From: Verrucomicrobiota bacterium
Lineage (GTDB): Bacteria > Verrucomicrobiota > Verrucomicrobiia > Limisphaerales > DSYF01
Assembly (NCBI GenBank): GCA_025457615.1
Contig: JALOTZ010000016.1
Coordinates: 1-64,000, forward strand
Direction: 5' to 3'
Length of the DNA stretch: 64,000 nt
A model generated the notes under the pieces. That model ran no database searches. It was not told the origin of the DNA and was given only the letters and a program-made list of their open reading frames with translations. Made by a program: the position numbers and the translations under genes. Position 1 is the stretch's first letter. The number at the start of each line of letters is the position of its first letter. This document shows positions 1-64,000 of this stretch, piece after piece.

Positions 1-615
1 GAAGCGATGGAGGGGACTCCGCGGCTCATGGCGGAGTTGATGTTCGGCAGCGGCCTGCGCCTGACGGAGTTGCTGCGGTTGCGCGTGAAGGATGTGGACC
101 TGGAGCGGGGGCAACTGATTGTGCGCGGCGGCAAAGGCGATCAGGACCGGGTCACGGTGCTGCCGGCGATGTTGCAGGAGAAATTGCGGGCGCACCGCGA
201 ACGGTTGCGCCGGCTGCACGCGGACGACCGCGCGAACGGATTGCCGGGGGTGTGGTTGCCCGAGGGGTTGGACCGGAAGTGGCCTCAGGCGGGTGAGCAG
301 TGGGAGTGGCAGTGGTTCTGGCCCTCTCGGGAAACGATGAAAGACCCGCGCACAGGCACGCGGCGGCGGCATCATGTGCTGGATGCGACCTTCCAGCACT
401 GCATCCGGAAGGCGGCGCGCAAGGCGAGGCTGAACAAGCGGGTGACGCCGCATGTATTGCGACACAGCTTTGCCACCCAATTGCTGGAGCGGGGCACGGA
501 CATCCGCACGGTTCAGGATCTACTCGGGCACAAGGACGTGTCCACCACCCAGATTTACACGCACGTGATGCAGAAGCCGGGCATCGGGATCCGGAGTCCG
601 CTGGATGGGCTTTGA
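1..615 (+). CDS. Integron-type tyrosine recombinase (IntI family), 5' end outside window
   Basis: Site-specific recombinase that would join DNA at attC/attI-type sites. The reading frame is open to base 1, so the N-terminal SAM-like DNA-binding domain is missing from view; about 204 residues are visible. Catalytic elements seen: Arg in GLRLTE near the left edge, HVLRHS (His-x-x-Arg), LLGHKD and the nucleophile Tyr in TTQIYTHV. Between them lies the extra segment rich in Trp (WEWQWFWPS) followed by HHVLDATFQ, which is typical of integron integrases and absent from XerC/D. The C-terminus GIRSPLD is also IntI-like. It is followed on the same strand by repeat blocks and four-helix-bundle genes rather than a conventional cassette array. 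Whether the protein is intact cannot be judged here. Confidence 0.88.
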   Translation, partial: EAMEGTPRLMAELMFGSGLRLTELLRLRVKDVDLERGQLIVRGGKGDQDRVTVLPAMLQEKLRAHRERLRRLHADDRANGLPGVWLPEGLDRKWPQAGEQWEWQWFWPSRETMKDPRTGTRRRHHVLDATFQHCIRKAARKARLNKRVTPHVLRHSFATQLLERGTDIRTVQDLLGHKDVSTTQIYTHVMQKPGIGIRSPLDGL

Positions 616-627
616 GCCCGAGAGGTG

Positions 628-770
628 AAACGTTCAACGCTCAACGTTCAACTTTTAATGCGGGGGCGAGGGATGACTGCGGGGGGATTCTTGCGCGAGG
701 GGTGGCGGAGGGCTGGTGGATGAGGGGCGGAACGTTCAACGTGTAACGCTCAACGTTCAACTTTCAATGG
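628..770. repeat. GTTCAAC-type word-repeat blocks upstream of the four-helix-bundle gene
   Basis: Two clusters (628-660 and 728-770) consist of tandem CGTTCAACG/CGCTCAACG words ending in CTTTCAATG or CTTTTAATG. The second is preceded by a GC-rich lead (GGTGGATGAGGGGCGG, 714-730) that recurs with the later blocks near 1196 and 1289. The heptamer GTTCAAC fits the RYYYAAC form of attC core sites and its complement fits GTTRRRY, but these are repeated words rather than one clear attC hairpin. The 616-782 interval contains no other gene. Confidence 0.75.
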
Positions 771-782
771 GGAAGGCAAGGA

Positions 783-1163
783 ATGAATGCGGAGGCGAGG
801 TATGACTTGGAGGAGCGGCTTTTAGAGTATGCCGCGCGGATTGTACGTCTGGTGGAACAACTGCCGGACACACGGGCGGGCAGTCATGTGGCTGGACAGT
901 TGTTGCGCTCGGGCACTTCGCCGTTGCCCAACCACGGCGAGGCGCAGGGGGCGGAGTCCCGACGGGACTTCATTCACAAGCTGAGGATCTGTCACAAAGA
1001 GTTGCGGGAGTCGCGGCGGTGGCTGCGGCTGATCCAGCAGGTGCCGCTGCTGGAGACGGGGCGGGTGCAGCCGCTGGTGGACGAGACGGACGAGTTGATC
1101 CGCATCTTTGCCGCCAGTTTGCGCACGGTCCAGCAGCCAAAGAGGTTGAACGTTGAGCGTTGA
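783..1163 (+). CDS. Four-helix-bundle protein (23S rRNA-IVP type)
   Basis: A 126-residue protein of the four-helix-bundle family first known from intervening sequences of 23S rRNA genes; its molecular role is not established. Family signs are the alternating helices, the motif RIVRLVEQLPDTRAGSHVAGQLLRSGTS (about residues 19-46, split here by description) followed by NHGEAQGAESRRDFIHKLRICHKELRESRRWL (helix 3). It starts at ATG 783 after a GGAAGGCAAGGA stretch that can serve as ribosome binding site. The last residues (KRLNVER) and the stop codon are encoded by the inverted word repeat at 1143-1170, so repeat DNA forms the 3' end of the gene. It lies downstream of the integrase, and a truncated second copy follows. 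Confidence 0.85.
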   Translation: MNAEARYDLEERLLEYAARIVRLVEQLPDTRAGSHVAGQLLRSGTSPLPNHGEAQGAESRRDFIHKLRICHKELRESRRWLRLIQQVPLLETGRVQPLVDETDELIRIFAASLRTVQQPKRLNVER

Positions 1164-1372
1164 GCGTTCAGGGATGGCGGAAGAGGCGGAGGGCTGGTGG
1201 ATGAGGGGCGGAACGTTCAACGTGGAACGCTCAACGTTCAATGGGGAAGGCAAGGGATGAATGTGGGGGGATTGGGTGGCGGAGGGCTGATGGATGAGGG
1301 GCGGAACGTTCAACGTGGAACGCTCAACGCTCAACGCTCAACGTGGAACGCTCAACGTTCAACTTTCAATGG
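1143..1372. repeat. Inverted and direct GTTGAAC/GTTCAAC word-repeat blocks
   Basis: The block at 1143-1170 carries GTTGAACG/GTTGAGCG words in the opposite orientation to 728-770, so the intact four-helix gene sits between inverted repeats. Further blocks at 1208-1243 and 1305-1372 are again in the forward orientation, each introduced by the same lead (GCGGAGGGCTGGTGGATGAG or a near copy). The larger unit (lead plus words plus AATGGGGAAGGCAAGG) therefore occurs about three times between 700 and 1390. Confidence 0.75.
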
Positions 1373-1470
1373 GGAGGCGAGGGATGATTTGGAGGAGCGG
1401 CTGTTGGCGTATGCCGTGCGGATCGTGCGGTTGGTGGAGCAATTGCCGGACACACGGGCGGGTAACCATC
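1369..1470 (+). pseudogene. Truncated second four-helix-bundle gene
   Basis: The frame reading GEARDDLEERLLAYAVRIVRL, then VEQLPDTRAG, is nearly identical to residues 3-36 of the intact protein at 783-1163. Identity stops abruptly after ACACGGGCGGGTAACC, and the following bases belong to the 3' flank of the convergent VWA gene. Only the first helix and a half remain. This is a decayed or recombined copy, not an expressed family member. Confidence 0.75.
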
Positions 1471-1491
1471 CGCTGACAACGCCGACCGGGG

Positions 1492-4383
1492 TCACTGGCG
1501 CCGGCGCTGCGCCCGGCGCTTGGCTTCAAGCAGCCGGCTGGTGGGGCTTGGCGGGCTCGGCGGCGGGGATTCCGGGGAAACCGGCTCGGAGACCGGCGCC
1601 ACCGAGGGCGGTGTCAGCGCGGAGGGTCCGGCGGGCTCGGTTCCGGGCAGCGGAGTCAAAGGCGCTTGCGTCGGCCGGAACAGTTCCTCGCCGGCCTCGT
1701 CAGTCCGCGTCTGTCGCGCACGCACGTCGTCGCGTCGGGCCAGCAACGCGGCGAGGGATTCGTCGGTTTGCTGCACCTTCGGCGGCGGGTTCCAGAACAC
1801 CACGGTCCGCTTCACGGCGGCCAGCGCCCGCTGCCATTCCTCGCGATCGATCTGGATGCGGCGGAAGGCGACATCGAGCACGAACAGGACAATGGCGATG
1901 CGCAGCAGCCACTCCCACAGATCCAGCGGCTGATGGGTCTTGACGCGGTCGTGGCGGTAGGGGTTGTCGCCCGGGTTGAGCGGATCCAACACGCGGCCGC
2001 CGCCCGCCTCCGCCAACCCGCGCAGCAGATGGCGGTTGGGTTCGGCGGACGCGAATTCGGGCGAGTAATTGATGTTGGCGCCGGCGGTTTGTTGGGCCAC
2101 GACCTGGCCGTTCTCGATCTCCATGGTGTTCACCGCATAGGTGCCGGGTTCCTTCGTAGGGAAGCGGGCTTCGTAACGTCCGGGGCCGGTCTGGCGCAGG
2201 GCCAGCGTCTGCCGCTCCCCCTTGGGACTCACCACCGTGGCGGCCATTTGCAGGAAGTTGCGGTAACGACCCTCGGCATCCAGCGCATCCACGCTGATCA
2301 CGCCATCCCCGTTCTCGAGCGCGACGTCGGTGGCGAACTCTGCGTTCTCGAGGCGTCGCAGGCTCCACTGGGCGACCTGCACCCAGAACTGCTGGTAACG
2401 CTCCCAAGCCAGCCAGCTCCTCGCCCAGCGCGGTTTGGCGTCCGAGGTGAAGGCCACCACCCGGCCCAGTCCGCGCTGCCAGTGCGCCAACAGCGGATCG
2501 CCCTGGGGCGTCCAGAGCGGCGTTTCCGCGCGATCCTTCGGGGACGTGGCCACGTAGCCCAGCAACGGTGGGTAATCCGCCGCCCCGATGCCGCGCACCA
2601 GTTCGCTGGCCATTCGCACCTGGGGTTTGAACGGTTGCTCGTAGATGGCCGACTTGAGGATCACCGCGGTTTCCTTGAGGAAGATCTGCGGCAACTGGTC
2701 CGCGCTGGTGACGTTGTAGAACCGGCCGCGGCCCTGGTCGGCAATCCGAAGCATGATTTCCGGACCCGCATGCCCGGCGATCAGGACGCTGCTGGCGGTG
2801 ATGCGGGCGTTGACGATGTCGCGCATCAGGCCATCGGAGGGCGGGGCTGGATCGCCGTCGCTGAACACAATGATGTGTTTGAGGTTGGCGCGGGACTTTT
2901 GCAGCGCCTCGAAGGCCTGGGTCATCACGCCCTGGAAGCTGCCCAGATCACCCTGGTTCATCCCGGCGATGGACCGGCCGGCCGCCTGTTTGTCCCCGAC
3001 TTTCAGCAGCGGGAACAGCCAGCGTTCGGTGCCGTCCCAGAGGATCACCCCGAGTTCGTCCTGCGGCCCGAGGGCCCCCAGGACGCCGAGGGCGCAATCG
3101 CGCGCGATCTGGTTGCCGTTCATGAACTCCATGCCGTGCATCACCAGCACCACGGCGCCGCTGGGCAGCACCTTCTTGCTCTCGAGCTCCATGCTCACCG
3201 GCAACATCGTTTCGAGCGGGGTGCCGCGATAGCCGCCGGCGGTGAACGAGTTGTCGCCCCCGATGCAGACCACACCCACGCCGAAGTCGAGCACCGCGCT
3301 GTCGAGCCGCCGCTGGTGGTCGAGTCCCAGATCGCCGGCGGACAGGTTGCAGAGGAAGAGGGCGTCGTAACTTTGCAGCTCGGCCAGCGAGGCGGGGAAA
3401 TCATTGGCGCCCGCCAGCTTCACCTCGAGCCTGGCCCCGCGCAGCGCTCCCGCCAGGGTGGCGTCCTGCCCGGGGTCGCTCGAGATCACCAGCACGCGCG
3501 GATCCCCGCGCACGAAGGTGAATCCGGTCGCGCGGTTGTTCTGCGGGATGACGTCCGCCCTGGCCTCGACGCGCACGTCGTAGTTGTAGAAGCCCGGTTC
3601 GGCAAGTTTCTGCGGGAAGGTCAGGAGGTTCTTGCCCTGTTCGAGCGCCACCATTTGTTCGCCCATGTAAACGTCGTTGCGATAGAGCCGGACGGTGGCG
3701 GGCGTCGGGTGATCGGCCTGCACGAAGATCCTGGCCTCGAAGGCCGCCCCTTTCTTCAAGCTCTGGGGAATGCCGAGCTTCTGAACGGCGATGTCATTGG
3801 CGCGCCGAACGCCCATCGGGACCACGTCCACAGTCACGCCTAAAGGGCGGGCGGCGCGCACGGCGGCCAGGGCGTCCCCAAGGTTCTCGTTGCCATCGGA
3901 GAAGACCACCAGCCGTTTCTGGCCCCGTTCCGGGAAGCCGGCGGTGCCCAGGCGGATGGCGGCGCCCAGATCCGTCCGCTCGGTGTCCACCACGGCAAGC
4001 ACCTTCTCCAACGCCACCGCCGGGTTGGGCGTGAACTCGATGGCCGCCTCCGTGCCGAAGACGATCACACCTCCCCGATCAGGCTTGTGCTTCTGCTGGG
4101 AAAGTTCGGTGACCCGCTGCAACGCCCAGCGTTGCTGTTCCTCGGGAATGCTGTCCGAACGGTCCAGCAGGAAGAAGACGTTCATGCCCTCGATGGGCCG
4201 CAGCCACTGGAGCCCGGCCAGCGCCAGCACCACCAGCAACAGCACGGCCACCCGCAAGGCGCCCGAGACCCAGCGCCGCCAGCGGCTCGACTGCACATCC
4301 GATTTCCAAGCCAGCCAAGCCACCCAGGCCAGGGTCGGCCCGAGCAGCAGCAGCAGGCTGGGATGGGTGAGGTGGAAGGGCAT
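1492..4383 (-). CDS. Membrane protein with two VWA-type regions and a glutamine-amidotransferase-like domain
   Basis: About 963 residues; the best start is ATG 4383 (MPFHLTHPS), because upstream codons are repeat-derived. Membrane spans are predicted near residues 8-26 and 41-57, then VWA 1 with MIDAS DRSDS (74-78), a Thr at TDLGA (about 138) and SDGNEN (162-167). A segment around 340-430 (DALFLCN, then FGVGVVCIGGDNSF) resembles the class I amidotransferase-like fold seen in these proteins. A second VWA-like region ends in VFSDGDPAPP. A C-terminal span (LLRIAIVLFVLDVAF) is followed by a Pro-rich cytoplasmic tail. Such proteins occur in MoxR/VWA clusters of Planctomycetes and Verrucomicrobia and probably act at the envelope; substrates are unknown. 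The start lies 11 bases after the stop of the permease-NHL gene. Confidence 0.82.
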   Translation of the reverse strand: MPFHLTHPSLLLLLGPTLAWVAWLAWKSDVQSSRWRRWVSGALRVAVLLLVVLALAGLQWLRPIEGMNVFFLLDRSDSIPEEQQRWALQRVTELSQQKHKPDRGGVIVFGTEAAIEFTPNPAVALEKVLAVVDTERTDLGAAIRLGTAGFPERGQKRLVVFSDGNENLGDALAAVRAARPLGVTVDVVPMGVRRANDIAVQKLGIPQSLKKGAAFEARIFVQADHPTPATVRLYRNDVYMGEQMVALEQGKNLLTFPQKLAEPGFYNYDVRVEARADVIPQNNRATGFTFVRGDPRVLVISSDPGQDATLAGALRGARLEVKLAGANDFPASLAELQSYDALFLCNLSAGDLGLDHQRRLDSAVLDFGVGVVCIGGDNSFTAGGYRGTPLETMLPVSMELESKKVLPSGAVVLVMHGMEFMNGNQIARDCALGVLGALGPQDELGVILWDGTERWLFPLLKVGDKQAAGRSIAGMNQGDLGSFQGVMTQAFEALQKSRANLKHIIVFSDGDPAPPSDGLMRDIVNARITASSVLIAGHAGPEIMLRIADQGRGRFYNVTSADQLPQIFLKETAVILKSAIYEQPFKPQVRMASELVRGIGAADYPPLLGYVATSPKDRAETPLWTPQGDPLLAHWQRGLGRVVAFTSDAKPRWARSWLAWERYQQFWVQVAQWSLRRLENAEFATDVALENGDGVISVDALDAEGRYRNFLQMAATVVSPKGERQTLALRQTGPGRYEARFPTKEPGTYAVNTMEIENGQVVAQQTAGANINYSPEFASAEPNRHLLRGLAEAGGGRVLDPLNPGDNPYRHDRVKTHQPLDLWEWLLRIAIVLFVLDVAFRRIQIDREEWQRALAAVKRTVVFWNPPPKVQQTDESLAALLARRDDVRARQTRTDEAGEELFRPTQAPLTPLPGTEPAGPSALTPPSVAPVSEPVSPESPPPSPPSPTSRLLEAKRRAQRRRQ

Positions 4384-4385
4384 GT

Positions 4386-4515
4386 CAACTGGATTTACGA
4401 TGGCGGATTTCGGATTGACGATAGGCAAGCGGTCGCCGACGGAGCTCCGTGCGCCACGGCAGCGCCCCCTGACCGGTCCGCTTGCCCCTTCTGCACTCTG
4501 CCTTCTGCTTTCCTG
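4386..4515. repeat. Dispersed repeats under the permease-NHL tail
   Basis: Words of the type GCGGATTTCGGATTGACGAT (4402-4421) and CTGCACTCTGCCTTCTGC (about 4492-4509) occur here. The same word families recur at 8750-8785 and inside the DUF58 gene at 11610-11674. They encode the unusual tail of the permease-NHL protein and the non-homologous codons upstream of the VWA gene start. Confidence 0.6.
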
Positions 4516-6941
4516 AGGAACTTCTGCACGCGATGATTCTGGGAGTCAGCGACGTACAGGTTGCCATGGGAATCGACAGCGATGCCCCAGGAATTGTTGA
4601 AGAAGCCCGGGGCGGCGCCCGGCCCGCCAAGGATCTCGAGAGGCGCTCCGTTCGAGTCAAAGATCTGGATGCGGCTGTTGCCAAACTCGCACACGTAGTG
4701 CCGTCCGGCTTCATCCACGCAGACGTCATAGGGATAGCTCAATTCGCCGGCGCCGACGCCGGCCGAGCCGTAGCCGCCGAGGACGGTCCCGGACGCGTCG
4801 AGAATCTGGATGCGATGATTGACGGCGTCGGCCACCAGCAGCCGGTCCTGGGCATCCACGCACAGGCCCTCGGCCCGGTTCCATTCGCCCGGGGCGGAGC
4901 CGGCCCGGCCGAAGCAGGCCAGGAAGCGCAGGGTGGACGGCGCTCCCGGCTCGAAGGCGAACTTCTGCACTCGATCCACGACGCCGTACTCGCTGACGAA
5001 CCATTCGCCCTTCGAGTTCACGGCGGCGGCGCGCGGGAACGAGAACTGGCCCGTGTTGGTCCCGTGTTCTCCCCACCGCATCAGGAGCTGTCCCTCGGGC
5101 GTGTAGAGGTTGACGCGCGCATAATGCGGTTCCACCACGACGATGTTTCCATCCGGGTCCACCGACAACCCCTTTGGATTGCCTTGTTTGGTTTCCGGCA
5201 TCTGCCAGAACAGCAGGAATTCGCCGGCCGGGGAGAACTTCTGCACGCGCCCGGTGAAATCCAGCACATACAGGTTGTCCGCAGGATCCACCGCCACGGA
5301 GCGGGGTTTGTTGACCTGTCCGGGCGCCACCCCGCGTGTGGCGACGACCCGCACGCGATCAAAGATCTGGCTGTGGACGGGCGCCTCATTGGGAGCGAGC
5401 CCGGCAGAGCAACCGCTCAACAGCGGGAGTGCGGCGCAGAGCGCAGCCGCGTTGGTGAAAGCGCGGATTCCCCGCCGTGAAGCGCCCCAACTCCGCACTT
5501 TCACCAGGGCGGCCACGGTGAGCAACGGCACCAAGGCCAACCCGAGCAGCACCAGGCACAGCGCATTGACGTGGGCGGTGTGGCCGTAGTGCAGCAGGTT
5601 GAACACCCGCAGGGCCACCGTCTCGCCGCCCGGCGGCAGGATCAGCACGATGGTTTCGACATCCCAGAGGCACAACAGGAACACGATGCACCAGGCCACG
5701 GCCAACTGCGGCGCGATCTGGGGCCACAGCACGTGCCGCAGCAACTGCCAGCGCGAGGCCCCTTCGATCCGGGCCGCATCGATGAGATCCGCGTCCGCCG
5801 ACCGCACCGCATGGCGCGCGATCCCCCAGCCGATGGCCAGGTAACGAATCGTCAGGGCCAGCAGCACGACGCCCATGGATTGATAGAACCAGGCGGTCCG
5901 CGGACGGTTGAGCGACTGAATCAACGCAATCCCGATCAACACGCCGGGCACCAGGAAGGGAAGCCAGAGCAGCGCACCCCACGTGGCGCCGACGACGCCG
6001 CAAGCGTTCGAACGGCCGGCGGACCACTTTCGATGCGCCGGCATCGCGGCGAACACTGCGACAACCACGCACACGGTTGCCACCAGGGACGCCGTGGCAG
6101 CCGAGTTCAGAATCGCGTCCGGTCCGGCCGCGATGGCCGCTGGCAGTTGGGTCCAGGTACGCGCGTTGCCCATGACCTGCCAGAGCGGCAAGGCGAGGGA
6201 CAAGAGCAGCAGGGCCATCGTGGTGAGGGCGGCGATCCCCAGCCAGGCGGCACCGAGGGCTTTGCGGAAGCGGGCTGCGGACGTTCCGCCGTGCAACGCA
6301 GGCCATGGGAATGGACGACGGCGCCATCCGATCACCAGGAGCAAGGGCAACAGCACCAGCGGCCAGCTTAGCGAGGCCGCCTTGATCCAATCGAAACTTC
6401 CATCCGGCCGCACCCAGAACGTAGCGCTGAAGCTCAGCCAGACTTCCGCCGGATAAACATTGACCTGCAACAGGGCCGGCACCGTGAGGTTGTTGGCGGC
6501 CAGCACCAGCGTGACGAGACCGGCCACAACCATCGGTCCGCGCGCCAGGGGCAGCAGAAGAAACCGGATCAGCGCCCATCCGCGCAGGTCGGGCTCGGCT
6601 TCGAGGTGGGCGGGCTCGAGTCGCTGCCACGCGCCCCAGGCGGCGAGCGCGGCCACCGGCCACAGCCAGAGACCCAACAGCAGGATGACGCCTCCGGACG
6701 AGCCAAGGTCCAACGGCAGCCACCCGCGCCAGGCGCCCGATTCGCCGAGATAATGCATCCAGGTGTTGGCCACCAGGAAGGGCGGCAGCGCGAGCGTGAC
6801 CAGCGCGCCGCCCAACAACGCGCGGCGCAGGCAGGGTCCGGTTGCAGACAGCGTCAAGGCGGCAGCCAGGCCGAGCGTGGCCGCCAGGAGCGTCGAACCC
6901 GCTCCCACCAGCAAGGTGTTCTGGAGCAGGGCCAGCGTCAT
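4395..6941 (-). CDS. ABC transporter permease fused to a lipoprotein-like NHL beta-propeller
   Basis: One uninterrupted frame of about 848 residues. Residues 1-490 form a two-copy iron/thiamine-type permease (FbpB-like) with roughly a dozen hydrophobic spans; an EAA-like loop is seen around ADADLIDAARIEGASRWQLL. Residues about 492-511 then read as a second signal sequence ending in a lipobox (LPLLSGC, Cys 511), followed by six or so NHL repeats (KPRSVAVDPADNLYVLD, FPRAAAVNSKGEWFVSEYG, SWGIAVDSHGNLYVADSQNHRVQKF). The propeller would lie outside the inner membrane. The start ATG 6941 overlaps the solute-binding protein stop (ATGA). The last 40 residues after VQKF are encoded by repeat-like DNA. 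A GTG inside the junction could also start the lipoprotein separately. No ATPase gene is present nearby. Confidence 0.8.
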   Translation of the reverse strand: MTLALLQNTLLVGAGSTLLAATLGLAAALTLSATGPCLRRALLGGALVTLALPPFLVANTWMHYLGESGAWRGWLPLDLGSSGGVILLLGLWLWPVAALAAWGAWQRLEPAHLEAEPDLRGWALIRFLLLPLARGPMVVAGLVTLVLAANNLTVPALLQVNVYPAEVWLSFSATFWVRPDGSFDWIKAASLSWPLVLLPLLLVIGWRRRPFPWPALHGGTSAARFRKALGAAWLGIAALTTMALLLLSLALPLWQVMGNARTWTQLPAAIAAGPDAILNSAATASLVATVCVVVAVFAAMPAHRKWSAGRSNACGVVGATWGALLWLPFLVPGVLIGIALIQSLNRPRTAWFYQSMGVVLLALTIRYLAIGWGIARHAVRSADADLIDAARIEGASRWQLLRHVLWPQIAPQLAVAWCIVFLLCLWDVETIVLILPPGGETVALRVFNLLHYGHTAHVNALCLVLLGLALVPLLTVAALVKVRSWGASRRGIRAFTNAAALCAALPLLSGCSAGLAPNEAPVHSQIFDRVRVVATRGVAPGQVNKPRSVAVDPADNLYVLDFTGRVQKFSPAGEFLLFWQMPETKQGNPKGLSVDPDGNIVVVEPHYARVNLYTPEGQLLMRWGEHGTNTGQFSFPRAAAVNSKGEWFVSEYGVVDRVQKFAFEPGAPSTLRFLACFGRAGSAPGEWNRAEGLCVDAQDRLLVADAVNHRIQILDASGTVLGGYGSAGVGAGELSYPYDVCVDEAGRHYVCEFGNSRIQIFDSNGAPLEILGGPGAAPGFFNNSWGIAVDSHGNLYVADSQNHRVQKFLRKAEGRVQKGQADRSGGAAVAHGAPSATACLSSIRNPPS

Positions 6942-7963
6942 CGCAGAAAGATCCCGTTCAGCTTCTCCGTGGTTGAGTCCAGGTCCGCCAACAAGCGCTC
7001 CCACTCCGGCTGCAACACCGGAGAACCGGGCGATGGCATTTCGGGGTACTGAATGGCGCCCGCCGCCACCAAGCGTTCAACGGTTTCGGGGCGCTGCAGA
7101 TAATCGGCCAGCGCCTGGGCCTGTTTCGGGTGAGGCGCACCGCGCACAATCCCGACGGTGTTGGGAATGAACAACCGGGTCTCGGGCAGCTCGGGTCCGC
7201 GCGCCACCGGCAATCCCTCCCGCTGGGCGGCCAGCACGTCATCGGTGTCGGTCAAGCCCAGCCAGGCTTCGCCGCGCGCAACCCGTTTCACGACGGTGGA
7301 ATTGCCATCCAGAATCCTGGCCTCGTTCGCCACCAGGGCGCGACACCACTGTTCCCAGAGCGCCTCGCCCCAATGCAGTCGCAGGACATGAAAATGCGTC
7401 GCCGTGGTGCCGAACTGCGGGAAAGCCATCGCCACCCGCCCGCGCCAGACGGCGTTGGTCAATTCGAGCAGGGAACTCGGGGCTGGCTGGCGGTCCGGCC
7501 CCACCCGGTTGGTGTTGATCACCAGGCAACGGGTCCGGGCGCCGAACGACCTGAAACCATTGGTTTCCTGCCAGACATTGAACGCCGCGAGCTGGCGGGT
7601 GCGCATTTCCTCGTTGCCCCAGAAGACATCGCACTGCGGATGATCGCGTTCGGCGAGGAGCCGGTTGGCCAGGCCGACCGTCTTGACCGCCTCACTGTCA
7701 TAGACGGCTTTGACGCGGATGCCGGTCTCGGTCTCGAACTTGTGGAGGATGGGTTCGGCATAGGTCTGGTCCTGGGCGCAATAGAGGACGACCCGGCCGG
7801 CCTTCCTGTCCTTGAGCCAGGCGATTCCGGGCAACAGCGCGGTAGCCAGGACGGCCACCAGCGCGATCAGGAGCGGAATGCCGATGATCAGAAACCACTG
7901 AGCCTCGACCTCCTGCCGGCCGAACTCGTCCTGGGGCCAGTTTCTTTTCGACTCTTTGCTCAT
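6938..7963 (-). CDS. Membrane-anchored extracellular solute-binding protein (iron/FbpA-like)
   Basis: 341 residues. After a charged N-terminus, residues about 24-46 form a membrane anchor (WFLIIGIPLLIALVAVLATAL), not a cleaved signal peptide. The rest matches ABC substrate-binding proteins of the iron(III)/thiamine class: VVLYCAQDQTYAEPIL, then FETETGIRVKAVYDSEA, CDVFWGNEE, and GRVAMAFPQFGTTATH. It would deliver a ligand, possibly a ferric complex (inference), to the permease encoded by the next gene. Its start overlaps the PIN-toxin stop by ATGA and its stop overlaps the permease start by ATGA, so all are probably translated as one chain. Confidence 0.85.
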   Translation of the reverse strand: MSKESKRNWPQDEFGRQEVEAQWFLIIGIPLLIALVAVLATALLPGIAWLKDRKAGRVVLYCAQDQTYAEPILHKFETETGIRVKAVYDSEAVKTVGLANRLLAERDHPQCDVFWGNEEMRTRQLAAFNVWQETNGFRSFGARTRCLVINTNRVGPDRQPAPSSLLELTNAVWRGRVAMAFPQFGTTATHFHVLRLHWGEALWEQWCRALVANEARILDGNSTVVKRVARGEAWLGLTDTDDVLAAQREGLPVARGPELPETRLFIPNTVGIVRGAPHPKQAQALADYLQRPETVERLVAAGAIQYPEMPSPGSPVLQPEWERLLADLDSTTEKLNGIFLR

Positions 7964-8427
7964 AATCCTCCCTCCGCTGCTTGTAGAAGATCCCGACGCA
8001 ATCCCGGAGCCACGTGGAATCCGGCTTCGGTCTGGAGACGATCCAGGAGGGGGCGGACGGCTGGGATGATTCCTTTGTGCTTTGCCGCGAGCAGGATTCC
8101 GAGGATGCCGATGATGTGGAGTCTTTCTTGGCGGGCAATCGTTCGTCCCAACACTTCATCCATCAAGAGCCAATCAGCGCCCAGTTCGACCGCCAAAGCG
8201 ATCGCTTCCGCCTCCCCGAGATCAAGCTCACGCATCAATCGCTTCAACCGTCCCGATTGAGCCGGCGCTCGGACGACAAGAAAGGGAGGCAAGGCGGAAT
8301 GGAACCGATCGAGCTCAGCACGAACCGCAGGGGGGATGAGCACTTGCCCGAACAAGTCCGGCAGCAAGCTCTCCGCCTGAACCGAGACGAGATTGGAGAT
8401 GCAGGAAGTGTCGCTGACGACGATCAT
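7960..8427 (-). CDS. PIN-domain toxin, DUF3368 family
   Basis: 155 residues. Starts MIVVSDTSCISNL, with the first acidic residue of the PIN active site (Asp 6), a conserved Glu in AVRAELDRF, and the second cluster LGEAEAIALAVELGADWLLMDE giving Glu/Asp residues of the metal site. DUF3368 proteins are predicted ribonuclease toxins paired with UPF0175 antitoxins; the gene just upstream is such an antitoxin and the two overlap by ATGA. The toxin stop in turn overlaps the start of the solute-binding protein gene, an unusual linkage of toxin and transporter. Confidence 0.86.
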   Translation of the reverse strand: MIVVSDTSCISNLVSVQAESLLPDLFGQVLIPPAVRAELDRFHSALPPFLVVRAPAQSGRLKRLMRELDLGEAEAIALAVELGADWLLMDEVLGRTIARQERLHIIGILGILLAAKHKGIIPAVRPLLDRLQTEAGFHVAPGLRRDLLQAAEGGL

Positions 8428-8663
8428 TGACCCGCAATCTCCCTCGCTGCCTGAATGTCTTCAGCAAGGTCCTTGGGGCCGTAATGGATCGGAATCCTGC
8501 GTTGCCCCAACTCGCGTTGGAATTCCGGTATGGATAAGTTGGCCACTTCCGCAGCGGTGCCCATCGTCACTCTCCCGCTGGAATACAATCCTACCGCGAA
8601 ATCCAGGCGCGCCTCTTGAGGCTTCAATGTCGCCTCCACCTTCTCTGGCAGCACAAGATTCAT
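8424..8663 (-). CDS. UPF0175 family antitoxin
   Basis: 79 residues. The pattern EARLDFAVGLYSSGRVTMGTAAEVANLSIPEFQRELGQRRIPIHYGPKDLAEDI is characteristic of UPF0175 (described here in pieces: LDFAVGLYSSGRVTMGTAAE, then ANLSIPEFQRELGQRRIP). The central helices act as a DNA-binding/antitoxin domain in this family. It is the first gene of a four-member ATGA-overlapping run (antitoxin, toxin, solute-binding protein, permease-NHL). Type II antitoxins usually repress their own promoter, which would place the transporter under the same control; this is inference. Confidence 0.85.
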   Translation of the reverse strand: MNLVLPEKVEATLKPQEARLDFAVGLYSSGRVTMGTAAEVANLSIPEFQRELGQRRIPIHYGPKDLAEDIQAAREIAGQ

Positions 8664-8740
8664 GCGCTCTGTTCGCTGGGTAGGATTGTCCCGTTCCCGC
8701 CTTCTGTCCAGTGTCTACATCAGCCGATTCTCAGGCTGAA

Positions 8741-8788
8741 GCCTTCTGCAATCTGCCTTCTGCCCTCTGCCCTCCGCCTTCCCCTCAC
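8741..8788. repeat. CTGCCTTCTGCC-type word repeat
   Basis: The gap between the antitoxin start and the BatA-like gene holds tandem CTGCCTTCTGCCCTCTGCCC words (about 8752-8775), matching the family at 4490 and 11660. No gene is seen in 8664-8784. Confidence 0.6.
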
Positions 8789-10638
8789 GCCGTCCGTTTG
8801 TGGTACCACCACCATTCGAACATCAGCACCGCCAGGCCGAGCAGGGTCAGGGTGCGCCAGAGTTCGGTGTTGGCCTGGCGTTCCACGTTGGCCTCGACCT
8901 TGTCGTACTGGCCGAGGTTCAGCTCGGCGCGCGGCTGGATGTTGCTTTCGCGCGCATCGAGCAGGTTCACGCAGAACGCCACTTCATTGGTGCCGGCGGT
9001 GACGCGGTAGGTGCCGCGGCGGGCGGTGTCGCCAAACACGATTTCCGAATGGGCCGGATCCACGTCCAGGTCGCGCGTGTCTCCGCCGGGCAGCCGGATC
9101 CGGGCGGTCGGGACCGGATCAGCGAAGGCGAGTTGGAAGGGGTCGCCGGACCGCACCGAGAGTTGTGAGGTTCGAGCGGTGGCCGGGTTGAGCCACTCGA
9201 CCGCGTTGGCGATGAAGATGGGGAAGGACACGCGCAGCGGCCAGTTGCTCTCGAGCGGATCAAATCCCACCCAGGCGAGGCGTTGTCGTCCGAGCTCGCC
9301 GGCCACCATCAAGGCGCCCTGCGGACAATCCAGCAGTGACGTCCCCCAGCCGGGCGACTCGACCACGGTGCTCCGGCTGACCCCGACGTTGTCGAAGGGC
9401 GTGTAACGCAGGAGCGGGTGCGTGGATTTCCAGTCCACCAGCGCCGGGTTCTCCACCGGGCGCACGCGTTCGAACCAGTTGGTCGGCGACACCGCAAACG
9501 CGAGCACGTTCACTTCCGGCCAGACCGTCGGCGCAACCAAGTCGAGCACGACGAAGTCAAATCCGCGACCGGGATCCGCGAGGTCGGCCGCGACGGTCAA
9601 CCGCGCGGACGGCACCGCGCCCAGTGCCTTCTCGAGGAACCGGTTGCCGCGCGTGACCAGGAGCACCCGGGCGGGTTGGGGCAGGACGCTGACCACGGAG
9701 GCTTCGTTGTCCACGGCCAGATCGTCCTCGACTTCGAGCCGTACCGTGAACACCCCGTCGCGCGCTTGCGAGGTGACGAACACCTGCGGCTGCGTTTCGC
9801 CGGGACCCACCGTGATGGCCCGCGCGTCCAGAAGCTGGCCGTCGAACAGCAGTTGCAGTTCGGTGGAGAGGGAGTTGGAGGACGCGTTGAGCACTCCGGT
9901 GTAGAGGGCGCGCTGCGCGGGGTTTTCCGGGTTGGACCGGGCTTCCAGCGCCGTGATGCCCAGGTTGTTCGCGCCGGTTCCAACCTGGTGAAAGACCAGC
10001 GGCAATCCCTTGTTCTCGAACTGCTCGAGTCCGGGCACCGCGCCGTCGCTGAACAGGTGGATCTCGGCGGCCGCCACCTCCTCCTCACCGCGCTTCTCGA
10101 AGGTGAACGCCGCCGCCGTCTTGAGCGCGTCGGCAATGCGGGTGGGGGAGTCGGACGGCGCACACTCCTGCAGGGCGCGGCGCAGCGTGGCTTTGTCCGA
10201 GGTGGGCGACTGCTTCACCACGGTGTTGGCCCCCGCCAGCAACACCATCATTTGTTCGCCGGGCTTGAGCGCGTCCACCAACCGCAGGGCGGCCTCGCGG
10301 GCCAGGGAGAAACGGTCAGGCCGGACGTCCGTGGCCTGCATCGAGGCCGAGGCATCGAGGATGACGATGCGCAACTGGCTGCCCGGGGCTTGGCCGGCGA
10401 AGAAGGGGCGGGACAAGGCGAGGACGGCCAGCAGAAGCAGGAGGATCTGGAGGATGAGCAGCCCGTTGTGGCGCAGCTTCTGGAACGGCGCGCTGGCCTG
10501 GCTCTCGGCGAGGAACTTCTGCCACAGCAACGTGCTCGGCACCAGCTTCACCGTGCGCTTGCGCTTCAGCAGGTAGAAAACCACCACCACCGGGATGGTG
10601 GCGGCGAATGCGAAGGCCAGCGGAGCGAGGAAGTTCAC
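8785..10638 (-). CDS. BatA-like membrane protein with VWA domain
   Basis: 617 residues. The N-terminus (MNFLAPLAFAFAATIPVVVV, then FYLLKRKR) is the BatA/aerotolerance N-terminal domain; a second span covers about 59-76 (GLLILQILLLLLAVLAL). The VWA MIDAS is DASAS (95-99) with SPTRIADAL supplying the Thr and LFSDG the third motif. A beta-rich middle region follows, and a last span lies near the C-terminus (LTLLGLAVLMFEWWWYH). These proteins work with MoxR ATPases and DUF58 proteins in envelope processes that are poorly defined. The upstream neighbour on the same strand is DUF58, but a four-helix-bundle gene has been placed between them. Confidence 0.86.
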   Translation of the reverse strand: MNFLAPLAFAFAATIPVVVVFYLLKRKRTVKLVPSTLLWQKFLAESQASAPFQKLRHNGLLILQILLLLLAVLALSRPFFAGQAPGSQLRIVILDASASMQATDVRPDRFSLAREAALRLVDALKPGEQMMVLLAGANTVVKQSPTSDKATLRRALQECAPSDSPTRIADALKTAAAFTFEKRGEEEVAAAEIHLFSDGAVPGLEQFENKGLPLVFHQVGTGANNLGITALEARSNPENPAQRALYTGVLNASSNSLSTELQLLFDGQLLDARAITVGPGETQPQVFVTSQARDGVFTVRLEVEDDLAVDNEASVVSVLPQPARVLLVTRGNRFLEKALGAVPSARLTVAADLADPGRGFDFVVLDLVAPTVWPEVNVLAFAVSPTNWFERVRPVENPALVDWKSTHPLLRYTPFDNVGVSRSTVVESPGWGTSLLDCPQGALMVAGELGRQRLAWVGFDPLESNWPLRVSFPIFIANAVEWLNPATARTSQLSVRSGDPFQLAFADPVPTARIRLPGGDTRDLDVDPAHSEIVFGDTARRGTYRVTAGTNEVAFCVNLLDARESNIQPRAELNLGQYDKVEANVERQANTELWRTLTLLGLAVLMFEWWWYHKRTA

Positions 10639-10654
10639 GGTGTCCTCCGCTGGA

Positions 10655-10690
10655 CGAGGATGGAGGATGGAGGATAGAGGATGGACGTCA
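10655..10690. repeat. GGATGGAGGAT word repeat (left flank of four-helix gene)
   Basis: The run GGATGGAGGATGGAGGATAG (about 10660-10679) and following GAGGATGG copies lie just 3' of the four-helix-bundle gene. The complementary form (CTATCCTCTATTCTCCATGC, about 11089-11108) lies at its 5' side, so the gene is bracketed by inverted word repeats. Confidence 0.6.
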
Positions 10691-11080
10691 TGAGTGGCTT
10701 TTGGATTTTGGACAGAGAGTATCTGCCCGGTCCATCATGCGCTGCAGCATCGCCCCGATGGACTGCCAGGCGGAGTCGAATTCTCGATGCATGCCAGGCT
10801 CGATGTAGCCGCATTCCAGGGCGTGATCCAACCAAGCCTGTGTTTCCATCGTTTCCCCAAGTGCCTCATTGATCTTGCTCACAAATGCGGCTTGATAGCG
10901 TCGGCGAGCCCACGCTTCGGCGAGCATACCGTTTACCGCCCGGGAGGAGCGGCGAATCTGATCTGTCAGCGAAAATCGTTCATCTGCCGGAAAGGCCCGC
11001 GTGGTCACAAAAATTCTGCGGGCTTCGACTCTTGCCGCCTGGTACACCTTCAACTCTCTGAAGCTCCGAATCGCTGCCAT
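10688..11080 (-). CDS. Four-helix-bundle protein (23S rRNA-IVP type)
   Basis: 130 residues, starting MAAIRSFRELKVYQAARVEA, the standard opening of the family, followed by FPADERFSLTDQIRRSSRAV and helix-forming segments AFVSKINEALGETMETQAWLDHAL and YIEPGMHREFDSAWQSIGAMLQRM (given in pieces). It differs from the copy at 783-1163, so it is not a recent duplicate. It interrupts the DUF58 to BatA gene order and is bracketed by GGATGGAGGAT-type repeats in inverted orientation. Function in this family is unknown. Confidence 0.88.
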   Translation of the reverse strand: MAAIRSFRELKVYQAARVEARRIFVTTRAFPADERFSLTDQIRRSSRAVNGMLAEAWARRRYQAAFVSKINEALGETMETQAWLDHALECGYIEPGMHREFDSAWQSIGAMLQRMMDRADTLCPKSKSHS

Positions 11081-11082
11081 GC

Positions 11083-11125
11083 CTTTTCTATCCTCTATTC
11101 TCCATGCTCAATCCTCAGTCCTGGC
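11083..11125. repeat. Inverted counterpart of the GGATGGAGGAT repeat
   Basis: Words CTATCCTCTATTCTCCATGC and CAATCCTCAGTCCTGG (about 11089-11124) are the complement type of the block at 10655-10690 and lie at the 5' side of the four-helix-bundle gene. Confidence 0.55.
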
Positions 11126-11126
11126 G

Positions 11127-12068
11127 TTACCCCACCACCTCCGCTCTCCTGAGTTGCTTCAGGATGAGCTCGCCCAGGTCCATGTCCGACCGGGCCAGGA
11201 AGTAATGAATGCCGCGGCTCTGACAGAATTCCCGGAGCCGGGCGCAAAAGTTCTGCACGGTCTGCTGATAGGCCTTAAGGCGATACTTGCCGAAGGTGAC
11301 CTCGCGGGAATCCCCGCTCTCGGCATCGACCAGCCGGAGATCCCCGAAGGTCGTGGGCGCCAGCTCCTCGGGGGACAGGATGTGGACGACATTCACCTGG
11401 AAGCCGCGCCCGACCAGCGTGTTCAGCCCCGCCTCGTAACCTTCGGGGTCCAGCAGGTCGCTCAAGACCACCGCCACGCCGGCCTGACGCGATTCGATCG
11501 CGGCGCGACGCAGGGATTGGTTGAGGCTGGCCGCACCGCCCGCCGTGAGCGCCGCCAGGCTTTGAAAGAACTGCGAGGCGGATTTCCTGCCGCGCACGGA
11601 ACGCAGGGCATTGTGAATGGCGGATGGCGGATGGCGGATTGCGGATTGGGCACCTTCCGCATTCTGCAATCTGCCTCCTGCACTTGGAAACGGGATCACG
11701 CTCACGCGGTCGAATCCGCACAGGGCGATGTAGCCGAGAGCGGCGGCCACCTGGCGGGCGAAATCGAACTTGGGCGGCTCGCCGAAGGTCATGCTCTCGC
11801 TGGCGTCGAGGAAGAGGCGCACCGGCAGCTCGCGCTCCTCCTCGTAGAGCTTGAGGAACAGGCGCTCGAGCCGGCCGTAGAGGTTCCAATCGAGATAGCG
11901 AAAGTCGTCCCCCGCCACATAATTGCGGTAATCGGCAAACTCGACGGATTGGCCACGCGCCCGGCTCCGGCGCTCGCCGCGCGCCGAGCTCTTGGACCGT
12001 CGCGCCGCCAGCAACTGGAGCTGTTCCAGCCGGCGCAGCAGGTCGGGGTTGAGCAGGGCGTTGGACAC
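11127..12068 (-). CDS. DUF58 domain protein (MoxR-associated VWA-like)
   Basis: 313 residues from a GTG start at 12068, two bases after the stop of the nucleotidyltransferase gene. The longer open frame upstream overlaps that gene and is rejected. The DUF58 signature is clear: GQSVEFADYRNYVAGDDFR, then YLDWNLYGRLERLFLK (residues 39-73), then FLDASESM (87-93) like a MIDAS, and VVLSDLLDPEGY. Residues about 133-153 (GRLQNAEGAQSAIRHPPSAI) have no place in the family and are encoded by dispersed repeat words (11610-11674) inserted in frame. DUF58 proteins function with MoxR ATPases; the MoxR gene lies about 2 kb upstream, separated by accessory modules. Confidence 0.88.
   Translation of the reverse strand: MSNALLNPDLLRRLEQLQLLAARRSKSSARGERRSRARGQSVEFADYRNYVAGDDFRYLDWNLYGRLERLFLKLYEEERELPVRLFLDASESMTFGEPPKFDFARQVAAALGYIALCGFDRVSVIPFPSAGGRLQNAEGAQSAIRHPPSAIHNALRSVRGRKSASQFFQSLAALTAGGAASLNQSLRRAAIESRQAGVAVVLSDLLDPEGYEAGLNTLVGRGFQVNVVHILSPEELAPTTFGDLRLVDAESGDSREVTFGKYRLKAYQQTVQNFCARLREFCQSRGIHYFLARSDMDLGELILKQLRRAEVVG
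11610..11674. repeat. Dispersed word repeat inserted in frame in DUF58 gene
   Basis: The stretch GGCGGATGGCGGATTGCGGA (about 11625-11644) followed by TTCTGCAATCTGCCTCCTGC (about 11661-11680) belongs to the repeat families also found at 4386-4515 and 8741-8788. It adds about 20 codons to DUF58 without breaking the frame. Confidence 0.65.
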
Positions 12069-12070
12069 AG

Positions 12071-12823
12071 TCAGGATTTCGTGGACGCGTGACGCAGGCG
12101 TTCCAACTCCAATTTCAAGGGCTGCCAGTAGGCGCGGTCCGCCTCGCGTTCCTCGCGCTCTTCCTCCTGGAACGCGGCTTCCAGTTCCCCGGTCTGGCCG
12201 GACAGCGCGAGGCTGATCAAGGCGCGCTGGGGAACGAGCTCGGATGCCAACCGCGTTGCTGAAGCCGCCGCTTCCACCAGCAACGCCGCCGTCCGCAACT
12301 CCAGCAGCCAAAAACGCCGGCGCTCCGGCGTCGGTTCCGTGCGGTGCTGCAGGTAGTGGGCCTCCAGGAGCCGTTGAAGCATGGGCCAATCCTTGCCGCG
12401 CTGCGTCTTCTTCGCCTTGACCAGGTCGGGCAGCGAAAGCAGTTCGTAGCGCGTGCCGTCCGTGTCCGTCACGCTGGTGCGCCGTTCCCACAGGTGTTCA
12501 AATCGGTCCACACCGCGAAGCTGGGACATCACATCCACCCGCATTTCTGCCGCCTCGGGATGGTGACAACGGAAATGCACGGCGTGGCCGCGTTGGAGGT
12601 AGTCGGGGGAGAGGGGTGGGACGGCGATGCGCTCCGCTTGGAGTTCCCGCAGGGCTTGGTCCAGACGGCGCAGGTTCTCGGCGTCGGCCAGGATCAGCAG
12701 GTCGGTATCCCGGCTAAACTCCGCCGCGCCGTAGAACACGCAGGCCTGACCGCCCATCAGCAGGGCACGGACCCGGCAGGCGGCCATCGTAGAAAGGACT
12801 TTCTGTATCCGGCTCGGTATCAA
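12071..12823 (-). CDS. Nucleotidyltransferase-fold protein
   Basis: About 250 residues. The preferred start is TTG 12823, preceded by GGAGGA at suitable spacing; ATG starts at 12871 or 12787 are alternatives. The NTase core motif is MGGQACVFYGAAEFSRDTDL, with paired Asp-x-Asp-like acidic residues and the later MRVDVMSQLRG. DLVKAKKTQRGKDWPMLQRLLEAHY is typical of this nucleotidyltransferase subfamily, which is often found with mobile or toxin-type loci. A helical C-terminal part is Glu/Arg-rich. It overlaps the short gene upstream and ends two bases before the DUF58 start. The substrate is unknown; an AbiEii-like or minimal-NTase toxin role is only an inference. Confidence 0.72.
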   Translation of the reverse strand: MIPSRIQKVLSTMAACRVRALLMGGQACVFYGAAEFSRDTDLLILADAENLRRLDQALRELQAERIAVPPLSPDYLQRGHAVHFRCHHPEAAEMRVDVMSQLRGVDRFEHLWERRTSVTDTDGTRYELLSLPDLVKAKKTQRGKDWPMLQRLLEAHYLQHRTEPTPERRRFWLLELRTAALLVEAAASATRLASELVPQRALISLALSGQTGELEAAFQEEEREEREADRAYWQPLKLELERLRHASTKS

Positions 12824-12944
12824 GAGTTCCTCCGATGGCCAGGTAATGCGCCCACAGCTCGCCGCTGGCATGCCAGCGTTCGAGCGGCGTCAGGCGATAC
12901 CAGTCGGCCCACTCGCCGTCCACGATGTCTTCCGGTCGAACCAC
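12714..12944 (-). CDS. Small hypothetical protein preceding the nucleotidyltransferase
   Basis: 76 residues from a GTG at 12944. The segment WADWYRLTPLERWHASGELW, then AHYLAIGGTLDTEPDTESPF and a C-terminus GRSGLRVLRRGGV, looks like a conserved small protein that accompanies this NTase type; I recall the pattern but cannot name a function. It overlaps the NTase gene by about 110 bases in another frame, which suggests coupled translation. The two probably form one mobile module. Confidence 0.6.
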   Translation of the reverse strand: MVRPEDIVDGEWADWYRLTPLERWHASGELWAHYLAIGGTLDTEPDTESPFYDGRLPGPCPADGRSGLRVLRRGGV

Positions 12945-13001
12945 AAGCCAAGTTGAAACACCCCGATCGCCGAGGCAAGCGCAAGGTGGCGATGGCGCGC
13001 G

Positions 13002-13068
13002 CGGCGAACAGTGGTTGGAGCTGTTCCAGCCGGCGCAGCAGGTCGGGGGTGAGCAGGGCGTTGGGCAT
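13002..13068 (-). pseudogene. Truncated duplicate of the DUF58 gene 5' end
   Basis: Reading on the minus strand from ATG 13068 gives MPNALLTPDLLRRLEQLQ, against MSNALLNPDLLRRLEQLQ in the complete DUF58 gene at 12068. About 53 bases are nearly identical, then similarity is lost. The remnant starts two bases after the stop of the TIR-like gene, exactly as the full DUF58 starts two bases after the NTase stop. The NTase module therefore sits between a truncated and a complete copy of the DUF58 start. Confidence 0.8.
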
Positions 13069-13070
13069 GG

Positions 13071-13688
13071 CTAACCGTTGTCCACCAGCCAGGTGCGGAT
13101 GACCCAAGTGTAATCGTTGAAGGTCAACTCGCCGGGATCGAGGCGCAGCCTCTGGCACAAGGCGGGGAAGTCGAGTCGGAATCGCTGGTACCGCTCGGCA
13201 ATGACCCGGCTGGAGGGCAGAGGGCGGCGTGGCTCCTCGTCGCGCAGCCAGTCGCGCACGGCCTGGATGAGCAGCACGGGGTTGTCGTCGTGGGCCTTGA
13301 TGTCCTGGCCCGCAATGTCGGACAGGTATTGCTGAAAGCGATATCGTTCGCGTTCCAGGATCAGGGTGGATTTGCGCCGTTGCCGGCGGTCTCCGAACCG
13401 TTTGGCGCCCAGGAACAGGCCCAACTCGAAGGGCATGTTGGAGCGCGGAAGGCGCGATGCCTTGTCCAGCTCGGTGCGAGAGATGTCATGCACCCCAAAG
13501 GCGCAGTCAGCAATGATGCGGGTGAGTTTTTCGACCCGAACATGCCCGCCGTCGGAGGTTTCCAGCGCGCACCGCGGCACGAACGCACAATCGGTCACGC
13601 AGAAAACCAACGCCTCGAACAAGGGCTTGTAGGCGTCGTCGAAGGGAACGTTGAGGAATACGGCCTTAGCTGGCGGGCGACGAGACAT
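13071..13688 (-). CDS. TIR/deoxyribosyltransferase-like protein of unknown function
   Basis: 205 residues. The order of motifs resembles nucleoside 2-deoxyribosyltransferase/TIR-like folds: an N-terminal strand AVFLNVPFDDAYKPLFEALV, then RIIADCAFGVHDISRTELD, and SNMPFELGLFLGAKRFGD. In such folds the Glu of FELG is the catalytic residue for N-glycosidic bond cleavage. A middle strand LILERERYRFQQYLSDIAGQ and a helical C-terminal region ending DYTWVIRTWL follow. I recognise it as a recurrent hypothetical family but no function is known. It is downstream of, and overlaps by 23 bases, a 56-residue ORF. A role as an NAD- or nucleotide-consuming effector is inference. Confidence 0.7.
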   Translation of the reverse strand: MSRRPPAKAVFLNVPFDDAYKPLFEALVFCVTDCAFVPRCALETSDGGHVRVEKLTRIIADCAFGVHDISRTELDKASRLPRSNMPFELGLFLGAKRFGDRRQRRKSTLILERERYRFQQYLSDIAGQDIKAHDDNPVLLIQAVRDWLRDEEPRRPLPSSRVIAERYQRFRLDFPALCQRLRLDPGELTFNDYTWVIRTWLVDNG

Positions 13689-13836
13689 GCGTGAGCTTTC
13701 GTTCGCGTTTGATTTCGCGCAGCCACCTCATCGCCTCGTCCAACTGCCGGAGGGTAAAACTGTCCGGTCTCGCCGCCGGGCGCGGCAACTGGCGCCGGGC
13801 CTTTGGATCCCTTCCGTTGCTTTCCGTCAGTTTCAT
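13666..13836 (-). CDS. Small basic protein (56 aa) upstream of the TIR-like gene
   Basis: ATG 13836 to TAA 13666. The sequence has a basic, Pro-rich N-terminal part (about residues 9-24) and an amphipathic helix DSFTLRQLDEAMRWLREIKR (25-44). It overlaps the downstream TIR-like gene by 23 bases, so the two are probably co-translated. It begins four bases after the stop of the HAD-like remnant. Its size, charge and overlap resemble an antitoxin or accessory partner, but this is inference from context only. Confidence 0.6.
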   Translation of the reverse strand: MKLTESNGRDPKARRQLPRPAARPDSFTLRQLDEAMRWLREIKRERKLTHVSSPAS

Positions 13837-13840
13837 GGTC

Positions 13841-14011
13841 TCAATCTAGGAGCGAGGAGGAGAATTGCAAGTATTCCGCGCCCGCCGCCGACCCGAGGAT
13901 CAACTCGCACGGAGACGCGCGAAGCTGGGAGAGCGCTTCGATCGCACCGGGCCGGAGTTCGCCATCCTCGTCCACGAAGGTCAGGTCAACCTCTATGCAA
14001 GCATTCGGCAT
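13841..14011 (-). CDS. Short HAD-like protein, probably a remnant
   Basis: 56 residues from ATG 14011. IEVDLTFVDEDGELRPGAIE resembles the first strand and loop of HAD-superfamily phosphatases (usual form DxDxTLVD), and LILGSAAGAEYLQ matches the LYLWSSGGAEY region of short HAD-like proteins. The first Asp of motif I is Glu here, and motifs III and IV are missing. It is likely a shortened, inactive copy. It lies 45 bases after the MoxR stop. Confidence 0.5.
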   Translation of the reverse strand: MPNACIEVDLTFVDEDGELRPGAIEALSQLRASPCELILGSAAGAEYLQFSSSLLD

Positions 14012-14056
14012 GGCATTGCTTCTTCCCGTCCTGGCGGCTTGGCGCGAGCCCCCCAC

Positions 14057-15058
14057 TCACACCGTCACCGCCTGCGCGTCCCGGGGCACGTCCTGGAGAA
14101 TCTGCGCGATGATCTGGTCGGTGACAATCCCCTCGGCCTCGGCCTCGAAGTTCAGGATCAGGCGGTGGCGGAGGGCGGGATAGGCCACGGCTTGGAGGTC
14201 GTCGAAACTCACATTGAACCGGCCCTGGGCCAACGCGCGCACCTTGCCGCCCAGCAGGAGCGTTTGCGCGCCGCGCGGACTGCTGCCAAACCGCAGGTAT
14301 TGAGTGGCGATGGGCGCGGCGGTCTCGGTCTTGGGATGCGTGGCCAGGACGAGTCGGACCGCGTAATCCTGCACGTGCGACGCCACCGGCACTTCGCGGA
14401 CCAGTTTCATGAGGTCCACGAGGTGCTGGCGTTCGAGCACCTTGTCCACCTGCACCCGGGTGCCGGCGGTGGTGCGGTTGAGCACCTCGCTCAACTCGGC
14501 CGCGTTCGGATAGCCCACGAGCACCTTGAAGAAGAACCGGTCGAGCTGCGCCTCGGGCAACGGGTAGGTGCCTTCCTGATCAATCGGGTTCTGCGTGGCC
14601 ATGACGAAGAACGGTTCCGTGAGCCGCCGAATCTGGCCGCCGGCGGTCACCTGGTGTTCCTGCATCGCCTCGAGCAACGCCGACTGCGTCTTGGGCGTGG
14701 CGCGATTGATTTCATCGGCCAGGATCAGGTGGGCGAAGATCGGGCCGTGCTGGAACTGGAACTCGCGCCGTCCGCCGGGGGATTCCATGACGATATTGGT
14801 GCCCAGAATGTCGGCGGGCATGAGGTCGGGCGTGAACTGGATGCGGTTGAACGGCATGTCGAGCGCCTCGCCCAGCGTGCGCACCAGCAGGGTCTTGCCG
14901 AGCCCCGGCACGCCCTCGAGGAGCACGTGGCCGCCGGCAAACAGCGCCGTCAGCGTGCTGTCCACGATTGCCTCCTGGCCGACGATCACGCGTCCGATCT
15001 CGTCGCGCAGGCGGTGGTAGGCATCGCGGAAGGTCTGGATCTGTTGTTCGACTTGCAT
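14057..15058 (-). CDS. MoxR-family AAA+ ATPase
   Basis: 333 residues. Walker A is GVPGLGKT (49-56), Walker B lies in LILADEINRATPKTQSALLEAMQE (described in part), with an arginine-finger region and the C-terminal lid typical of MoxR (RGAQTLLLGGKVRALAQGR). MoxR ATPases act as chaperones for VWA/DUF58 partners, which are encoded downstream (DUF58 at 12068, BatA-like at 10638, large VWA at 4383). It heads the cluster on the minus strand. Confidence 0.93.
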   Translation of the reverse strand: MQVEQQIQTFRDAYHRLRDEIGRVIVGQEAIVDSTLTALFAGGHVLLEGVPGLGKTLLVRTLGEALDMPFNRIQFTPDLMPADILGTNIVMESPGGRREFQFQHGPIFAHLILADEINRATPKTQSALLEAMQEHQVTAGGQIRRLTEPFFVMATQNPIDQEGTYPLPEAQLDRFFFKVLVGYPNAAELSEVLNRTTAGTRVQVDKVLERQHLVDLMKLVREVPVASHVQDYAVRLVLATHPKTETAAPIATQYLRFGSSPRGAQTLLLGGKVRALAQGRFNVSFDDLQAVAYPALRHRLILNFEAEAEGIVTDQIIAQILQDVPRDAQAVTV

Positions 15059-15351
15059 GGGGGAGGTTTAGCCGAAACTCAGAAACTCAAAAGGTTTTTC
15101 CGGTGTCTGGCCGGAGCGCGGCCTGAAGGCCTTGAAGGCCGCTTCAGCATTCGCAAGCCCGCGGAACCAGCCTTTCATCGCGTGCCCTTTGGACGTTGAA
15201 GCGGCCTGAAGGCGCGCTCCGGGGGCAGGCTTAAGGCCTGCGTAAATCCACCAGTGAAATCAAACCCTCCAGCCCTTCGCGCCCGCCCTGTTCTCTACAT
15301 GCCCTTAATCGTGTTCGGCCCGCGGCTGTCCGCTTGATTACCGCCAACAGT
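15059..15351. repeat. Intergenic palindromic repeats (GGCCTGAAGGCC type)
   Basis: The gap holds GCGGCCTGAAGGCCTTGAAG (15119-15138) and the related GAAGCGGCCTGAAGGCGCGC (15199-15218), which form imperfect inverted repeats around GGAGCGCG/CGCGCTCC words. Similar GGAGCGCGG words occur at 34535-34650. No gene is seen. Confidence 0.5.
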
Positions 15352-16788
15352 TCATTGCACTTGGAGCGGCGGCGGGCCTTGCGCTTTCCGCACCGGTGGC
15401 GGATTCCATTTGCCGGTGAGTGCATCGGACTTCGGGCCATAGATGCGCATGCACAGGCCGAACGGCCCCTTGGGCGCGGGCAGCCAGTTGGCTTCCCTGT
15501 CCGTGCCGGGGCTTTCGTTTTGGACGTAGAGAGTGAGCGAGCCGTCCGGGTTCGTCTTGAATGGCATCCAACTGCTGACCGCAAACCGGTTGAGCACGTT
15601 GGCCACTTGGAAGCCTTCGCTGTCGTAGAGCGTGATGGACCAGAAGCCGTTGGCGGGCGGCGTGGCTCCCTTGTCGAAATGAACGGTGTATTTGTTCGCG
15701 CCGTCGAGCGGCTTGCCGGTGTCGTCGAAGAGATTGAGTGGATAGATTGCATCCTCCGGGAGATTGGCGCCCAAGCCAATCTGCGCGACGATGGCGCGCT
15801 TCAGGTAGTAGTTGCCATACACACCCATCGTGTCGGTGTTCATCGACCATCCGTTTGCGACCCGGGCCAGCGTCGGCACTTTCCAAGCCATAAGGTGCTG
15901 GGCGTCTTCGGGTGCCGTCATCAGCGCCTGCTTCACAGCGGGGTCGAGCTTGTCGAAGTTGAAGCTCTTGCCCGGTTCAATGCCGATGCGTTTCATCTGT
16001 GCGATGATCGGCTGGTCGGTGGGGTGCGGCGGGTGGAGCTTGAGCAGCTCGGCGGCGTAGGCGAAGTACTTGTCGGCGGGCATGGTATCCACCTGGGTCT
16101 TCGGCGGCGTCTTCATGTCCACGGACGGGTCAATCGTCACTTGCACCGGCTCCGGCGCCCTGCCCCAGCGTGAGAGCGGCGTGACCTTGTAACCTGCCTG
16201 GATCTTGTGCACCGCCGCGTAGTCGTCCGGGCCATCCGTCCGCGTGCGACCGATCACCCAGACATAAGGTGTCGGGGCCTCGATGCGCGTGAAGTCATCC
16301 CGGGTCGTGCCGGTCCATCCCGGCGGGGTTATCAGAAAATTGCCAGCCTGCGTGCCGGTCGTCCGCCAGCCGGGCGAGGCAAACACATCCGACCACATAT
16401 CGAGCATCGGCAGGAGGTAAAACCGCCCGTCCGTGTCCGGCACGGAAACCACCTGCGGCTCCTTGGTGAGATCGAGCCAGGCGACGGAATAAAGCGTATC
16501 GAAGTTCGGCCGCACGACCACCTTCATGTCGGCCGGCGGATAGGCCGAAATGTTGACGAACATATTCATCGGGCCTTTGCCGAACTCCTTCCCCGGCGCC
16601 ACATTCACGGATTGCTTCCGCGTGATGTCCATGGTCACCAACGGATAGAAGTAGTGGTAGGCGTCCACGGCAATCGCGTGCGCCGCCTCCGTGGTGATCG
16701 GCACCTCGGCGCGCGTGACAGTTGTGGTGAATAGGAGCGCGCCAGTGAGCGCGGCGGCGCGTATTCCTTTGATGGGTTCGGCTTTCAT
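15352..16788 (-). CDS. DUF1254/DUF1214 domain exported protein
   Basis: 478 residues with an N-terminal signal peptide (AAALTGALLFTTTVTRA). The N-terminal half fits DUF1254 (YHYFYPLVTMDITRKQS, then NFDTLYSVAWLDLTKEP and VPDTDGRFYLLPMLDMWSDV). The C-terminal half fits DUF1214 (ANKYTVHFDKGATPPANGFW and ITLYDSEGF). Proteins of this pair are widespread secreted proteins of unknown enzymatic function. It is a separate transcription unit on the minus strand. Confidence 0.88.
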   Translation of the reverse strand: MKAEPIKGIRAAALTGALLFTTTVTRAEVPITTEAAHAIAVDAYHYFYPLVTMDITRKQSVNVAPGKEFGKGPMNMFVNISAYPPADMKVVVRPNFDTLYSVAWLDLTKEPQVVSVPDTDGRFYLLPMLDMWSDVFASPGWRTTGTQAGNFLITPPGWTGTTRDDFTRIEAPTPYVWVIGRTRTDGPDDYAAVHKIQAGYKVTPLSRWGRAPEPVQVTIDPSVDMKTPPKTQVDTMPADKYFAYAAELLKLHPPHPTDQPIIAQMKRIGIEPGKSFNFDKLDPAVKQALMTAPEDAQHLMAWKVPTLARVANGWSMNTDTMGVYGNYYLKRAIVAQIGLGANLPEDAIYPLNLFDDTGKPLDGANKYTVHFDKGATPPANGFWSITLYDSEGFQVANVLNRFAVSSWMPFKTNPDGSLTLYVQNESPGTDREANWLPAPKGPFGLCMRIYGPKSDALTGKWNPPPVRKAQGPPPLQVQ

Positions 16789-17302
16789 CGGTGTTTTGCT
16801 TTTAGTTGGTGCAATCAGGAAAAAGTCGCGAGCGATGCCAAAACGTGACAGCAGTGTATCTGAAAGGATGGCGGCGGGGGTGTGGGCAGGGAGAGAGGCT
16901 GGATCGCCGTCCTTTCAGACACACAGCCGTTGAATGAAGCCGCCCTCGCGGTGTTTCTCATTCGCCCTGCGGGTTCCATGTGACAGAGCATGGGCTTGGC
17001 CTGCACGGCTGGCAAGTGACAAGCGGCAATTGTAGAATGAAGAGACGGGCGAGCCGATTGGCTCCAGGGCTCCGAAGCGTAAACTTTGACTCAAGAGATT
17101 CCCTCCCGCCAACTCCTCTCCGGGGAGATCACAGACAACACACGCCTGACAGGGGAGTCCAAGAAAGGCGAACTGGTCTTCGAGACGAAGGGGGGGGAAG
17201 AAGCAGGACCATGCCTCTAGGCTGTCTCAAACGGAAGGCGACGGCTATTCCGCTTTACTGCGCCCTTCCCATCAGAACGCTCGCCGTGCTAGAGTTTCTC
17301 CC
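16789..17302. other. Intergenic region with no recognised gene
   Basis: About 510 bases between the DUF1254 gene and the MNT gene. I see no convincing coding signal on either strand and no RNA gene. Promoters for the divergent flanking genes must lie here, but no clear -35/-10 could be assigned. Confidence 0.5.
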
Positions 17303-17623
17303 GTGAAGACAATTAGCCAGAGTCTCCTGGATGAAGTGGCCAACCGGCTGGCGAACGAGTTGCATCCTGAGGGCATCTGGCTTTTCGGCTCGCACGCCTG
17401 GGGCACGCCGGATGAAGGCAGCGACCTGGACCTTTTCGTTGTCGTGCCGGAAAGCACTGAGCCGCCTGTCGAGCGCATGAGGCGGGCGCACCGCTGCCTG
17501 CGCGGCCTGGGCATCGCCAAAGACGTTCTGGTCAAGACTCGCCAAGAATTCGACCGCCTGCGCGCGCTGCCGTCCACGCTCGATTACCTCGTTTTCCACC
17601 GGGGCCGCAAGCTCTATGGATGA
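17303..17623 (+). CDS. Minimal nucleotidyltransferase (MNT) domain protein
   Basis: 106 residues with the NTase signature GSHAWGTPDEGSDLDLFVVV (29-48), Asp 41 and Asp 43 being the metal ligands. MNT proteins usually form toxin-antitoxin pairs with a HEPN gene directly downstream. Here the expected overlapping ATG exists (ATGA at 17620), but the frame soon runs into a CACAAAG-type repeat and shows no HEPN motif, so the MNT gene is an orphan. Confidence 0.85.
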   Translation: MKTISQSLLDEVANRLANELHPEGIWLFGSHAWGTPDEGSDLDLFVVVPESTEPPVERMRRAHRCLRGLGIAKDVLVKTRQEFDRLRALPSTLDYLVFHRGRKLYG

Positions 17624-17873
17624 ACCTACAAACGGCACTTGATAAACCACGAAGATCGCAAAGGTCACAAAGAAAAGGGCTGGGGCGATGTCAGCACCCC
17701 CTCCAACGGATGAATGAGCCTGCCTCCGTAAGTGATTGTCTTTCTCTGTTTTCTCTGCGTTCTGCGGTTGAACTGCGGTTTCGAGGCTCACAAAACCGAC
17801 ACCACTTATTCCGCTCTGCTGCCGAACCCCTGTTTCTGAGTTTCGGCTCTGCATGTCTCCCCCCCCATCCCCC
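17624..17873. repeat. CACGAAG/CACAAAG word repeats after the MNT gene
   Basis: CCACGAAGATCGCAAAGGTC (17647-17666) followed by ACAAAGAAAAG, and the complementary type TTTCTCTGTTTTCTCTGCGT (17741-17760), form an imperfect inverted pair about 60 bases apart. A related pair lies at 48049-48123. No gene is recognised here; a HEPN partner of the MNT gene would be expected in this interval. Confidence 0.55.
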
Positions 17874-19838
17874 TCATTGCTTCAAGTCATCAAAATAATC
17901 CTTTACCGGCCCTTGGTAGGAACGGGGGACCTGGTCCTGATTCAGCGCGCTGGCGGCGTCCGCCTGGGCGGCGGTCGCGGCTTCCTCGAACTGGATCCGG
18001 CTCGCTCCCTTGATGCTCACACCCTTGAGGCTGATGCTGGGCATCGGACCGCCGGGCGCGAACTGGCCCGGGATCTTGCTGGGCTCGAGCGCGGGGTTCA
18101 ATTCGCCCGCGCCGCGATCCGTGGTGCCGCGGGGAGCCAGGTCCGGTCTCGGGACACCTGAATTGTCCACCAGCTCGGACCACGACCCGTCATACAGCCA
18201 TCCGCTGTCTTCATCCGCCCAGGTGCCCACGCCGGACCCGGGTTGGCCGCCCTTGCCCACGCCGCGCCCCTGGCACTGGCCGCAACCCCGGCCATTGCAG
18301 CTCTGACACAGTCCCCACTGCTGTCCGCTGGCAATGCACATCGAGGCTTCCCGCATGGCTTCCATGGCTGCCATGAGCGACTGCGCGTCGCCGAATTGTT
18401 GGAGCAGGTCTTCCAGCTCCTTTTGGGCATCGGCCAGCGACTGCGCTGCGCCGCTGGTATTCCCCTGCTTCATCTGGTGGGCGGCTTGTTTCAGGTGACT
18501 GGCCGCCTGGCCATAGGGACTGGCCGGATCCACGGCCCTGGCCACCTGCTCCATGAGCGGCTGGAGTTGCTCCGGGGTCAGGCCGGCGGACTGAAGCTGC
18601 TGGATCATTTGTTCGAGGGTTTGCCGCGCCCGGTCGGCCTGGCCGAACTCGAGTTGTTCGGCGAGATCCTTGCCGAGCTTGTCCATCTGCGCCTGGAGCT
18701 GTTGTAGTTTCTGGGCGGCCTGCTTGAGCTTCTCGACATCGTGAGCCGCCGCCTCGAGGTTCTGGAGGAACAGATCGGCTTGCTGGGCGGCGAACGCCTC
18801 GAGGGCGGCGTCCAGTTCCGGCAGGTCCAGCCCCAGCGCGGCGGCCTGCGAGGAGAGGGCGGCCAGCGACTGCGACAGTTGGGCGCGTTGGGCGTCCGTG
18901 CCGCGGCCCTGGCTGGCCAGGTCGCGCGCTTGTTGCTGCAATTGTTCCAACTGCCGTTGCACCTGCTCGAGTTTCCCGGGATCCGCCCGCGTCGAGCCGA
19001 GCTGTTTCTGGAGCGACTCCATCTGACGCTGGAGCGAGGTGGCGGAGGCCTGGCTGGCTGCCGACTCCGAACGCGCCGCCTGCTGGAGACGGCGCAAACC
19101 CGGCTCGCGACCGAACTCCTCCCACTGCTGCTTGAGCCGCTCCTGCACGGTGGAAACGCCCTGGAGCGCTTCGCCGCGGGTGAGCGTGGCTTTCTGGAAT
19201 TCCTGACCCAGGGCCAGGGCCGCGTCCAGCGAATGCTTGACCGCCTCCTGCACGGGCGGACGCTTGACCAGCTCGCGGCGGATGATCTGCTCGATCTGGC
19301 GTCCGGTTTCCTCGATCCGCGCGGCGTCGGTTTGTTCCTGCCGGAACCGCTTCGTGCGGTATTCAGGCACGAATCCCAATCCGACCCCCACCGCCAAGAG
19401 CACGAACGCCCAGCGGGCCGTCCGGGGCAGGTTGAACCGGACGAGCCGGCGGTCGCGCAGTTGGAGAACGTGTTCGGCGGCATCGTTCACCACCAGCGCT
19501 GGCCAGGGGCCGGAGGATTCGGCGCCCGAAAGCTCGAGCGCGGTGCTGAGACGTTCCCGCAGTCCTTCCTGCAGATCCACCCAGCGCGCCGTGGTCAACA
19601 AGGGTTCCGGCTTCCAGGCTCCGACGCAGAATCCGATGAGCGGACCGGCCAGAAGGCACAGTCCGGCCCAACCAACGATGGGCAACGGAAGGGGGACCAC
19701 TTTGTAGGTTGCGAGGAGGGGCAGCCAGATCACGGATCCGGTGAACAATCCGGCCCACAGACCGCGCAAGCCGCGTTGCAACCGTCGCAGCCGCGCGGCC
19801 CGCGTCAGCGTGTGTTCGATGAGTTCCAGTGGGCTCAC
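17874..19838 (-). CDS. Large Gln-rich coiled-coil membrane protein with a zinc-knuckle motif
   Basis: 654 residues. Three hydrophobic spans lie in the first 180 residues (LWAGLFTGSVIWLPLLATY, GLCLLAGPLIGFCVGAW, WAFVLLAVGVGLGFV). Residues about 190-490 are long coiled coil, rich in Gln and Leu (DUF4175-like). Near 515-535 there is CQSCNGRGCGQCQGRG, a DnaJ-type CxxC arrangement that could bind zinc. The C-terminus is Gly/Pro-rich. Proteins of this shape accompany MoxR/VWA clusters in Verrucomicrobia and Planctomycetes and may be structural partners; function is unknown. Confidence 0.78.
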   Translation of the reverse strand: MSPLELIEHTLTRAARLRRLQRGLRGLWAGLFTGSVIWLPLLATYKVVPLPLPIVGWAGLCLLAGPLIGFCVGAWKPEPLLTTARWVDLQEGLRERLSTALELSGAESSGPWPALVVNDAAEHVLQLRDRRLVRFNLPRTARWAFVLLAVGVGLGFVPEYRTKRFRQEQTDAARIEETGRQIEQIIRRELVKRPPVQEAVKHSLDAALALGQEFQKATLTRGEALQGVSTVQERLKQQWEEFGREPGLRRLQQAARSESAASQASATSLQRQMESLQKQLGSTRADPGKLEQVQRQLEQLQQQARDLASQGRGTDAQRAQLSQSLAALSSQAAALGLDLPELDAALEAFAAQQADLFLQNLEAAAHDVEKLKQAAQKLQQLQAQMDKLGKDLAEQLEFGQADRARQTLEQMIQQLQSAGLTPEQLQPLMEQVARAVDPASPYGQAASHLKQAAHQMKQGNTSGAAQSLADAQKELEDLLQQFGDAQSLMAAMEAMREASMCIASGQQWGLCQSCNGRGCGQCQGRGVGKGGQPGSGVGTWADEDSGWLYDGSWSELVDNSGVPRPDLAPRGTTDRGAGELNPALEPSKIPGQFAPGGPMPSISLKGVSIKGASRIQFEEAATAAQADAASALNQDQVPRSYQGPVKDYFDDLKQ

Positions 19839-19956
19839 GTCGCGCCTCTCTCGTTCAGGAGTCGGACCCCTGGCTCGAGGCCGTGGTTCAATGCATGAAG
19901 AGGCTCACCCAACCATGGGCCCTTGGTGACGCTTTGGCGAGCGAATTGCAGGCCGG

Positions 19957-20202
19957 CTACTGGCGCTCGTATTCCCCCTTGCTGAGCTTCTTGAAGACGG
20001 TGAACCCGGCCTTCTTGGCGTCGGAGATCGAGGTGGGCTTGAGTTTGACGGGGGAACTGAAGCTGGACAGGACCTTGCGGACCGGCTTCTTGCAGGCGGG
20101 GCAATGGGTGAGCGGCTTGGCGTTGAGGGGCCGCAGCAGGGTGAACCGCCCACCGCACACCTTGCAGTCGCCCTCACACAGTTCGTACTCGTACAGCGGC
20201 AT
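19957..20202 (-). CDS. FmdB-like zinc-ribbon protein
   Basis: 81 residues. The N-terminus MPLYEYELCEGDCKVCG followed by CPACKKPVRKVLSSF gives paired cysteines of an FmdB-type regulatory zinc ribbon. Such small proteins are widespread and poorly characterised. It sits next to the tRNA-Tyr gene. Confidence 0.88.
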   Translation of the reverse strand: MPLYEYELCEGDCKVCGGRFTLLRPLNAKPLTHCPACKKPVRKVLSSFSSPVKLKPTSISDAKKAGFTVFKKLSKGEYERQ

Positions 20203-20270
20203 CGTTCGTCACCACGCATGACCCCGCACGGCCCGTGGATGCAGCCCAGACAGCGGTCGTCATGAAAGGA

Positions 20271-20356
20271 TGGTGGCGGGAACAGGATTCGAACCTGTGT
20301 AGGCATAAGCCAGCAGATTTACAGTCTGCCCTCGTTGGCCGCTTGAGTATCCCGCC
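20271..20356 (-). tRNA. tRNA-Tyr (anticodon GTA)
   Basis: On the minus strand the acceptor stem GGCGGGA pairs with TCCCGCC, followed by an encoded ACCA end. The anticodon stem GCAGA/TCTGC encloses loop CTGTAAA, giving GTA. The long variable arm is that of a class II tRNA, as expected for bacterial tRNA-Tyr. The T arm CAGGTTCGAATCCTG is complete. Length is 86 bases. Confidence 0.95.
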
Positions 20357-20450
20357 GTCCTCTGGCGCCGTGAAGCCGCCAAAAGAGCGTTGTATTAAGC
20401 CAAAGCCCGGCTTCCTTGTCAATGCAAGCGTCCTGTCCTAGCCTGTTCCC

Positions 20451-21797
20451 ATGTTCGATTCGCTCAGTGGCAAGCTCCAGCAGGCGTTCAAGAACCTGCG
20501 CGGCCTCGGCAGGATCTCCGAGGACAACGTCGCCGAAGCCCTCCGCGAGGTGCGCCTGGCGCTGCTGGAGGCCGACGTGAATTTCAAGGTCGCCCGCGAT
20601 TTCATCGAGCGGGTCAAGACCCAGTCGCTGGGGCAGGAAGTGCTGGTCAGCGTCCAGCCCGGCCAGCAGATCATCAAGATCATCCACGATGAACTGGTCC
20701 AACTCCTGGGCGCAACCAACGCCGCGCTGCAGGTCGGCGGCAACCCCGCCTGCATCCTGATGGTGGGTCTGCACGGCTCCGGCAAGACCACCTCGAGCGG
20801 CAAACTGGCCCGCCTGCTGCGCAAACAAGGCCGCCAGCCGCTGCTGGTCGCCGCGGATGTCTATCGTCCGGCCGCCATGGACCAGATCGCCACGCTGGGC
20901 CAGCAACTTGACATCCCCGTGTTCGTCCGGAAGGGCGAAACGGACGTGCTGCGGATCGCCCGGGAAGCGCTCGAGGCGGCCAAGGCGCAGGGGCTCAACA
21001 CCCTGATCTTCGACACCGCCGGCCGGTTGCAGATCGACGCGCCGCTGGTGCAGGAACTGGTTGACCTGCGTAACCTGGTAAAGCCGCAGGAGATCCTGCT
21101 GGTGCTGGATTCAGCCACCGGCCAGGAAGCGGTGAACGTGGCCACACACTTCGACCAGGCCCTCAACATCACCGGGTCCATTCTCACCAAGCTGGATGGC
21201 GACGCGCGCGGGGGCGCGGCGCTGAGCCTGCGGGCGGTGACGGGCAAGCCGATCAAGTTCGTCGGCGTGGGCGAGAAGCTCGACGAGTTCGAGCCGTTCC
21301 ATCCCGAGCGCATCACCTCGCGCATCCTGGGCATGGGCGATGTGGTCAGCCTGGTCGAGAAGGCGGCGGAGGCGGTGGACCTGGATGACGCCAAGCGCAT
21401 GGAGGAAAAGATGCGCAAGGGGCAGTTCACCCTGGAGGATTTCCTGGATCAGTTGCGCCAGATGAAAAAGCTCGGGCCGCTCGAGAACATCGTGAAACTG
21501 CTGCCGGGCGGGGCCGAGGTGGCCGCCCACACGGACCTGTCCAAACAGGAGCGCGAGTTCAAACGCATGGAAGCGATGATTTGTTCCATGACGCGCAAGG
21601 AGCGGGCGAACCCGGCCATCCTCAACGCCAGCCGGCGCAAACGCATCGCCGCGGGGAGCGGCACCACGGTGGCCGAGTTGAACACGCTGCTCAACAAGTT
21701 CAACCAGATGCAGCAGATGATGAAGAAAATGGGCAAGTTCCAGCGCATGATGATGAAGATGGGCGGCGGCGGCATGCCCGGTCTGATGCGACGCTGA
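20451..21797 (+). CDS. ffh: Signal recognition particle protein Ffh
   Basis: 448 residues. The NG GTPase domain shows GLHGSGKTTSSGK (106-118), DTAGR near residue 190 and TKLDGDARGGAALS near 244. The Met-rich M domain ends MKKMGKFQRMMMKMGGGGMP. With 4.5S RNA it targets nascent membrane and secreted proteins to FtsY and SecYEG. The start ATG 20451 directly precedes the family N-terminus MFDSLSGKLQ. Confidence 0.97.
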   Translation: MFDSLSGKLQQAFKNLRGLGRISEDNVAEALREVRLALLEADVNFKVARDFIERVKTQSLGQEVLVSVQPGQQIIKIIHDELVQLLGATNAALQVGGNPACILMVGLHGSGKTTSSGKLARLLRKQGRQPLLVAADVYRPAAMDQIATLGQQLDIPVFVRKGETDVLRIAREALEAAKAQGLNTLIFDTAGRLQIDAPLVQELVDLRNLVKPQEILLVLDSATGQEAVNVATHFDQALNITGSILTKLDGDARGGAALSLRAVTGKPIKFVGVGEKLDEFEPFHPERITSRILGMGDVVSLVEKAAEAVDLDDAKRMEEKMRKGQFTLEDFLDQLRQMKKLGPLENIVKLLPGGAEVAAHTDLSKQEREFKRMEAMICSMTRKERANPAILNASRRKRIAAGSGTTVAELNTLLNKFNQMQQMMKKMGKFQRMMMKMGGGGMPGLMRR

Positions 21798-21812
21798 AGC
21801 GCGCTCCGGACC

Positions 21813-21829
21813 GCGAGTCCGCGACTCGC
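21813..21829. terminator. Hairpin after ffh
   Basis: GCGAGTC and GACTCGC form a 7-bp stem with a CGC loop, shortly after the ffh stop and before the convergent TolC-family stop. There is no U-tract, so terminator function is uncertain. Confidence 0.3.
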
Positions 21830-21857
21830 AGTGGGCGGTGGCTCGTCCTGCTGGCGG

Positions 21858-23375
21858 TCAATGGGTTCCCAGCTCGATGCGGTGGCGTTCGAGGGTGCGG
21901 CCCTCGCGTTTGGCGAGGGCGGCGAGGGCTTTGTTGTATTCCGTGAGGGCGCTGATCTCGGCGGAGCGGGCGGAGGTGAGGTCGCGTTGCAGGCGCAGCA
22001 CCTCGAAGCTGGTACTCTTGCCGCTGGCCAGCTTCTCCTGCTCGGCGTTCAAGGCGGATTCCGCGTATTCCCGCGCCGTGCGCGTGGCGCCGACCCGGCG
22101 GTAGCTGACCTTGGCGAACTTCACGGCGTCGTCGATCTCGGCCATGACGGTCTGTTCGAGGTCCTTCATGGCCAGCACGCTTTGCTCGACTTCGGCCCGG
22201 GCGTTGCGATAGCGGGCGCGCGCGCCAGTGTTGCTGATGGGGATGGAGAAGAGGGCACCGGCGCTCCAGAAGGGTTGGTTGCCCTTTTCGTATTGGGTGA
22301 ACAAGCCGGCGAACTCCTCCACGCCGGACGCCGAATGGCCGTAGCTGGCAAACGCATCCAGTTGCGGGAACAGTTGGTTCCGGGAGTATTTGAGCTCGAT
22401 GCCCCGCTGTTCCATGACCAGCCAGGCCTGAATGATGTCCGGACGCAGGCTCAGGCCCTTGTTCCAACTATCCTGCACATCGAAGAACTGGAGGGAGGCC
22501 GAGAGTTCCTCGCGGGGGACCAGTTCCACCTCGCGCCATTGGGCAAAGTCGTCCGTGATCGCCCGCTTGAGCGCGTTTTCGCTCAGGGCCAGGGTGCGCT
22601 GCGCGGAGAGCAGGTCGGCCTCGCGCGCCGCCACCTCCGCCTCGGCCTGCTTCTCATCCAGCGGCGCCAGCGCGCCCACCTCGACCCGCTTGCGGTTTTC
22701 CTCGAGAAGTTTCTGGGCCAACTGCAGGGCCTTCTCCTGAACCTTGACGTTCTCGCGGGCGGAGACCAGGTCGTAGTAGGCATTCTCGACCTCGGTGACG
22801 AGGTTGATCATCTGCTGGCGATAGGCCTCCCTGGAACTGGCCAGTTGCTGTTTGGCCACCAGGACGTTCAGGCGCGTGCCGTCGATCCAGGAGTTCTTGA
22901 GGAGCGGTTGGGTCAAGCGCCCCTGCACATAGCCCTGCGAGGTTTCGAAGGGTTCGAAGACCAGGTTGGTGTTCGCATCCAGAAAGCCCCGGTCACCCTG
23001 GGTATTCGACGCCCGACTCGAAAGGTCATAGGTCATCCCCCAAGGCAACAGGCCGCCCACGCCGGCGGACAACTGGTCGGTCTCGCTTTCCGACGGCGGG
23101 ATGAGCCGCTGGTCGGAGTCCAGGCCGCCGCCGGTCTGGTTGAAGCTGTGCTGGCCGGAGAAGTCCAGCGTGGGGTCATAACCGGCGTAGGCCAGGGAGA
23201 GGTTGTTGCGCGCGACGAGCGGGCCGTAGCGCGCCACCTGCAGGCCGAGGTTGTGCTGGATGGCTTCCTGGAAACAGTCCTGCAACGTCAGGCCGCGCGG
23301 TTCGGCGCGACCCGGGAGGATCGGGAGAACGGCAGCAACCAGCATAGCTGGCCAGAGGCTTCGGCGCGCGTTCAT
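21858..23375 (-). CDS. TolC-family outer membrane efflux protein
   Basis: 505 residues with a signal peptide (SLWPAMLVAAVLPILPGRA). Two outer-membrane-efflux repeats are visible: the first around NLGLQVARYGPLVARNNLSL and ENAYYDLVSARENVKVQEKA, the second around RNQLFPQLDAFASYG and ARYRNARAEVEQSVLAMKDL with the helical hairpin ALNAEQEKLASGKSTSFEVL. It would form the outer-membrane channel of a tripartite exporter. No adaptor or pump gene lies adjacent, so the partner is elsewhere. Confidence 0.9.
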   Translation of the reverse strand: MNARRSLWPAMLVAAVLPILPGRAEPRGLTLQDCFQEAIQHNLGLQVARYGPLVARNNLSLAYAGYDPTLDFSGQHSFNQTGGGLDSDQRLIPPSESETDQLSAGVGGLLPWGMTYDLSSRASNTQGDRGFLDANTNLVFEPFETSQGYVQGRLTQPLLKNSWIDGTRLNVLVAKQQLASSREAYRQQMINLVTEVENAYYDLVSARENVKVQEKALQLAQKLLEENRKRVEVGALAPLDEKQAEAEVAAREADLLSAQRTLALSENALKRAITDDFAQWREVELVPREELSASLQFFDVQDSWNKGLSLRPDIIQAWLVMEQRGIELKYSRNQLFPQLDAFASYGHSASGVEEFAGLFTQYEKGNQPFWSAGALFSIPISNTGARARYRNARAEVEQSVLAMKDLEQTVMAEIDDAVKFAKVSYRRVGATRTAREYAESALNAEQEKLASGKSTSFEVLRLQRDLTSARSAEISALTEYNKALAALAKREGRTLERHRIELGTH

Positions 23376-23436
23376 CGGCGTTTACATTACGAACGAGGCG
23401 TTCCTCCCGTCAAACCCGGCGGTGCAGCGAGAAGGG

Positions 23437-23535
23437 ACCCCTTCTCTTTCTCCTTCTCTTCATCGCGTCGAGTTGGGAGAAGGGACGGGCTGCGATAACG
23501 AGAATCAGGAGGCGAGGGATAAAGAGGCCGGGCAT
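23437..23535. repeat. CTTTCTCC/GGGATAAAGAG repeat, left of sua5
   Basis: Pyrimidine-rich CCTTCTCTTTCTCCTTCTCT (about 23440-23459) is followed by CGATAACGAG and GGGATAAAGAGG. A related arrangement (CCCTTTCTCCTCCTCTTTAT, then CGATAAGGAGAAAGGG) lies at 24637-24710, on the other side of the sua5 gene. Confidence 0.45.
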
Positions 23536-23550
23536 CCCGCCTGGTCCGGC

Positions 23551-24567
23551 TCAGTTCGAGCCCGCAGCCGCCCGGTTGAGGCGGTCGGCGATGGCGTGCC
23601 ACCCGGGCCCCTCCGGCACGGCCTCGATGACAATCGCTGCCGCGCCGGCCGAATCGCACCGATGCAGCTCCGCATAGAGGGCGCGAGCGTACGCCTCGGC
23701 GTCGTGCGGGATGACCGAAACGCCGGCCAAGCCGCTGCCGGAAGGGATGCGGGTATGGGCGATCACGTGTGTTCGGGATGCGGCGATTCGGGCGCGGGCA
23801 AGCGCCTGATGCAGTTCCTGATCGTTGGACCATGACAGGATGACCAGACGTGCCTGGGGTGCATAATGTTTCAACAAGAGCCCGGGACTGCGGAGCGCGG
23901 CCGCCTCGGTCGCAGTTCCCGCCCCAAGCCTCCCCAACACCGCCACCAGCGCCGGTTCGTGGATCATACCCGGTCGCAGCACCTCGGGCGGATCCGTCGT
24001 GACATCGACCACGGTGGACTCGATCCCCACCTGCGCCTGGCCGCCATCCACGATCAGCCGGATGCGGTCTCCGAGCTGGCGGCGAACATGGTCCGCGTTG
24101 GTCGGGGAAAGCTGGCTGGAAAGGTTGGCGCTCGGGGCGGCCAGGGGGAAGCCGCAGGCGCGAATGACCGCCTGCATGAGCGGATGCGACGGCCAGCGCA
24201 GTCCCACCGTCGCTCCACCGGCCGTGACAATGTCCGGGATCTTCGAGGCGCGCGGCACCACGAGGGTCAGCGGACCCGGCCAGAAGGCGCGCGCCAACTG
24301 CTGCGCCACCGCCGGCCAATCACCCGCGCAGTCCCGGGCCCGATCAAGTCCATCCACGTGAACAATGATGGGGTTGTGGGCTGGACGTCCCTTGACCTCG
24401 TAAATCCGCTGCACGGCCCGCGGGTTCAGGGCATTGGCCGCCAAGCCGTAAACGGTTTCGGTGGGCAGCGCCACCACCTCCCCGGCCGCAAGCCATTCAG
24501 CCGCGCGCTTCACAGCCCGCTCGAACAAGGCCGGGGTGTGGGTGGGCAGAATCTCGGCTTGAGCCAT
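23551..24567 (-). CDS. sua5: L-threonylcarbamoyladenylate synthase, Sua5 type
   Basis: 338 residues. The YrdC domain is clear: GEVVALPTETVYGLAANAL, then KGRPAHNPIIVHV, WPGPLTLV and PSANLSSQLSPTNADHV. The C-terminal Sua5 domain is present (RSPGLLLKHYAPQARLVIL). It makes the threonylcarbamoyl-AMP used for t6A37 modification of ANN-decoding tRNAs. The start ATG 24567 gives MAQAEILPTH. It is transcribed alone. Confidence 0.93.
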   Translation of the reverse strand: MAQAEILPTHTPALFERAVKRAAEWLAAGEVVALPTETVYGLAANALNPRAVQRIYEVKGRPAHNPIIVHVDGLDRARDCAGDWPAVAQQLARAFWPGPLTLVVPRASKIPDIVTAGGATVGLRWPSHPLMQAVIRACGFPLAAPSANLSSQLSPTNADHVRRQLGDRIRLIVDGGQAQVGIESTVVDVTTDPPEVLRPGMIHEPALVAVLGRLGAGTATEAAALRSPGLLLKHYAPQARLVILSWSNDQELHQALARARIAASRTHVIAHTRIPSGSGLAGVSVIPHDAEAYARALYAELHRCDSAGAAAIVIEAVPEGPGWHAIADRLNRAAAGSN

Positions 24568-24636
24568 GGTTGCACGACGATTCTAGGAGAACGGGGGAGG
24601 CCGAGGCAATCCAGCGCCATCTCTCTGTGCCAGCTT

Positions 24637-24710
24637 TCCCTTTCTCCTCCTCTTTATCTTCATCCAAGGACCCGCGATAAGGAGAAAGGGCAGGAGACAG
24701 ATAAAGAGCG
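24637..24710. repeat. CTTTCTCC/GGATAAAGAG repeat, right of sua5
   Basis: CCCTTTCTCCTCCTCTTTAT and the opposite arm GATAAGGAGAAAGG make an imperfect hairpin. It is related to the block at 23437-23535. It lies in the divergent promoter region of sua5 and trpD. Confidence 0.45.
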
Positions 24711-24746
24711 TGCCGAAGGGGGCAGTGATGGCTTAGGCTGCCGGGC

Positions 24747-25805
24747 GTGATCCAGACACTCACCGAGCATCTGGGCCGCGGGATTCCGCTTGCCGAATCC
24801 GATGTGGCCGAGGCCCTCGAGGCGCTCACGGACGGGACGGTGTCCGCCATGGACAAGGCGGACTTTCTGGCCGCGCTGGCGGTGAAGGGCGAAACGGTCG
24901 AGGAGATCACCGCGTTCGCCCGGTGCCTGCGGGAAAAGTCCATCCAGCCCCCCCTGGATCCCGCCTTGCGCGCCCGCGAGATCCTGGATGTGGTGGGGAC
25001 CGGGGGGGACAAGCTCCGCACCATCAACATCTCCTCGGCGGCGGCCCTGCTCTGCGCGGCGGCGGGGGTGACCGTGGCCAAGCACGGCAACCGGGCCATC
25101 ACCTCGAAGTCCGGGAGCGCGGATGTGCTCGAAGCGTGCGGGATCCCGATTGGTCTCCAGCCGGACCAGGCGGCGGCGGCGTTGCGTGACCACGGGTTCG
25201 CCTTCTTCTTCGCCCCGCACTATCATCCGGCGTTCAAACACATCGCTCCGGCGCGCAAGCTTTGCGCTGAACGCGGCCAGCGCACCATCTTCAACTTCCT
25301 CGGCCCCTTGCTCAACCCGGCGCGTCCGTCCGCCATGCTGGTGGGCGTGGCCCGACCCGATCTCTGCGAGCCGTTTGCCCGTGTGCTGCAATCCCTGGGC
25401 GTTCGCCGCGCGATGGTGGTCTGCGGCCGGGTGCCGATGGAAGGCGGCGTGGCGCACATGGATGAGCTGTCCACGCTGGGCGAAACAACGGTGGCCGAGT
25501 TCTATCAGGAGCGCGGGTTCAGCACGTCGGTCGTGGCGCCGGGCCTGTTTCCGTTTCAACCGGCTTCGCTGACCGATCTCGAGGGGGGCGAACGCGATCA
25601 GAACGCCGGGACGCTGAGGCGTATTCTGAGCGGGGACGAGCGCGGCCCCAAGCGCGATGCGGTGCTGTTGAATGCGGCGGCGGGACTCTTCGTGGCGGGT
25701 CATTCCAAGTCGCTGATCGAGGGGTGGGAGGCCGCCGCCAAGGTGATTGACGGTGGCGCGGCCATCACCAAACTCAAATCGCTCACCCAAGCAGGCCGAA
25801 CCTGA
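24747..25805 (+). CDS. trpD: Anthranilate phosphoribosyltransferase
   Basis: 352 residues. PRPP-binding motif VVGTGGDKLRTINISSAAAL and KHGNRAITSKSGSADVLEA are diagnostic, as is GLLNPARPSAMLVGV-like text (FLGPLLNPARPSAMLVGVAR). It transfers phosphoribose to anthranilate in tryptophan synthesis. Other trp genes are not in the window. Confidence 0.95.
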   Translation: MIQTLTEHLGRGIPLAESDVAEALEALTDGTVSAMDKADFLAALAVKGETVEEITAFARCLREKSIQPPLDPALRAREILDVVGTGGDKLRTINISSAAALLCAAAGVTVAKHGNRAITSKSGSADVLEACGIPIGLQPDQAAAALRDHGFAFFFAPHYHPAFKHIAPARKLCAERGQRTIFNFLGPLLNPARPSAMLVGVARPDLCEPFARVLQSLGVRRAMVVCGRVPMEGGVAHMDELSTLGETTVAEFYQERGFSTSVVAPGLFPFQPASLTDLEGGERDQNAGTLRRILSGDERGPKRDAVLLNAAAGLFVAGHSKSLIEGWEAAAKVIDGGAAITKLKSLTQAGRT

Positions 25806-25955
25806 ACCTTCAACTCCGCCTCCAACTTGCGCGATGGGGATGAATACAACCCGGTGACCCGGCCCGCGGAGCGCGGACAGGTTGTCCGCCCGGCGCAATC
25901 CGGCACGCCACCGGCGGGCAAGATGTCCGTGCTCCCGGACAGAGGCGGCAAGCGC

Positions 25956-26408
25956 ATGGAACCTGGGTCGCCAGACGAGTCCGCACCTCCGCGGATGGCT
26001 TCCGCGGCGCGGTGGCCGGTGCCGTTGGTGCTCGCGCTGGCGGCGCTGGGCCTGCTCGGCCTGGCCTTGTTGTTCCTGTTCGATCCCGCCCGGCACGCCC
26101 TGTATCCGGTGTGCCTGTTCAAGAAGATGACCGGCTGCGACTGCCCCGGCTGCGGCGGCCTGCGAGCCGTGCACCAACTCTTGCGGGGCGATGTGGCCCA
26201 GGCCCTTCGGCTGAATGCGATGGTGGTGGCGGCGGTGCCGGCACTGGCTTTCCTCCTGATCCGGGCCCGGCTCCACTCCAGACGCAGGAACCCGCCGCGC
26301 CGCGGATTTGCCGTCGTGGGCTGGGTTTGGCTGCTGGCGGCAGTTGTCGTGCTCTTTGGCATCGTGCGCAACCTTCCTTTCTGGCCGTTCGGCGTCACGC
26401 CGATGTGA
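25956..26408 (+). CDS. DUF2752 membrane protein
   Basis: About 150 residues from ATG 25956 (MEPGSPDESAPP); earlier in-frame ATGs add non-homologous sequence. The family motif is FKKMTGCDCPGCGGLRAVHQ, a Cys-rich loop between membrane spans (PLVLALAALGLLGLALLFLF, VVAAVPALAFLLI, VWLLAAVVVLFGIV). The function of DUF2752 is unknown. It is followed by two other membrane proteins on the same strand. Confidence 0.85.
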   Translation: MEPGSPDESAPPRMASAARWPVPLVLALAALGLLGLALLFLFDPARHALYPVCLFKKMTGCDCPGCGGLRAVHQLLRGDVAQALRLNAMVVAAVPALAFLLIRARLHSRRRNPPRRGFAVVGWVWLLAAVVVLFGIVRNLPFWPFGVTPM

Positions 26409-26521
26409 TGGCGCGCAAAGTCCGGGAGAAGTCTGAACATTGCCGCCCGGGCCCTCCGGGCTTGCACTGGCTTCCGGCTTGGGCGTACAACTCGGGCGCC
26501 ATTCAACCCTGAAACATCACC

Positions 26522-27472
26522 ATGCTTAAAATCATTGGAGGCGACGGGAAGGAATACGGACCGGTCACGGGCGATCAGGTGCGGCAATGGATTCGCGAGG
26601 GACGCGCCAACGCACAGACGCGCGTTCAGCGGGAGGGCGAAGCCGGCTGGATCCGCCTGGGCGAACTGGCTGAATTCGAGGAGGTGCTCGGGCGCAAGCT
26701 GGAGACCGTGCCGCCGGTGGGCGCTTTCAGCGTGCTGCCCGGCGATGTGCTGGAACGGGATTACGCGCTGGACATCGGGGCGTGTGTGAGCCGCGCCGCC
26801 GAACTCCTCAAGACCCAATTCGGCCTCCTGTTCGGGGCGGCAGCCATTTACCTGCTGATCCAGGGGGCGATGTCCGGACTGGGCTCGATTCCCTTCATCG
26901 GCCCGGTCTTCAGTCTTGGCAGTTTGTTTGTGGTGGGCCAGCTGATGGCGGGGCTTTACCTGGTGATCCTGAAGGCGCAACGGCGGCAGCCCACGGAGGT
27001 GGGGGAGGTGTTTGCCGGTTTCAAGACCGCCTACGTGCCACTGCTCCTCTGTTACATCGTGATCACCCTGTTGACGGCCTTGGTGGCCCTTCCGGGTGCC
27101 GCGCTGATCGCCGTGCCGGTGGTGATCATGGTCAAGAAGGAGGCGGTGGATGCCGCACTGCTGGCGGTGGCGGTGCTGGGACTCCTTGTAACGCTGGTGC
27201 CGACGATCTATGTCAGCGTGGCCTGGATGTTTGGTCTCCCGCTGGTGATTGACAAGGGGCTGGCCTTCTGGCCGGCGATGGAAACCAGCCGCAAGGTGGT
27301 GAACAAGCATTGGTGGTCCGTGTTCGGCCTCCTGATCGTGATCGGACTGATCAATCTGGTGGGCGTGTTGCTGTGTTGCGTGGGCGTATTCCTGACGTTT
27401 CCCCTGGGTATGGCCGCGCTGATGTGCGCGTACGAAACCCTCTTCTCCCCACGTGAAGGGCAGTCCGCCTAG
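26522..27472 (+). CDS. GYF_2 domain integral membrane protein
   Basis: 316 residues. The N-terminal 55 residues form a GYF_2/DUF4339 domain (IIGGDGKEYGPVTGDQVRQW and GWIRLGELAEF). Residues about 95-300 hold five or six membrane spans with small-residue-rich helices (LLFGAAAIYLLIQGAMSGLG, LFVVGQLMAGLYLVIL). The fold resembles other bacterial multi-pass proteins with a GYF-like sensor; no function is assigned. The last 20 bases overlap the next gene. Confidence 0.82.
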   Translation: MLKIIGGDGKEYGPVTGDQVRQWIREGRANAQTRVQREGEAGWIRLGELAEFEEVLGRKLETVPPVGAFSVLPGDVLERDYALDIGACVSRAAELLKTQFGLLFGAAAIYLLIQGAMSGLGSIPFIGPVFSLGSLFVVGQLMAGLYLVILKAQRRQPTEVGEVFAGFKTAYVPLLLCYIVITLLTALVALPGAALIAVPVVIMVKKEAVDAALLAVAVLGLLVTLVPTIYVSVAWMFGLPLVIDKGLAFWPAMETSRKVVNKHWWSVFGLLIVIGLINLVGVLLCCVGVFLTFPLGMAALMCAYETLFSPREGQSA

Positions 27473-27866
27473 CCTGGCCGGGGCGCGCACAGCGCTGGTG
27501 CTGAACCAGTTCGCCGCCCCGGGCCTCGGCTCGATCATGGCCGGACGCTACCTGGCCGGCGCCTGCCAGTTGTTCCTTTCGCTGGCCGGGTTTGGCCTCA
27601 TTGTGGTCTGGTTCTTTCTGGTCCTGAAGGCGGCTTACGCGGTCATGGAAACCTCCGGAGAACCGGTCCTGCCACATTACCTCGGATGGATGGGGCTCGG
27701 AGATTTTCTCCTGGCCTGGGGGTGGGCCTGGCTTACCAGCCTCAGCATCCTGCGCCAGGCGAAGCGGGCCCAGGACGAGCGGTGGGCGCAGAGGCCACCG
27801 CCGGTCTTTCAGGATGGGCTTCCGAGTCCAGATCCAGGCAGGACGGATTCGCCCCCGGAAACCTGA
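27453..27866 (+). CDS. Small membrane protein coupled to the GYF_2 gene
   Basis: 137 residues with two hydrophobic segments (GACQLFLSLAGFGLIVVWFF and GDFLLAWGWAWLTSL) and a Pro-rich C-terminus. The opening ALVLNQFAAPGLGSIMAGRY resembles TM2-type Gly-rich membrane motifs. It starts inside the end of the GYF_2 gene, which suggests translational coupling. Confidence 0.75.
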   Translation: MKGSPPSLAGARTALVLNQFAAPGLGSIMAGRYLAGACQLFLSLAGFGLIVVWFFLVLKAAYAVMETSGEPVLPHYLGWMGLGDFLLAWGWAWLTSLSILRQAKRAQDERWAQRPPPVFQDGLPSPDPGRTDSPPET

Positions 27867-28014
27867 CGGATGATCCTTTCCGCGGGCACGGTGGTGATCC
27901 GGTTTGCCGGGTGCTTGTGGCGAGTCCTGTTCCTGACCCCTCGACACGGCCAGCCTCTCCGAGGCAGACTGAACATTGACGGCGAAAACGGCGACGACTC
28001 GCAGTGGATCGGCA

Positions 28015-28695
28015 TCAGAGCGCGTCGGCGAGATGCTGCAGGGCGCGTTTCAGCCGGCCCTCGAACTTCACGCTGGCGGTATTCACGATTGAACCCAGCC
28101 AGGGGATCTCGTGAACGGCTTGGCTGGGTGTGAATTCGCGGATCATGGCCGCGTTGCTGCGGGAGGAGGGATCGGCATGCGGTCGTGCCACCAGCACCAC
28201 CTGGGCGCGCTTGCGGGCGGCGGGCGGCAAGGCCTCCAAGACCAATCGGCTCAGGTTGATGGCCCCCAAACGGTTCGGGCAGACCACGATGGGGGTGGCG
28301 TTGAGCGCCAGGATCAGTTCACGCGACGAAAACCCTTCCCCCAGCGGGCTCAACAAGCCTCCAGCCCCTTCCACCAACAAAACGTCGCACTTCTTCTGCG
28401 CCTTCCGAAGAAACTGGAGGACCTCCACTTTCGAAATCGACCGGTGCCGGCGTCTGGCCGCCAGCAGGGGTGTGATCGAGGATGCAAAGGACCAAGGGTT
28501 CACCTCGTCCAAGGTCAGGCGGCCACCCTGAGCGGCCGACAACGCCACTGCATCATCCCGGCCGCCGGCACAGAGAGGTTTGACCGCCCGGATCTGCAGG
28601 CCGCCCTCCAACAGGTAGCGGGTCAGGAGACTGCTGACGACGGTCTTGCCGACACTGGTGTTCGTGCCGGTGACAAAGAGGACGCGCGATTTCAT
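28015..28695 (-). CDS. bioD: Dethiobiotin synthetase
   Basis: 226 residues from ATG 28695 (MKSRVLFVTGTNTSVGKT), where TGTNTSVGKT is the BioD P-loop. VKPLCAGGRDD supplies the substrate Lys, and DVLLVEGAGGLLSPLGE the Mg/ATP-binding segment. It closes the ureido ring in biotin synthesis. No other bio genes are adjacent. Upstream in-frame codons are rejected because homology begins at MKSR. Confidence 0.9.
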   Translation of the reverse strand: MKSRVLFVTGTNTSVGKTVVSSLLTRYLLEGGLQIRAVKPLCAGGRDDAVALSAAQGGRLTLDEVNPWSFASSITPLLAARRRHRSISKVEVLQFLRKAQKKCDVLLVEGAGGLLSPLGEGFSSRELILALNATPIVVCPNRLGAINLSRLVLEALPPAARKRAQVVLVARPHADPSSRSNAAMIREFTPSQAVHEIPWLGSIVNTASVKFEGRLKRALQHLADAL

Positions 28696-28847
28696 GGCGG
28701 ACCATGAGAACCCAAAACGCGCACAAGTCACGCCTGAAGTGGCGCCCGCTGAAAGTGACGCCCGCTGAACGTCGCACGACACCGCGCGCCCCTTCCCCGC
28801 TGCCGGATTGGGGGTGGAGGCCGCCTGGGGACGGACGGAGAAAAGTC

Positions 28848-29036
28848 TTACGCAGGAACGACGGTGGCCTGCACTTTTCCGAGCAGACGATCCATGACCG
28901 CCTTTCTCCGCTTCAATACGTCCTTGAAGTCATGGGAATCCGTGTGGCTGACCTCCACCTCCAGGTCGCTCACACCGCGTTCCAGGGTCTCGGCGAGAAC
29001 CTTCAACTCCTCCGGGCTGAATTCGAGCTTGGCCAT
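28848..29036 (-). CDS. Small conserved hypothetical protein (62 aa)
   Basis: MAKLEFSPEELKVLAETLER is followed by a helix-turn-helix-like hairpin (VLKRRKAVMDRLLGKV). A good ribosome binding site, AAAGGAG, precedes ATG 29036 by about seven bases. The protein is acidic-basic mixed and helical. The function is unknown. Confidence 0.75.
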   Translation of the reverse strand: MAKLEFSPEELKVLAETLERGVSDLEVEVSHTDSHDFKDVLKRRKAVMDRLLGKVQATVVPA

Positions 29037-29176
29037 GAGTGGACTCCTTTCTTTCGCTTTCCATTAACCAAAATCGCCGCAGCCATCCGGTGCACACACG
29101 GAACTCAGCATCCGAATGGCCCGGCACCTCAACACTAGCACCATTCGCCTCCGGCACAACTGACCGGCCACCCCCG

Positions 29177-30817
29177 TCAGCCCACCTCGAACCAGGCGGT
29201 CTTCAGGAATCCCGGCTGCTCGCGGCTGATGGGAAAGTCCGGAGGTTGCGGGGCGTAGCGTTCCTTCAACACCGACCGGCCTTCCGAACGGATGGCGGTT
29301 CGCACCGTCTCGAGGAATTGAGCCGGATCCCATTGCGCGGCGTTGGTGGAGGTGAACAACACACCCTCGGCTCGCAGCAAGCGCACGGCGGCCTGGGCCA
29401 GCTTGCCGTAGTCCTGTTCCGCCCGGAACACCCCGCTTTGCCGGGATTGCGAAAACGTGGGCGGGTCCAGGATCACCAGCGTGTAACGCCGCCCCTTCTT
29501 GTGCAGGCGCTTCATCCAGTCAAACGCGTCGCCGAACAGGAACTCGTGCCCGGCCGGGTCCAGCCCGTTCAACTCGAAGTTCCGCCGGCCCCAATCCAGA
29601 TACTTGCGCGACAGGTCCACGCTCGTCACCCGGGCCCCCCCCACGGCCGCGCACACCGAAAAGCCGCAGGTGTAGGCGAAGACGTTGAGGACCTCCCAGG
29701 GTCTGGATCCGCCGCGGGAGGAAGGCAAAGCAAAACCAGCCGCGACCTCGCCAGTCAGGAGACGGCGGCGGTTGTCCCGTTGGTCGAGAAACAACCCCAC
29801 GGAATAGCCCTCGCCGAAGCCGAGCTCGAAGCTCCGTCCGTTCTCCAGGATGGAAAACCGTTCGGGGGCGGGAACACCCAGCATCAACTGGGGGCAGACT
29901 GTTTCCGGCAAGGCGCGACGCACCGTCTTGGAGAGCGGCTTGTGGTAGGCGGCCTGCGCGCCCGTCACCGCCACCCAGCGCCGCAATTCACAATCCTGCT
30001 CGAAGGTGAGGTCCTCCTCCGACTGCGAAAGCAGGTAGCTGCCCAGCCGGTCCAGCGACCAGCCCGGCCAGCCGTCCGCAGCCCCATGCACCAGCCGATA
30101 GGCGTCGGTTTCACCAGGGTCAGTAATGGCCGAACGCAATGCCCGACAAGGGTCCGCTTCGAAATCGGCCGGGACCTCGAATGACAGCAGACGGCCGGAT
30201 GCCGGATGCTCCAAGGCGAGGAATGCGGCATGGAGACACACCCGCTGGAAGTGCGATCCGCCATAAAGGGTGTCGCCGAGAATGGGAACCCCGCTCTCGG
30301 CGGCGTGAACGCGGATCTGATGGGTGCGACCAGTGAGCGGTTCGGCTTGCAGCAACGTACGGCTGGGAGCCGTGGAGAGCACGGTGAACTGCGTCTCGGC
30401 CAGTTCCCCGGAAGCTCCGCCTGACACGCTGGCGTACCGAGAGCCGCATCGCGCCAGACATGTCTGAACCTTCCAGGCGCGGCGCGGCGCCGGGCGGTCG
30501 GTGAGCAACCAGTAGCGCTTTTGGACGCGATGCTCGGTGAATTGGCGGGTCAGGGAACGGTTGGCCGCGCGGGACTTGCCGAAAACGAGCAGGCCGGAGG
30601 TTTCCTTGTCGAGCCGATGCAGGATCGCCAGTTCAGCCCAGCGCGGCTCGCGATGGCGGAGCCAGTCGTAAATACCCTCTCCTGCATGGGGCGAGGGGGC
30701 GTGGGTGTTCCACCCGGCAGGCTTGTTGACCACCAGGAGATCCTCATCCTCGAACATGATGCAGGGGATCACGCTCTGAAACGGAGGCCGGGCGAACCGC
30801 TCCGCAGCCTGGGGCAT
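29177..30817 (-). CDS. RluA-type pseudouridine synthase fused to a class I rRNA methyltransferase domain
   Basis: 546 residues. The N-terminal half is RluA-like: EDLLVVNKPAGWNTHAPSP, the catalytic motif HRLDKETSGLLVFGKS (Asp), and LTGRTHQIRVHAAESGVPIL with GDTLYGG. The C-terminal half is a SAM methyltransferase like RlmI/RlmK: NVFAYTCGFSVCAAVGGARV (motif I), VTSVDLSRKYLDWGRRNFEL and VILDPPTFSQS. One protein may thus carry out two base modifications on rRNA. It lies just downstream of dnaA on the same strand. Confidence 0.9.
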   Translation of the reverse strand: MPQAAERFARPPFQSVIPCIMFEDEDLLVVNKPAGWNTHAPSPHAGEGIYDWLRHREPRWAELAILHRLDKETSGLLVFGKSRAANRSLTRQFTEHRVQKRYWLLTDRPAPRRAWKVQTCLARCGSRYASVSGGASGELAETQFTVLSTAPSRTLLQAEPLTGRTHQIRVHAAESGVPILGDTLYGGSHFQRVCLHAAFLALEHPASGRLLSFEVPADFEADPCRALRSAITDPGETDAYRLVHGAADGWPGWSLDRLGSYLLSQSEEDLTFEQDCELRRWVAVTGAQAAYHKPLSKTVRRALPETVCPQLMLGVPAPERFSILENGRSFELGFGEGYSVGLFLDQRDNRRRLLTGEVAAGFALPSSRGGSRPWEVLNVFAYTCGFSVCAAVGGARVTSVDLSRKYLDWGRRNFELNGLDPAGHEFLFGDAFDWMKRLHKKGRRYTLVILDPPTFSQSRQSGVFRAEQDYGKLAQAAVRLLRAEGVLFTSTNAAQWDPAQFLETVRTAIRSEGRSVLKERYAPQPPDFPISREQPGFLKTAWFEVG

Positions 30818-30854
30818 CCTCGGGACGGATCGTGGCCGCGCCGCCCCACGCTTG

Positions 30855-32219
30855 TCAGCGCAGAAGCTGCTTTTCCAGATGCAGCACCGTCTGGCGCACG
30901 TTGGCGTCCACTTCCATGCGGTCCTTCACCAGACGGCAGGCATGCAGGACGGTGCCGTGATCCCGCCCCCCGAATGATTCCCCGATGGTGCTCAGCGAAG
31001 TGCCGGTCAACTGCCGGGCCAGGAACATGGCGATCTGCCGCGGGAACGCGATGTTCTCCGGGCGCCGCTTGCTGGTCATGTCGGCCAGACGGATGTCGTA
31101 ATGCTCGGCCACCTTCTTCTGGATGGACTCGATGCTGATGGCCAGCCGGCCTTCCTCGTGGAGGATCTCGTGGAGCAGCTTCTCCACGTCTTCAACGCTC
31201 AACTGGCGGCCGGTCAGGCTGGCGAACGAGGCGCAACGGATCAGGGCGCCTTCGAGGCGGCGGATGTTCGTGCGGATCCGCAGGGCCAGGAAATTCATCA
31301 CGTCATCCGGCAGGGAAACGCTCATCAACTGCGCCTTCTTCTTGAGAATGGCCAGCCGCATTTCCACGTCCGGGGGCTGTAGATCGGTCACCAGCCCCCA
31401 CTCGAAGCGGGAAACCAGGCGATGCTCGAGATTGGCGATTTCGCTGGCTGGGCGGTCACAGGTCAGCACGATCTGCTTGTGCGCCTCGTGCAGGGCGTTG
31501 AACGTGTGGAAGAACTCCTCCTGGATGCGCTCCTTGCCCGCCAGGAACTGGATGTCGTCGATCAGGAGCACGTCGGTCTGGCGATACCGCTTGCGGAACT
31601 TGACCAGTTCGTTGTTCTGCAGGGCATCGATGTATTCGTTGGTGAACTTTTCCGACGACACGTAGGCGACCCGGGCCCCTTTCTTGTTCTGCACCACATG
31701 CTGGCCGACCGCGTGCAACAGGTGGGTCTTGCCCAGGCCGACGCCACCGTAGAGGAAAAGGGGGTTGTAGGACTTGCCGGGGGACTGGGCGACCGCGAGG
31801 GCGGCGGCGTAGGCGAAATTGTTATTGTTCCCCACGACGAAGCTCTCGAAGGTGTTCTTGGGATTGAAGGCGTACTCCGGGGGGGCGGCGGGCCGGGCAT
31901 CGTTCGGAGACTTGGCCTTGCGCACCGGCTTCGCCGCGGTGGCGGGCGGGGCCAGCCGGGTTCCTGAAGGCGAAGCCACCTCGAATCGCACGCGCAGCCG
32001 CGCCCCTGAAGCGGTGGCCATGACGTCCTCCAGGAGGCTGAGGTAATTCTCCTTCAGCCAGACCTCACAGAAGTCATTGGCCACTTCCACCACCACATCT
32101 TCCCCGTTCGCCTCACGCAACTTGAGCGGCGCAAACCATAGGTTGTAGATGTCCGGGCTCAGGATCGAGCGCAACTGGTGTTGCGCCGAGGTCCAAATTT
32201 GTTCCTTGGTGCTCTGCAT
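30855..32219 (-). CDS. dnaA: Chromosomal replication initiator DnaA
   Basis: About 454 residues from ATG 32219 (MQSTKEQIWTSAQHQL). Domain I is followed by a linker, then domain III with Walker A GGVGLGKTHLLHAVG and Walker B LLIDDIQFLAGKE. Domain IV ends with the DNA-binding signature GGRDHGTVLHACRLV. It binds DnaA boxes at oriC. Its neighbours are unusual: no dnaN beside it, but glnA upstream and an RluA fusion downstream. Confidence 0.96.
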   Translation of the reverse strand: MQSTKEQIWTSAQHQLRSILSPDIYNLWFAPLKLREANGEDVVVEVANDFCEVWLKENYLSLLEDVMATASGARLRVRFEVASPSGTRLAPPATAAKPVRKAKSPNDARPAAPPEYAFNPKNTFESFVVGNNNNFAYAAALAVAQSPGKSYNPLFLYGGVGLGKTHLLHAVGQHVVQNKKGARVAYVSSEKFTNEYIDALQNNELVKFRKRYRQTDVLLIDDIQFLAGKERIQEEFFHTFNALHEAHKQIVLTCDRPASEIANLEHRLVSRFEWGLVTDLQPPDVEMRLAILKKKAQLMSVSLPDDVMNFLALRIRTNIRRLEGALIRCASFASLTGRQLSVEDVEKLLHEILHEEGRLAISIESIQKKVAEHYDIRLADMTSKRRPENIAFPRQIAMFLARQLTGTSLSTIGESFGGRDHGTVLHACRLVKDRMEVDANVRQTVLHLEKQLLR

Positions 32220-32603
32220 CTCACATTTCCCATCCGTGACGCGCATCGGCACTTTATTCACCCGCCCCGTTCACACGCTCGTAACGTCCGCACCCCACGC
32301 CCCTTGTGGGGCGGGAAGGTGCATAAAAAGACTGTCAGACTATACCATGAGAACAAGTGTCGTGAGAGGGCGGGCTCAAAAAATACATAATGCTCTGATA
32401 ATTAGTGTGTTATATGCTTCTGAAAAATTGGTTTCGGCTCCCCCTTGGTGCTTCGAAACTTCATCCCCTGAACCGCCGCCGGATTTCCCTTTCCTTTTAG
32501 GAGAGGGGATTGAGCCTGACGAGTAGAACATATTAACTCTTATTCACAAGTTGTCCCCAGCGCGATTCATACCAAGAAATCTAATGGATTCAGCCATTTG
32601 ACG
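32220..32603. other. AT-rich region between dnaA and glnA, candidate oriC
   Basis: The region is markedly AT-richer than its surroundings between about 32330 and 32600 (AAAAAATACATAATGC, TAATTAGTGTGTTATATG). A perfect DnaA-box consensus, TTATTCACA, lies at 32540-32548, and a near-match TTATTCACC at 32254-32262. No gene is seen. Promoters of dnaA must be here as well. Origin function is inferred from position and composition. Confidence 0.55.
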
Positions 32604-32632
32604 AAAAAGGCGCCTCATGACTGAGGCGCCTT
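32604..32632 (-). terminator. Intrinsic terminator of glnA
   Basis: On the minus strand an 11-bp perfect stem (AAGGCGCCTCA with TGAGGCGCCTT, loop of four bases) is followed by a run of T residues. It lies about 20 bases after the glnA stop and separates glnA from the origin region. Confidence 0.85.
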
Positions 32633-32650
32633 CAGGAGCCGCGCCGGGCT

Positions 32651-34063
32651 CTAGACATCATAGTAGAGCGTCAGCTCGTAAGGGTGTGGACGCAGGCGCA
32701 GTGCGTCATGCTCCTCACGCTTCTTGCCCACCCACATCTCCAGGAAGTCGCGCGTGAACACGTCGCCCTTCAGCAGGAACTCATGGTCCTCTTCCAAAGC
32801 GTCCGCCGCTTCCGCCAGGCTTCCCGCCACATTCGGAACCCGCTTCAATTCCTCCGGAGGCAGCTCGTAGATGTTCTTGTCGAGCGGTTCACCGGGATCG
32901 ATCTTGTTTTGGATGCCGTCCAGGCCGGCCATGAGCAGGGCGGAAAAGGCCAGGTAAGGATTCGCGGCCGGGTCCGGCGGGCGGTATTCGATGCGCTTGG
33001 CCTTGGGATTCTCGCTGTACATCGGGATGCGCACGGCGGCGGAGCGGTTCCTCGCGGAGTAAGCCAGGTTCACGGGAGCCTCATAGCCGGGCACCAGGCG
33101 CTTGTAGCTGTTGGTGGTGGGGTTGCACAAAGCGCATAGGGCACGCGCGTGTTTGAGCAAACCGCCGATATAGTGGAGCGCCATCTGGCTGAGGCCTCCG
33201 TAGAGCTTGCCGGCAAACAGCGGCTTGCCCTTCTTCCAAAGACTCTGGTGCGTGTGCATGCCACTGCCATTGTCGCCGAACAAGGGCTTCGGCATGAACG
33301 TGGCCGTCTTGCCGTGCTTGCGCGCCACGTTCTTGACCACATACTTGTAAACCATCATGGCGTCCGCCGCCCGCAGCAGCGTGTCAAAGCGATAATCGAT
33401 CTCCGCCTGGCCGGCCGTGGCTACTTCATGGTGCTGCCGCTCGATGGTCACCCCCAGCTCTTCCATCAACAGGCACATCTCGGTGCGCAGATCCTGCTGG
33501 GTGTCGGCGGGAGCCACGGGCAGATAGCCTTCCTTGTAGCGGATCTTGAATCCCAGATTGGGCATCTCATCCCGCCCGGTGTTCCAGATGCCTTCCTCGG
33601 AGTCCAACGAGTAGAAACAGCCGTTGGTCTTGGAATCATATTGCACGTTGTCAAAGATGAAGAACTCCGCCTCGGGCCCCATGAACGCCTGGTCCGCCAA
33701 CCCGGTGCTGATCAGGTGCCGCTCCGCCTTCACCGCAATGCCGCGCGGATCGCGCCCATAGGGTTCCAGGGTGCCCGTCTCGGCGATGGTGGCCGTCAGC
33801 GACAAGGTGGGCACCGCACAGAACGGATCAATGAACGCGGTCCGGGGATCGGGCAGCGCCAGCATGTCGGACGCCTCGATGCTCTTCCACCCGCGGATGG
33901 AACTGCCGTCAAAGCCCAGTCCCTCCGAAAAAACGCCCTCCTCCAGCTCGCGGATGGGGCAGCTGAAGTGTTGCCACGTTCCAAAGGTGTCCACGAACTT
34001 GATGTCAAACATCTTGGCCCCGGCCTTCTTGGCCATTTCGATAACCTGCTTCGGTGTGCTCAT
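32651..34063 (-). CDS. glnA: Glutamine synthetase type I
   Basis: 470 residues. The beta-grasp N-terminus [31 protein letters not shown] metal-site motif and [19 protein letters not shown] are diagnostic. The adenylylation loop is NIYELPPEE with the Tyr retained, so regulation by GlnE-type adenylylation is possible. It lies downstream of the PII gene and is followed by a strong terminator. Confidence 0.97.
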
Positions 34064-34120
34064 AGGATTCTGCTGGATTCGTTTCCTTGTTGGTTTGACT
34101 GCGGCCGCCGGCGAACGATC

Positions 34121-34761
<641 letters not shown>

Positions 34762-37041
34762 TCAGGCCGTTGGTCTTCGCCGCCCGGCGATCCGCAGGCG
34801 AAGGGCGTTTCCAATGACCACCAGGTCCGACAGGCCCATGGCCACCGCGCAGAGGACCGGGCTGAGAAACCCCAGGGCGGCCAGCGGAATGGCGGCGGCA
34901 TTGTAAAAGAACGCCCAGAAGAGATTTTGTTTGATGGTGCGAAGGGTGGCCCGGGCGAGGGCGAGCGTCTCCGGCACCGCCTCGATTTCGGTGTTCAGCA
35001 GGATGATGTCCGCCGCTTCCCGGGCGATGTCGCTGGCCCGGCTCACGGCCACGCCGAGATGTGCCTGCTCCAAGGCCGGGGCGTCGTTGATGCCATCGCC
35101 CACAAACGCCACCCGCTCGCCTCCTTCCTGCAGGCGGCTCACAAATCGCGCTTTCTCCTCCGGCCTCGCCTCGGCCAGCACGCGGTCTTCGGGAATCCCC
35201 GCCTGCCGTGCCAGGTTGAACGCTGTGGGGGCGTTGTCGCCGGTGACCAGGTAAACCCGGACGTCCGAGTGTCCCAGTTCACGCACCACGTCCGCCGCGC
35301 CCGGCTTGAGCTCGTCACGAATCGCATACAACGCCAGCAACCGCTCATCCACCGCCAGACCGATCACGGACGCGCCTTGGGCGGACCAGCGCTCCACGAA
35401 GTCCCGTCCGTCATCGCGTCCGGAGCAGGCCTTGTGCAACCAACGAAGCGACCCCAGTCGCACGGTCCGTTCCTGGCCCTGCCAGGCGACGCGCGCCAGC
35501 AGGCCGGCCCCGCGCAGCTCGCGCCACTCCGGCAGCGAAACTTCGTCGGACGACAACGCCGCCACCGCCCGGCTGAACGGGTGGAGTGAATGGCGCGCGA
35601 CCGCGGCGCTGAGCCTGTTCAGGGCAGCCTCATCCAACTCGGCCGTTTCCCTCCTGTCCAGCCAGGCGGTCTCGGCCACCACCGGTTTCCCGGTGGTCAG
35701 GGTTCCGGTCTTGTCGAAAACCACGGCCGTGATCGCCCCGGCCTTCTCGAGCGCCACGCCGTCGCGAATCAAGATCCCCCGCCGGGCGGCCGCATTCGCC
35801 GCCGCCATGATGGCGGTGGGGGTCGCCAGTCCCATGGCGCACGGACAGGCAATGATCAACACACCGGCGCCGATGATGAATGCGGCAGCCAGCGGTGTCT
35901 GGGGGAGGGGCATGGACCACAGGAGGTTGGCGAACTGGCCATGAAGGTCGCGGGCCTGGTCATAGGCGAATCCCCATCCCAAGGCCGACGCCGCCGCAAT
36001 CAGCAGGACCACCGGAACAAAAAGGCTGCTCACCCGGTCCCCCAGCCTCTGGATCGACGCGGCGCTGGTTTGAGCGCGGCGCACCGCCGCAATGATCTGC
36101 GCCAACGCTGTGGCCTCCCCGGTCGCCGTCACCCGCATCACCAGCCGTCCGTTCAGGTTGGCGGTCCCGGCATACACTTCACTGCCGACCCGCTTGTCCA
36201 CCGGCATGGATTCGCCGGTGAGCATCGATTCCTCAACGGAGGAAAACCCCTCCTGCACGAGGCCATCGACCGGAATGGTGTCCCCCGGACGCAGCAGCAC
36301 GCGATCATCCGCCCGCAACTCGGCGACGGCCACTTCCCGCTCCGATCCATCGGCCTCGCGCCGGCGCGCCCGTTGGGGAGTCAGGGACAGGAGCGCACGG
36401 AGCGAACGGGCGGCGTTGGCGCTCACCCGCGCCTCCAGCCAGTGCCCGACGCTCACCAGGGTGATGATGGCTGACGCCTCCATGAAATAGAGGTGGCCCG
36501 GCCACCCGGCCAGCAGGGCCCAGACGCTGTAGGCGAAGGCGGTGGTGGATCCCAACGCCACCAAGGTGTCCATGTTCGAATGGCCCGCCTTCAATTGCAG
36601 CCAGGCCCCGCGATAGAAGCGCGCGCCAGCGACCACCTGAACCACACCCGCCAACAGGAAGGACACGGCCTTGAACCCGTGCGTGTCTCCCACGCCCAGA
36701 AACCATTCGCCGACCATCATCGGCACCGTGCCGCACACGCCCACCCACAGGCCCGCGTGCCAGCCCGACCGCCGGGCCTCGGACGTCGCTTCGCCCGCCT
36801 CCATCACCTCGGCGTGGTAGCCGGCGGCCGTGACGGACCGCACGACGCTGTCCACATCCGGTTCGTCCGTGGACCAGAACACGGTCGCCTGTTGGGTCTC
36901 CGCGGAGACATCGACGGCCTTGATGCCGGGCAGACTCTGGATGGCGGCGGTCACTTTGCGGGCGCAATGACCGCAGGTCATGCCCTGCACTTTCAGACGC
37001 GTGCTCGTCGGGACGGTTTGCCGGGACGACTGCGTTTGCAT
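34762..37041 (-). CDS. copA: Copper-translocating P-type ATPase
   Basis: 759 residues from ATG 37041. It has one heavy-metal-binding domain (GMTCGHC, 20-26), eight spans, the intramembrane CPC motif ([14 protein letters not shown]), phosphorylation site [11 protein letters not shown] and hinge [10 protein letters not shown]. These mark a P1B-type Cu pump. It exports or delivers Cu(I) across the inner membrane. It follows tatC by 73 bases on the same strand and may be co-transcribed with tatA-tatC. Confidence 0.93.
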
Positions 37042-37114
37042 GGCGATGTGATCCGGTGACAACGGCTTCAGGATGACATGGGCGTCAACGGGGCCGGTCG
37101 GAGGCGCGTGAGGT

Positions 37115-38110
37115 TCAGGACGCCGCCCCTGCCTGGGCGCGCGCCTGCTTGCGTTCCCAGTGGCCGGCGATGAACACACTGATTTCGTAAAGCAGGTGCA
37201 ACGGGATGGCCAGGATGAGCATCGTGAACGGGTCACCCGAAGGCGTGACGAACGCCGAGATCACCAGGTTCAGCACCACGGCGTAGGCTCGGAACCGCTG
37301 CAACTGCCCGTATTCGAGGATGCCGATCCGCACCAGGGTCAGGAGCACCACCGGCAGTTCAAAGGCCAGGCCCATTCCCAGCATGAACTTGCTCATGAAC
37401 CCGATGTAAGCATCCGCCCGCCATTCGTCCGCCGTGAACCCCAGCCATTTGGAAAACTCCACGGTGGCGCCCAGGGCAAACACAGACACCAGCAGGTAAC
37501 AGAAGGCCACCCCCAACACGAAGAGTCCGGCCCCGACCCCCACCGCCTGGTACAACACGTGTTTCTCGTTCACCTTGAGCGCAGGCAGCACGAACTGGCC
37601 GACGAACAGGATGACCAGGGGCGCCGTCAGCACCAGGCCGCCGTAAATGGAGAGCTTCAACGCGACCATGATGCCCTCGATGGGGCTGTAATTCTTGAGC
37701 ACCACCAGGCTTTGCGCCGAATGCGGTTGCGGCCGGATTTCCGGCTGCAACGCCAGCACGTAATTGGTGCCGCTGGGCACCGGGACCAGACGAACGGCGG
37801 TCACTGGGTTGGTGCCTGCCAGGGGGAGCGCGAGTTCCTTCCAATCCACCTTTCCAATGGTGTTGGTGCCCAGAAGGACCGGCACGGAGTTGGACTTGGG
37901 GGCAAACAGGGTGCTGACGTTCTGCAATGGCCAGACCATGAAGGCAACCAGGTATTTTCCGGCCAGCAGACAAAGGATGACCCCGACCGCCACCGTGGTG
38001 ACGCACTTGACCAGGGTCCAGCGCAGGTCCTCGAGGTGTTCGAGGAAACTTTTGACCGGCCCCCCTTCCTCCTCCGCCTCCGGTGACCGATCGTCGGCAG
38101 GGTTCGCCAT
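37115..38110 (-). CDS. tatC: Sec-independent translocase TatC, with extended first loop
   Basis: 331 residues against about 250 for most TatC proteins. The N-terminal [16 protein letters not shown] is the TatC signature, and the conserved periplasmic Glu is in [18 protein letters not shown]. Five to six spans follow in the usual order. The excess lies in the first periplasmic loop (about residues 60-150, including [18 protein letters not shown]). It forms the receptor for twin-arginine signal peptides with TatA just upstream (21-bp gap). Confidence 0.93.
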
Positions 38111-38131
38111 GAAGCCAGGGAGAATGGGCGC

Positions 38132-38407
38132 CTAGTCTTTCCGGTCCGGCTCAACACCGGGAGCCGATGGGCGCGGTTGGGTCGTTGGGGACGGCGGACG
38201 GGGCTTGGGCTTGGATGGGGAATCCTCTTCGATGGCCTGCTGGATCTCGTCCTGCACCTCGCGGGAGGCCTTCTTGAATTCCCGGATGCCCTTGCCGAGA
38301 CCGCCCATCAATTCCGGCACCTTCCTGGCTCCGAACAGAACCAAGACCACCACGACAATACCCGCGATTTCCCATCCACCGAGCATACTCAAGAGAACTG
38401 TGTTCAT
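38132..38407 (-). CDS. tatA: TatA/E family translocase subunit
   Basis: 91 residues. A single N-terminal span ([20 protein letters not shown]) is followed by an amphipathic helix [18 protein letters not shown] and a charged, Pro-rich tail. It forms the Tat pore with TatC, whose gene follows. Confidence 0.93.
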
Positions 38408-38636
38408 TGAACCTGAAACACTCTAAGGCCACACCTTGGTGACTGTAAAGCCCCATACCGGCTCCCGACCCGACCCGGGGGGCCAAAGGGTGGCGGGAGG
38501 TGCCACGGCCGTCCTTTGGCCTGGCAACGCCGAATAGCCAATGGCGTCCTGATCGGCGCCCCATTGGATGTTGGGCGTTCGCTGGCTCCTCGGTCCCCCG
38601 TCCATCGAGGGAAGGAGGAGCACGGTCTTTCTCGGC

Positions 38637-39179
38637 TCACGGCATCCCCAACGCGGCTTCCACCGCCTTCAGCATCTCCTCCGATTCAGGTGCGACCTTC
38701 GAATCAAATCGATTCAGGATGGAGCCATCCCGGCCAACCAGGAATTTGGTGAAGTTCCACTTGATAGCCCCCGGATAGGGAGAGTCGGATCCCGCCAACC
38801 TCGCGTAGAGCGGATGCCGGGACTTGCCGTTGACGTCGATTTTGTCGAACAACGGGAACGTGACCTGGAACTTGGTGGAGCAGAACTGCTTGATCTCCTC
38901 GTTCGTCCCCGGCTCCTGCCCCCCGAATTGGTTGCAGGGGAAGCCGAGCACCACCAGACCCCGGTCCTTGTACTTCTGGTAAATGGCCTCCAAGCCGGCG
39001 TACTGCCGGGTGTAGCCGCACTTGGAGGCGACGTTCACAATCAGGAGCACCTTGCCCTTGTAGGGGGCCAGGCTCGTCTCCTTTCCATCGATGTCGTTGA
39101 GCTGGATGTCGTACATGGACTGGGATTGAACGGGAAAAGCCAGCAGGGCCAGGAACAAGGCGATGATTTTCATGCGCAT
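38637..39179 (-). CDS. Exported glutathione peroxidase-like protein
   Basis: 180 residues with a short signal peptide (MKIIALFLALLAFPVQSQS). The peroxidatic Cys 54 is in NVASKCGYT, with FPCNQFGGQEPG and WNFTKFLVGRDG completing the catalytic tetrad (Cys, Gln, Trp, Asn). This is a Cys-type, not seleno-, enzyme that reduces peroxides in the periplasm. The start may be ATG 39179 or 39173. Confidence 0.92.
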   Translation of the reverse strand: MRMKIIALFLALLAFPVQSQSMYDIQLNDIDGKETSLAPYKGKVLLIVNVASKCGYTRQYAGLEAIYQKYKDRGLVVLGFPCNQFGGQEPGTNEEIKQFCSTKFQVTFPLFDKIDVNGKSRHPLYARLAGSDSPYPGAIKWNFTKFLVGRDGSILNRFDSKVAPESEEMLKAVEAALGMP

Positions 39180-39348
39180 GGGATGGCTTCAGCCAGCGAC
39201 CCTATACCTGCCGCCGACGCCCCTGGCAAGCCGCCAAATGCCGCCCTTCTGATTCGGCATGGTTGCCCCAGATGCCGTCCAGTTCGTCACGGGGGACCTC
39301 GCAGGCTCGCGCGGGCGCATGGCCTTCGTCAGGCTTAGGGCTCTCATC

Positions 39349-40596
39349 ATGTTCCAAACCTCGATCCACGCGCCCCCCAGCTTCTTCCAGAGAGACTCTC
39401 ACGCCTACCCGTTCGACCCCGGCCCGCTGCACTTGTTCCGCGCGGCCGGCTGGGATAGGGTTCCAGCCGTGATTTACGATGCGTCGCTCGATGACCTGTG
39501 CCAGAGGGTGTGGGAGGGCCATCGCATTGACTGCGGGGAGGCACAGCGCCTCTATGCGCTGCCCCTCGAGGAGTTGGGCGCGCTCGCGGACCGCCGCCGG
39601 CAACTGGCTAAAGCAAACGCCTATGAGGGTCGAGGCAACGAGATCGTCACCTACAACATCGATCGCAACGTCAACTACACCAACGTCTGCAATGTGTATT
39701 GCAAGTTCTGCGCGTTCTACCGGACCGAGAAGGATGAGGACGCCTACGTGATCACGCCCCAGGAGATGGACCGGAAGATCGAGGAAACGATCGCGCTGGG
39801 CGGCACCCAAATCCTCCTGCAAGGCGGCCATCACCCGAAGCTTTCCAAATCATGGTACCTCGACCTGCTGTCACGGATCCGGACCCGGTTCCCGCAGGTG
39901 AACATCCACGGGTTCAGCCCGAGTGAATTCATTCACTTCCGCGACGCGTTCCAGGAACCGTTGTCCGCCTTGATCGCGGAGTTTCGTCAGGCCGGACTGG
40001 GCAGCATTCCGGGGGGCGGCGGCGAGATCCTCGTGGACCGGGTGCGTCAGCGGGTCGCGCCGCTCAAAGCCATGAGCGATGACTGGCTGGAAGTGATGGA
40101 TGTCGCCCATGCCCAAGGCTTGTTCTCCAGCGCCACCATGATGTTCGGCCACGTGGAAACCGTGGCGGACCGGATCGAGCATCTGGACCGGCTGCGGGTG
40201 CAGCAGGACCGGTCGCTGCGGCGGAGGCAGGACTCCCCGGGTTCGGGCTGCGGTCACTTCACGGCCTTCATTGGCTGGACGTTTCAGTCCGAGAACACCA
40301 GGTTGCGCGCGCCGACGGTGGGGGCGCACGACTATCTTCGCACCCAGGCGCTGGCCCGCATCTACCTGGACAACTTCGACAACGTGCAAAGCTCGTGGGT
40401 GACGCAGGGGCCGGACATCGGCCAGGTGGCCTTGACTTACGGGGCCAACGACCTGGGCAGCATCATGATCGAGGAGAACGTGGTCAGCCAGGCGGGGACC
40501 ACCTTCCGCATGGACGTGGCGGAGATGCAGCGGCTGATTTCCGACTTGGGCTACGAACCCCGTCAGCGCGACAACTGGTACCGGCTGGTGGGATAG
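39349..40596 (+). CDS. mqnC: Cyclic dehypoxanthinylfutalosine synthase (menaquinone, futalosine pathway)
   Basis: About 415 residues if started at ATG 39349; an upstream ATG at 39259 gives 445. The radical SAM cluster is CNVYCKFCAFYR. GGTQILLQGGHHPKLSKSWY and IPGGGGEILVDRVR are typical of MqnC. A short extra segment (SLRRRQDSPGSGCGH) sits where other MqnC proteins read LRDLQDETGGF. It converts dehypoxanthine futalosine to the cyclic form in the alternative menaquinone route. The neighbouring genes are not mqn genes. Confidence 0.92.
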   Translation: MFQTSIHAPPSFFQRDSHAYPFDPGPLHLFRAAGWDRVPAVIYDASLDDLCQRVWEGHRIDCGEAQRLYALPLEELGALADRRRQLAKANAYEGRGNEIVTYNIDRNVNYTNVCNVYCKFCAFYRTEKDEDAYVITPQEMDRKIEETIALGGTQILLQGGHHPKLSKSWYLDLLSRIRTRFPQVNIHGFSPSEFIHFRDAFQEPLSALIAEFRQAGLGSIPGGGGEILVDRVRQRVAPLKAMSDDWLEVMDVAHAQGLFSSATMMFGHVETVADRIEHLDRLRVQQDRSLRRRQDSPGSGCGHFTAFIGWTFQSENTRLRAPTVGAHDYLRTQALARIYLDNFDNVQSSWVTQGPDIGQVALTYGANDLGSIMIEENVVSQAGTTFRMDVAEMQRLISDLGYEPRQRDNWYRLVG

Positions 40597-40713
40597 ACTG
40601 GCTCGCGAACGCGGCTTCCGTTTCCAGAGCCGCGGCGCTCCGCCGCCCAGGCCGCGACGCAGCGCGACCCGGCCCATCCTGGGATTTTGTTGAGAGTCGG
40701 CCAGCCAACCCGG

Positions 40714-41331
40714 CTACTTGGAGCTCTTGGAGGTGTCCGCCTCCTTCTCCATGTCCGCGGGGGCGGTGGCGTTCAACTGGCTGAGCACCGCGTCGGTCAG
40801 GTCGTCGGGATCGCTGGTGTAGAGGATCACCGGGGTGCGGTTGGGGGTGTCGGCGGCGGTGTCGAAGACGAGGGTGAAGCCGCCGGACTTGGCGAGGCTC
40901 GTGATGGTGGCCTTGACCTCCTCGAGGATGTTGTCCCGCATCCGGCGTTGTTGTTCGTCGATGGTGGTGCGGGCCTGACGCTGGAACTGCTGGATGTTTT
41001 GCTCGTCTTCACGCAGGGACTTGAGCTTGTCCTCGGCCTTCTTCTTGCGGCGTTCGCGTTCGGTGATCGAGGCGGCCTGGTCGTTGGCGCTCTCGAGCAG
41101 GGTCTGGTACTCCTGTTTGCCGGACTCGAAATCGGCGACCAATCCCTTCAACTCCTTCTCCATTTCATCACCGCGCTCCTTGAGGGCGGCATTGGCTTGC
41201 TTCGTTTTCCAATAGCCGTCGAAAACCTTGCGCAGGTCCACGGTGGCAATCTTCTCCTGCGCCACCGCCGGCAAGGCGGTGCACAGGACCAGGACGGAAA
41301 CCATCATCAGGTGGCGAATAAGTCGTTTCAT
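40714..41331 (-). CDS. skp: Skp/OmpH-like periplasmic chaperone
   Basis: 205 residues from ATG 41331, with a signal peptide (HLMMVSVLVLCTALPAVAQ). The long helical hairpin region (KIATVDLRKVFDGYWKTKQA, then Lys/Glu-rich coiled coil) is characteristic of OmpH/Skp. It protects outer-membrane proteins in transit. It follows bamA by 13 bases on the same strand, the usual order. The longer frame upstream overlaps bamA and is rejected. Confidence 0.9.
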   Translation of the reverse strand: MKRLIRHLMMVSVLVLCTALPAVAQEKIATVDLRKVFDGYWKTKQANAALKERGDEMEKELKGLVADFESGKQEYQTLLESANDQAASITERERRKKKAEDKLKSLREDEQNIQQFQRQARTTIDEQQRRMRDNILEEVKATITSLAKSGGFTLVFDTAADTPNRTPVILYTSDPDDLTDAVLSQLNATAPADMEKEADTSKSSK

Positions 41332-41344
41332 GTCGTTGATAGAA

Positions 41345-43726
41345 TCAGAACTCCCGGGTGTAGCCAACGCCAAATTGAAAGCGGCCACTGCCGTCGTTGA
41401 ACTCACTCGTGGTGATCGGAATGGCGTAATCGAGCCGCAGAGGCCCGATGGGCAGGTTGATCCGCACCCCGACCCCCCAGTTGTCGTTGTACTGGCCGGT
41501 GTCGAATCCCGCCCCGCGCGAGGGGTCGGGGCTGTAACTGAAGGCGTCCGGATAAGCCATGCCGATATCGTAGAACGCCGCCAGCCGCAAACGTTCAATA
41601 ATCGGGATGGAATACTCGGCACATCCGAACCAGTAGGTCTTGCCGCCCACGGGTTCGTAAGCATCAGAGTTCTGGGTGGGCTCGCGCGGGCCCACACCGC
41701 GGTACTCGAAGCCGCGCAGGGTATAAAGCCCGCCCAGATAGTAACGCTCGTAGAACGGCACATCATCGCCCCCACTGTACTCCTGCGCCACTCCGGTCCG
41801 CGCCACCAGTTCCAGCACGTGCCCCTTGGCAATCCCCCGGAAATACCAGGACGTCCGGGCCTCCAGCTTGTAGAAACTCTGGTCCCCGCCCAGCGGTCCG
41901 CCCGTGACCGAGCTGATCAACTCCGTCTTCTGCCCTTTGTCCGGCAACGCACCCCCGCGGCGCGTATCGTAGGAGATGGACGCGGAAAGTTCTGAAAGCA
42001 GGGAGAAGCCTTCCTGGTCCCGGATGGAATCCGGCGCGTTGTCATCCACGTTGATGATGCCGACGTTTTCCAGGGTGTAGCCGATGCCGCCGATGAAGAA
42101 GTCGTTCCAGAGCGGACGGCGAAAGCCAATCCGGCCGCCGCCGCGCGATTCGTCATAGAGCCCCTCCAAGCTCTGATACCCGAGCTGGCGGTAGTAGAGA
42201 TCGAGGCTGAACTCCAGTTTGCGCCCCAGGAACCACGGCTCCACAAACTGCATGGTGTAATCCTGCCGCTCGGTTCCCAACTGCAGCCGCAACCGCAGCT
42301 TCTGCCCGCCACCCTGGAAGGAGGGCGGCCGCGCGATGTCGAAGTTCCCCTGGCTGAACTCCACGAATCCCACCAACGAGTCCACGGAACTGAACCCGGC
42401 GCCCAGGCTCACGTTGCCGGTGTTCTTCTCGTCCACCGCCACCACCAGGTTCTTGCGGTTGGGAATGGTGGTGGACTCGGGGCGAAGGTCCACTTTGGAA
42501 AAGTACTGCAACCCCTCCAGGCGGGACTTGCTGCGCTTGATCCCCACCGAGTCAAAGACTTCCCCGGGGGACACCGCCAGCTCGCGGCGAATCACCTTGT
42601 CCCGCGTCTTGGTGTTGCCCCGGATCTCGATCTTCTCGATGTAGGACTTCTGTCCCTCGGTGATCTTGTATTCCAGGTCGATGGTGCCGGTCTCGAGGTT
42701 CGGCACGCGGTTCACCGCCAGGTTCCCGGTCGAGGGGGTGACATCGATGTAGCCCTTGGACCCGTAGAAGTCCTCGACGGCCTGGATATCCTTGCGCAGG
42801 CCGCCCGGGGTGAAGGTGGTGCCGGGCCCCTGCTGCAGCAGGCCTTCGATGGTGTTGGTGGGGAAAATCTTCGGCCCTTCCACCGTCACGCGCCCGACCT
42901 GATACTGCGTGCCCTCCTCCAGATCAAAGCGGATGACCAGGGTGTTGGTGGCGGGGAACTCGAAACGGATGTCCTGGATGTCAAAATCCAGGTAGCCCTT
43001 CTCGAGGTAGAAATCCTCGAGCTTGAGTTTGTCCTCCTCGAACTGGTCCTCCTTGAACCGGCCGGATCCGGTCAGCCAGGACAGCCACCAGCGCTTGCGG
43101 GTCTTGATCACCTTGCGCAGCTTCTTTTCCGGATAGGCCGAGGCCCCCTCGAACGCCACCTCCTGGATCTTGACCTTCGGCGACTCGGCCACCTCGAACG
43201 TCGCGGTGCCCCGCCCGGCGCTCTCGTCCACATTCACCACGTATTTCACCTGGGTGCCGGGGAAACCCTTCTTTTCATAGAGTTGCTGGATCTCCCGGCT
43301 GTCGGTGAACAGTTTCCGCTCGTCCAGCGGCTCCCCCACCTTCGAGGTGGCCTTCTTGAGGAGTTTCTTGGATTTGATCCGGCTGTTGCCCCGGACGGAC
43401 AGGTCGGTCAGGCGCGGTTTGCCTTGGAACAGGTAGGTCAGCACCACCCCGTCGGGCGTTGTCTCCTCGGTGACCCGGATATTGTAGAACAGTCCGGTGG
43501 CATACAGATTCCGGACATCGTCGTCGGAGGCCGCGGAAGTGTAGGGGTCGCCGGCTTTGAGCCGGATTTGGGCGCGGATGAAGTCATCGCCGGTGGCGGG
43601 CGGGCCGACATGTTTGATGTCGATCCGGGCGACATCGGCGGACGAGCGCACGGGAGCCTGAGCCAGGCTTCCGAGTGCTCCAGCCAGCCAGCAGCCGAGC
43701 GCCGCCGCCCAAACGAATTGTCTCAT
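41345..43726 (-). CDS. bamA: Outer membrane assembly factor BamA
   Basis: 793 residues with a signal peptide (AALGCWLAGALGSLAQA). Five POTRA domains are seen in order (e.g. PRLTDLSVRGNSRIKSKKL, KVKIQEVAFEGASAYPEKKL, IEKIEIRGNTKTRDKVIRRE). The Omp85 barrel contains GPLGGDQSF and YLGGLYTLRGFEYRGVGPRE (the lid/VRGF-like RGFEYRG), and the last residue is Phe. It inserts beta-barrel proteins. The skp gene follows. Confidence 0.94.
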   Translation of the reverse strand: MRQFVWAAALGCWLAGALGSLAQAPVRSSADVARIDIKHVGPPATGDDFIRAQIRLKAGDPYTSAASDDDVRNLYATGLFYNIRVTEETTPDGVVLTYLFQGKPRLTDLSVRGNSRIKSKKLLKKATSKVGEPLDERKLFTDSREIQQLYEKKGFPGTQVKYVVNVDESAGRGTATFEVAESPKVKIQEVAFEGASAYPEKKLRKVIKTRKRWWLSWLTGSGRFKEDQFEEDKLKLEDFYLEKGYLDFDIQDIRFEFPATNTLVIRFDLEEGTQYQVGRVTVEGPKIFPTNTIEGLLQQGPGTTFTPGGLRKDIQAVEDFYGSKGYIDVTPSTGNLAVNRVPNLETGTIDLEYKITEGQKSYIEKIEIRGNTKTRDKVIRRELAVSPGEVFDSVGIKRSKSRLEGLQYFSKVDLRPESTTIPNRKNLVVAVDEKNTGNVSLGAGFSSVDSLVGFVEFSQGNFDIARPPSFQGGGQKLRLRLQLGTERQDYTMQFVEPWFLGRKLEFSLDLYYRQLGYQSLEGLYDESRGGGRIGFRRPLWNDFFIGGIGYTLENVGIINVDDNAPDSIRDQEGFSLLSELSASISYDTRRGGALPDKGQKTELISSVTGGPLGGDQSFYKLEARTSWYFRGIAKGHVLELVARTGVAQEYSGGDDVPFYERYYLGGLYTLRGFEYRGVGPREPTQNSDAYEPVGGKTYWFGCAEYSIPIIERLRLAAFYDIGMAYPDAFSYSPDPSRGAGFDTGQYNDNWGVGVRINLPIGPLRLDYAIPITTSEFNDGSGRFQFGVGYTREF

Positions 43727-43734
43727 GGTCGAGT

Positions 43735-45192
43735 CTATTCCGGCACCGCGTCGTCGCTGACTTTGGCGGCGCTTTCGAACCGGGTGAATGACTTCAGGAA
43801 CGTCAGATGCACATCGCCGGTCGGGCCGTTGCGCTGCTTGGCGATGAGCAGGTTCACCGGGATCCCTTCAGCCTCCATCCCCTGGCCATCGTCCTCATCG
43901 CTGCTGGGCTTGTAAAGGAGGCCGACGAGGTCGGCATCCTGCTCGATGGCCCCCGATTCGCGCAGATCCGACAGGCGCGGCTTGCGGCTCTTGTCCTTCT
44001 CGAGCTCGCGGTTGAGCTGGCTGAGCACGATGACCGGAATCTTGAGTTCCTTGGCCAGGGACTTGATGCCGCTGGAGATCTCCGCGATTTCCTGCTGCCG
44101 GTTTTCCTGGGCCCGGCGGCCAGTAGAATTGAGCAGTTGCAGGTAGTCAATGACCAAAAGCTTGATCTTGTGCTGGGCATACATCCGGCGCGCTTTGGCC
44201 CGCAGTTGCAAGATGGACAAGCCGGAGGTGTCGTCGATGTAAAGCGGCGCCTTGGACAGCCGGCCGGCCACCTGCGTCAGGCGCGGGAAATCGCGCTCGG
44301 AGAAGAACCCCTCGCGGGCATCCCGGAGGTTCACGCGCGCTTTGCAGCACAACAGGCGCAGGACGAGCGATTCCGAGGTCATTTCCAGGCTGAACACGCC
44401 CACCGGCAGGCCCAGCTCCAAAGCCACGTGCTCCACGATGTTCATCGCCAGCGACGTCTTGCCCATGCTGGGCCGGGCCGCAATCACCACCATCTCCCCC
44501 GCGTGCAGCCCCGTGGTCATCTTGTCAAAATCCATGAACCCCGTCCCCAAGCCGGTCAGCGCCCCCTGCCGGCTGTGATAATCCTCGATGGTGTTGATGG
44601 CCTTGTGGACCAGGTCCTTGATGGAGGCCTCGCTGTCTTCCACCCCGGATTCGATGATCTGCAGGATGTCCCGCTCGGCGGTGTCCAGCAGCGCGTCCAC
44701 CTCCCCTTCGTGCTCATACACGCGGCCCACCACGTCCGTGCAGGTGGCAATCAACCGTCGCAGAAGATGTTTCTCCCGGACGATCTCGAGGTAGTATTGG
44801 AGGTTCGCCGCCGAGGGCACGGCGTCCGCCAGGGAGGACAGGTAAACCAGCCCCCCCACATTCTCCAACTGCTTCCGATCCCGCAACCGCTGCTGCACCG
44901 TGACCAGGTCAATCGCCTGGCGCGCGTCATACATCTCCTGCAACACGCCGTAAATTGTCTGGTGGCGCAGGTCGTAAAAGGAATCCGCCCCCGACTTGAG
45001 CCGGGTGATGCATTCCCCCATGGAATCGTTGGGCGACAGCAGCACGCACCCCAGCACCCCCTGCTCGGCCTCGAGGGAATGCGGAGGCAGACGGTCGAGC
45101 GTGGACACGGACGGGTTGGAGGAAGGCTTGCGGCGTCGCGCCAGCTTGAGGTCCGGCGGTTTCCCGCCGGCCTCGCTCACGGAATCAATCAT
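43735..45192 (-). CDS. dnaB: Replicative DNA helicase DnaB
   Basis: 485 residues. The N-terminal domain PHSLEAEQGVLGCVLLS and the RecA-like core with ARPSMGKTSLAMNI (Walker A) and the DxLQL-type LLVIDYLQLLNS are typical. Lys-rich HKIKLLVIDYLQLL is followed by KELKIPVIVLSQLNRELEKD. It unwinds DNA at the replication fork with DnaC-type loaders. It precedes bamA. Confidence 0.96.
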   Translation of the reverse strand: MIDSVSEAGGKPPDLKLARRRKPSSNPSVSTLDRLPPHSLEAEQGVLGCVLLSPNDSMGECITRLKSGADSFYDLRHQTIYGVLQEMYDARQAIDLVTVQQRLRDRKQLENVGGLVYLSSLADAVPSAANLQYYLEIVREKHLLRRLIATCTDVVGRVYEHEGEVDALLDTAERDILQIIESGVEDSEASIKDLVHKAINTIEDYHSRQGALTGLGTGFMDFDKMTTGLHAGEMVVIAARPSMGKTSLAMNIVEHVALELGLPVGVFSLEMTSESLVLRLLCCKARVNLRDAREGFFSERDFPRLTQVAGRLSKAPLYIDDTSGLSILQLRAKARRMYAQHKIKLLVIDYLQLLNSTGRRAQENRQQEIAEISSGIKSLAKELKIPVIVLSQLNRELEKDKSRKPRLSDLRESGAIEQDADLVGLLYKPSSDEDDGQGMEAEGIPVNLLIAKQRNGPTGDVHLTFLKSFTRFESAAKVSDDAVPE

Positions 45193-45315
45193 GGCGGTAC
45201 GAATACCGACAAACCCCCGGGAGGCAACCCGAAGTTGCCGGGCTCTTAGTCACAGGTTCTTCACAACTGAACATTTCGAAGGGAATCGAGAAGGCGAAAG
45301 AGGAAGCCCTCCGCC

Positions 45316-46491
45316 TCACACCCCCCCGATCCAGTGGCGGTCTTCCCACACCGCTTTAAGCGAGGTGAGGTTGCGGGAATCCAGGACGTGCCGGGCGGCG
45401 GTCAGGAGCCTGCCCCGCTTCGCCGCGTTCCAGGCGTCGCTCGCATTGATGGCCACATGCTGGAGGATGCTCGGGTCGCGGTAGCAATCAATCATGCAAC
45501 GCTGGCAGCCGTCGCGGATGAGCTTGGACTGGTCGAACTCGTAGATGTTGCACATGGGTTTCTCCCAGTAATGGCAACGGTAGAGATCGAGCTTCCAATC
45601 GAGGTAGAAATACTTGTGCCCGCCCAGGCACCCGAACCGCTCGGGTTCCTTCCGCAGGTGCCGCTGCATCTCGGTGAGCGATTCGGTGGGGTTGACCACC
45701 GGAAACCCGCTGCGCCGCTTCATCTGCTTGATCTTCTCGAACACGCCGAGAAGTTCGTCGGTCGTGTAGCTGACCAGGCTGGATTGACTGAAGCTCAGGT
45801 AACTGGATTCGAGCGAGGTCAGCGGGTAGCTGAACGTGCAACTCTTGAACCCGAGCGACTTCAGGAAGTCCGGCAGTCGGTCGTAGTCGTCGATCAACCG
45901 GCTGGCCGTGATGCTGGCGGTGGTTTGGATGCCCTGCGCCTGGAAGAACACGTTGGCCCGCTGGATCTTGCGGCAAACGTCCGGCAGCCCGCGGTTCTTC
46001 TCGTGCTTCGACACGTCGTGGGCGTCGATGGACATGATCACGCTGGTCAGGCCGGCGGCCGCGTATTGGGGCATGTTGGCCTCGGTCCAGAGGCCGCCGT
46101 TGGTGCAAATCATCGGGCGCACCCCTTTCTCCGCCGCATACCGCACCATGGCCAGCAGGTCCTTGTGCGCCATGGGCTCCCCCCCCACGAACAGGAGATA
46201 ACCGATGTGGTTGCGTGCGCAGATGTCGATGACGTCCCGCGCCTGCGGCAGCGTGACGCTCTGGCGGGCCTTGGGATCGAACTGGGACCGGGCGAAGCCG
46301 CAGAAGCCACAGTCGGCGTTGCAGATGTTGGTGATGGCGAACTGGAGATAACCGGGGCCGCCGTGGTCGAGGACCTCCTTGAAGAGCTGCCAGGCGCCCT
46401 TGCCCGGGCGAACGACCGGGGCCGCCACCGGCTCGGGACGCACCGGGGCCGCTTCGTCCGGCTCGCGCTCAATTAGTGTGCCTGCACTCAT
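45316..46491 (-). CDS. Radical SAM protein with SPASM-like C-terminus
   Basis: 391 residues from ATG 46491 (MSAGTLIEREPD); upstream codons are non-homologous. The radical SAM cluster is CNADCGFCGF, with GGEPMAHKDL and ICTNGGLW following. Cys-rich sequence near the C-terminus (GCLGGHKYFYLDWKLDLYRC, then CQRCMIDCYRD) suggests auxiliary Fe-S clusters. The overall pattern resembles HpnH/peptide-modification enzymes, but no substrate can be assigned. It is alone on the minus strand. Confidence 0.85.
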   Translation of the reverse strand: MSAGTLIEREPDEAAPVRPEPVAAPVVRPGKGAWQLFKEVLDHGGPGYLQFAITNICNADCGFCGFARSQFDPKARQSVTLPQARDVIDICARNHIGYLLFVGGEPMAHKDLLAMVRYAAEKGVRPMICTNGGLWTEANMPQYAAAGLTSVIMSIDAHDVSKHEKNRGLPDVCRKIQRANVFFQAQGIQTTASITASRLIDDYDRLPDFLKSLGFKSCTFSYPLTSLESSYLSFSQSSLVSYTTDELLGVFEKIKQMKRRSGFPVVNPTESLTEMQRHLRKEPERFGCLGGHKYFYLDWKLDLYRCHYWEKPMCNIYEFDQSKLIRDGCQRCMIDCYRDPSILQHVAINASDAWNAAKRGRLLTAARHVLDSRNLTSLKAVWEDRHWIGGV

Positions 46492-46624
46492 GTTGTAAGG
46501 CCCATCATAGTGGCCGGACGCGGGAGGCCTGGGCAAACCTTTCTTGGCGGTCACGCAGGGATTCCGTAGGTGCCGCGGCCTTCGATGGTTAACGCGGGGG
46601 CTGGCACCCGCCGCCGCCTTGGGT

Positions 46625-46740
46625 GGCATCCGCAACCTCGGCGAACTCCACGCGACGATGGACACCGGCGTGCTCGCCGCCTACGGTTGGACCGACCTGC
46701 TCCCCAGATGCGCCTGCGAATTCCTGCTCGGTTATCAAGG
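46625..46740 (+). pseudogene. Fragment of a restriction-modification DNA methylase
   Basis: The frame reads NLGELHATMDTGVLAAYGWT, then DLLPRCACEFLLGY, which matches the C-terminal pattern of Eco57I/MmeI-type methylases (HxxMDxAVLxAYGWxD). There is no methylase core or start around it, and the flanks run into repeat words (AATCTGTGTCCATCTG). It is a residual fragment only. Confidence 0.6.
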
Positions 46741-46826
46741 CGCAGCGTTGGGGATGCTTTGGATCTTCGGACCTCTGTCCGGTCTGCTTGAATCTGTGTC
46801 CATCTGCTTAATCTGCGGAAACGAGT

Positions 46827-47975
46827 TCATGCCAGCGCCTCTCGGACCCGGCCCAACTCCGCCACCGACACGCACTCGATGTTCTCATCCATCGGGTAGC
46901 CGGTCTTCCCCGGATAAACCACCCAGAGCTTCTCCAGCTTCAAGTCCTGCATGGCGATCCGCATGGATTTTGTGATTGTCGGCGCGTCCTGATACTTGAT
47001 CTCGAAGCCCCAGCGCTTTCCTTTCGCCAACACCATCAAATCCAATTCGGCCCGGCTGTGCGTGGCCCAGAAGTAGGCGTTGCGTTCTCCGGCCCAGGAC
47101 AGGATTTGCTCGATCACGAATCCCTCCCACGACGCGCCCAATTTGGGATGCCCCTGCAACGCCGCCAAATCCGGGATGCCCAGCAGCGTGTGCAGCAGAC
47201 CCGAATCCCGCACATAAACCTTGGGCGACTTGACCACCCGCTTGCCCAGATTCTCGAACCACGGCTGAAGCTGCCGCACCATGTAGGCCCCGGTGAGCAG
47301 ATCGAGGTATTTCCGCGTCGTGTGATGCGTCACCCCCAGCGAACCGCCAATCTCCGATCCGTTCCAAAGTTGCCCGTGATGGTGCGCCAGCATCGTCCAG
47401 AACCGCCGCAAGGTCTCCGACGGTACTTGCACCCCGAGCTGCGGCAGGTCCCGCTCCAGAAAGGTCCGCGCAAACGTCAGCCGCCACTTGTGGCTGTCTT
47501 CATCGCTCTCGGCCAGGAACGACAGCGGGAAACCACCACGCAGCCAGAGCCGGTCGCGTCGCTCCACGCCGATTTCCCCGAGCGTGAACCCGCTCATGTC
47601 CACGAAACATATCCGTCCAGCCAAGCTGTCCGACGCCCGCCGCATCAGGTCCGGCGACGCGCTCCCCAGCACGATGAACCGGCAGGGCAACGGACGCCGG
47701 TCCGCCAGCACTCGCAACAACATCGTCAGCTCTGGCCGCCGTTGGATCTCGTCCAAGATTACGACTCCGCGCGCCGCCTCCAACACCAACTGCGGGTTGG
47801 CCAGCTTGGCTTGGTCGTTGGGGTCTTCCAGATCGAAATACACGGCTCTTTCCCGGTGCCCGATCTCTCTCGCCAAAGTCGTCTTGCCGCACTGCCGCGG
47901 CCCGAGAATCCCGGTAACCGGACTACGCTTAAGCCCGTCTTCGACTTGCCCCAGCAACTCAGCTCGCTCGATCAT
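46827..47975 (-). CDS. AAA ATPase with DUF4143 domain
   Basis: 382 residues. Walker A is GPRQCGKTTLAREI; Walker B is VVILDEIQRRPEL. The C-terminal DUF4143 nuclease-like domain contains SRAELDLMVLAKGKRWGFEI (E-x-D-x9-E-type PD-(D/E)xK). The N-terminal start ATG 47975 gives MIERAELLGQVE. These proteins are common in accessory regions, some near TA or defence loci; the function is unknown. Confidence 0.9.
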   Translation of the reverse strand: MIERAELLGQVEDGLKRSPVTGILGPRQCGKTTLAREIGHRERAVYFDLEDPNDQAKLANPQLVLEAARGVVILDEIQRRPELTMLLRVLADRRPLPCRFIVLGSASPDLMRRASDSLAGRICFVDMSGFTLGEIGVERRDRLWLRGGFPLSFLAESDEDSHKWRLTFARTFLERDLPQLGVQVPSETLRRFWTMLAHHHGQLWNGSEIGGSLGVTHHTTRKYLDLLTGAYMVRQLQPWFENLGKRVVKSPKVYVRDSGLLHTLLGIPDLAALQGHPKLGASWEGFVIEQILSWAGERNAYFWATHSRAELDLMVLAKGKRWGFEIKYQDAPTITKSMRIAMQDLKLEKLWVVYPGKTGYPMDENIECVSVAELGRVREALA

Positions 47976-48271
47976 CCCTGAAAATTGGAAGTGATAGTGC
48001 TAAAATGCAAGAACATCCTCCGCAGCCCTGTTTTCATTGGCTATTTGTGGCCACAAAAAGGCACAAACGACTCAAGAAGAGTTCTCTATTCCCCCTTTTG
48101 TGCTCTTGGTGCCTCTTTGTGGCTGCTCATCCGATCTTCCTCACAGCTCGCTTCAAGGCTCGCCTTCAGCAGCTCGAACGCTTTGGTCATCCAAGCTTTC
48201 ATGCAGAGGTTTTCTACTCAAATAAGAACTCGTTGTAAATGAGATAGTTATGCCAAATCAACCGCAACCAC
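47976..48271. repeat. Inverted CACAAAG-type repeat
   Basis: GGCCACAAAAAGGCACAAAC (48049-48068) and, inverted, TTTTGTGCTCTTGGTGCCTC then TTTGTGGC (about 48096-48123) form an imperfect hairpin of about 75 bases. The word family is the same as at 17644-17767. No gene is seen in this interval. The AAA/DUF4143 promoter is also here. Confidence 0.5.
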
Positions 48272-48412
48272 TCAAACAAGAATCCGGGCGTGGGACTTAA
48301 CTTCTACAGCGCTGGTCACCGTCGCCTGGCCGCCGGCGAAATCATCCCGTCCGTGGCTCAGGTAGCACCGGGTCTCCACGTAGATGATGTCTCCGATCTT
48401 CGGAGTCGTCAT
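48272..48412 (-). CDS. Small protein with SHGRDDFAGG motif, probably truncated
   Basis: 46 residues from ATG 48412, with a strong ribosome binding site (CAGGAGA) seven bases upstream. KIGDIIYVETRCYLSHGRDD, then FAGGQATVTSAVEV, resembles a recurrent small protein family; typical members continue with an aromatic stretch (…FNW…). Here the frame stops after HARILV, and a different frame carries TPGFLFEWL, so a frameshift or truncation is likely. It may be the last gene of the DUF932 operon. Confidence 0.6.
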   Translation of the reverse strand: MTTPKIGDIIYVETRCYLSHGRDDFAGGQATVTSAVEVKSHARILV

Positions 48413-48458
48413 GGGTCTCTCCTGGGCAGTCGATGCGATGCTGTCTCAAGCCGGTTGG

Positions 48459-49064
48459 TCATGATGTGATCTCGGGCGGTTCCGTGACTGGTTCCCCGGC
48501 GTTGGCGGCGCGTTCCAGGCGCTGGACCACGTCGTTGAGCTTCCTCGCCAACGGTTTGACACGATTGCTGCTGAAACCATCGGCGAGGGCGCGGTAATAC
48601 CACAGCGTCCCGGCTTTGCCGCCACTGAACCGGCCCCAGAGCGCGTCGCCCATGACTTCGTAGTCGTGCAGGATGCTCTGTGCGTTGTGCAGCTTGTCGG
48701 CGGCGGAAACGAGTTGAACCGACTCGGGCGCCGTGCGGACATGCGCCACGTAGGCCTGCTTGCGTTGCGTCCAGGGCGGCTTGGGCGTCTGGTCCGTGTC
48801 GGTGCAGCCGGCCACGATGGCGGCAACCTCTCCGCCAAACCGCGCCTCGATGTCCGCCTGCCGCTCCGGTCCCCCGGAATCCTCGACTGCGTCGTGCAGC
48901 AAGGCGGCGATGGCTTCGGCTTCCGTTGCCCCATGTTCAAGGGCGATGGCGGTCACGGCCAGCAGGTGGGCCAGGTAGGGAATGTCAGTGCCCTTGCGGA
49001 CCTGCGTGGCATGGGCACGCGCGGCGTAGAGCAGGGTGTCCTCAAATCGTTGTGTCAGTTTCAT
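48459..49064 (-). CDS. HD-domain phosphohydrolase, RelA/SpoT hydrolase-like
   Basis: 201 residues. The HD signature is spread over YAARAHATQVRKGTDIPYLA (His), LLHDAVEDSGG (His-Asp) and SAADKLHNAQSIL (Asp). This matches the hydrolase half of RelA/SpoT and Mesh1-like enzymes, so a (p)ppGpp- or nucleotide-phosphohydrolase role is possible. It starts 17 bases after the DUF932 stop on the same strand. Confidence 0.82.
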   Translation of the reverse strand: MKLTQRFEDTLLYAARAHATQVRKGTDIPYLAHLLAVTAIALEHGATEAEAIAALLHDAVEDSGGPERQADIEARFGGEVAAIVAGCTDTDQTPKPPWTQRKQAYVAHVRTAPESVQLVSAADKLHNAQSILHDYEVMGDALWGRFSGGKAGTLWYYRALADGFSSNRVKPLARKLNDVVQRLERAANAGEPVTEPPEITS

Positions 49065-49081
49065 GGTGTCCTTCTATTTGC

Positions 49082-50080
49082 TCAGTTCTTCCATCCTTGG
49101 GCCATGGTCGTCGCCAGGCGGTAGGCGCGCGCCTTGGTGTAGTATCCGCTCCCGAACCAGATTGACTGAAGGTGGAAGGCCGGGCCTTTGCGATGAGAGG
49201 AGTAGTCCACCAGCTCCGTGACGCCGTTGTACGCTGCCCACAGGCTACTGCGGGCTGGACCCGCGGAGTTCCCCGTCCCCTGCTCGAAGAGGTATCTTGC
49301 CTGCTTTCGTGCCTTGGCCACGCGCTGGAGACCACGGGTGTCGTGCGGGTCAGCAGGCGCTGGAAACACTCTCGTCAGGTACTCGGCCAGGCGCTTCTCG
49401 TCCATCGGGATCGTGGCCATTGTTCGGAAACATGCCTCCAGTTCGTCAAACCCCTGCTTGATGTTGCGAAGGTTGTCGGTCGCCAAGGCCATCTGCTCGC
49501 GCAACCGCGAAGTGTGCCTAACCCGGATGAGACTTCCCACGCTCGACGGCGTCATCAGGCTGTTCCAGCACACGAAGCGCATGGGCGCGAATTTCACCCG
49601 CACGCTGGCACTGCCGTCGTGGCTGTTGCTCAGCAGAAGGTATTTCCCGACCCGGTCGTCAGGGGTCACATGGATCTCGCCCGGAAGCCGGGCGAGAATC
49701 CATACATGCTCACCCAGGCCGACGGCCCCAGCCGCGTGGTAAACCGCCTCTCCTCTGCCAACAATGGGATCAAACCAATCGAACGCCTTCCGGTTCTGGA
49801 GGAGAGAATAGTTTTTGCCAACAATCCCCAGAGCCGTCGGCTCTTTGCTCTGCAATTGGTCCTCGCGGACCACGGCAAACTTATTGGTGATACCGACATG
49901 CCGCCTGCCGGTCTTCAGGGCGATGGGCATCTTGACCACGTTCCAGTCGAGGTGCGCCTCCTGAATCGCTTCGGCAGCCGTAACCGGCCCGCTGAGCTTC
50001 TGGCCCAAGCCGTGCCAGGGAACCACGCCTGAATACATCATGGCCGGCTGACCTTTGATGATCGGCACGAGGGTGCTCAT
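49082..50080 (-). CDS. DUF932 (phage/plasmid-like) protein
   Basis: 332 residues from ATG 50080, with AAGGA as ribosome binding site. The family pattern is clear: PWHGLGQKLSGPVTAAEAIQ, then EHVWILARLPGEI, FVCWNSLMT and YVCGNG-like text (FAPMRFVCWNSLMTPSS). DUF932 proteins occur on plasmids, phages and accessory islands and their role is unknown. The start overlaps the stop of a 46-residue ORF by ATGA. Confidence 0.9.
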   Translation of the reverse strand: MSTLVPIIKGQPAMMYSGVVPWHGLGQKLSGPVTAAEAIQEAHLDWNVVKMPIALKTGRRHVGITNKFAVVREDQLQSKEPTALGIVGKNYSLLQNRKAFDWFDPIVGRGEAVYHAAGAVGLGEHVWILARLPGEIHVTPDDRVGKYLLLSNSHDGSASVRVKFAPMRFVCWNSLMTPSSVGSLIRVRHTSRLREQMALATDNLRNIKQGFDELEACFRTMATIPMDEKRLAEYLTRVFPAPADPHDTRGLQRVAKARKQARYLFEQGTGNSAGPARSSLWAAYNGVTELVDYSSHRKGPAFHLQSIWFGSGYYTKARAYRLATTMAQGWKN

Positions 50081-50217
50081 GGATTGATTCCTTTCTGTTC
50101 CACTTGCTCCAACCTGGTCGCCAGCACCTCGGGCCACTGCGCGGCCAGGTTCTCCAGAGCCGCCCACCACATGAGTCCGCTGATCTCGGCCGCTCCTCGG
50201 GGTTCGCTCTCTTTCAT
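50077..50217 (-). CDS. Small protein (46 aa) upstream of DUF932
   Basis: ATG 50217 to TGA 50077, overlapping the DUF932 start by ATGA. The sequence is helical (ISGLMWWAALENLAAQWPEV). Its start lies 66 bases from the divergent LysR gene, so it is probably the first gene of the operon opposite the regulator. No function is known. Confidence 0.55.
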   Translation of the reverse strand: MKESEPRGAAEISGLMWWAALENLAAQWPEVLATRLEQVEQKGINP

Positions 50218-50273
50218 CGCAATGCAGCATCGCGCGAGAAGAGTTGTCTTGAAAGCCCAACAATATTGATTAA

Positions 50274-50291
50274 CTTAACCACGTGGTTAAG
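50274..50291. promoter_or_regulatory. Perfect 18-bp palindrome over the LysR start codon
   Basis: CTTAACCACGTGGTTAAG is self-complementary and contains the GTG start of the LysR gene. It lies in the short divergent gap between the regulator and the 46-aa/DUF932/HD operon. It is a likely operator for the regulator, with autoregulation. Confidence 0.6.
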
Positions 50292-51221
50292 TATGAATCC
50301 CTTTTCACGCAGGGTGGCCTGTCCTTGGACCGGCTGCGTAACTTCGCCCTGATTGCCCAGGCCGGCGGGCTGAGTCGGGCGGCGGGAGGCGACCCGGCCC
50401 GGATGAGCCTGTTCAGCAAACAGGTCAAGGAGTTGGAAAGCTTTTTCGGCGTGGCGCTTACCCGTCGCCAGGGGCGCATGGTCCGACTCACGGAGGCCGG
50501 GCAGCAGCTCGCCCAACTGGCGCAGGCGCACCTGGGCGGGTTGGAGGATTTCCAGCAGACCTGCCAAGGCTTGCCGCCAACCCTCAGCGTGGGCGCCAGC
50601 AACAGCGTGCTGGAATGGCTCCTCCTGCCCCGGATGGGGCGGTTGCGGGAGGCCCTGCCCAACACCCTGTTCGAGTTCTACTCGGGCCGGACGCAGGACC
50701 TCGTCCAACGACTGACCGACATGAGTCTGGACCTGGCGCTGGTGCGCGAGGATGCGGTGGTCCGCCCGCTCAAGGTCAAGCGCGTGGCTGTGCTCAGCTA
50801 CTCCCTGTTTGTGCCGCGGCGGCTGGCGGACAGGATTCGGACCGATGACCTCAAGGCAGCTATGGCCAGCCTGCCCCTGGCAACCTCGATTGGCGGACAG
50901 TTTCGTGAACAATTGACGGCGACGGCGCAAAAGGCCAAATGGCCGCTCCGGATCGAACTGTCCTGCTCGTCCTTCACGCAGGCCGCCCGTGCGGTGAAGG
51001 CCGGTGCGATGGGTGCGGTGCTGCCGAGTCTGGCGGCGGTGGAGTTGGGGCCACCGGAAGCGATGCAGTTCGAGCTTCCGTTCCTGAAATCCTACTCGCG
51101 GCCAATCGGTGTGGCCTGGAATCCGCGGCTCACCGAGGTGCGTCCGCTGGTGGAACGTGCGGTCAACGCCGTGCAGAAGGCACTGGCGGGTGGCGGGCTG
51201 GAAGCATCCACGCCGAGTTGA
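50283..51221 (+). CDS. LysR-family transcriptional regulator
   Basis: 312 residues. The start GTG 50283 lies inside the palindrome. The N-terminal HTH reads LDRLRNFALIAQAGGLSRAA followed by SLFSKQVKELESFFGVALTR. The effector-binding domain follows (SVGASNSVLEWLLLPRMGRL). It probably controls the divergent operon (46-aa ORF, DUF932, HD, small protein). The effector is unknown. Confidence 0.88.
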   Translation: MVKYESLFTQGGLSLDRLRNFALIAQAGGLSRAAGGDPARMSLFSKQVKELESFFGVALTRRQGRMVRLTEAGQQLAQLAQAHLGGLEDFQQTCQGLPPTLSVGASNSVLEWLLLPRMGRLREALPNTLFEFYSGRTQDLVQRLTDMSLDLALVREDAVVRPLKVKRVAVLSYSLFVPRRLADRIRTDDLKAAMASLPLATSIGGQFREQLTATAQKAKWPLRIELSCSSFTQAARAVKAGAMGAVLPSLAAVELGPPEAMQFELPFLKSYSRPIGVAWNPRLTEVRPLVERAVNAVQKALAGGGLEASTPS

Positions 51222-51549
51222 ACAAATTGCTGACGACGAGAGGGAAAGGCGTTACGCTCGTGGCGTTTAGAAAACCAGACAGGAACACACAACGACAACG
51301 ATCTAAACCAACAATTTGATTTCGCGTAGCTTCGGCTGCTGTCCACTACGAAACTGGTAATTTCACTTGGAAGACAGCGCTCAAGCACGCCCCGCCTGGG
51401 GCGTGCCCAAAGCGTTCTTCCAAGGGCATACCAGTGCCCGTAGTGGGACGTGAGTAAGCACGTCCCACTTCTTTGGCACGGTTACCCCCTTGGAGACAGT
51501 CAACCTGACAGGGCTGATTCGCGCGCGAGCGAATTCAGCTTTTGTCTGC
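51222..51549. other. Intergenic region before the modification gene, two hairpins
   Basis: Two perfect hairpins are seen: GCACGCCCC/GGGGCGTGC with loop GCCT (51385-51406) and GTGGGACGTG/CACGTCCCAC with a six-base loop (51443-51468). The first may terminate the LysR transcript although no U-tract follows. The second lies before the modification gene and may be an operator. No gene is seen. Confidence 0.5.
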
Positions 51550-53733
51550 ATGGCTAAGATTGAGGATTTGATTGCGCAAATCCCCGACGAGCGCCTCCGC
51601 AAGGGGATTGCCGCCGAGGTGAAGGCGCTAAAAAAGACCAAGAAGTTCGGGCTCGTCTTTGAGGAGCATCTGCCGGAAACAGTGCGGCTGCCCAAGCTGC
51701 CGGTGAAGCCAGGCGAACTGGTGGCTCTCAAACGCGAATCCGGCAGCCACCTATGGCGGGTCAAAAGCATCCACAAGAACGCCGCTCTCTGTGACCGCGC
51801 GGTGGAGGGTTATCCGGCAACAAACGAAACCAGCAAGGAATTTCCCGTTTCCGATCTCGTGGTGGTGCGCAGCTTTGGCGACCCGATTTATCCCGCGCTT
51901 GTACCGGTGGATCGCGTCGAGCGCGGCGGGCCGGACAAGCCGTGGCATGTGCTCATCAACGCCGACAACTTCCACGCCCTGCAACTGCTGCTCTACTGCT
52001 ACGAAGGCCAGGTGGACGTGATTTACATAGACCCACCTTACAACACCGGCGCACGCGATTGGAAATACAACAACGACTACGTCGATGGGAACGACCCTTG
52101 GAGGCACAGCAAATGGCTCTCGTTCATGGAAAAGCGGCTTAAACTGGCCAAACGGCTCTTGAAACCTGACGGCGTAATCGTTGTAACAATTGACGAGCAC
52201 GAAGTTCAGCATTTGGGGTGTTTGCTGTCCCAACTCTTTCCCAACAGTCGGCGGCAGATGGTAACAATTGTGAATAACGGCGCAGGAGTCAGCCAAGGCG
52301 GTTTCTACCGAGTTGAAGAGTATGCCTATTTTTGCTTTCTGGGGAATTCAAAGCCAGTTCCTGGAGAGGACGATTTACTCTCGTATGAGGGCAAGTTGGA
52401 TAAAACGCCGATTTGGTTTTCAATGATCCGCTACGGCGGGATAAATGCGTTACCCTCGAAACGGCGCGGGCTCGTTTATCCAATCGCCATTGATCCCAAG
52501 ACAAACCGGATCGTCGGCTGCGGTAAGACACTCAAACAACGGGCCGATGATAATGAAGTTTCTGGCCACCTTGACGGGTGGCGTCCAAACCCGAAGGAAA
52601 CGCTCAATGGTTATCCAGTTGTTTGGCCGTTTCGCGGGAACGGTTCTGTGTCAACATGGCAGCTCTTTCCAGAAACATTGATGAGCCTCGCCAAGGAGGG
52701 GTTTGTAAGGGTGCGCCCACAGAAAAACGGACCTGGCGGCAATCAATGGTCAATCAGCTACGTAAAAAGTGGCAATCAGAGAAAAGTCCGCAGCGGGGAT
52801 ATCGCGACGCTTGGAAGAGAGGAAAGCGATGGACCGCTAATCCTCGGAAAGGCGGAGCGCAATGTAATTCCAAAAACAGTTTGGCGGCGTGCCCGTCATG
52901 ATGCCGGAAAGTGGGGTTCGCGATCGATTCGGGAGATTCTTGGCGATGTTTCATTCGACTACGCGAAGTCGCCTTATGCGCTCTTTGACACACTGGCCTC
53001 ATTAGTAGGCAATCGGAGAGAAGCCCTGGTATTCGACTTCTTCGGTGGGTCGGGAACAACTCTCCACGCCACGGTCATGTTGAACGCAGCAGACGGCGGG
53101 CGCCGCCAGTGCGTGTTGGTAACCAATAACGAGGTGGATGAGGAGCGTGCGAAGCACCTCTTGAAATCGGGAGTGCATCCTGGTGAAAAAGCATACGAGG
53201 CGGAAGGAATCTGCGAGGCGGTTTGCTGGCCAAGGTGCAAGTACGCGATCCAAGGATCTCGTGACGATGGAACGAAACTGGAAGGCGTTTACCAGATCAA
53301 AAGAGCGGATGGTGAGGAAATACCGCTGAAAGAGGGCTTTTTTGAGAACATCGAGTATTTTCGGTTGGAGTTCCTTGACCCACATCACGTGGCGCGCGGT
53401 GATGCGTTCCAAGCTGTGCTACCCATCCTCTGGCTGATGGCGGGTTGTCGCGGCAAGCGGGAGGATTCCAAAGGTTCGCAGGCGTGGTTTATTCCCAAGC
53501 ACGCCCCGTTCGCAGTGCTCATCAAGGAGAAGGAGTTTCGCACCTTTCGTGAGGCGTTGGGCAAACGCCCCGACATCGAATGGGTCTTTCTAGTCACGGA
53601 TTCGGAGGAGAACTTCGGCCTCATGCGGCGGGCGCTTGGGCGCAAGTATCAATCGGTGCAGCTCTACAAGAGCTACCTGGAGAATTTCCGGCTCAACACG
53701 CCCGAAGCGCTGGGTAACGGAGGTGCAGCATGA
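51550..53733 (+). CDS. Adenine-specific DNA methyltransferase, type III Mod-like
   Basis: 727 residues from ATG 51550 (MAKIEDLIAQIPDERL). Motif IV DPPY is at 161-164 and motif I FDFFGGSGTTLHA near 496-508, the beta-class order of type III Mod. The middle region holds the target-recognition segment. A C-terminal extension of about 180 residues (PFAVLIKEKEFRTFREALGK) is not part of the methylase core. It overlaps the helicase gene by ATGA. Confidence 0.9.
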   Translation: MAKIEDLIAQIPDERLRKGIAAEVKALKKTKKFGLVFEEHLPETVRLPKLPVKPGELVALKRESGSHLWRVKSIHKNAALCDRAVEGYPATNETSKEFPVSDLVVVRSFGDPIYPALVPVDRVERGGPDKPWHVLINADNFHALQLLLYCYEGQVDVIYIDPPYNTGARDWKYNNDYVDGNDPWRHSKWLSFMEKRLKLAKRLLKPDGVIVVTIDEHEVQHLGCLLSQLFPNSRRQMVTIVNNGAGVSQGGFYRVEEYAYFCFLGNSKPVPGEDDLLSYEGKLDKTPIWFSMIRYGGINALPSKRRGLVYPIAIDPKTNRIVGCGKTLKQRADDNEVSGHLDGWRPNPKETLNGYPVVWPFRGNGSVSTWQLFPETLMSLAKEGFVRVRPQKNGPGGNQWSISYVKSGNQRKVRSGDIATLGREESDGPLILGKAERNVIPKTVWRRARHDAGKWGSRSIREILGDVSFDYAKSPYALFDTLASLVGNRREALVFDFFGGSGTTLHATVMLNAADGGRRQCVLVTNNEVDEERAKHLLKSGVHPGEKAYEAEGICEAVCWPRCKYAIQGSRDDGTKLEGVYQIKRADGEEIPLKEGFFENIEYFRLEFLDPHHVARGDAFQAVLPILWLMAGCRGKREDSKGSQAWFIPKHAPFAVLIKEKEFRTFREALGKRPDIEWVFLVTDSEENFGLMRRALGRKYQSVQLYKSYLENFRLNTPEALGNGGAA

Positions 53734-56198
53734 AGCTGGAGCTGAAACCGTTTCAGGAGATTTCCGCCCGAGAAATCATCGGCAAGCTGGACAAGGCGCG
53801 GGACAGCGTGGCCAGCGGCGAGCTTGAAGCGATTGTCCTGGCCGCGCCCACGGGTTCAGGTAAGACCATCACGCTGGCGCAGGTGATTGATTATACTTAC
53901 GGCGGAGGCGACGGGATTTCCGCCCGACCGAGAACGACGTTTCTCTGGCTGTCGGATTCGCCCGAGTTGAACACGCAGAGCAAGAACAAGCTGCTGGGCA
54001 CGTGCGACCATCTGCCCTACTACAAAATGGTCACCATCGACAGCGAGAACTTCAAAGACGACGAATTGCAGCCTGGCTACGTGTATTTCATCAACACCCA
54101 ACTGCTGGGCAAAGACAAGATCCTGACCAAGGAAGGGGGTGGGGACTTCCGCAACACGACGTTTTGGCAGGCCGTCGCGCGGACCATCGCCCGCAGCCCC
54201 CAGGAGTTTGTCCTCATCATTGACGAGGCGCATCGCGGTGCGTCGGCTACCGAACGCAATCGCAAGACGATCATGCAGAAATTCATCACCGGCTCGGCGG
54301 CTGATGGATTGCCGCCCGTGCCTTTGGTGCTGGGCATGAGTGCAACGCCGCAACGGTTCACTGAATTGCTCGGCAGCACCAACCGGACGCAGCGGCCCAT
54401 CAACATTGACCCGAATGAAGTCCGTGAGAGCGGTCTGCTCAAGGATTTGATCCTGGTCCACAACCCGAAGACGAGCGTTGCCGGGGACTTGACGTTGCTG
54501 GAAGAAGCTGCGCGGACGTGGAAGCGTTTCGGGAAAGAATGGGAGGATTATTGCACCAAGGAAAAGGAGAAGGAAAGGGTGCGCCCCATCCTAGTCGTGC
54601 AGGTGGAGGACGGGACGGAGAACGTGCTGACACGGACGTCGCTAGAGGATGTCGTGCGCGTCGTGGAGCGGCAGACCGGACCGTTGGCGGTGAATGAAAT
54701 TGTGCATTGCTTCCAGGATTCCGCGGAGCTGTCTGTCGCCGGGAAGATCATTCGCAAGCTGGAGGCGTCACGGATTCAAGACAGCACGGACGTAAAGGTG
54801 GTCTTGTTCAAGACGGCGCTCTCCACCGGCTGGGACTGTCCGCGCGCTGAAGTAATGATGAGTTTTCGTCGGGCGGAAGACACGACCAGCATTGCGCAAT
54901 TGGTTGGGCGCATGGTGCGAACCCCCCTCGCCCGCCGCATCGGGACGAATGAAGTGCTGGATACGGTGGAATTATTTCTGCCGCACTATGACCGAAAAGC
55001 GGTCGAGGAAGTCCTGAAGCAACTGCGCAACTCGACCGAGGGTCTGGGCATTCGCGCTGAGGTTGCCGTGGAGACCTATGGGCGCAATCCGGCCTTTTCA
55101 ACGGTGTTCGAGCACATCAGGAGACTGCCGACCTACAACGTCAGTCGTGTTCCCCGGATGACCGAGGTAAAACGGGCATTGCGGTTGGCAGGGCTTCTGA
55201 TGCACGAAGGATTGAACACGGATGCCGACGAGGAGATGCGCGACATCTGCCTCAACAAGCTGTGCGAGCTGCGAGACAAGTATGCCAAGACGGTCCGCGA
55301 TTGGGGCCGTGAGCTGCGCGAAGGCGGCGAGATCGAAGTGGAGGCGCTGAAGGTCGCGACTGGGTCCATGTTCATTGAAAACGCAACCACGACGAAGCTC
55401 TCGCTATCCGCCGAGAACATCGAACAACTCTTTGATGCTGCCGGACGTCTGCTTGCCGCTGGTGAAGGACTGCACCGGACCTATTGGAAGAAGTTCCACG
55501 ACCAGGACAAGCCCGACGAGGCAAAGCTCGAACTCGTCGCCATCCTGCGGCACGCGCAGACCATGCCGGTGTTGGAGAATTTTGCGAGGGAGCAGTTCGA
55601 CCTATGGTGGAAGAAGCACAAAGCGGGAATCCAGAGGTTGCCGGCAGTCGTCCGCCAGCGTTTCTTCGCCCTGATTCACGCCAGCGGCAAGGCGGTGGCA
55701 CAGGACTGGGAACTGCCCGAACAGATCGTTGAAAAAAGGGAAGGTGCGGCTTTTGAGAAGCACCTGTTCTGCGACGGAGAGGGGAAGTTCCATGCCGACT
55801 TGAACTCATGGGAGGCGGGTCTGCTCGAAAATGAAATGGCGCGAAGCGACTTCGTCTGCTGGCTGCGGAATGTGGACCGGCGTGACTACGCATTCTGCGT
55901 GCCCTATGAAATGGGTGGCATCAAGCCGTTCTATCCTGATTTCGCCATCGTCCGGAAGACCGGTAAGGGTTTTGTCGTGGACATCCTCGAACCGCACAAC
56001 GACTCCTACGTGGATGCCCTGCCAAAGGCAATCGGGCTGGCCAGATTCGCCGAGGAACATCACGCGGAGTTTGGGCGGCTCATCTTCGCCCGAAAGAAGG
56101 GCGAGAAGTGGGAGTTTGCGGATATGTGCGACGAGGCGACACGGGAAAGGACGCTGAAGATGCGCCCGGGCAGCGAGATTGATGGGTTGTTCCTCTAA
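53730..56198 (+). CDS. DEAD/DEAH helicase, type III Res-like
   Basis: 822 residues. Walker A APTGSGKT (39-46), DEAH (165-168, LIIDEAHRGAS), SAT-like motif VLGMSATPQRF and the helicase C-terminal region with GWDCPRAEVMMSFRRAE and QLVGRMVRTPLARR are clear. The C-terminus looks like a PD-(D/E)xK nuclease (FYPDFAIVRKTGKGFVVDIL) but the usual ExK is EPH (754-756). It is the expected restriction partner of the upstream methylase. It may be a variant nuclease or inactive. Confidence 0.9.
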   Translation: MKLELKPFQEISAREIIGKLDKARDSVASGELEAIVLAAPTGSGKTITLAQVIDYTYGGGDGISARPRTTFLWLSDSPELNTQSKNKLLGTCDHLPYYKMVTIDSENFKDDELQPGYVYFINTQLLGKDKILTKEGGGDFRNTTFWQAVARTIARSPQEFVLIIDEAHRGASATERNRKTIMQKFITGSAADGLPPVPLVLGMSATPQRFTELLGSTNRTQRPINIDPNEVRESGLLKDLILVHNPKTSVAGDLTLLEEAARTWKRFGKEWEDYCTKEKEKERVRPILVVQVEDGTENVLTRTSLEDVVRVVERQTGPLAVNEIVHCFQDSAELSVAGKIIRKLEASRIQDSTDVKVVLFKTALSTGWDCPRAEVMMSFRRAEDTTSIAQLVGRMVRTPLARRIGTNEVLDTVELFLPHYDRKAVEEVLKQLRNSTEGLGIRAEVAVETYGRNPAFSTVFEHIRRLPTYNVSRVPRMTEVKRALRLAGLLMHEGLNTDADEEMRDICLNKLCELRDKYAKTVRDWGRELREGGEIEVEALKVATGSMFIENATTTKLSLSAENIEQLFDAAGRLLAAGEGLHRTYWKKFHDQDKPDEAKLELVAILRHAQTMPVLENFAREQFDLWWKKHKAGIQRLPAVVRQRFFALIHASGKAVAQDWELPEQIVEKREGAAFEKHLFCDGEGKFHADLNSWEAGLLENEMARSDFVCWLRNVDRRDYAFCVPYEMGGIKPFYPDFAIVRKTGKGFVVDILEPHNDSYVDALPKAIGLARFAEEHHAEFGRLIFARKKGEKWEFADMCDEATRERTLKMRPGSEIDGLFL

Positions 56199-56234
56199 CG
56201 GTGTTCCGCTGCCAATCTACGACAGCGCCACTGA

Positions 56235-56342
56235 GATGAAGAGATGTGTGAGCGGCGCAAGATTCGCTGTGGGGAGCGGCACTTCAAGGGGGCACTCGGA
56301 GTGGATTACCGGCCCGTCAAGTCCGCGGCGGAATTGCCGTAG
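56235..56342 (+). pseudogene. C-terminal remnant of another restriction helicase
   Basis: The frame, open from an in-frame stop just upstream, reads CERRKIRCGERHFKGALGVD, then YRPVKSAAELP and a stop. This matches the C-terminal ending (ACGxxHFxALGxxF) of BPTD_3080-like restriction subunits, different from the complete helicase upstream. No start is present. It suggests that an older restriction gene was replaced. Confidence 0.6.
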
Positions 56343-56437
56343 CTGCGCCGGATGCTCTGATTGCTTCCGGTTGGCAGAAGCGAGTAACCTCCAACACCGT
56401 TCATCACCGAGCCACGCGAGTTCCTGAATCAACAGCC

Positions 56438-57052
56438 ATGCCAGTTCTCTATCAGCGCACCGACGGTTCCGGCTTCTACGCCAAAGCCAGTGTCCAAGGC
56501 AGCATCGTAACGTTTCAACTGACCGAGCGTGGTGTGGCCCGGTTGCGCGAAGCAGGGGTGGAGCCGGGCGGAAAGTTTCCGCTGCGCTTGCTGCTGGCGC
56601 TCTATCGTCCGGGGGACGCCTACACGCTGAGAGGAGGCACCGGGCCAAAGGCGGGCTACCATGAGGCCGAGCAGTTCATGTTCGGTTTCGACGAGAACCA
56701 AGCCGCCGAGACGCTGTTCCCCGCCTGCGCGGTGAGTGGGTCGCGGGACGACTTGCATCTGGTGGTGAGCGAGGATGGCAGCCCAGCGGTGGCGCGCTGG
56801 CTTGGCCCGGACGCCCGGGCGGCTTTGGAAGGGCGCACGCTTTTGAGCCTCCCGCTGCCCTTGGTGACGCTCGACGCTCTTGCGAGGCTGGAAGCGTTGG
56901 GCAAGCTGCCGGCTGGGAGCGAAACGGTGCGGACCTGGCGGCAATGGCTGGCCGATGATCTCGGCGCAGCCTGGGCGGAGTTCCGCCGGGCGAACGCGCA
57001 GAAACAAGCGGGCTTGGGCCTGAACCTGCCGGGGGAGCTGGGCTTGGGATGA
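56438..57052 (+). CDS. Hypothetical protein downstream of the restriction genes
   Basis: 204 residues. No family is recognised. The N-terminal YQRTDGSGFYAKASVQGSIV and VTFQLTERGVARLREAGVEP suggests a beta-rich domain, followed by RLLLALYRPGDAYTLRGGTG and a helical C-terminus. It is in the same orientation as the mod/res pair and may belong to it, but the gap contains the restriction remnant. Confidence 0.6.
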   Translation: MPVLYQRTDGSGFYAKASVQGSIVTFQLTERGVARLREAGVEPGGKFPLRLLLALYRPGDAYTLRGGTGPKAGYHEAEQFMFGFDENQAAETLFPACAVSGSRDDLHLVVSEDGSPAVARWLGPDARAALEGRTLLSLPLPLVTLDALARLEALGKLPAGSETVRTWRQWLADDLGAAWAEFRRANAQKQAGLGLNLPGELGLG

Positions 57053-57078
57053 CCCCATGCCCGAAGTGTTGAAGCACA

Positions 57079-57417
57079 ATGAAACCAACACGGCGGCAAA
57101 CCAAGATCCGGCGGCGTTTGCCTGCGAAGCGAGCCAAACCCAAGAGTGCCAGCAGGCCAAAGCCATCCATCACACGGGCGGAGGCACGTCGGCGGGTGGG
57201 GCAGCATGTCCTAAGGCGGTTGTTCCAAGGCGCCAGGGTGCAGGCCGGCGAGGGCGTGCGGCTCGGCATTTACTTCCGGGGCGGGTGGACTCCCAAGGAT
57301 TTGTGGGTGGTGTATAAGAACGCGGAGCAGAACGCCCTGAAATCGTCGGAAGTGGTGTTGGTTTCCAAACGCACGGGCCGGGTCTTGTACGAGGGCTCCG
57401 CCCATGATGAGGGGTGA
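57079..57417 (+). CDS. Small basic protein of unknown function
   Basis: 112 residues with a very basic N-terminus (RRQTKIRRRLPAKRAKPKSA) and a conserved C-terminal pattern WVVYKNAEQNALKSSEVVLV, then SKRTGRVLYEGSAHDEG. The ending SKxTGxVxYxGSAxDEG is recurrent in small hypothetical proteins. It lies 27 bases after the previous gene. Function unknown. Confidence 0.6.
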   Translation: MKPTRRQTKIRRRLPAKRAKPKSASRPKPSITRAEARRRVGQHVLRRLFQGARVQAGEGVRLGIYFRGGWTPKDLWVVYKNAEQNALKSSEVVLVSKRTGRVLYEGSAHDEG

Positions 57418-57430
57418 TCGACCCCCCCCG

Positions 57431-57524
57431 AAACCCATGACTGGCCTGCCGAGTCGTAGCTGGGAGCGCTGGAGTGTGCGGACACGCTGAGCCCGCCTTC
57501 GTCCTGCGGACTACGGCGCGGCAG
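57431..57524. repeat. 94-bp direct repeat, copy 1
   Basis: Identical to 57824-57917 except one base. It begins AAACCCATGACTGGCCTGCC and ends TACGGCGCGGCAG. The two copies flank the GIY-YIG gene. Downstream, GCTGCGCTCCGAGCGAAGAC words occur in inverted form after the second copy. Confidence 0.88.
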
Positions 57525-57585
57525 GCCCGCCGCGTCGAAACATGTGAAGACGGGCTTCACTCGTTGCTGCGCTCCGAGCGAAGAC

Positions 57586-57831
57586 TCAGAGTCGCTGGCG
57601 CGCAAAGGCCCGGCCTGAGGCGCTCTTCAAGTATCGCTCGAAGTCCATCGCCCTCTGTTCATCGGTAAACGCAATGGCGGTCTTGATGCGCCACGGGCGA
57701 TACTTGCTCGTATGCGGCACGCTGCCTTCGTTGTGCTTGAGCAGGCGCGCCTTCAGATCCCCGGTGCGGCCCACGTAGTAGTGTTGCCCGTCCCCTTCGC
57801 TTTCCAGGATGTAAACGTAATGAAAACCCAT
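57586..57831 (-). CDS. GIY-YIG endonuclease domain protein
   Basis: 81 residues. GIY-YIG motif YVYILESEGDGQHYYVGRTG and DLKARLLKHNEG are typical, with YLKSASGRAFARQ at the end. Small stand-alone GIY-YIG proteins are common in accessory regions. The ATG start (57829-57831) is formed by the first bases of the direct repeat copy 2 on the complementary strand. Confidence 0.9.
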   Translation of the reverse strand: MGFHYVYILESEGDGQHYYVGRTGDLKARLLKHNEGSVPHTSKYRPWRIKTAIAFTDEQRAMDFERYLKSASGRAFARQRL

Positions 57832-57917
57832 GACTGGCCTGCCGAGTCGTAGCTGGGAGCGCTGGAGTGTGCGGACGCGCTGAGCCCGCCTTCGTCCTGC
57901 GGACTACGGCGCGGCAG
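57824..57917. repeat. 94-bp direct repeat, copy 2
   Basis: Same sequence as 57431-57524. It overlaps the 5' end of the GIY-YIG gene and supplies its start codon. It is followed within 30 bases by the tmRNA 3' end. Confidence 0.88.
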
Positions 57918-57949
57918 TCTTCGCTCGGAGCGCAGCGCAGAGCGAAGAC

Positions 57950-58300
57950 TGGTGGAGGCGGGGGGAGTTGAACCCCCGTCCCTGAGCCGAGAACCAGCCG
58001 CGACTACATGCTTAGCCCGCAGAAGAGTTCGGCCGCCGGATAACCTGCAGGCGCGAATCCGGCCGCCCAGTCCGCATGAAATGTTTTCAGGCCGCCACGC
58101 GCGGTCTCCGCGTCAGCCCTAACCTGCTGTGGCGTTCATCCGACATAGCAGGTGTCTGCCGGTGAACGTCGTGGCACTAGGCCGCGAGTGCTAATTCTTC
58201 GTTAGCAGTTATGTTTTGATGCGATGATTAACGAGGCCAACGCATCGTCCTCGGCATGCCGCCTCTGGCGCACTTCCCAGGTCGAAACCAGTACGCCCCC
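57950..58300 (-). ncRNA. ssrA: tmRNA (ssrA), tag ANEELALAA
   Basis: On the minus strand the 5' end GGGGGCG pairs with CGCCTCC near the 3' end, followed by ACCA. Conserved ACTGGTTTCGACCTGG and GGCATGCCGAGG mark the tRNA-like 5' half. The open reading frame GCT AAC GAA GAA TTA GCA CTC GCG GCC TAG encodes the tag ANEELALAA. The T arm is GGGGGTTCAACTCCCCC. It rescues stalled ribosomes with SmpB. Confidence 0.93.
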
Positions 58301-58656
58301 CTCAGCGAACGCCGCTACGCTCGTCGAGGACAGCCTCCGGGTCAAGTGCGCGCGGTGAACGCCTGAACCGATGCAAAACGTCCAAAGTCCAACGTCCAAC
58401 GTTGAACGTCCAATGCGGCAACGATTGGCAACCCCTTCAGCGTTGAACGTTGAGCGTTGAGCGTTGAATGTTTGCCGCGGTTCAGGGGAAGGGCAGCCAG
58501 GGGCGCAATTCCCCGGGACGGCAGCGGGTGGGTTCCCTGTCGCCAGGGGAACCCGACCGAAGCGGTCACGTGTCCGAAGACAGCCAACGCCAAGACGCGA
58601 GGGCGTCATGACGCAAAAGGTTGCCGCTCGTGGCTGGCGGCGCAGGGAAAACGAGC
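58301..58656. repeat. GTTGAAC-type word repeats between tmRNA and gmhA
   Basis: AACGTCCAACGTTGAACG (about 58393-58410) and, about 40 bases on, GTTGAACGTTGAGCGTTGAG (about 58443-58462) are the same word family as at 628-1372. No gene is seen in this interval, which also contains a GC-rich stretch. Confidence 0.6.
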
Positions 58657-59232
58657 TTACTTCCGGGGCAGTTGGGCGTCCACCATCTCGCACAGGACAT
58701 GATACAGGAGCTTGTGCGCTTCCTGAATCCGGGCGGTGTTCGAACCGGGAGCCATCAGATCGAGGGTGGCGACGCCCTGGGTGAAGCCGCCGTCGCGCCC
58801 GAGGAAGCAAATGCTTTCCATGCCGATCCGCCCGGCTTCCTCCAAGGCGCGCAGCACGTTCCTCGACTTGCCACTGGTGGTGAGCGCGATCAGCACGTCG
58901 CCCTGCCTGCCCAAGCCCCACACCTGGCGCGCAAACACTTCGTCAAAGTGGTAATCGTTGCCAATGGCGGTCATCAATTCACCGTTCGCGGTCAGGGAAA
59001 TGGCGGGATACGGACGCCGGTCCTCCATGAAGCGACAGGCGAACTCGGTGGCCAGATGAGTGGCGTCCGAGGCGCTGCCACCGTTGCCGCAGACCAACAG
59101 CTTATGGCCGGAGGTCAGGCAGCGGAGCACCAGTGCGGCGGCTTTGTCCAAGGAAGCCTCGATTTCGGTCAAGGCTCTCAGCGTGGCGGACGATTCCTCG
59201 ATGGCGCGTTGAAGCGGGGTGCGTGACTTCAC
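58657..59232 (-). CDS. gmhA: Phosphoheptose isomerase-like SIS protein
   Basis: 191 residues from GTG 59232. NGGSASDATHLATEF contains the His and Glu of the GmhA active site, with LTTSGKSRNVL and the C-terminal AHKLLYHVLCEMVDAQL typical of the family. It converts sedoheptulose-7-phosphate to D-glycero-D-manno-heptose-7-phosphate in LPS core synthesis. It overlaps the DUF4870 gene by GTGA. Confidence 0.82.
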   Translation of the reverse strand: MKSRTPLQRAIEESSATLRALTEIEASLDKAAALVLRCLTSGHKLLVCGNGGSASDATHLATEFACRFMEDRRPYPAISLTANGELMTAIGNDYHFDEVFARQVWGLGRQGDVLIALTTSGKSRNVLRALEEAGRIGMESICFLGRDGGFTQGVATLDLMAPGSNTARIQEAHKLLYHVLCEMVDAQLPRK

Positions 59233-59627
59233 TTGATCAACTCCCACACGTAGGGATACCGGTAATCTTCGCCGTTGTTGGCTTTGATGCCGGCGATGAC
59301 GGCCAACACCATCCCCGCGATGGGCAGCACAGCCACCACCGGGATCAGGATGAACCCGATGCAAACGAAGGACAGAGCGAAGGCCAGCAGGCCGGCGATC
59401 ACGGTAAGGATCGCCACGGTGAGCTGGAAGTTCAGCGACGCTTTTCCATGCAGCTCGACCGCCGGGATTTGGTTCTTCTTGATCTGCCAGACCAACAGGG
59501 GGCCAAGCAGGCTGCCGAACGGAATGATCAGTCCAGCCAACGCGCTGAGGTGGCAAGCCATGCACCAAGTTCGCACGTCGCCCTGGCTGGGCGGAGGCGG
59601 CATCGGCGGAGGGAACGGTTCTGACAT
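59229..59627 (-). CDS. DUF4870 membrane protein
   Basis: 132 residues from ATG 59627 (MSEPFPPPMPPPP). Membrane spans LAGLIIPFGSLLGPLLVWQI, VAILTVIAGLLAFALSF and VVAVLPIAGMVLAVIAGI are followed by GEDYRYPYVWELI, the DUF4870 ending. The function is unknown. Its stop overlaps the gmhA start by GTGA. Confidence 0.86.
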   Translation of the reverse strand: MSEPFPPPMPPPPSQGDVRTWCMACHLSALAGLIIPFGSLLGPLLVWQIKKNQIPAVELHGKASLNFQLTVAILTVIAGLLAFALSFVCIGFILIPVVAVLPIAGMVLAVIAGIKANNGEDYRYPYVWELIK

Positions 59628-59925
59628 GGGGGGCAGATTAGGTGCGGGCAGCGGTCGGCGCCAAGCGCAAACATGCGGTGGCGCAACCGGCTGCGGGATC
59701 CGGTCCGGGCGGGGGAGCTGGGCGCAGCCGGATCCGTGCGGGATCGGAACCTTTTTCACCTTTGAGCTTCCCCACTGGGGCATTGAGGGAACCCACGGAC
59801 TCGAGGCGGCCACGGGCAACGCCAGCGGGACGACGGCAAGCATTACCGATCTTCTGCCGCTCGGCAGCACTCAGTGCTGCTACCGCACCGTCTCGCCCCG
59901 GTTCAGACCATGGTTTGTCCAACGC

Positions 59926-60780
59926 TCAGGGTGGTTCCGCCCTGGTCCCGCCTTGAATCCGGTCCACCAGCCGCTGAATGCCGGACTTGAATGCCGCGCG
60001 ATCGGCCAGGGAGAAGTTGTGGTCGCCCTCGAGTTCCACCAGCCACTTGGGTTCGTTGGCGGCGGCGAAGTTCCGTTCCGCATGGTCGAAGCGGATCAGG
60101 CCGTCCTCGCGACTGTGCATGATCACCAACGGCGCGCGGATGCCGGGAAGCTTCTTGCGCGTGTCGTACTCGATCGACCCCAGCCAGCGCACCGGCAGCC
60201 ACCAGAACAATTCGGCGCCCACATCCGGGATGCTCGTGAATGTGCTCTGCAGGACCACACCGCCCAGGGGCTGGCGCCGCGCCAGCTCGGAGGCGATGCC
60301 GCCGCCCAGCGATTCGCCGAACACGATCACCTGGGTCGAGGCAAACCCGCGGGTCTCCAGCCATTGCAACGCCGCTTGCGCATCCCGGTAGGTGCCTTCC
60401 TCGCTGGGCTTGCCCGCACTCTGGCCGTAGCCGCGGTAGTCGAACGTGAACACGGACGCACCCGTCTCCAGCAGCACCTCATACACCGGCAGGCGATGAC
60501 TGATGTTCCCCCCGTTGCCGTGGCAGAACAGGATCACGGCTCCCGCGGGATGGAAGGCTGGCTCGCACGGGAAGAACCAACCGTGCAGCGTCAGCCCGTC
60601 CGAGGTCTTGAACCGGACATCCTCATAGGGCCGGCGCAACTCCTCCGGCCGCGCGTCGAAGGCGCGCGTCGGATGATAGACATTGGCCTGTTCGAACCAG
60701 CGAAAAAACATCAGCGACAGGAGCAGCAACCCGAGCAGAACCGCCAGACGCCGTATCCAGGGTTTTGTGCGTGCGGCCAC
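59926..60780 (-). CDS. Alpha/beta hydrolase
   Basis: 284 residues with an N-terminal anchor or signal (RRLAVLLGLLLLSLMFF). FCHGNGGNISHR is the oxyanion loop, VFGESLGGGIASEL the nucleophile elbow (Ser), HSREDGLIRF the Asp and GDHNFSL the His. It resembles BAAT/serine-aminopeptidase-like hydrolases. The substrate is unknown. Confidence 0.88.
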   Translation of the reverse strand: MAARTKPWIRRLAVLLGLLLLSLMFFRWFEQANVYHPTRAFDARPEELRRPYEDVRFKTSDGLTLHGWFFPCEPAFHPAGAVILFCHGNGGNISHRLPVYEVLLETGASVFTFDYRGYGQSAGKPSEEGTYRDAQAALQWLETRGFASTQVIVFGESLGGGIASELARRQPLGGVVLQSTFTSIPDVGAELFWWLPVRWLGSIEYDTRKKLPGIRAPLVIMHSREDGLIRFDHAERNFAAANEPKWLVELEGDHNFSLADRAAFKSGIQRLVDRIQGGTRAEPP

Positions 60781-60970
60781 GCCCGCATTCTGCCCAAAGA
60801 CCCTCCGCGTGGCGAGCCCGGCGTTGTCGCACGAGCGCGGACCCTCTGTCCGAGCGTCCTTCCGTCCGAGGCAGGCGCATCGAATATCCGTGCTCCGCCC
60901 GGATCAGCCGCCGCCGCATGCGGCCCCTTTTTTCTTTCGTCCCTGTCGTCCCAAGCTGTTAAATCGGCGC

Positions 60971-62038
60971 ATGCGCGACGCCTCACTGAAGTTTCTCGAA
61001 ACCCTGGTCAACACGCCCAGTCCGGTCGGGCACGAGGTGCGCGGGCAGCGGGTCTGGCTGGATTACGTGTCCAGGTTTGCCGGGGAGACGTTCTCGGACG
61101 CCTACGGCAACTGCGTGGCGGTGCTGAACAAGGGCGGTTCGCCGCGGCTGATGCTGGCGGCGCATGCGGACGAGATTGCGCTGGCGGTGAACTACATTGA
61201 CGACCAAGGCTTCATTTACGTGCGCCGCATGGGTGGGGTGGACCCGGCCATCACCAAGGCGCAGCGGGTGACCATCCACGCCCGTTCGGGTCCGGTGCGC
61301 GGCGTGGTGGGGAATGTGGCGCCGCACCTGACCAAGGCGGAACCGGACTCCAAGAAGCCCCAGATCCACGATCTGTTCATCGACATCGGGGTCGGCAACC
61401 GCAAGGAGGCGGAAAAACTGGTGCGCATCGGTGATCCCATCACGCTGATCGATCAATTCGAGCGCTTGCGCGACGACATCGCCGTGGCGCGCGCGTTCGA
61501 CAACCGCATCGGCACCTGGTCGGTGGCCGAGGCGCTGCGCCTGCTGTCCGCCGGGAAGAAGCTCGAGGCCGAGATTTGCGCCGTCTCGAATGTGCAGGAG
61601 GAGGTCGGATTGTTCGGCGCCCGGCAGATTGCCTACTCGCTCAAACCGGATGTCGCGTTGGTGGTGGACGTCACCCACGCGACAGATTATCCCACGGTCA
61701 ACAAATCCCAGCACGGCGACGTGAAGCTGGGGAGGGGACCGACGATCACGCACGGCGGCTGCAATCATCCCGAAGTCGTGGCGCGGCTGGAGCAGGTGGC
61801 CAAGGCGCGCAAGATTCCGCTCCAGCACGAGGCGATGTCGGCCACCAGTGGGACGGACACGGACGTGATCTTCTGGACGCGCGGCGGCATTGCCAGCGCG
61901 CTGGTGAGCCTGCCCAACCGCTACATGCACTCCCCGGTCGAGGTGGTGAACCTGAAGGACCTGCAACATATTCCCGACCTCCTGGCCGCTTTCGCGGTGT
62001 CGCTCAAGAAAGGGGAGCAGTTCAAGGTCAAGATCTGA
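60971..62038 (+). CDS. M42-family metallopeptidase
   Basis: 355 residues from ATG 60971 (MRDASLKFLETLVNTPSPVG). Metal-site residues include His in AAHADEIAL, FDNRIGTW (Asp), SNVQEEVGLFGAR (Glu) and DVTHATDYP, with YMHSPVEVV at the C-terminus. These are aminopeptidases with dinuclear zinc or cobalt. The upstream longer frame is rejected. Confidence 0.9.
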   Translation: MRDASLKFLETLVNTPSPVGHEVRGQRVWLDYVSRFAGETFSDAYGNCVAVLNKGGSPRLMLAAHADEIALAVNYIDDQGFIYVRRMGGVDPAITKAQRVTIHARSGPVRGVVGNVAPHLTKAEPDSKKPQIHDLFIDIGVGNRKEAEKLVRIGDPITLIDQFERLRDDIAVARAFDNRIGTWSVAEALRLLSAGKKLEAEICAVSNVQEEVGLFGARQIAYSLKPDVALVVDVTHATDYPTVNKSQHGDVKLGRGPTITHGGCNHPEVVARLEQVAKARKIPLQHEAMSATSGTDTDVIFWTRGGIASALVSLPNRYMHSPVEVVNLKDLQHIPDLLAAFAVSLKKGEQFKVKI

Positions 62039-62280
62039 CCGGGCTCACCACCGCCCTGTGCGGTGTTCGAATCAGGGCGAGGTCCCCCGCCCGGTTGCCG
62101 CGGGGGCCGGCCCGGGCTGGGATCCCTCAATACACCGTCAGATTTTTCGATGGCGCCAGGACGGGCCGGAGGCCGCACAGTGTGGCCGGAGCGCACGGGA
62201 TTTGAGGGATCGGGACTTGCCGATGCCCATTGCCAGTGCTAAGCAGCGCATCGAACCCGGGCTGTCCAAAGGCGCGTTTT

Positions 62281-64000
62281 ATGGAAGGACTCATTACACT
62301 CATCATCCTGGCGATTGTCCTGTTCGTTTTTGTCATCCCCACTCTGGCGATCATCCGCGCCGGGCAGGCGGCGCGAAAAGCGGAGGCTTTGGAGCATCGG
62401 CTGACGGACCTGGAAGGGGCGGTCGCGCGACTGGGCAAGCCCACGGAAGAAGCGGAGACGCAAGCGATGCCCGCCCCGGCTCCCGCAGGGGCTGGCGCAG
62501 CCACGCCGGAAGCCGGCCTGAAACCGCCTCCGATCCTCACGTCCGCGCCGGAGCCCGCGATCCCCGCGCGCGCGGTCGCCCCCGAGCCGATACCGGAGCG
62601 TGCGTGGTCGGTTCCCACCATCAAACCGCCCATTGACTGGGAACAGTTCATGGGTGTGAAACTGTTCGCCTGGGTGGGGGGGCTGGCCTTGTTCCTCGCC
62701 GTGGTGTTTTTCGTGAAATATTCCTTCGAGCACAACCTGGTTCCGCCGGAGGTGCGGGTGGCGCTCGGGTTTCTGTCGGGCATCGGGTTGCTTGTGGGCG
62801 GGGTGATTCTCAAGCGCAAGGCCTATGCGGTGACCTCACAGACGCTGGTCTCCACCGGCGTGCTGATCCTCTACGCTGCGACCTATGCCGCGCACGGGTT
62901 TTATCACTTCGCATTTTTCGGCGTCGTTCCGACGTTTTTGCTGATGACGCTGATCACGCTGACGGCCTTCATCCTGGCGATCCGGCTGGATGCGCGGGTG
63001 GTGGCCGTCCTGGGCATGCTCGGCGGGTTTCTCACGCCCCTGCTGCTCTCCACGGGTGTGGACAATCCGCTGGGGCTCTTCGGCTACATTGCGCTGCTCG
63101 ATGTCGGGTTGCTGGCGGTGGCCCTGAATCGCCGCTGGTTCTTTCTCGCGCCCCTGGCCGCGGCCGGAACCGTGTTCATGGAAATCGCGTGGATCGCGGA
63201 GTACTTCCGTTCCGAAGCCTACTACACCGGCAACAAGGTGCTGATCCCGATGGCCGTGTTGCTCGGGTTCGGTCTGCTTTACGTGGCGGGCACCGGGCTG
63301 GCCAGGCATCATGGGCAATCCACCCGGTGGTTCAGCGGTGCGGCGTTGGGCCTGCTGGCGGTGGCCTTGGGGTTCACGGCCTACTTCCTGAGTTTCGGCA
63401 CCCTCGGGCAGCGTCCCGGCCTGGTGTTCGGTTATGTGATGTTGGTGGACCTGGCGGTGCTCGCGCTGGTGTGGCTGGAGAGCAAGCTGGGCCTGGCCCA
63501 ACCGCTCGCCGGCCTCGTCGTGTTCCTGCTGCTGGCTGGTTGGACCACGGCCCGTCTGACAGACGCTTTGCTGCCTGCGGCGCTCGTGTTCTACCTGTTG
63601 TTTGCCGTGTTGCACACCGTCGTGCCCCCCCTGTTCAACCGGCTGCGACCGGGAACCATTGCGGCGCTGTGGGCGCAGGGATTCCCGCCCTTGGCGCTCC
63701 TGCTGGTGCTGGTGCCCATCCTGCAGTTGACGGAACTGTCCTTCCTGGTCTGGCCATTTGTCCTGCTGGTGGATGTGCTGGCGATTCTGCTGGCGATCTT
63801 GAGCGTTTCCCTCCTGCCGGTGATTGCGGTGCTGCTGCTGACGCTGGTGGCCGCCACGGCGGCGCTGACCAAGATCCCGCTGACTTTCGAGGGCTTTCCC
63901 CTGTGGCTGGGCGTGCTGGGATTCTTCAGCGTGCTCTTCGTCGGGGTGGGGACGTGGATGGCGCGGCGCCTGCAGGCGCCCGGCGCATCTGCGGAAGGCC
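62281..64000 (+). CDS. DUF2339 membrane protein, 3' end outside window
   Basis: ATG 62281 opens a frame that runs to the end of the window (about 573 codons). The N-terminus MEGLITLIILAIVLFVFVIP is a signal anchor, then a Pro/Ala-rich linker. WEQFMGVKLFAWVGGLALFL, then AVVFFVKYSFEHNLVPPEVR, is the DUF2339 signature, followed by many spans. The function is unknown. The gene is not broken within view. Confidence 0.85.
   Translation, partial: MEGLITLIILAIVLFVFVIPTLAIIRAGQAARKAEALEHRLTDLEGAVARLGKPTEEAETQAMPAPAPAGAGAATPEAGLKPPPILTSAPEPAIPARAVAPEPIPERAWSVPTIKPPIDWEQFMGVKLFAWVGGLALFLAVVFFVKYSFEHNLVPPEVRVALGFLSGIGLLVGGVILKRKAYAVTSQTLVSTGVLILYAATYAAHGFYHFAFFGVVPTFLLMTLITLTAFILAIRLDARVVAVLGMLGGFLTPLLLSTGVDNPLGLFGYIALLDVGLLAVALNRRWFFLAPLAAAGTVFMEIAWIAEYFRSEAYYTGNKVLIPMAVLLGFGLLYVAGTGLARHHGQSTRWFSGAALGLLAVALGFTAYFLSFGTLGQRPGLVFGYVMLVDLAVLALVWLESKLGLAQPLAGLVVFLLLAGWTTARLTDALLPAALVFYLLFAVLHTVVPPLFNRLRPGTIAALWAQGFPPLALLLVLVPILQLTELSFLVWPFVLLVDVLAILLAILSVSLLPVIAVLLLTLVAATAALTKIPLTFEGFPLWLGVLGFFSVLFVGVGTWMARRLQAPGASAEG

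What the first reader, a model, noticed from the sequence alone, without database searches (positions are those of the whole stretch)
12071..13070. Duplicated DUF58 5' end around the nucleotidyltransferase module
A truncated DUF58 start (13002-13068) and the full DUF58 gene (from 12068) are nearly identical over about 53 bases and both lie two bases after the stop of an accessory gene. The module between them seems to have entered by recombination at the DUF58 start, leaving a partial duplication.
Basis: partly seen in the sequence, partly recalled or inferred. Interest (0 to 1): 0.65.

Follow-up and report, generated by a model that had tools for sequence, protein, structure and literature searches.

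The report
Mobile gene pair split DUF58 start
A small mobile two-gene cassette appears to have jumped into the start of an operon gene and left a copied stub of that gene behind, so the gene stays whole; the same scar around the same cassette turns up at quite different genes in related bacteria.

Summary
In detail: 50 of 52 bases match between 12016-12067 (start of the complete DUF58 gene) and 13016-13067 (truncated start), each start codon two bases after a stop. Silent codon positions also match, so it is not motif constraint. In G062 a homologue of the gene before the stub (p205) lies directly before DUF58, so the stub sits in a native DUF58 context. The cassette between the copies (76-aa protein plus an NTase whose predicted fold resembles the MenT1 toxin) was compared at 68 loci in the order. 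About eight or nine other loci carry a copied end of a different host gene beside it (ftsY, thiC, gcvP tails; oxidoreductase, cytidylyltransferase heads). Flanking repeats at E<1e-6 occur at 16 of 66 cassette loci versus 0 of 84 random genes. For G224, cassette-free relatives show that the truncated copy sits in the original gene context. The joining mechanism, and the order of events at this exact locus, remain unproven.

The parts
14057..15058 (-). MoxR-type AAA ATPase, left neighbour of the slot
   Evidence: Pfam AAA_3 E=7e-63
13666..13836 (-). 56-aa ORF overlapping the start of p205; probable partner of p205
   Evidence: translation; a similar reading lies before p205 in G062; role inferred
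13071..13688 (-). p205, accessory gene; very weak TIR-like similarity, below all cut-offs
   Evidence: 76% identical homologue directly before DUF58 in G062
13016..13068 (-). Truncated DUF58 start (stub): 52-nt repeat copy plus first base of its ATG; weak homology may run on to about 12998
12714..12944 (-). nts: 76-aa first gene of the mobile cassette
   Evidence: conserved upstream of and overlapping the NTase at most cassette loci
12071..12871 (-). NTase, second gene of the cassette; exact start codon uncertain; its stop is the right end of the insert
   Evidence: no family model; predicted fold pLDDT 90 closest to MenT1 and JHP933
12016..12068 (-). Downstream repeat copy = functional start of DUF58
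11127..12068 (-). Complete DUF58 gene
   Evidence: Pfam DUF58 E=4e-29

Best explanation
The two-gene NTase cassette (12071-12944) inserted into the first ~20 codons of DUF58 in a MoxR-p205-DUF58 operon and duplicated at least 52 bp of the target (insertion with long target duplication). The original start stayed as a stub behind p205. The second copy stands 2 bp after the NTase stop and keeps DUF58 complete and presumably translationally coupled to the cassette. Shown: the repeat; native contexts for both halves in other genomes; recurrence of the scar with other host genes; the pre-insertion context for one other insertion. Inferred: the event order in this genome, that the duplicated segment is the target itself, the NTase pair as a toxin-antitoxin-like selfish unit, and the DNA-joining chemistry (a long staggered break with fill-in, or replication-based template switching).
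For: 52-nt repeat with matching silent sites. p205 directly before DUF58 in G062. Host-gene-end duplications beside the same cassette at about eight or nine other loci, second copy usually -5 to +15 nt from the NTase stop. 16/66 cassette loci versus 0/84 random genes with flanking repeats at E<1e-6, p=6e-7. In G224 the truncated head lies in the ancestral context found in G222 and G240. The window's DUF58 groups with its own family (98/92), not with the other cassette bearers.
Against: The in-slot NTases of the window, G258 and G261 form a clade (99/93), which fits transfer from slot to slot rather than a fresh insertion; those two have no stub. No strain of the window's genus shows the empty site; the only same-genus genome has MoxR at a contig end followed by a different ORF.
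Confidence: 0.66

Rival explanations
1. Allelic stacking. DNA from a close relative that already had NTase-DUF58 recombined with a p205-DUF58 recipient: homologous exchange in DUF58 on one side, illegitimate joining at DUF58 codon ~20 on the other (homology-facilitated illegitimate recombination). The two copies are then donor and recipient alleles, not a true target duplication.
For: In-slot NTases are monophyletic while the hosts are not. In L020 the stub is closer to relatives' DUF58 heads (96%) than to its own (90%); in L021 the MoxR-tail copy is closer to L015/L020 tails than to its own. The process is described in naturally competent bacteria and in E. coli (PMC3240628).
Against: The two window copies are much closer to each other than to any other head, so the donor must have been very close; the G224 insertion is at a gene where no other sampled locus carries the cassette.
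Confidence: 0.22
2. Reverse order: p205 with its DUF58 start (and perhaps MoxR) arrived upstream of an older NTase-DUF58 arrangement, and the stub is the ragged end of the incoming DNA.
For: NTase-DUF58 exists without a stub in G258 and G261; the MoxR tree places the window's MoxR away from its family member G002, with weak support.
Against: All tested parallels have the cassette as the insert; the G224 empty site shows the truncated head as the original.
Confidence: 0.09
3. Chance, shared protein-motif constraint, or an assembly artefact.
For: The DUF58 N-terminal peptide (LL-PELLRRLEQ) is conserved; the genome is a draft in 96 contigs.
Against: Silent positions match, E about 1e-17 to 1e-20, parallels in other genomes, and the copies are not identical.
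Confidence: 0.01

Closest known systems
Insertion with long target duplication (Nobusato et al. 2000, Gene 259:99; as cited in PMC1643837 and PMC3031569)
   Same: Small selfish-type gene unit inserted in a chromosome, flanked by long direct repeats of target DNA of variable length.
   Different: Cargo there is restriction-modification genes, mainly from comparison of two Helicobacter pylori strains. Here it is an NTase pair, a PIN module and IS200-type transposases in Verrucomicrobiota, repeatedly at one operon junction. The original paper was not available to read.
Homology-facilitated illegitimate recombination (PMC3240628)
   Same: One end joined by homology and the other not can stack two versions of a locus with a partial copy between.
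   Different: Needs a donor already carrying the cassette beside the same gene; not the case among sampled loci for the G224 insertion.
REP-associated tyrosine transposase elements (REPtrons; PMC2817692, PMC3733652)
   Same: Y1 transposase genes with palindromic repeats sit in several of the duplicated slots (L010, L018, L020, L028).
   Different: The IS200/IS605 family is described as not making large target duplications (PMC2817692), and the window cassette has no transposase.
MenT1 / AbiEii-type nucleotidyltransferase toxins
   Same: Predicted NTase fold and GG..RD.D motif; two-gene layout with a small protein in front.
   Different: Only 17-20% identity to the closest fold match, TM-score 0.47 by query length, long extra C-terminal helices; toxicity untested.
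ICE SXT in prfC and similar elements entering gene ends (own knowledge)
   Same: The target gene is restored by a copy of its end at the insert boundary.
   Different: No integrase gene in the cassette and no common attachment sequence noticed between the different target genes.

Membership tests
Insertion with long target duplication | Insert flanked by direct repeats much longer than usual target site duplications | tested here: met
   52 nt here; 37-322 nt at other cassette loci
Insertion with long target duplication | Comparison with a related genome shows one copy of the repeat at the site before insertion | tested here: inconclusive
   Met for the same cassette in G224; for the window only the p205-DUF58 order in G062 is available
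Insertion with long target duplication | Cargo is a restriction-modification gene complex | tested here: not met
   Cargo is a 76-aa protein and an NTase; no restriction or methylase model hit. So it is filed as the same kind of event, not as a restriction-modification insertion
Homology-facilitated illegitimate recombination product | The two copies trace to different (donor and recipient) alleles | tested here: inconclusive
   Window copies are equally private to this lineage; suggestive for L020 and L021
REP-associated tyrosine transposase element | Y1 transposase gene and REP palindromes in the insert | tested here: not met
   No Y1 gene between the copies; junction fold not better than shuffles, no dispersed junction copies
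AbiEii/MenT-type NTase toxin | Nucleotidyltransferase fold with GS/GG...D-x-D type motif | tested here: met
   Foldseek E=1e-5 to MenT1; invariant GGQACVFYG...FSRD.D in 20 sequences; sequence profile alone only E=0.42 to MenT1
AbiEii/MenT-type NTase toxin | Toxicity neutralised by the neighbouring gene | not testable with these tools
   Needs expression in a laboratory strain

The most novel reading that the evidence does not exclude
The NTase pair is a self-spreading cassette without transposase. Its right end is fixed at its own stop codon, and it enters host genes by an undescribed process that copies about 40-320 bp of the gene end, so the host gene is regenerated, often directly behind the cassette stop. 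The recurrent break near DUF58 codons 22-25 in other loci would mark a preferred target.
Probability: 0.17. Interest if true: 0.8.

Novelty: new variant of a known kind. Interest (0 to 1): 0.55.

Why it matters
How toxin-antitoxin-like gene pairs move without a transposase is unclear. Here one cassette family leaves readable scars at many different host genes across one bacterial order, with a pre-insertion site to compare. That turns a pattern noticed for restriction-modification genes in Helicobacter into something measurable: repeat length, break position, target preference, direction. It also explains odd truncated gene starts and tails in these genomes and warns annotators not to call them genes.

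Tried and rejected
Hairpin or REP-like structure at the window junction: the DNA fold is not better than shuffles (z 0.14) and no dispersed copies of the junction were found beyond short matches. A promoter before stand-alone NTase copies (TTTACA...TATCC): the same string is the end of thiC (GAG GTT TAC AGC CAA GCG TAA) in several loci, so part of it looks like a carried thiC-tail relic (ancestry of the relic in other copies is inference). The MoxR tree is too poorly resolved to place the left flank. An early run used DUF58 out of frame by one base and was redone. p205 homologues elsewhere show no host-gene duplications (only dispersed-looking repeats at two). The NAR 2010 follow-up of Nobusato 2000 is not held and the original was not read, so their details come from citing papers. 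Repeats at L110, L117, L122, L250, L268, L275, L276, L278 were not counted as host-gene-end copies (low complexity, dispersed repeats, a mislocated start, or no gene end recognised).

Full report
1. What is there. The region is a minus-strand operon: MoxR (15058-14057), a short ORF, a 56-aa ORF and p205 (13688-13071), a truncated DUF58 start (from 13068), a two-gene cassette (76-aa nts 12944-12714 and NTase 12871-12071), then complete DUF58 (12068-11127). The two DUF58 starts share 50 of 52 bases at a spacing of 1000. Each start codon follows a stop codon by two bases.

2. More than chance. BLAST E-values are about 1e-17 to 1e-20. Fifteen of 16 codon third positions agree, against a median of 6 of 13 with other genomes' heads, and the stub's next best match among 98 heads is 78%. 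The copies therefore come from one another, or from alleles of very close strains.

3. The slot. From 80 loci fetched by DUF58 and 320 genomes of the order, MoxR and DUF58 are in most cases less than about 110 bp apart. I counted by hand 24 sampled slots with at least 400 bp of insert. Their contents are unrelated: NTase pair, p205, PIN module, IS200-type transposase, Uma2, sulfatase, phosphotransferase and small unknown genes. Five carry DUF58-head copies (window, L010, L018 with two, L020, L028); the breaks outside the window fall at about DUF58 codons 22-25, and the window's is certain only to codon 18. Two (L021, L053) carry the mirror image: a copy of the MoxR 3' end, starting at the same codon in both, just after a PIN module. 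These slots are not all proven independent; L010, L018 and L020 come from related lineages.

4. Native contexts of both halves. G062 has p205 (76% identical) directly before an intact DUF58. G258 and G261 have the NTase directly before DUF58, with no stub. The three in-slot NTases form a clade (99/93), while the window's DUF58 groups with its own family (98/92). The window thus stacks two cassettes that each occupy the same position elsewhere; the stub is the seam.

5. The cassette elsewhere. The NTase was found in 73 of 320 genomes; 68 loci were compared. Of the first 30 loci, 27 have no MoxR or DUF58 nearby. Flanking host-gene duplications include the ftsY tail (63 nt, 95%; 322 nt, 91% in another genome), thiC tail (135 nt, 93%; 76 nt, 70%), gcvP tail (172 nt, 88%), an oxidoreductase head (60 nt, 98%), a cytidylyltransferase head (53 nt, 94%) and an unidentified gene tail (37 nt, 84%) (gene names are recognised from the translated sequence, not from a family search). 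The second copy usually begins -5 to +15 nt from the NTase stop, so the insert's right end is that stop codon. With E<1e-6 as threshold, 16 of 66 loci have a flanking repeat (hand count; a few are dispersed repeats), against 0 of 84 random single genes (p=6e-7); mismatched flank pairs gave 1 of 148 at E<1e-3.

6. Empty site. In G224 the cassette sits in the head of an oxidoreductase gene. Eighteen of 49 genomes of the genus have a match to this gene. In two of them, G222 and G240, the 516-527 bp before the intact gene match (83-84%) the DNA before the truncated copy in G224, and nothing matches the cassette. So there the truncated copy is the original start, and cassette plus second copy were added.

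7. Other cargo. Among about 90 IS200-type transposase loci in the order, about nine show host-gene pieces on both sides: four in the DUF58 slot, a GIY-YIG/helicase-type gene head repeated four times upstream (L165), an HsdM tail (L167), an HsdR-type head (L203), an HsdS-type segment (L217) and a 255-nt methylase segment (L194) (names by recognition). The IS200/IS605 family is described as not making large target duplications (PMC2817692). The phenomenon is thus not tied to one cargo.

8. Mechanism. [quoted passage not shown] pylori (PMC1643837, PMC3031569). Survivors would be those in which both operon genes stay whole (inference). I infer a long staggered break or template switch for first arrivals, and homologous transfer between strains afterwards; the latter fits the monophyly of in-slot NTases and the allele patterns in L020 and L021. 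Which of the two made the window's seam is not decided.

9. The NTase. No family model matches it clearly, but the predicted structure (pLDDT 90) is closest to MenT1 and H. pylori JHP933, and the GG..RD.D motif is invariant. A toxin-antitoxin-like selfish pair is plausible and untested.

10. Verdict. Observation confirmed; interpretation supported, with the order of events at this locus open; new variant of a known kind.

Noticed in passing
window 57431-57524 and 57824-57917: 94-nt direct repeat, 99% identical, on both sides of a small GIY-YIG-like ORF (57586-57831, minus) right next to the tmRNA gene (57950-58300); perhaps a mobile unit or a dispersed repeat.
   Followed up: partly
window 800-1462: A four-helix-bundle-like ORF (from about 795) is followed by a truncated second copy of its start (about 1384-1462) amid short AACGTTCAACGCTCAACG-type repeats; looks like another gene-start duplication.
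   Followed up: no
G000 contig C7:33335-33555 (L149): Degenerate partial second copy of the NTase cassette in the window's own genome, broken inside the NTase.
   Followed up: partly
L021:5785-5900 and L053:5095-5212: The copied MoxR 3' ends are still open 38-codon ORFs with an ATG made at the junction; nearly all differences between copy and gene in L053 look silent, so gene conversion or selection may act on them.
   Followed up: partly
L165 (G101:C46): A GIY-YIG/helicase gene start is repeated four times upstream of the intact gene with REP-like palindromes and a Y1 transposase between, as if the insertion happened again and again at one site.
   Followed up: partly
L015, L018, L020, L028: The Y1 transposases in the DUF58 slot are 73-100% identical to each other while other Y1 genes of the same genomes are 35-50%: a slot-specific transposase lineage.
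   Followed up: partly
window 7960-8663 and 10688-11080: More accessory genes in the same operon region: a UPF0175-DUF3368 pair (toxin-antitoxin-like) and a 23S rRNA-intervening-sequence protein gene between DUF58 and the BatA-like gene.
   Followed up: no
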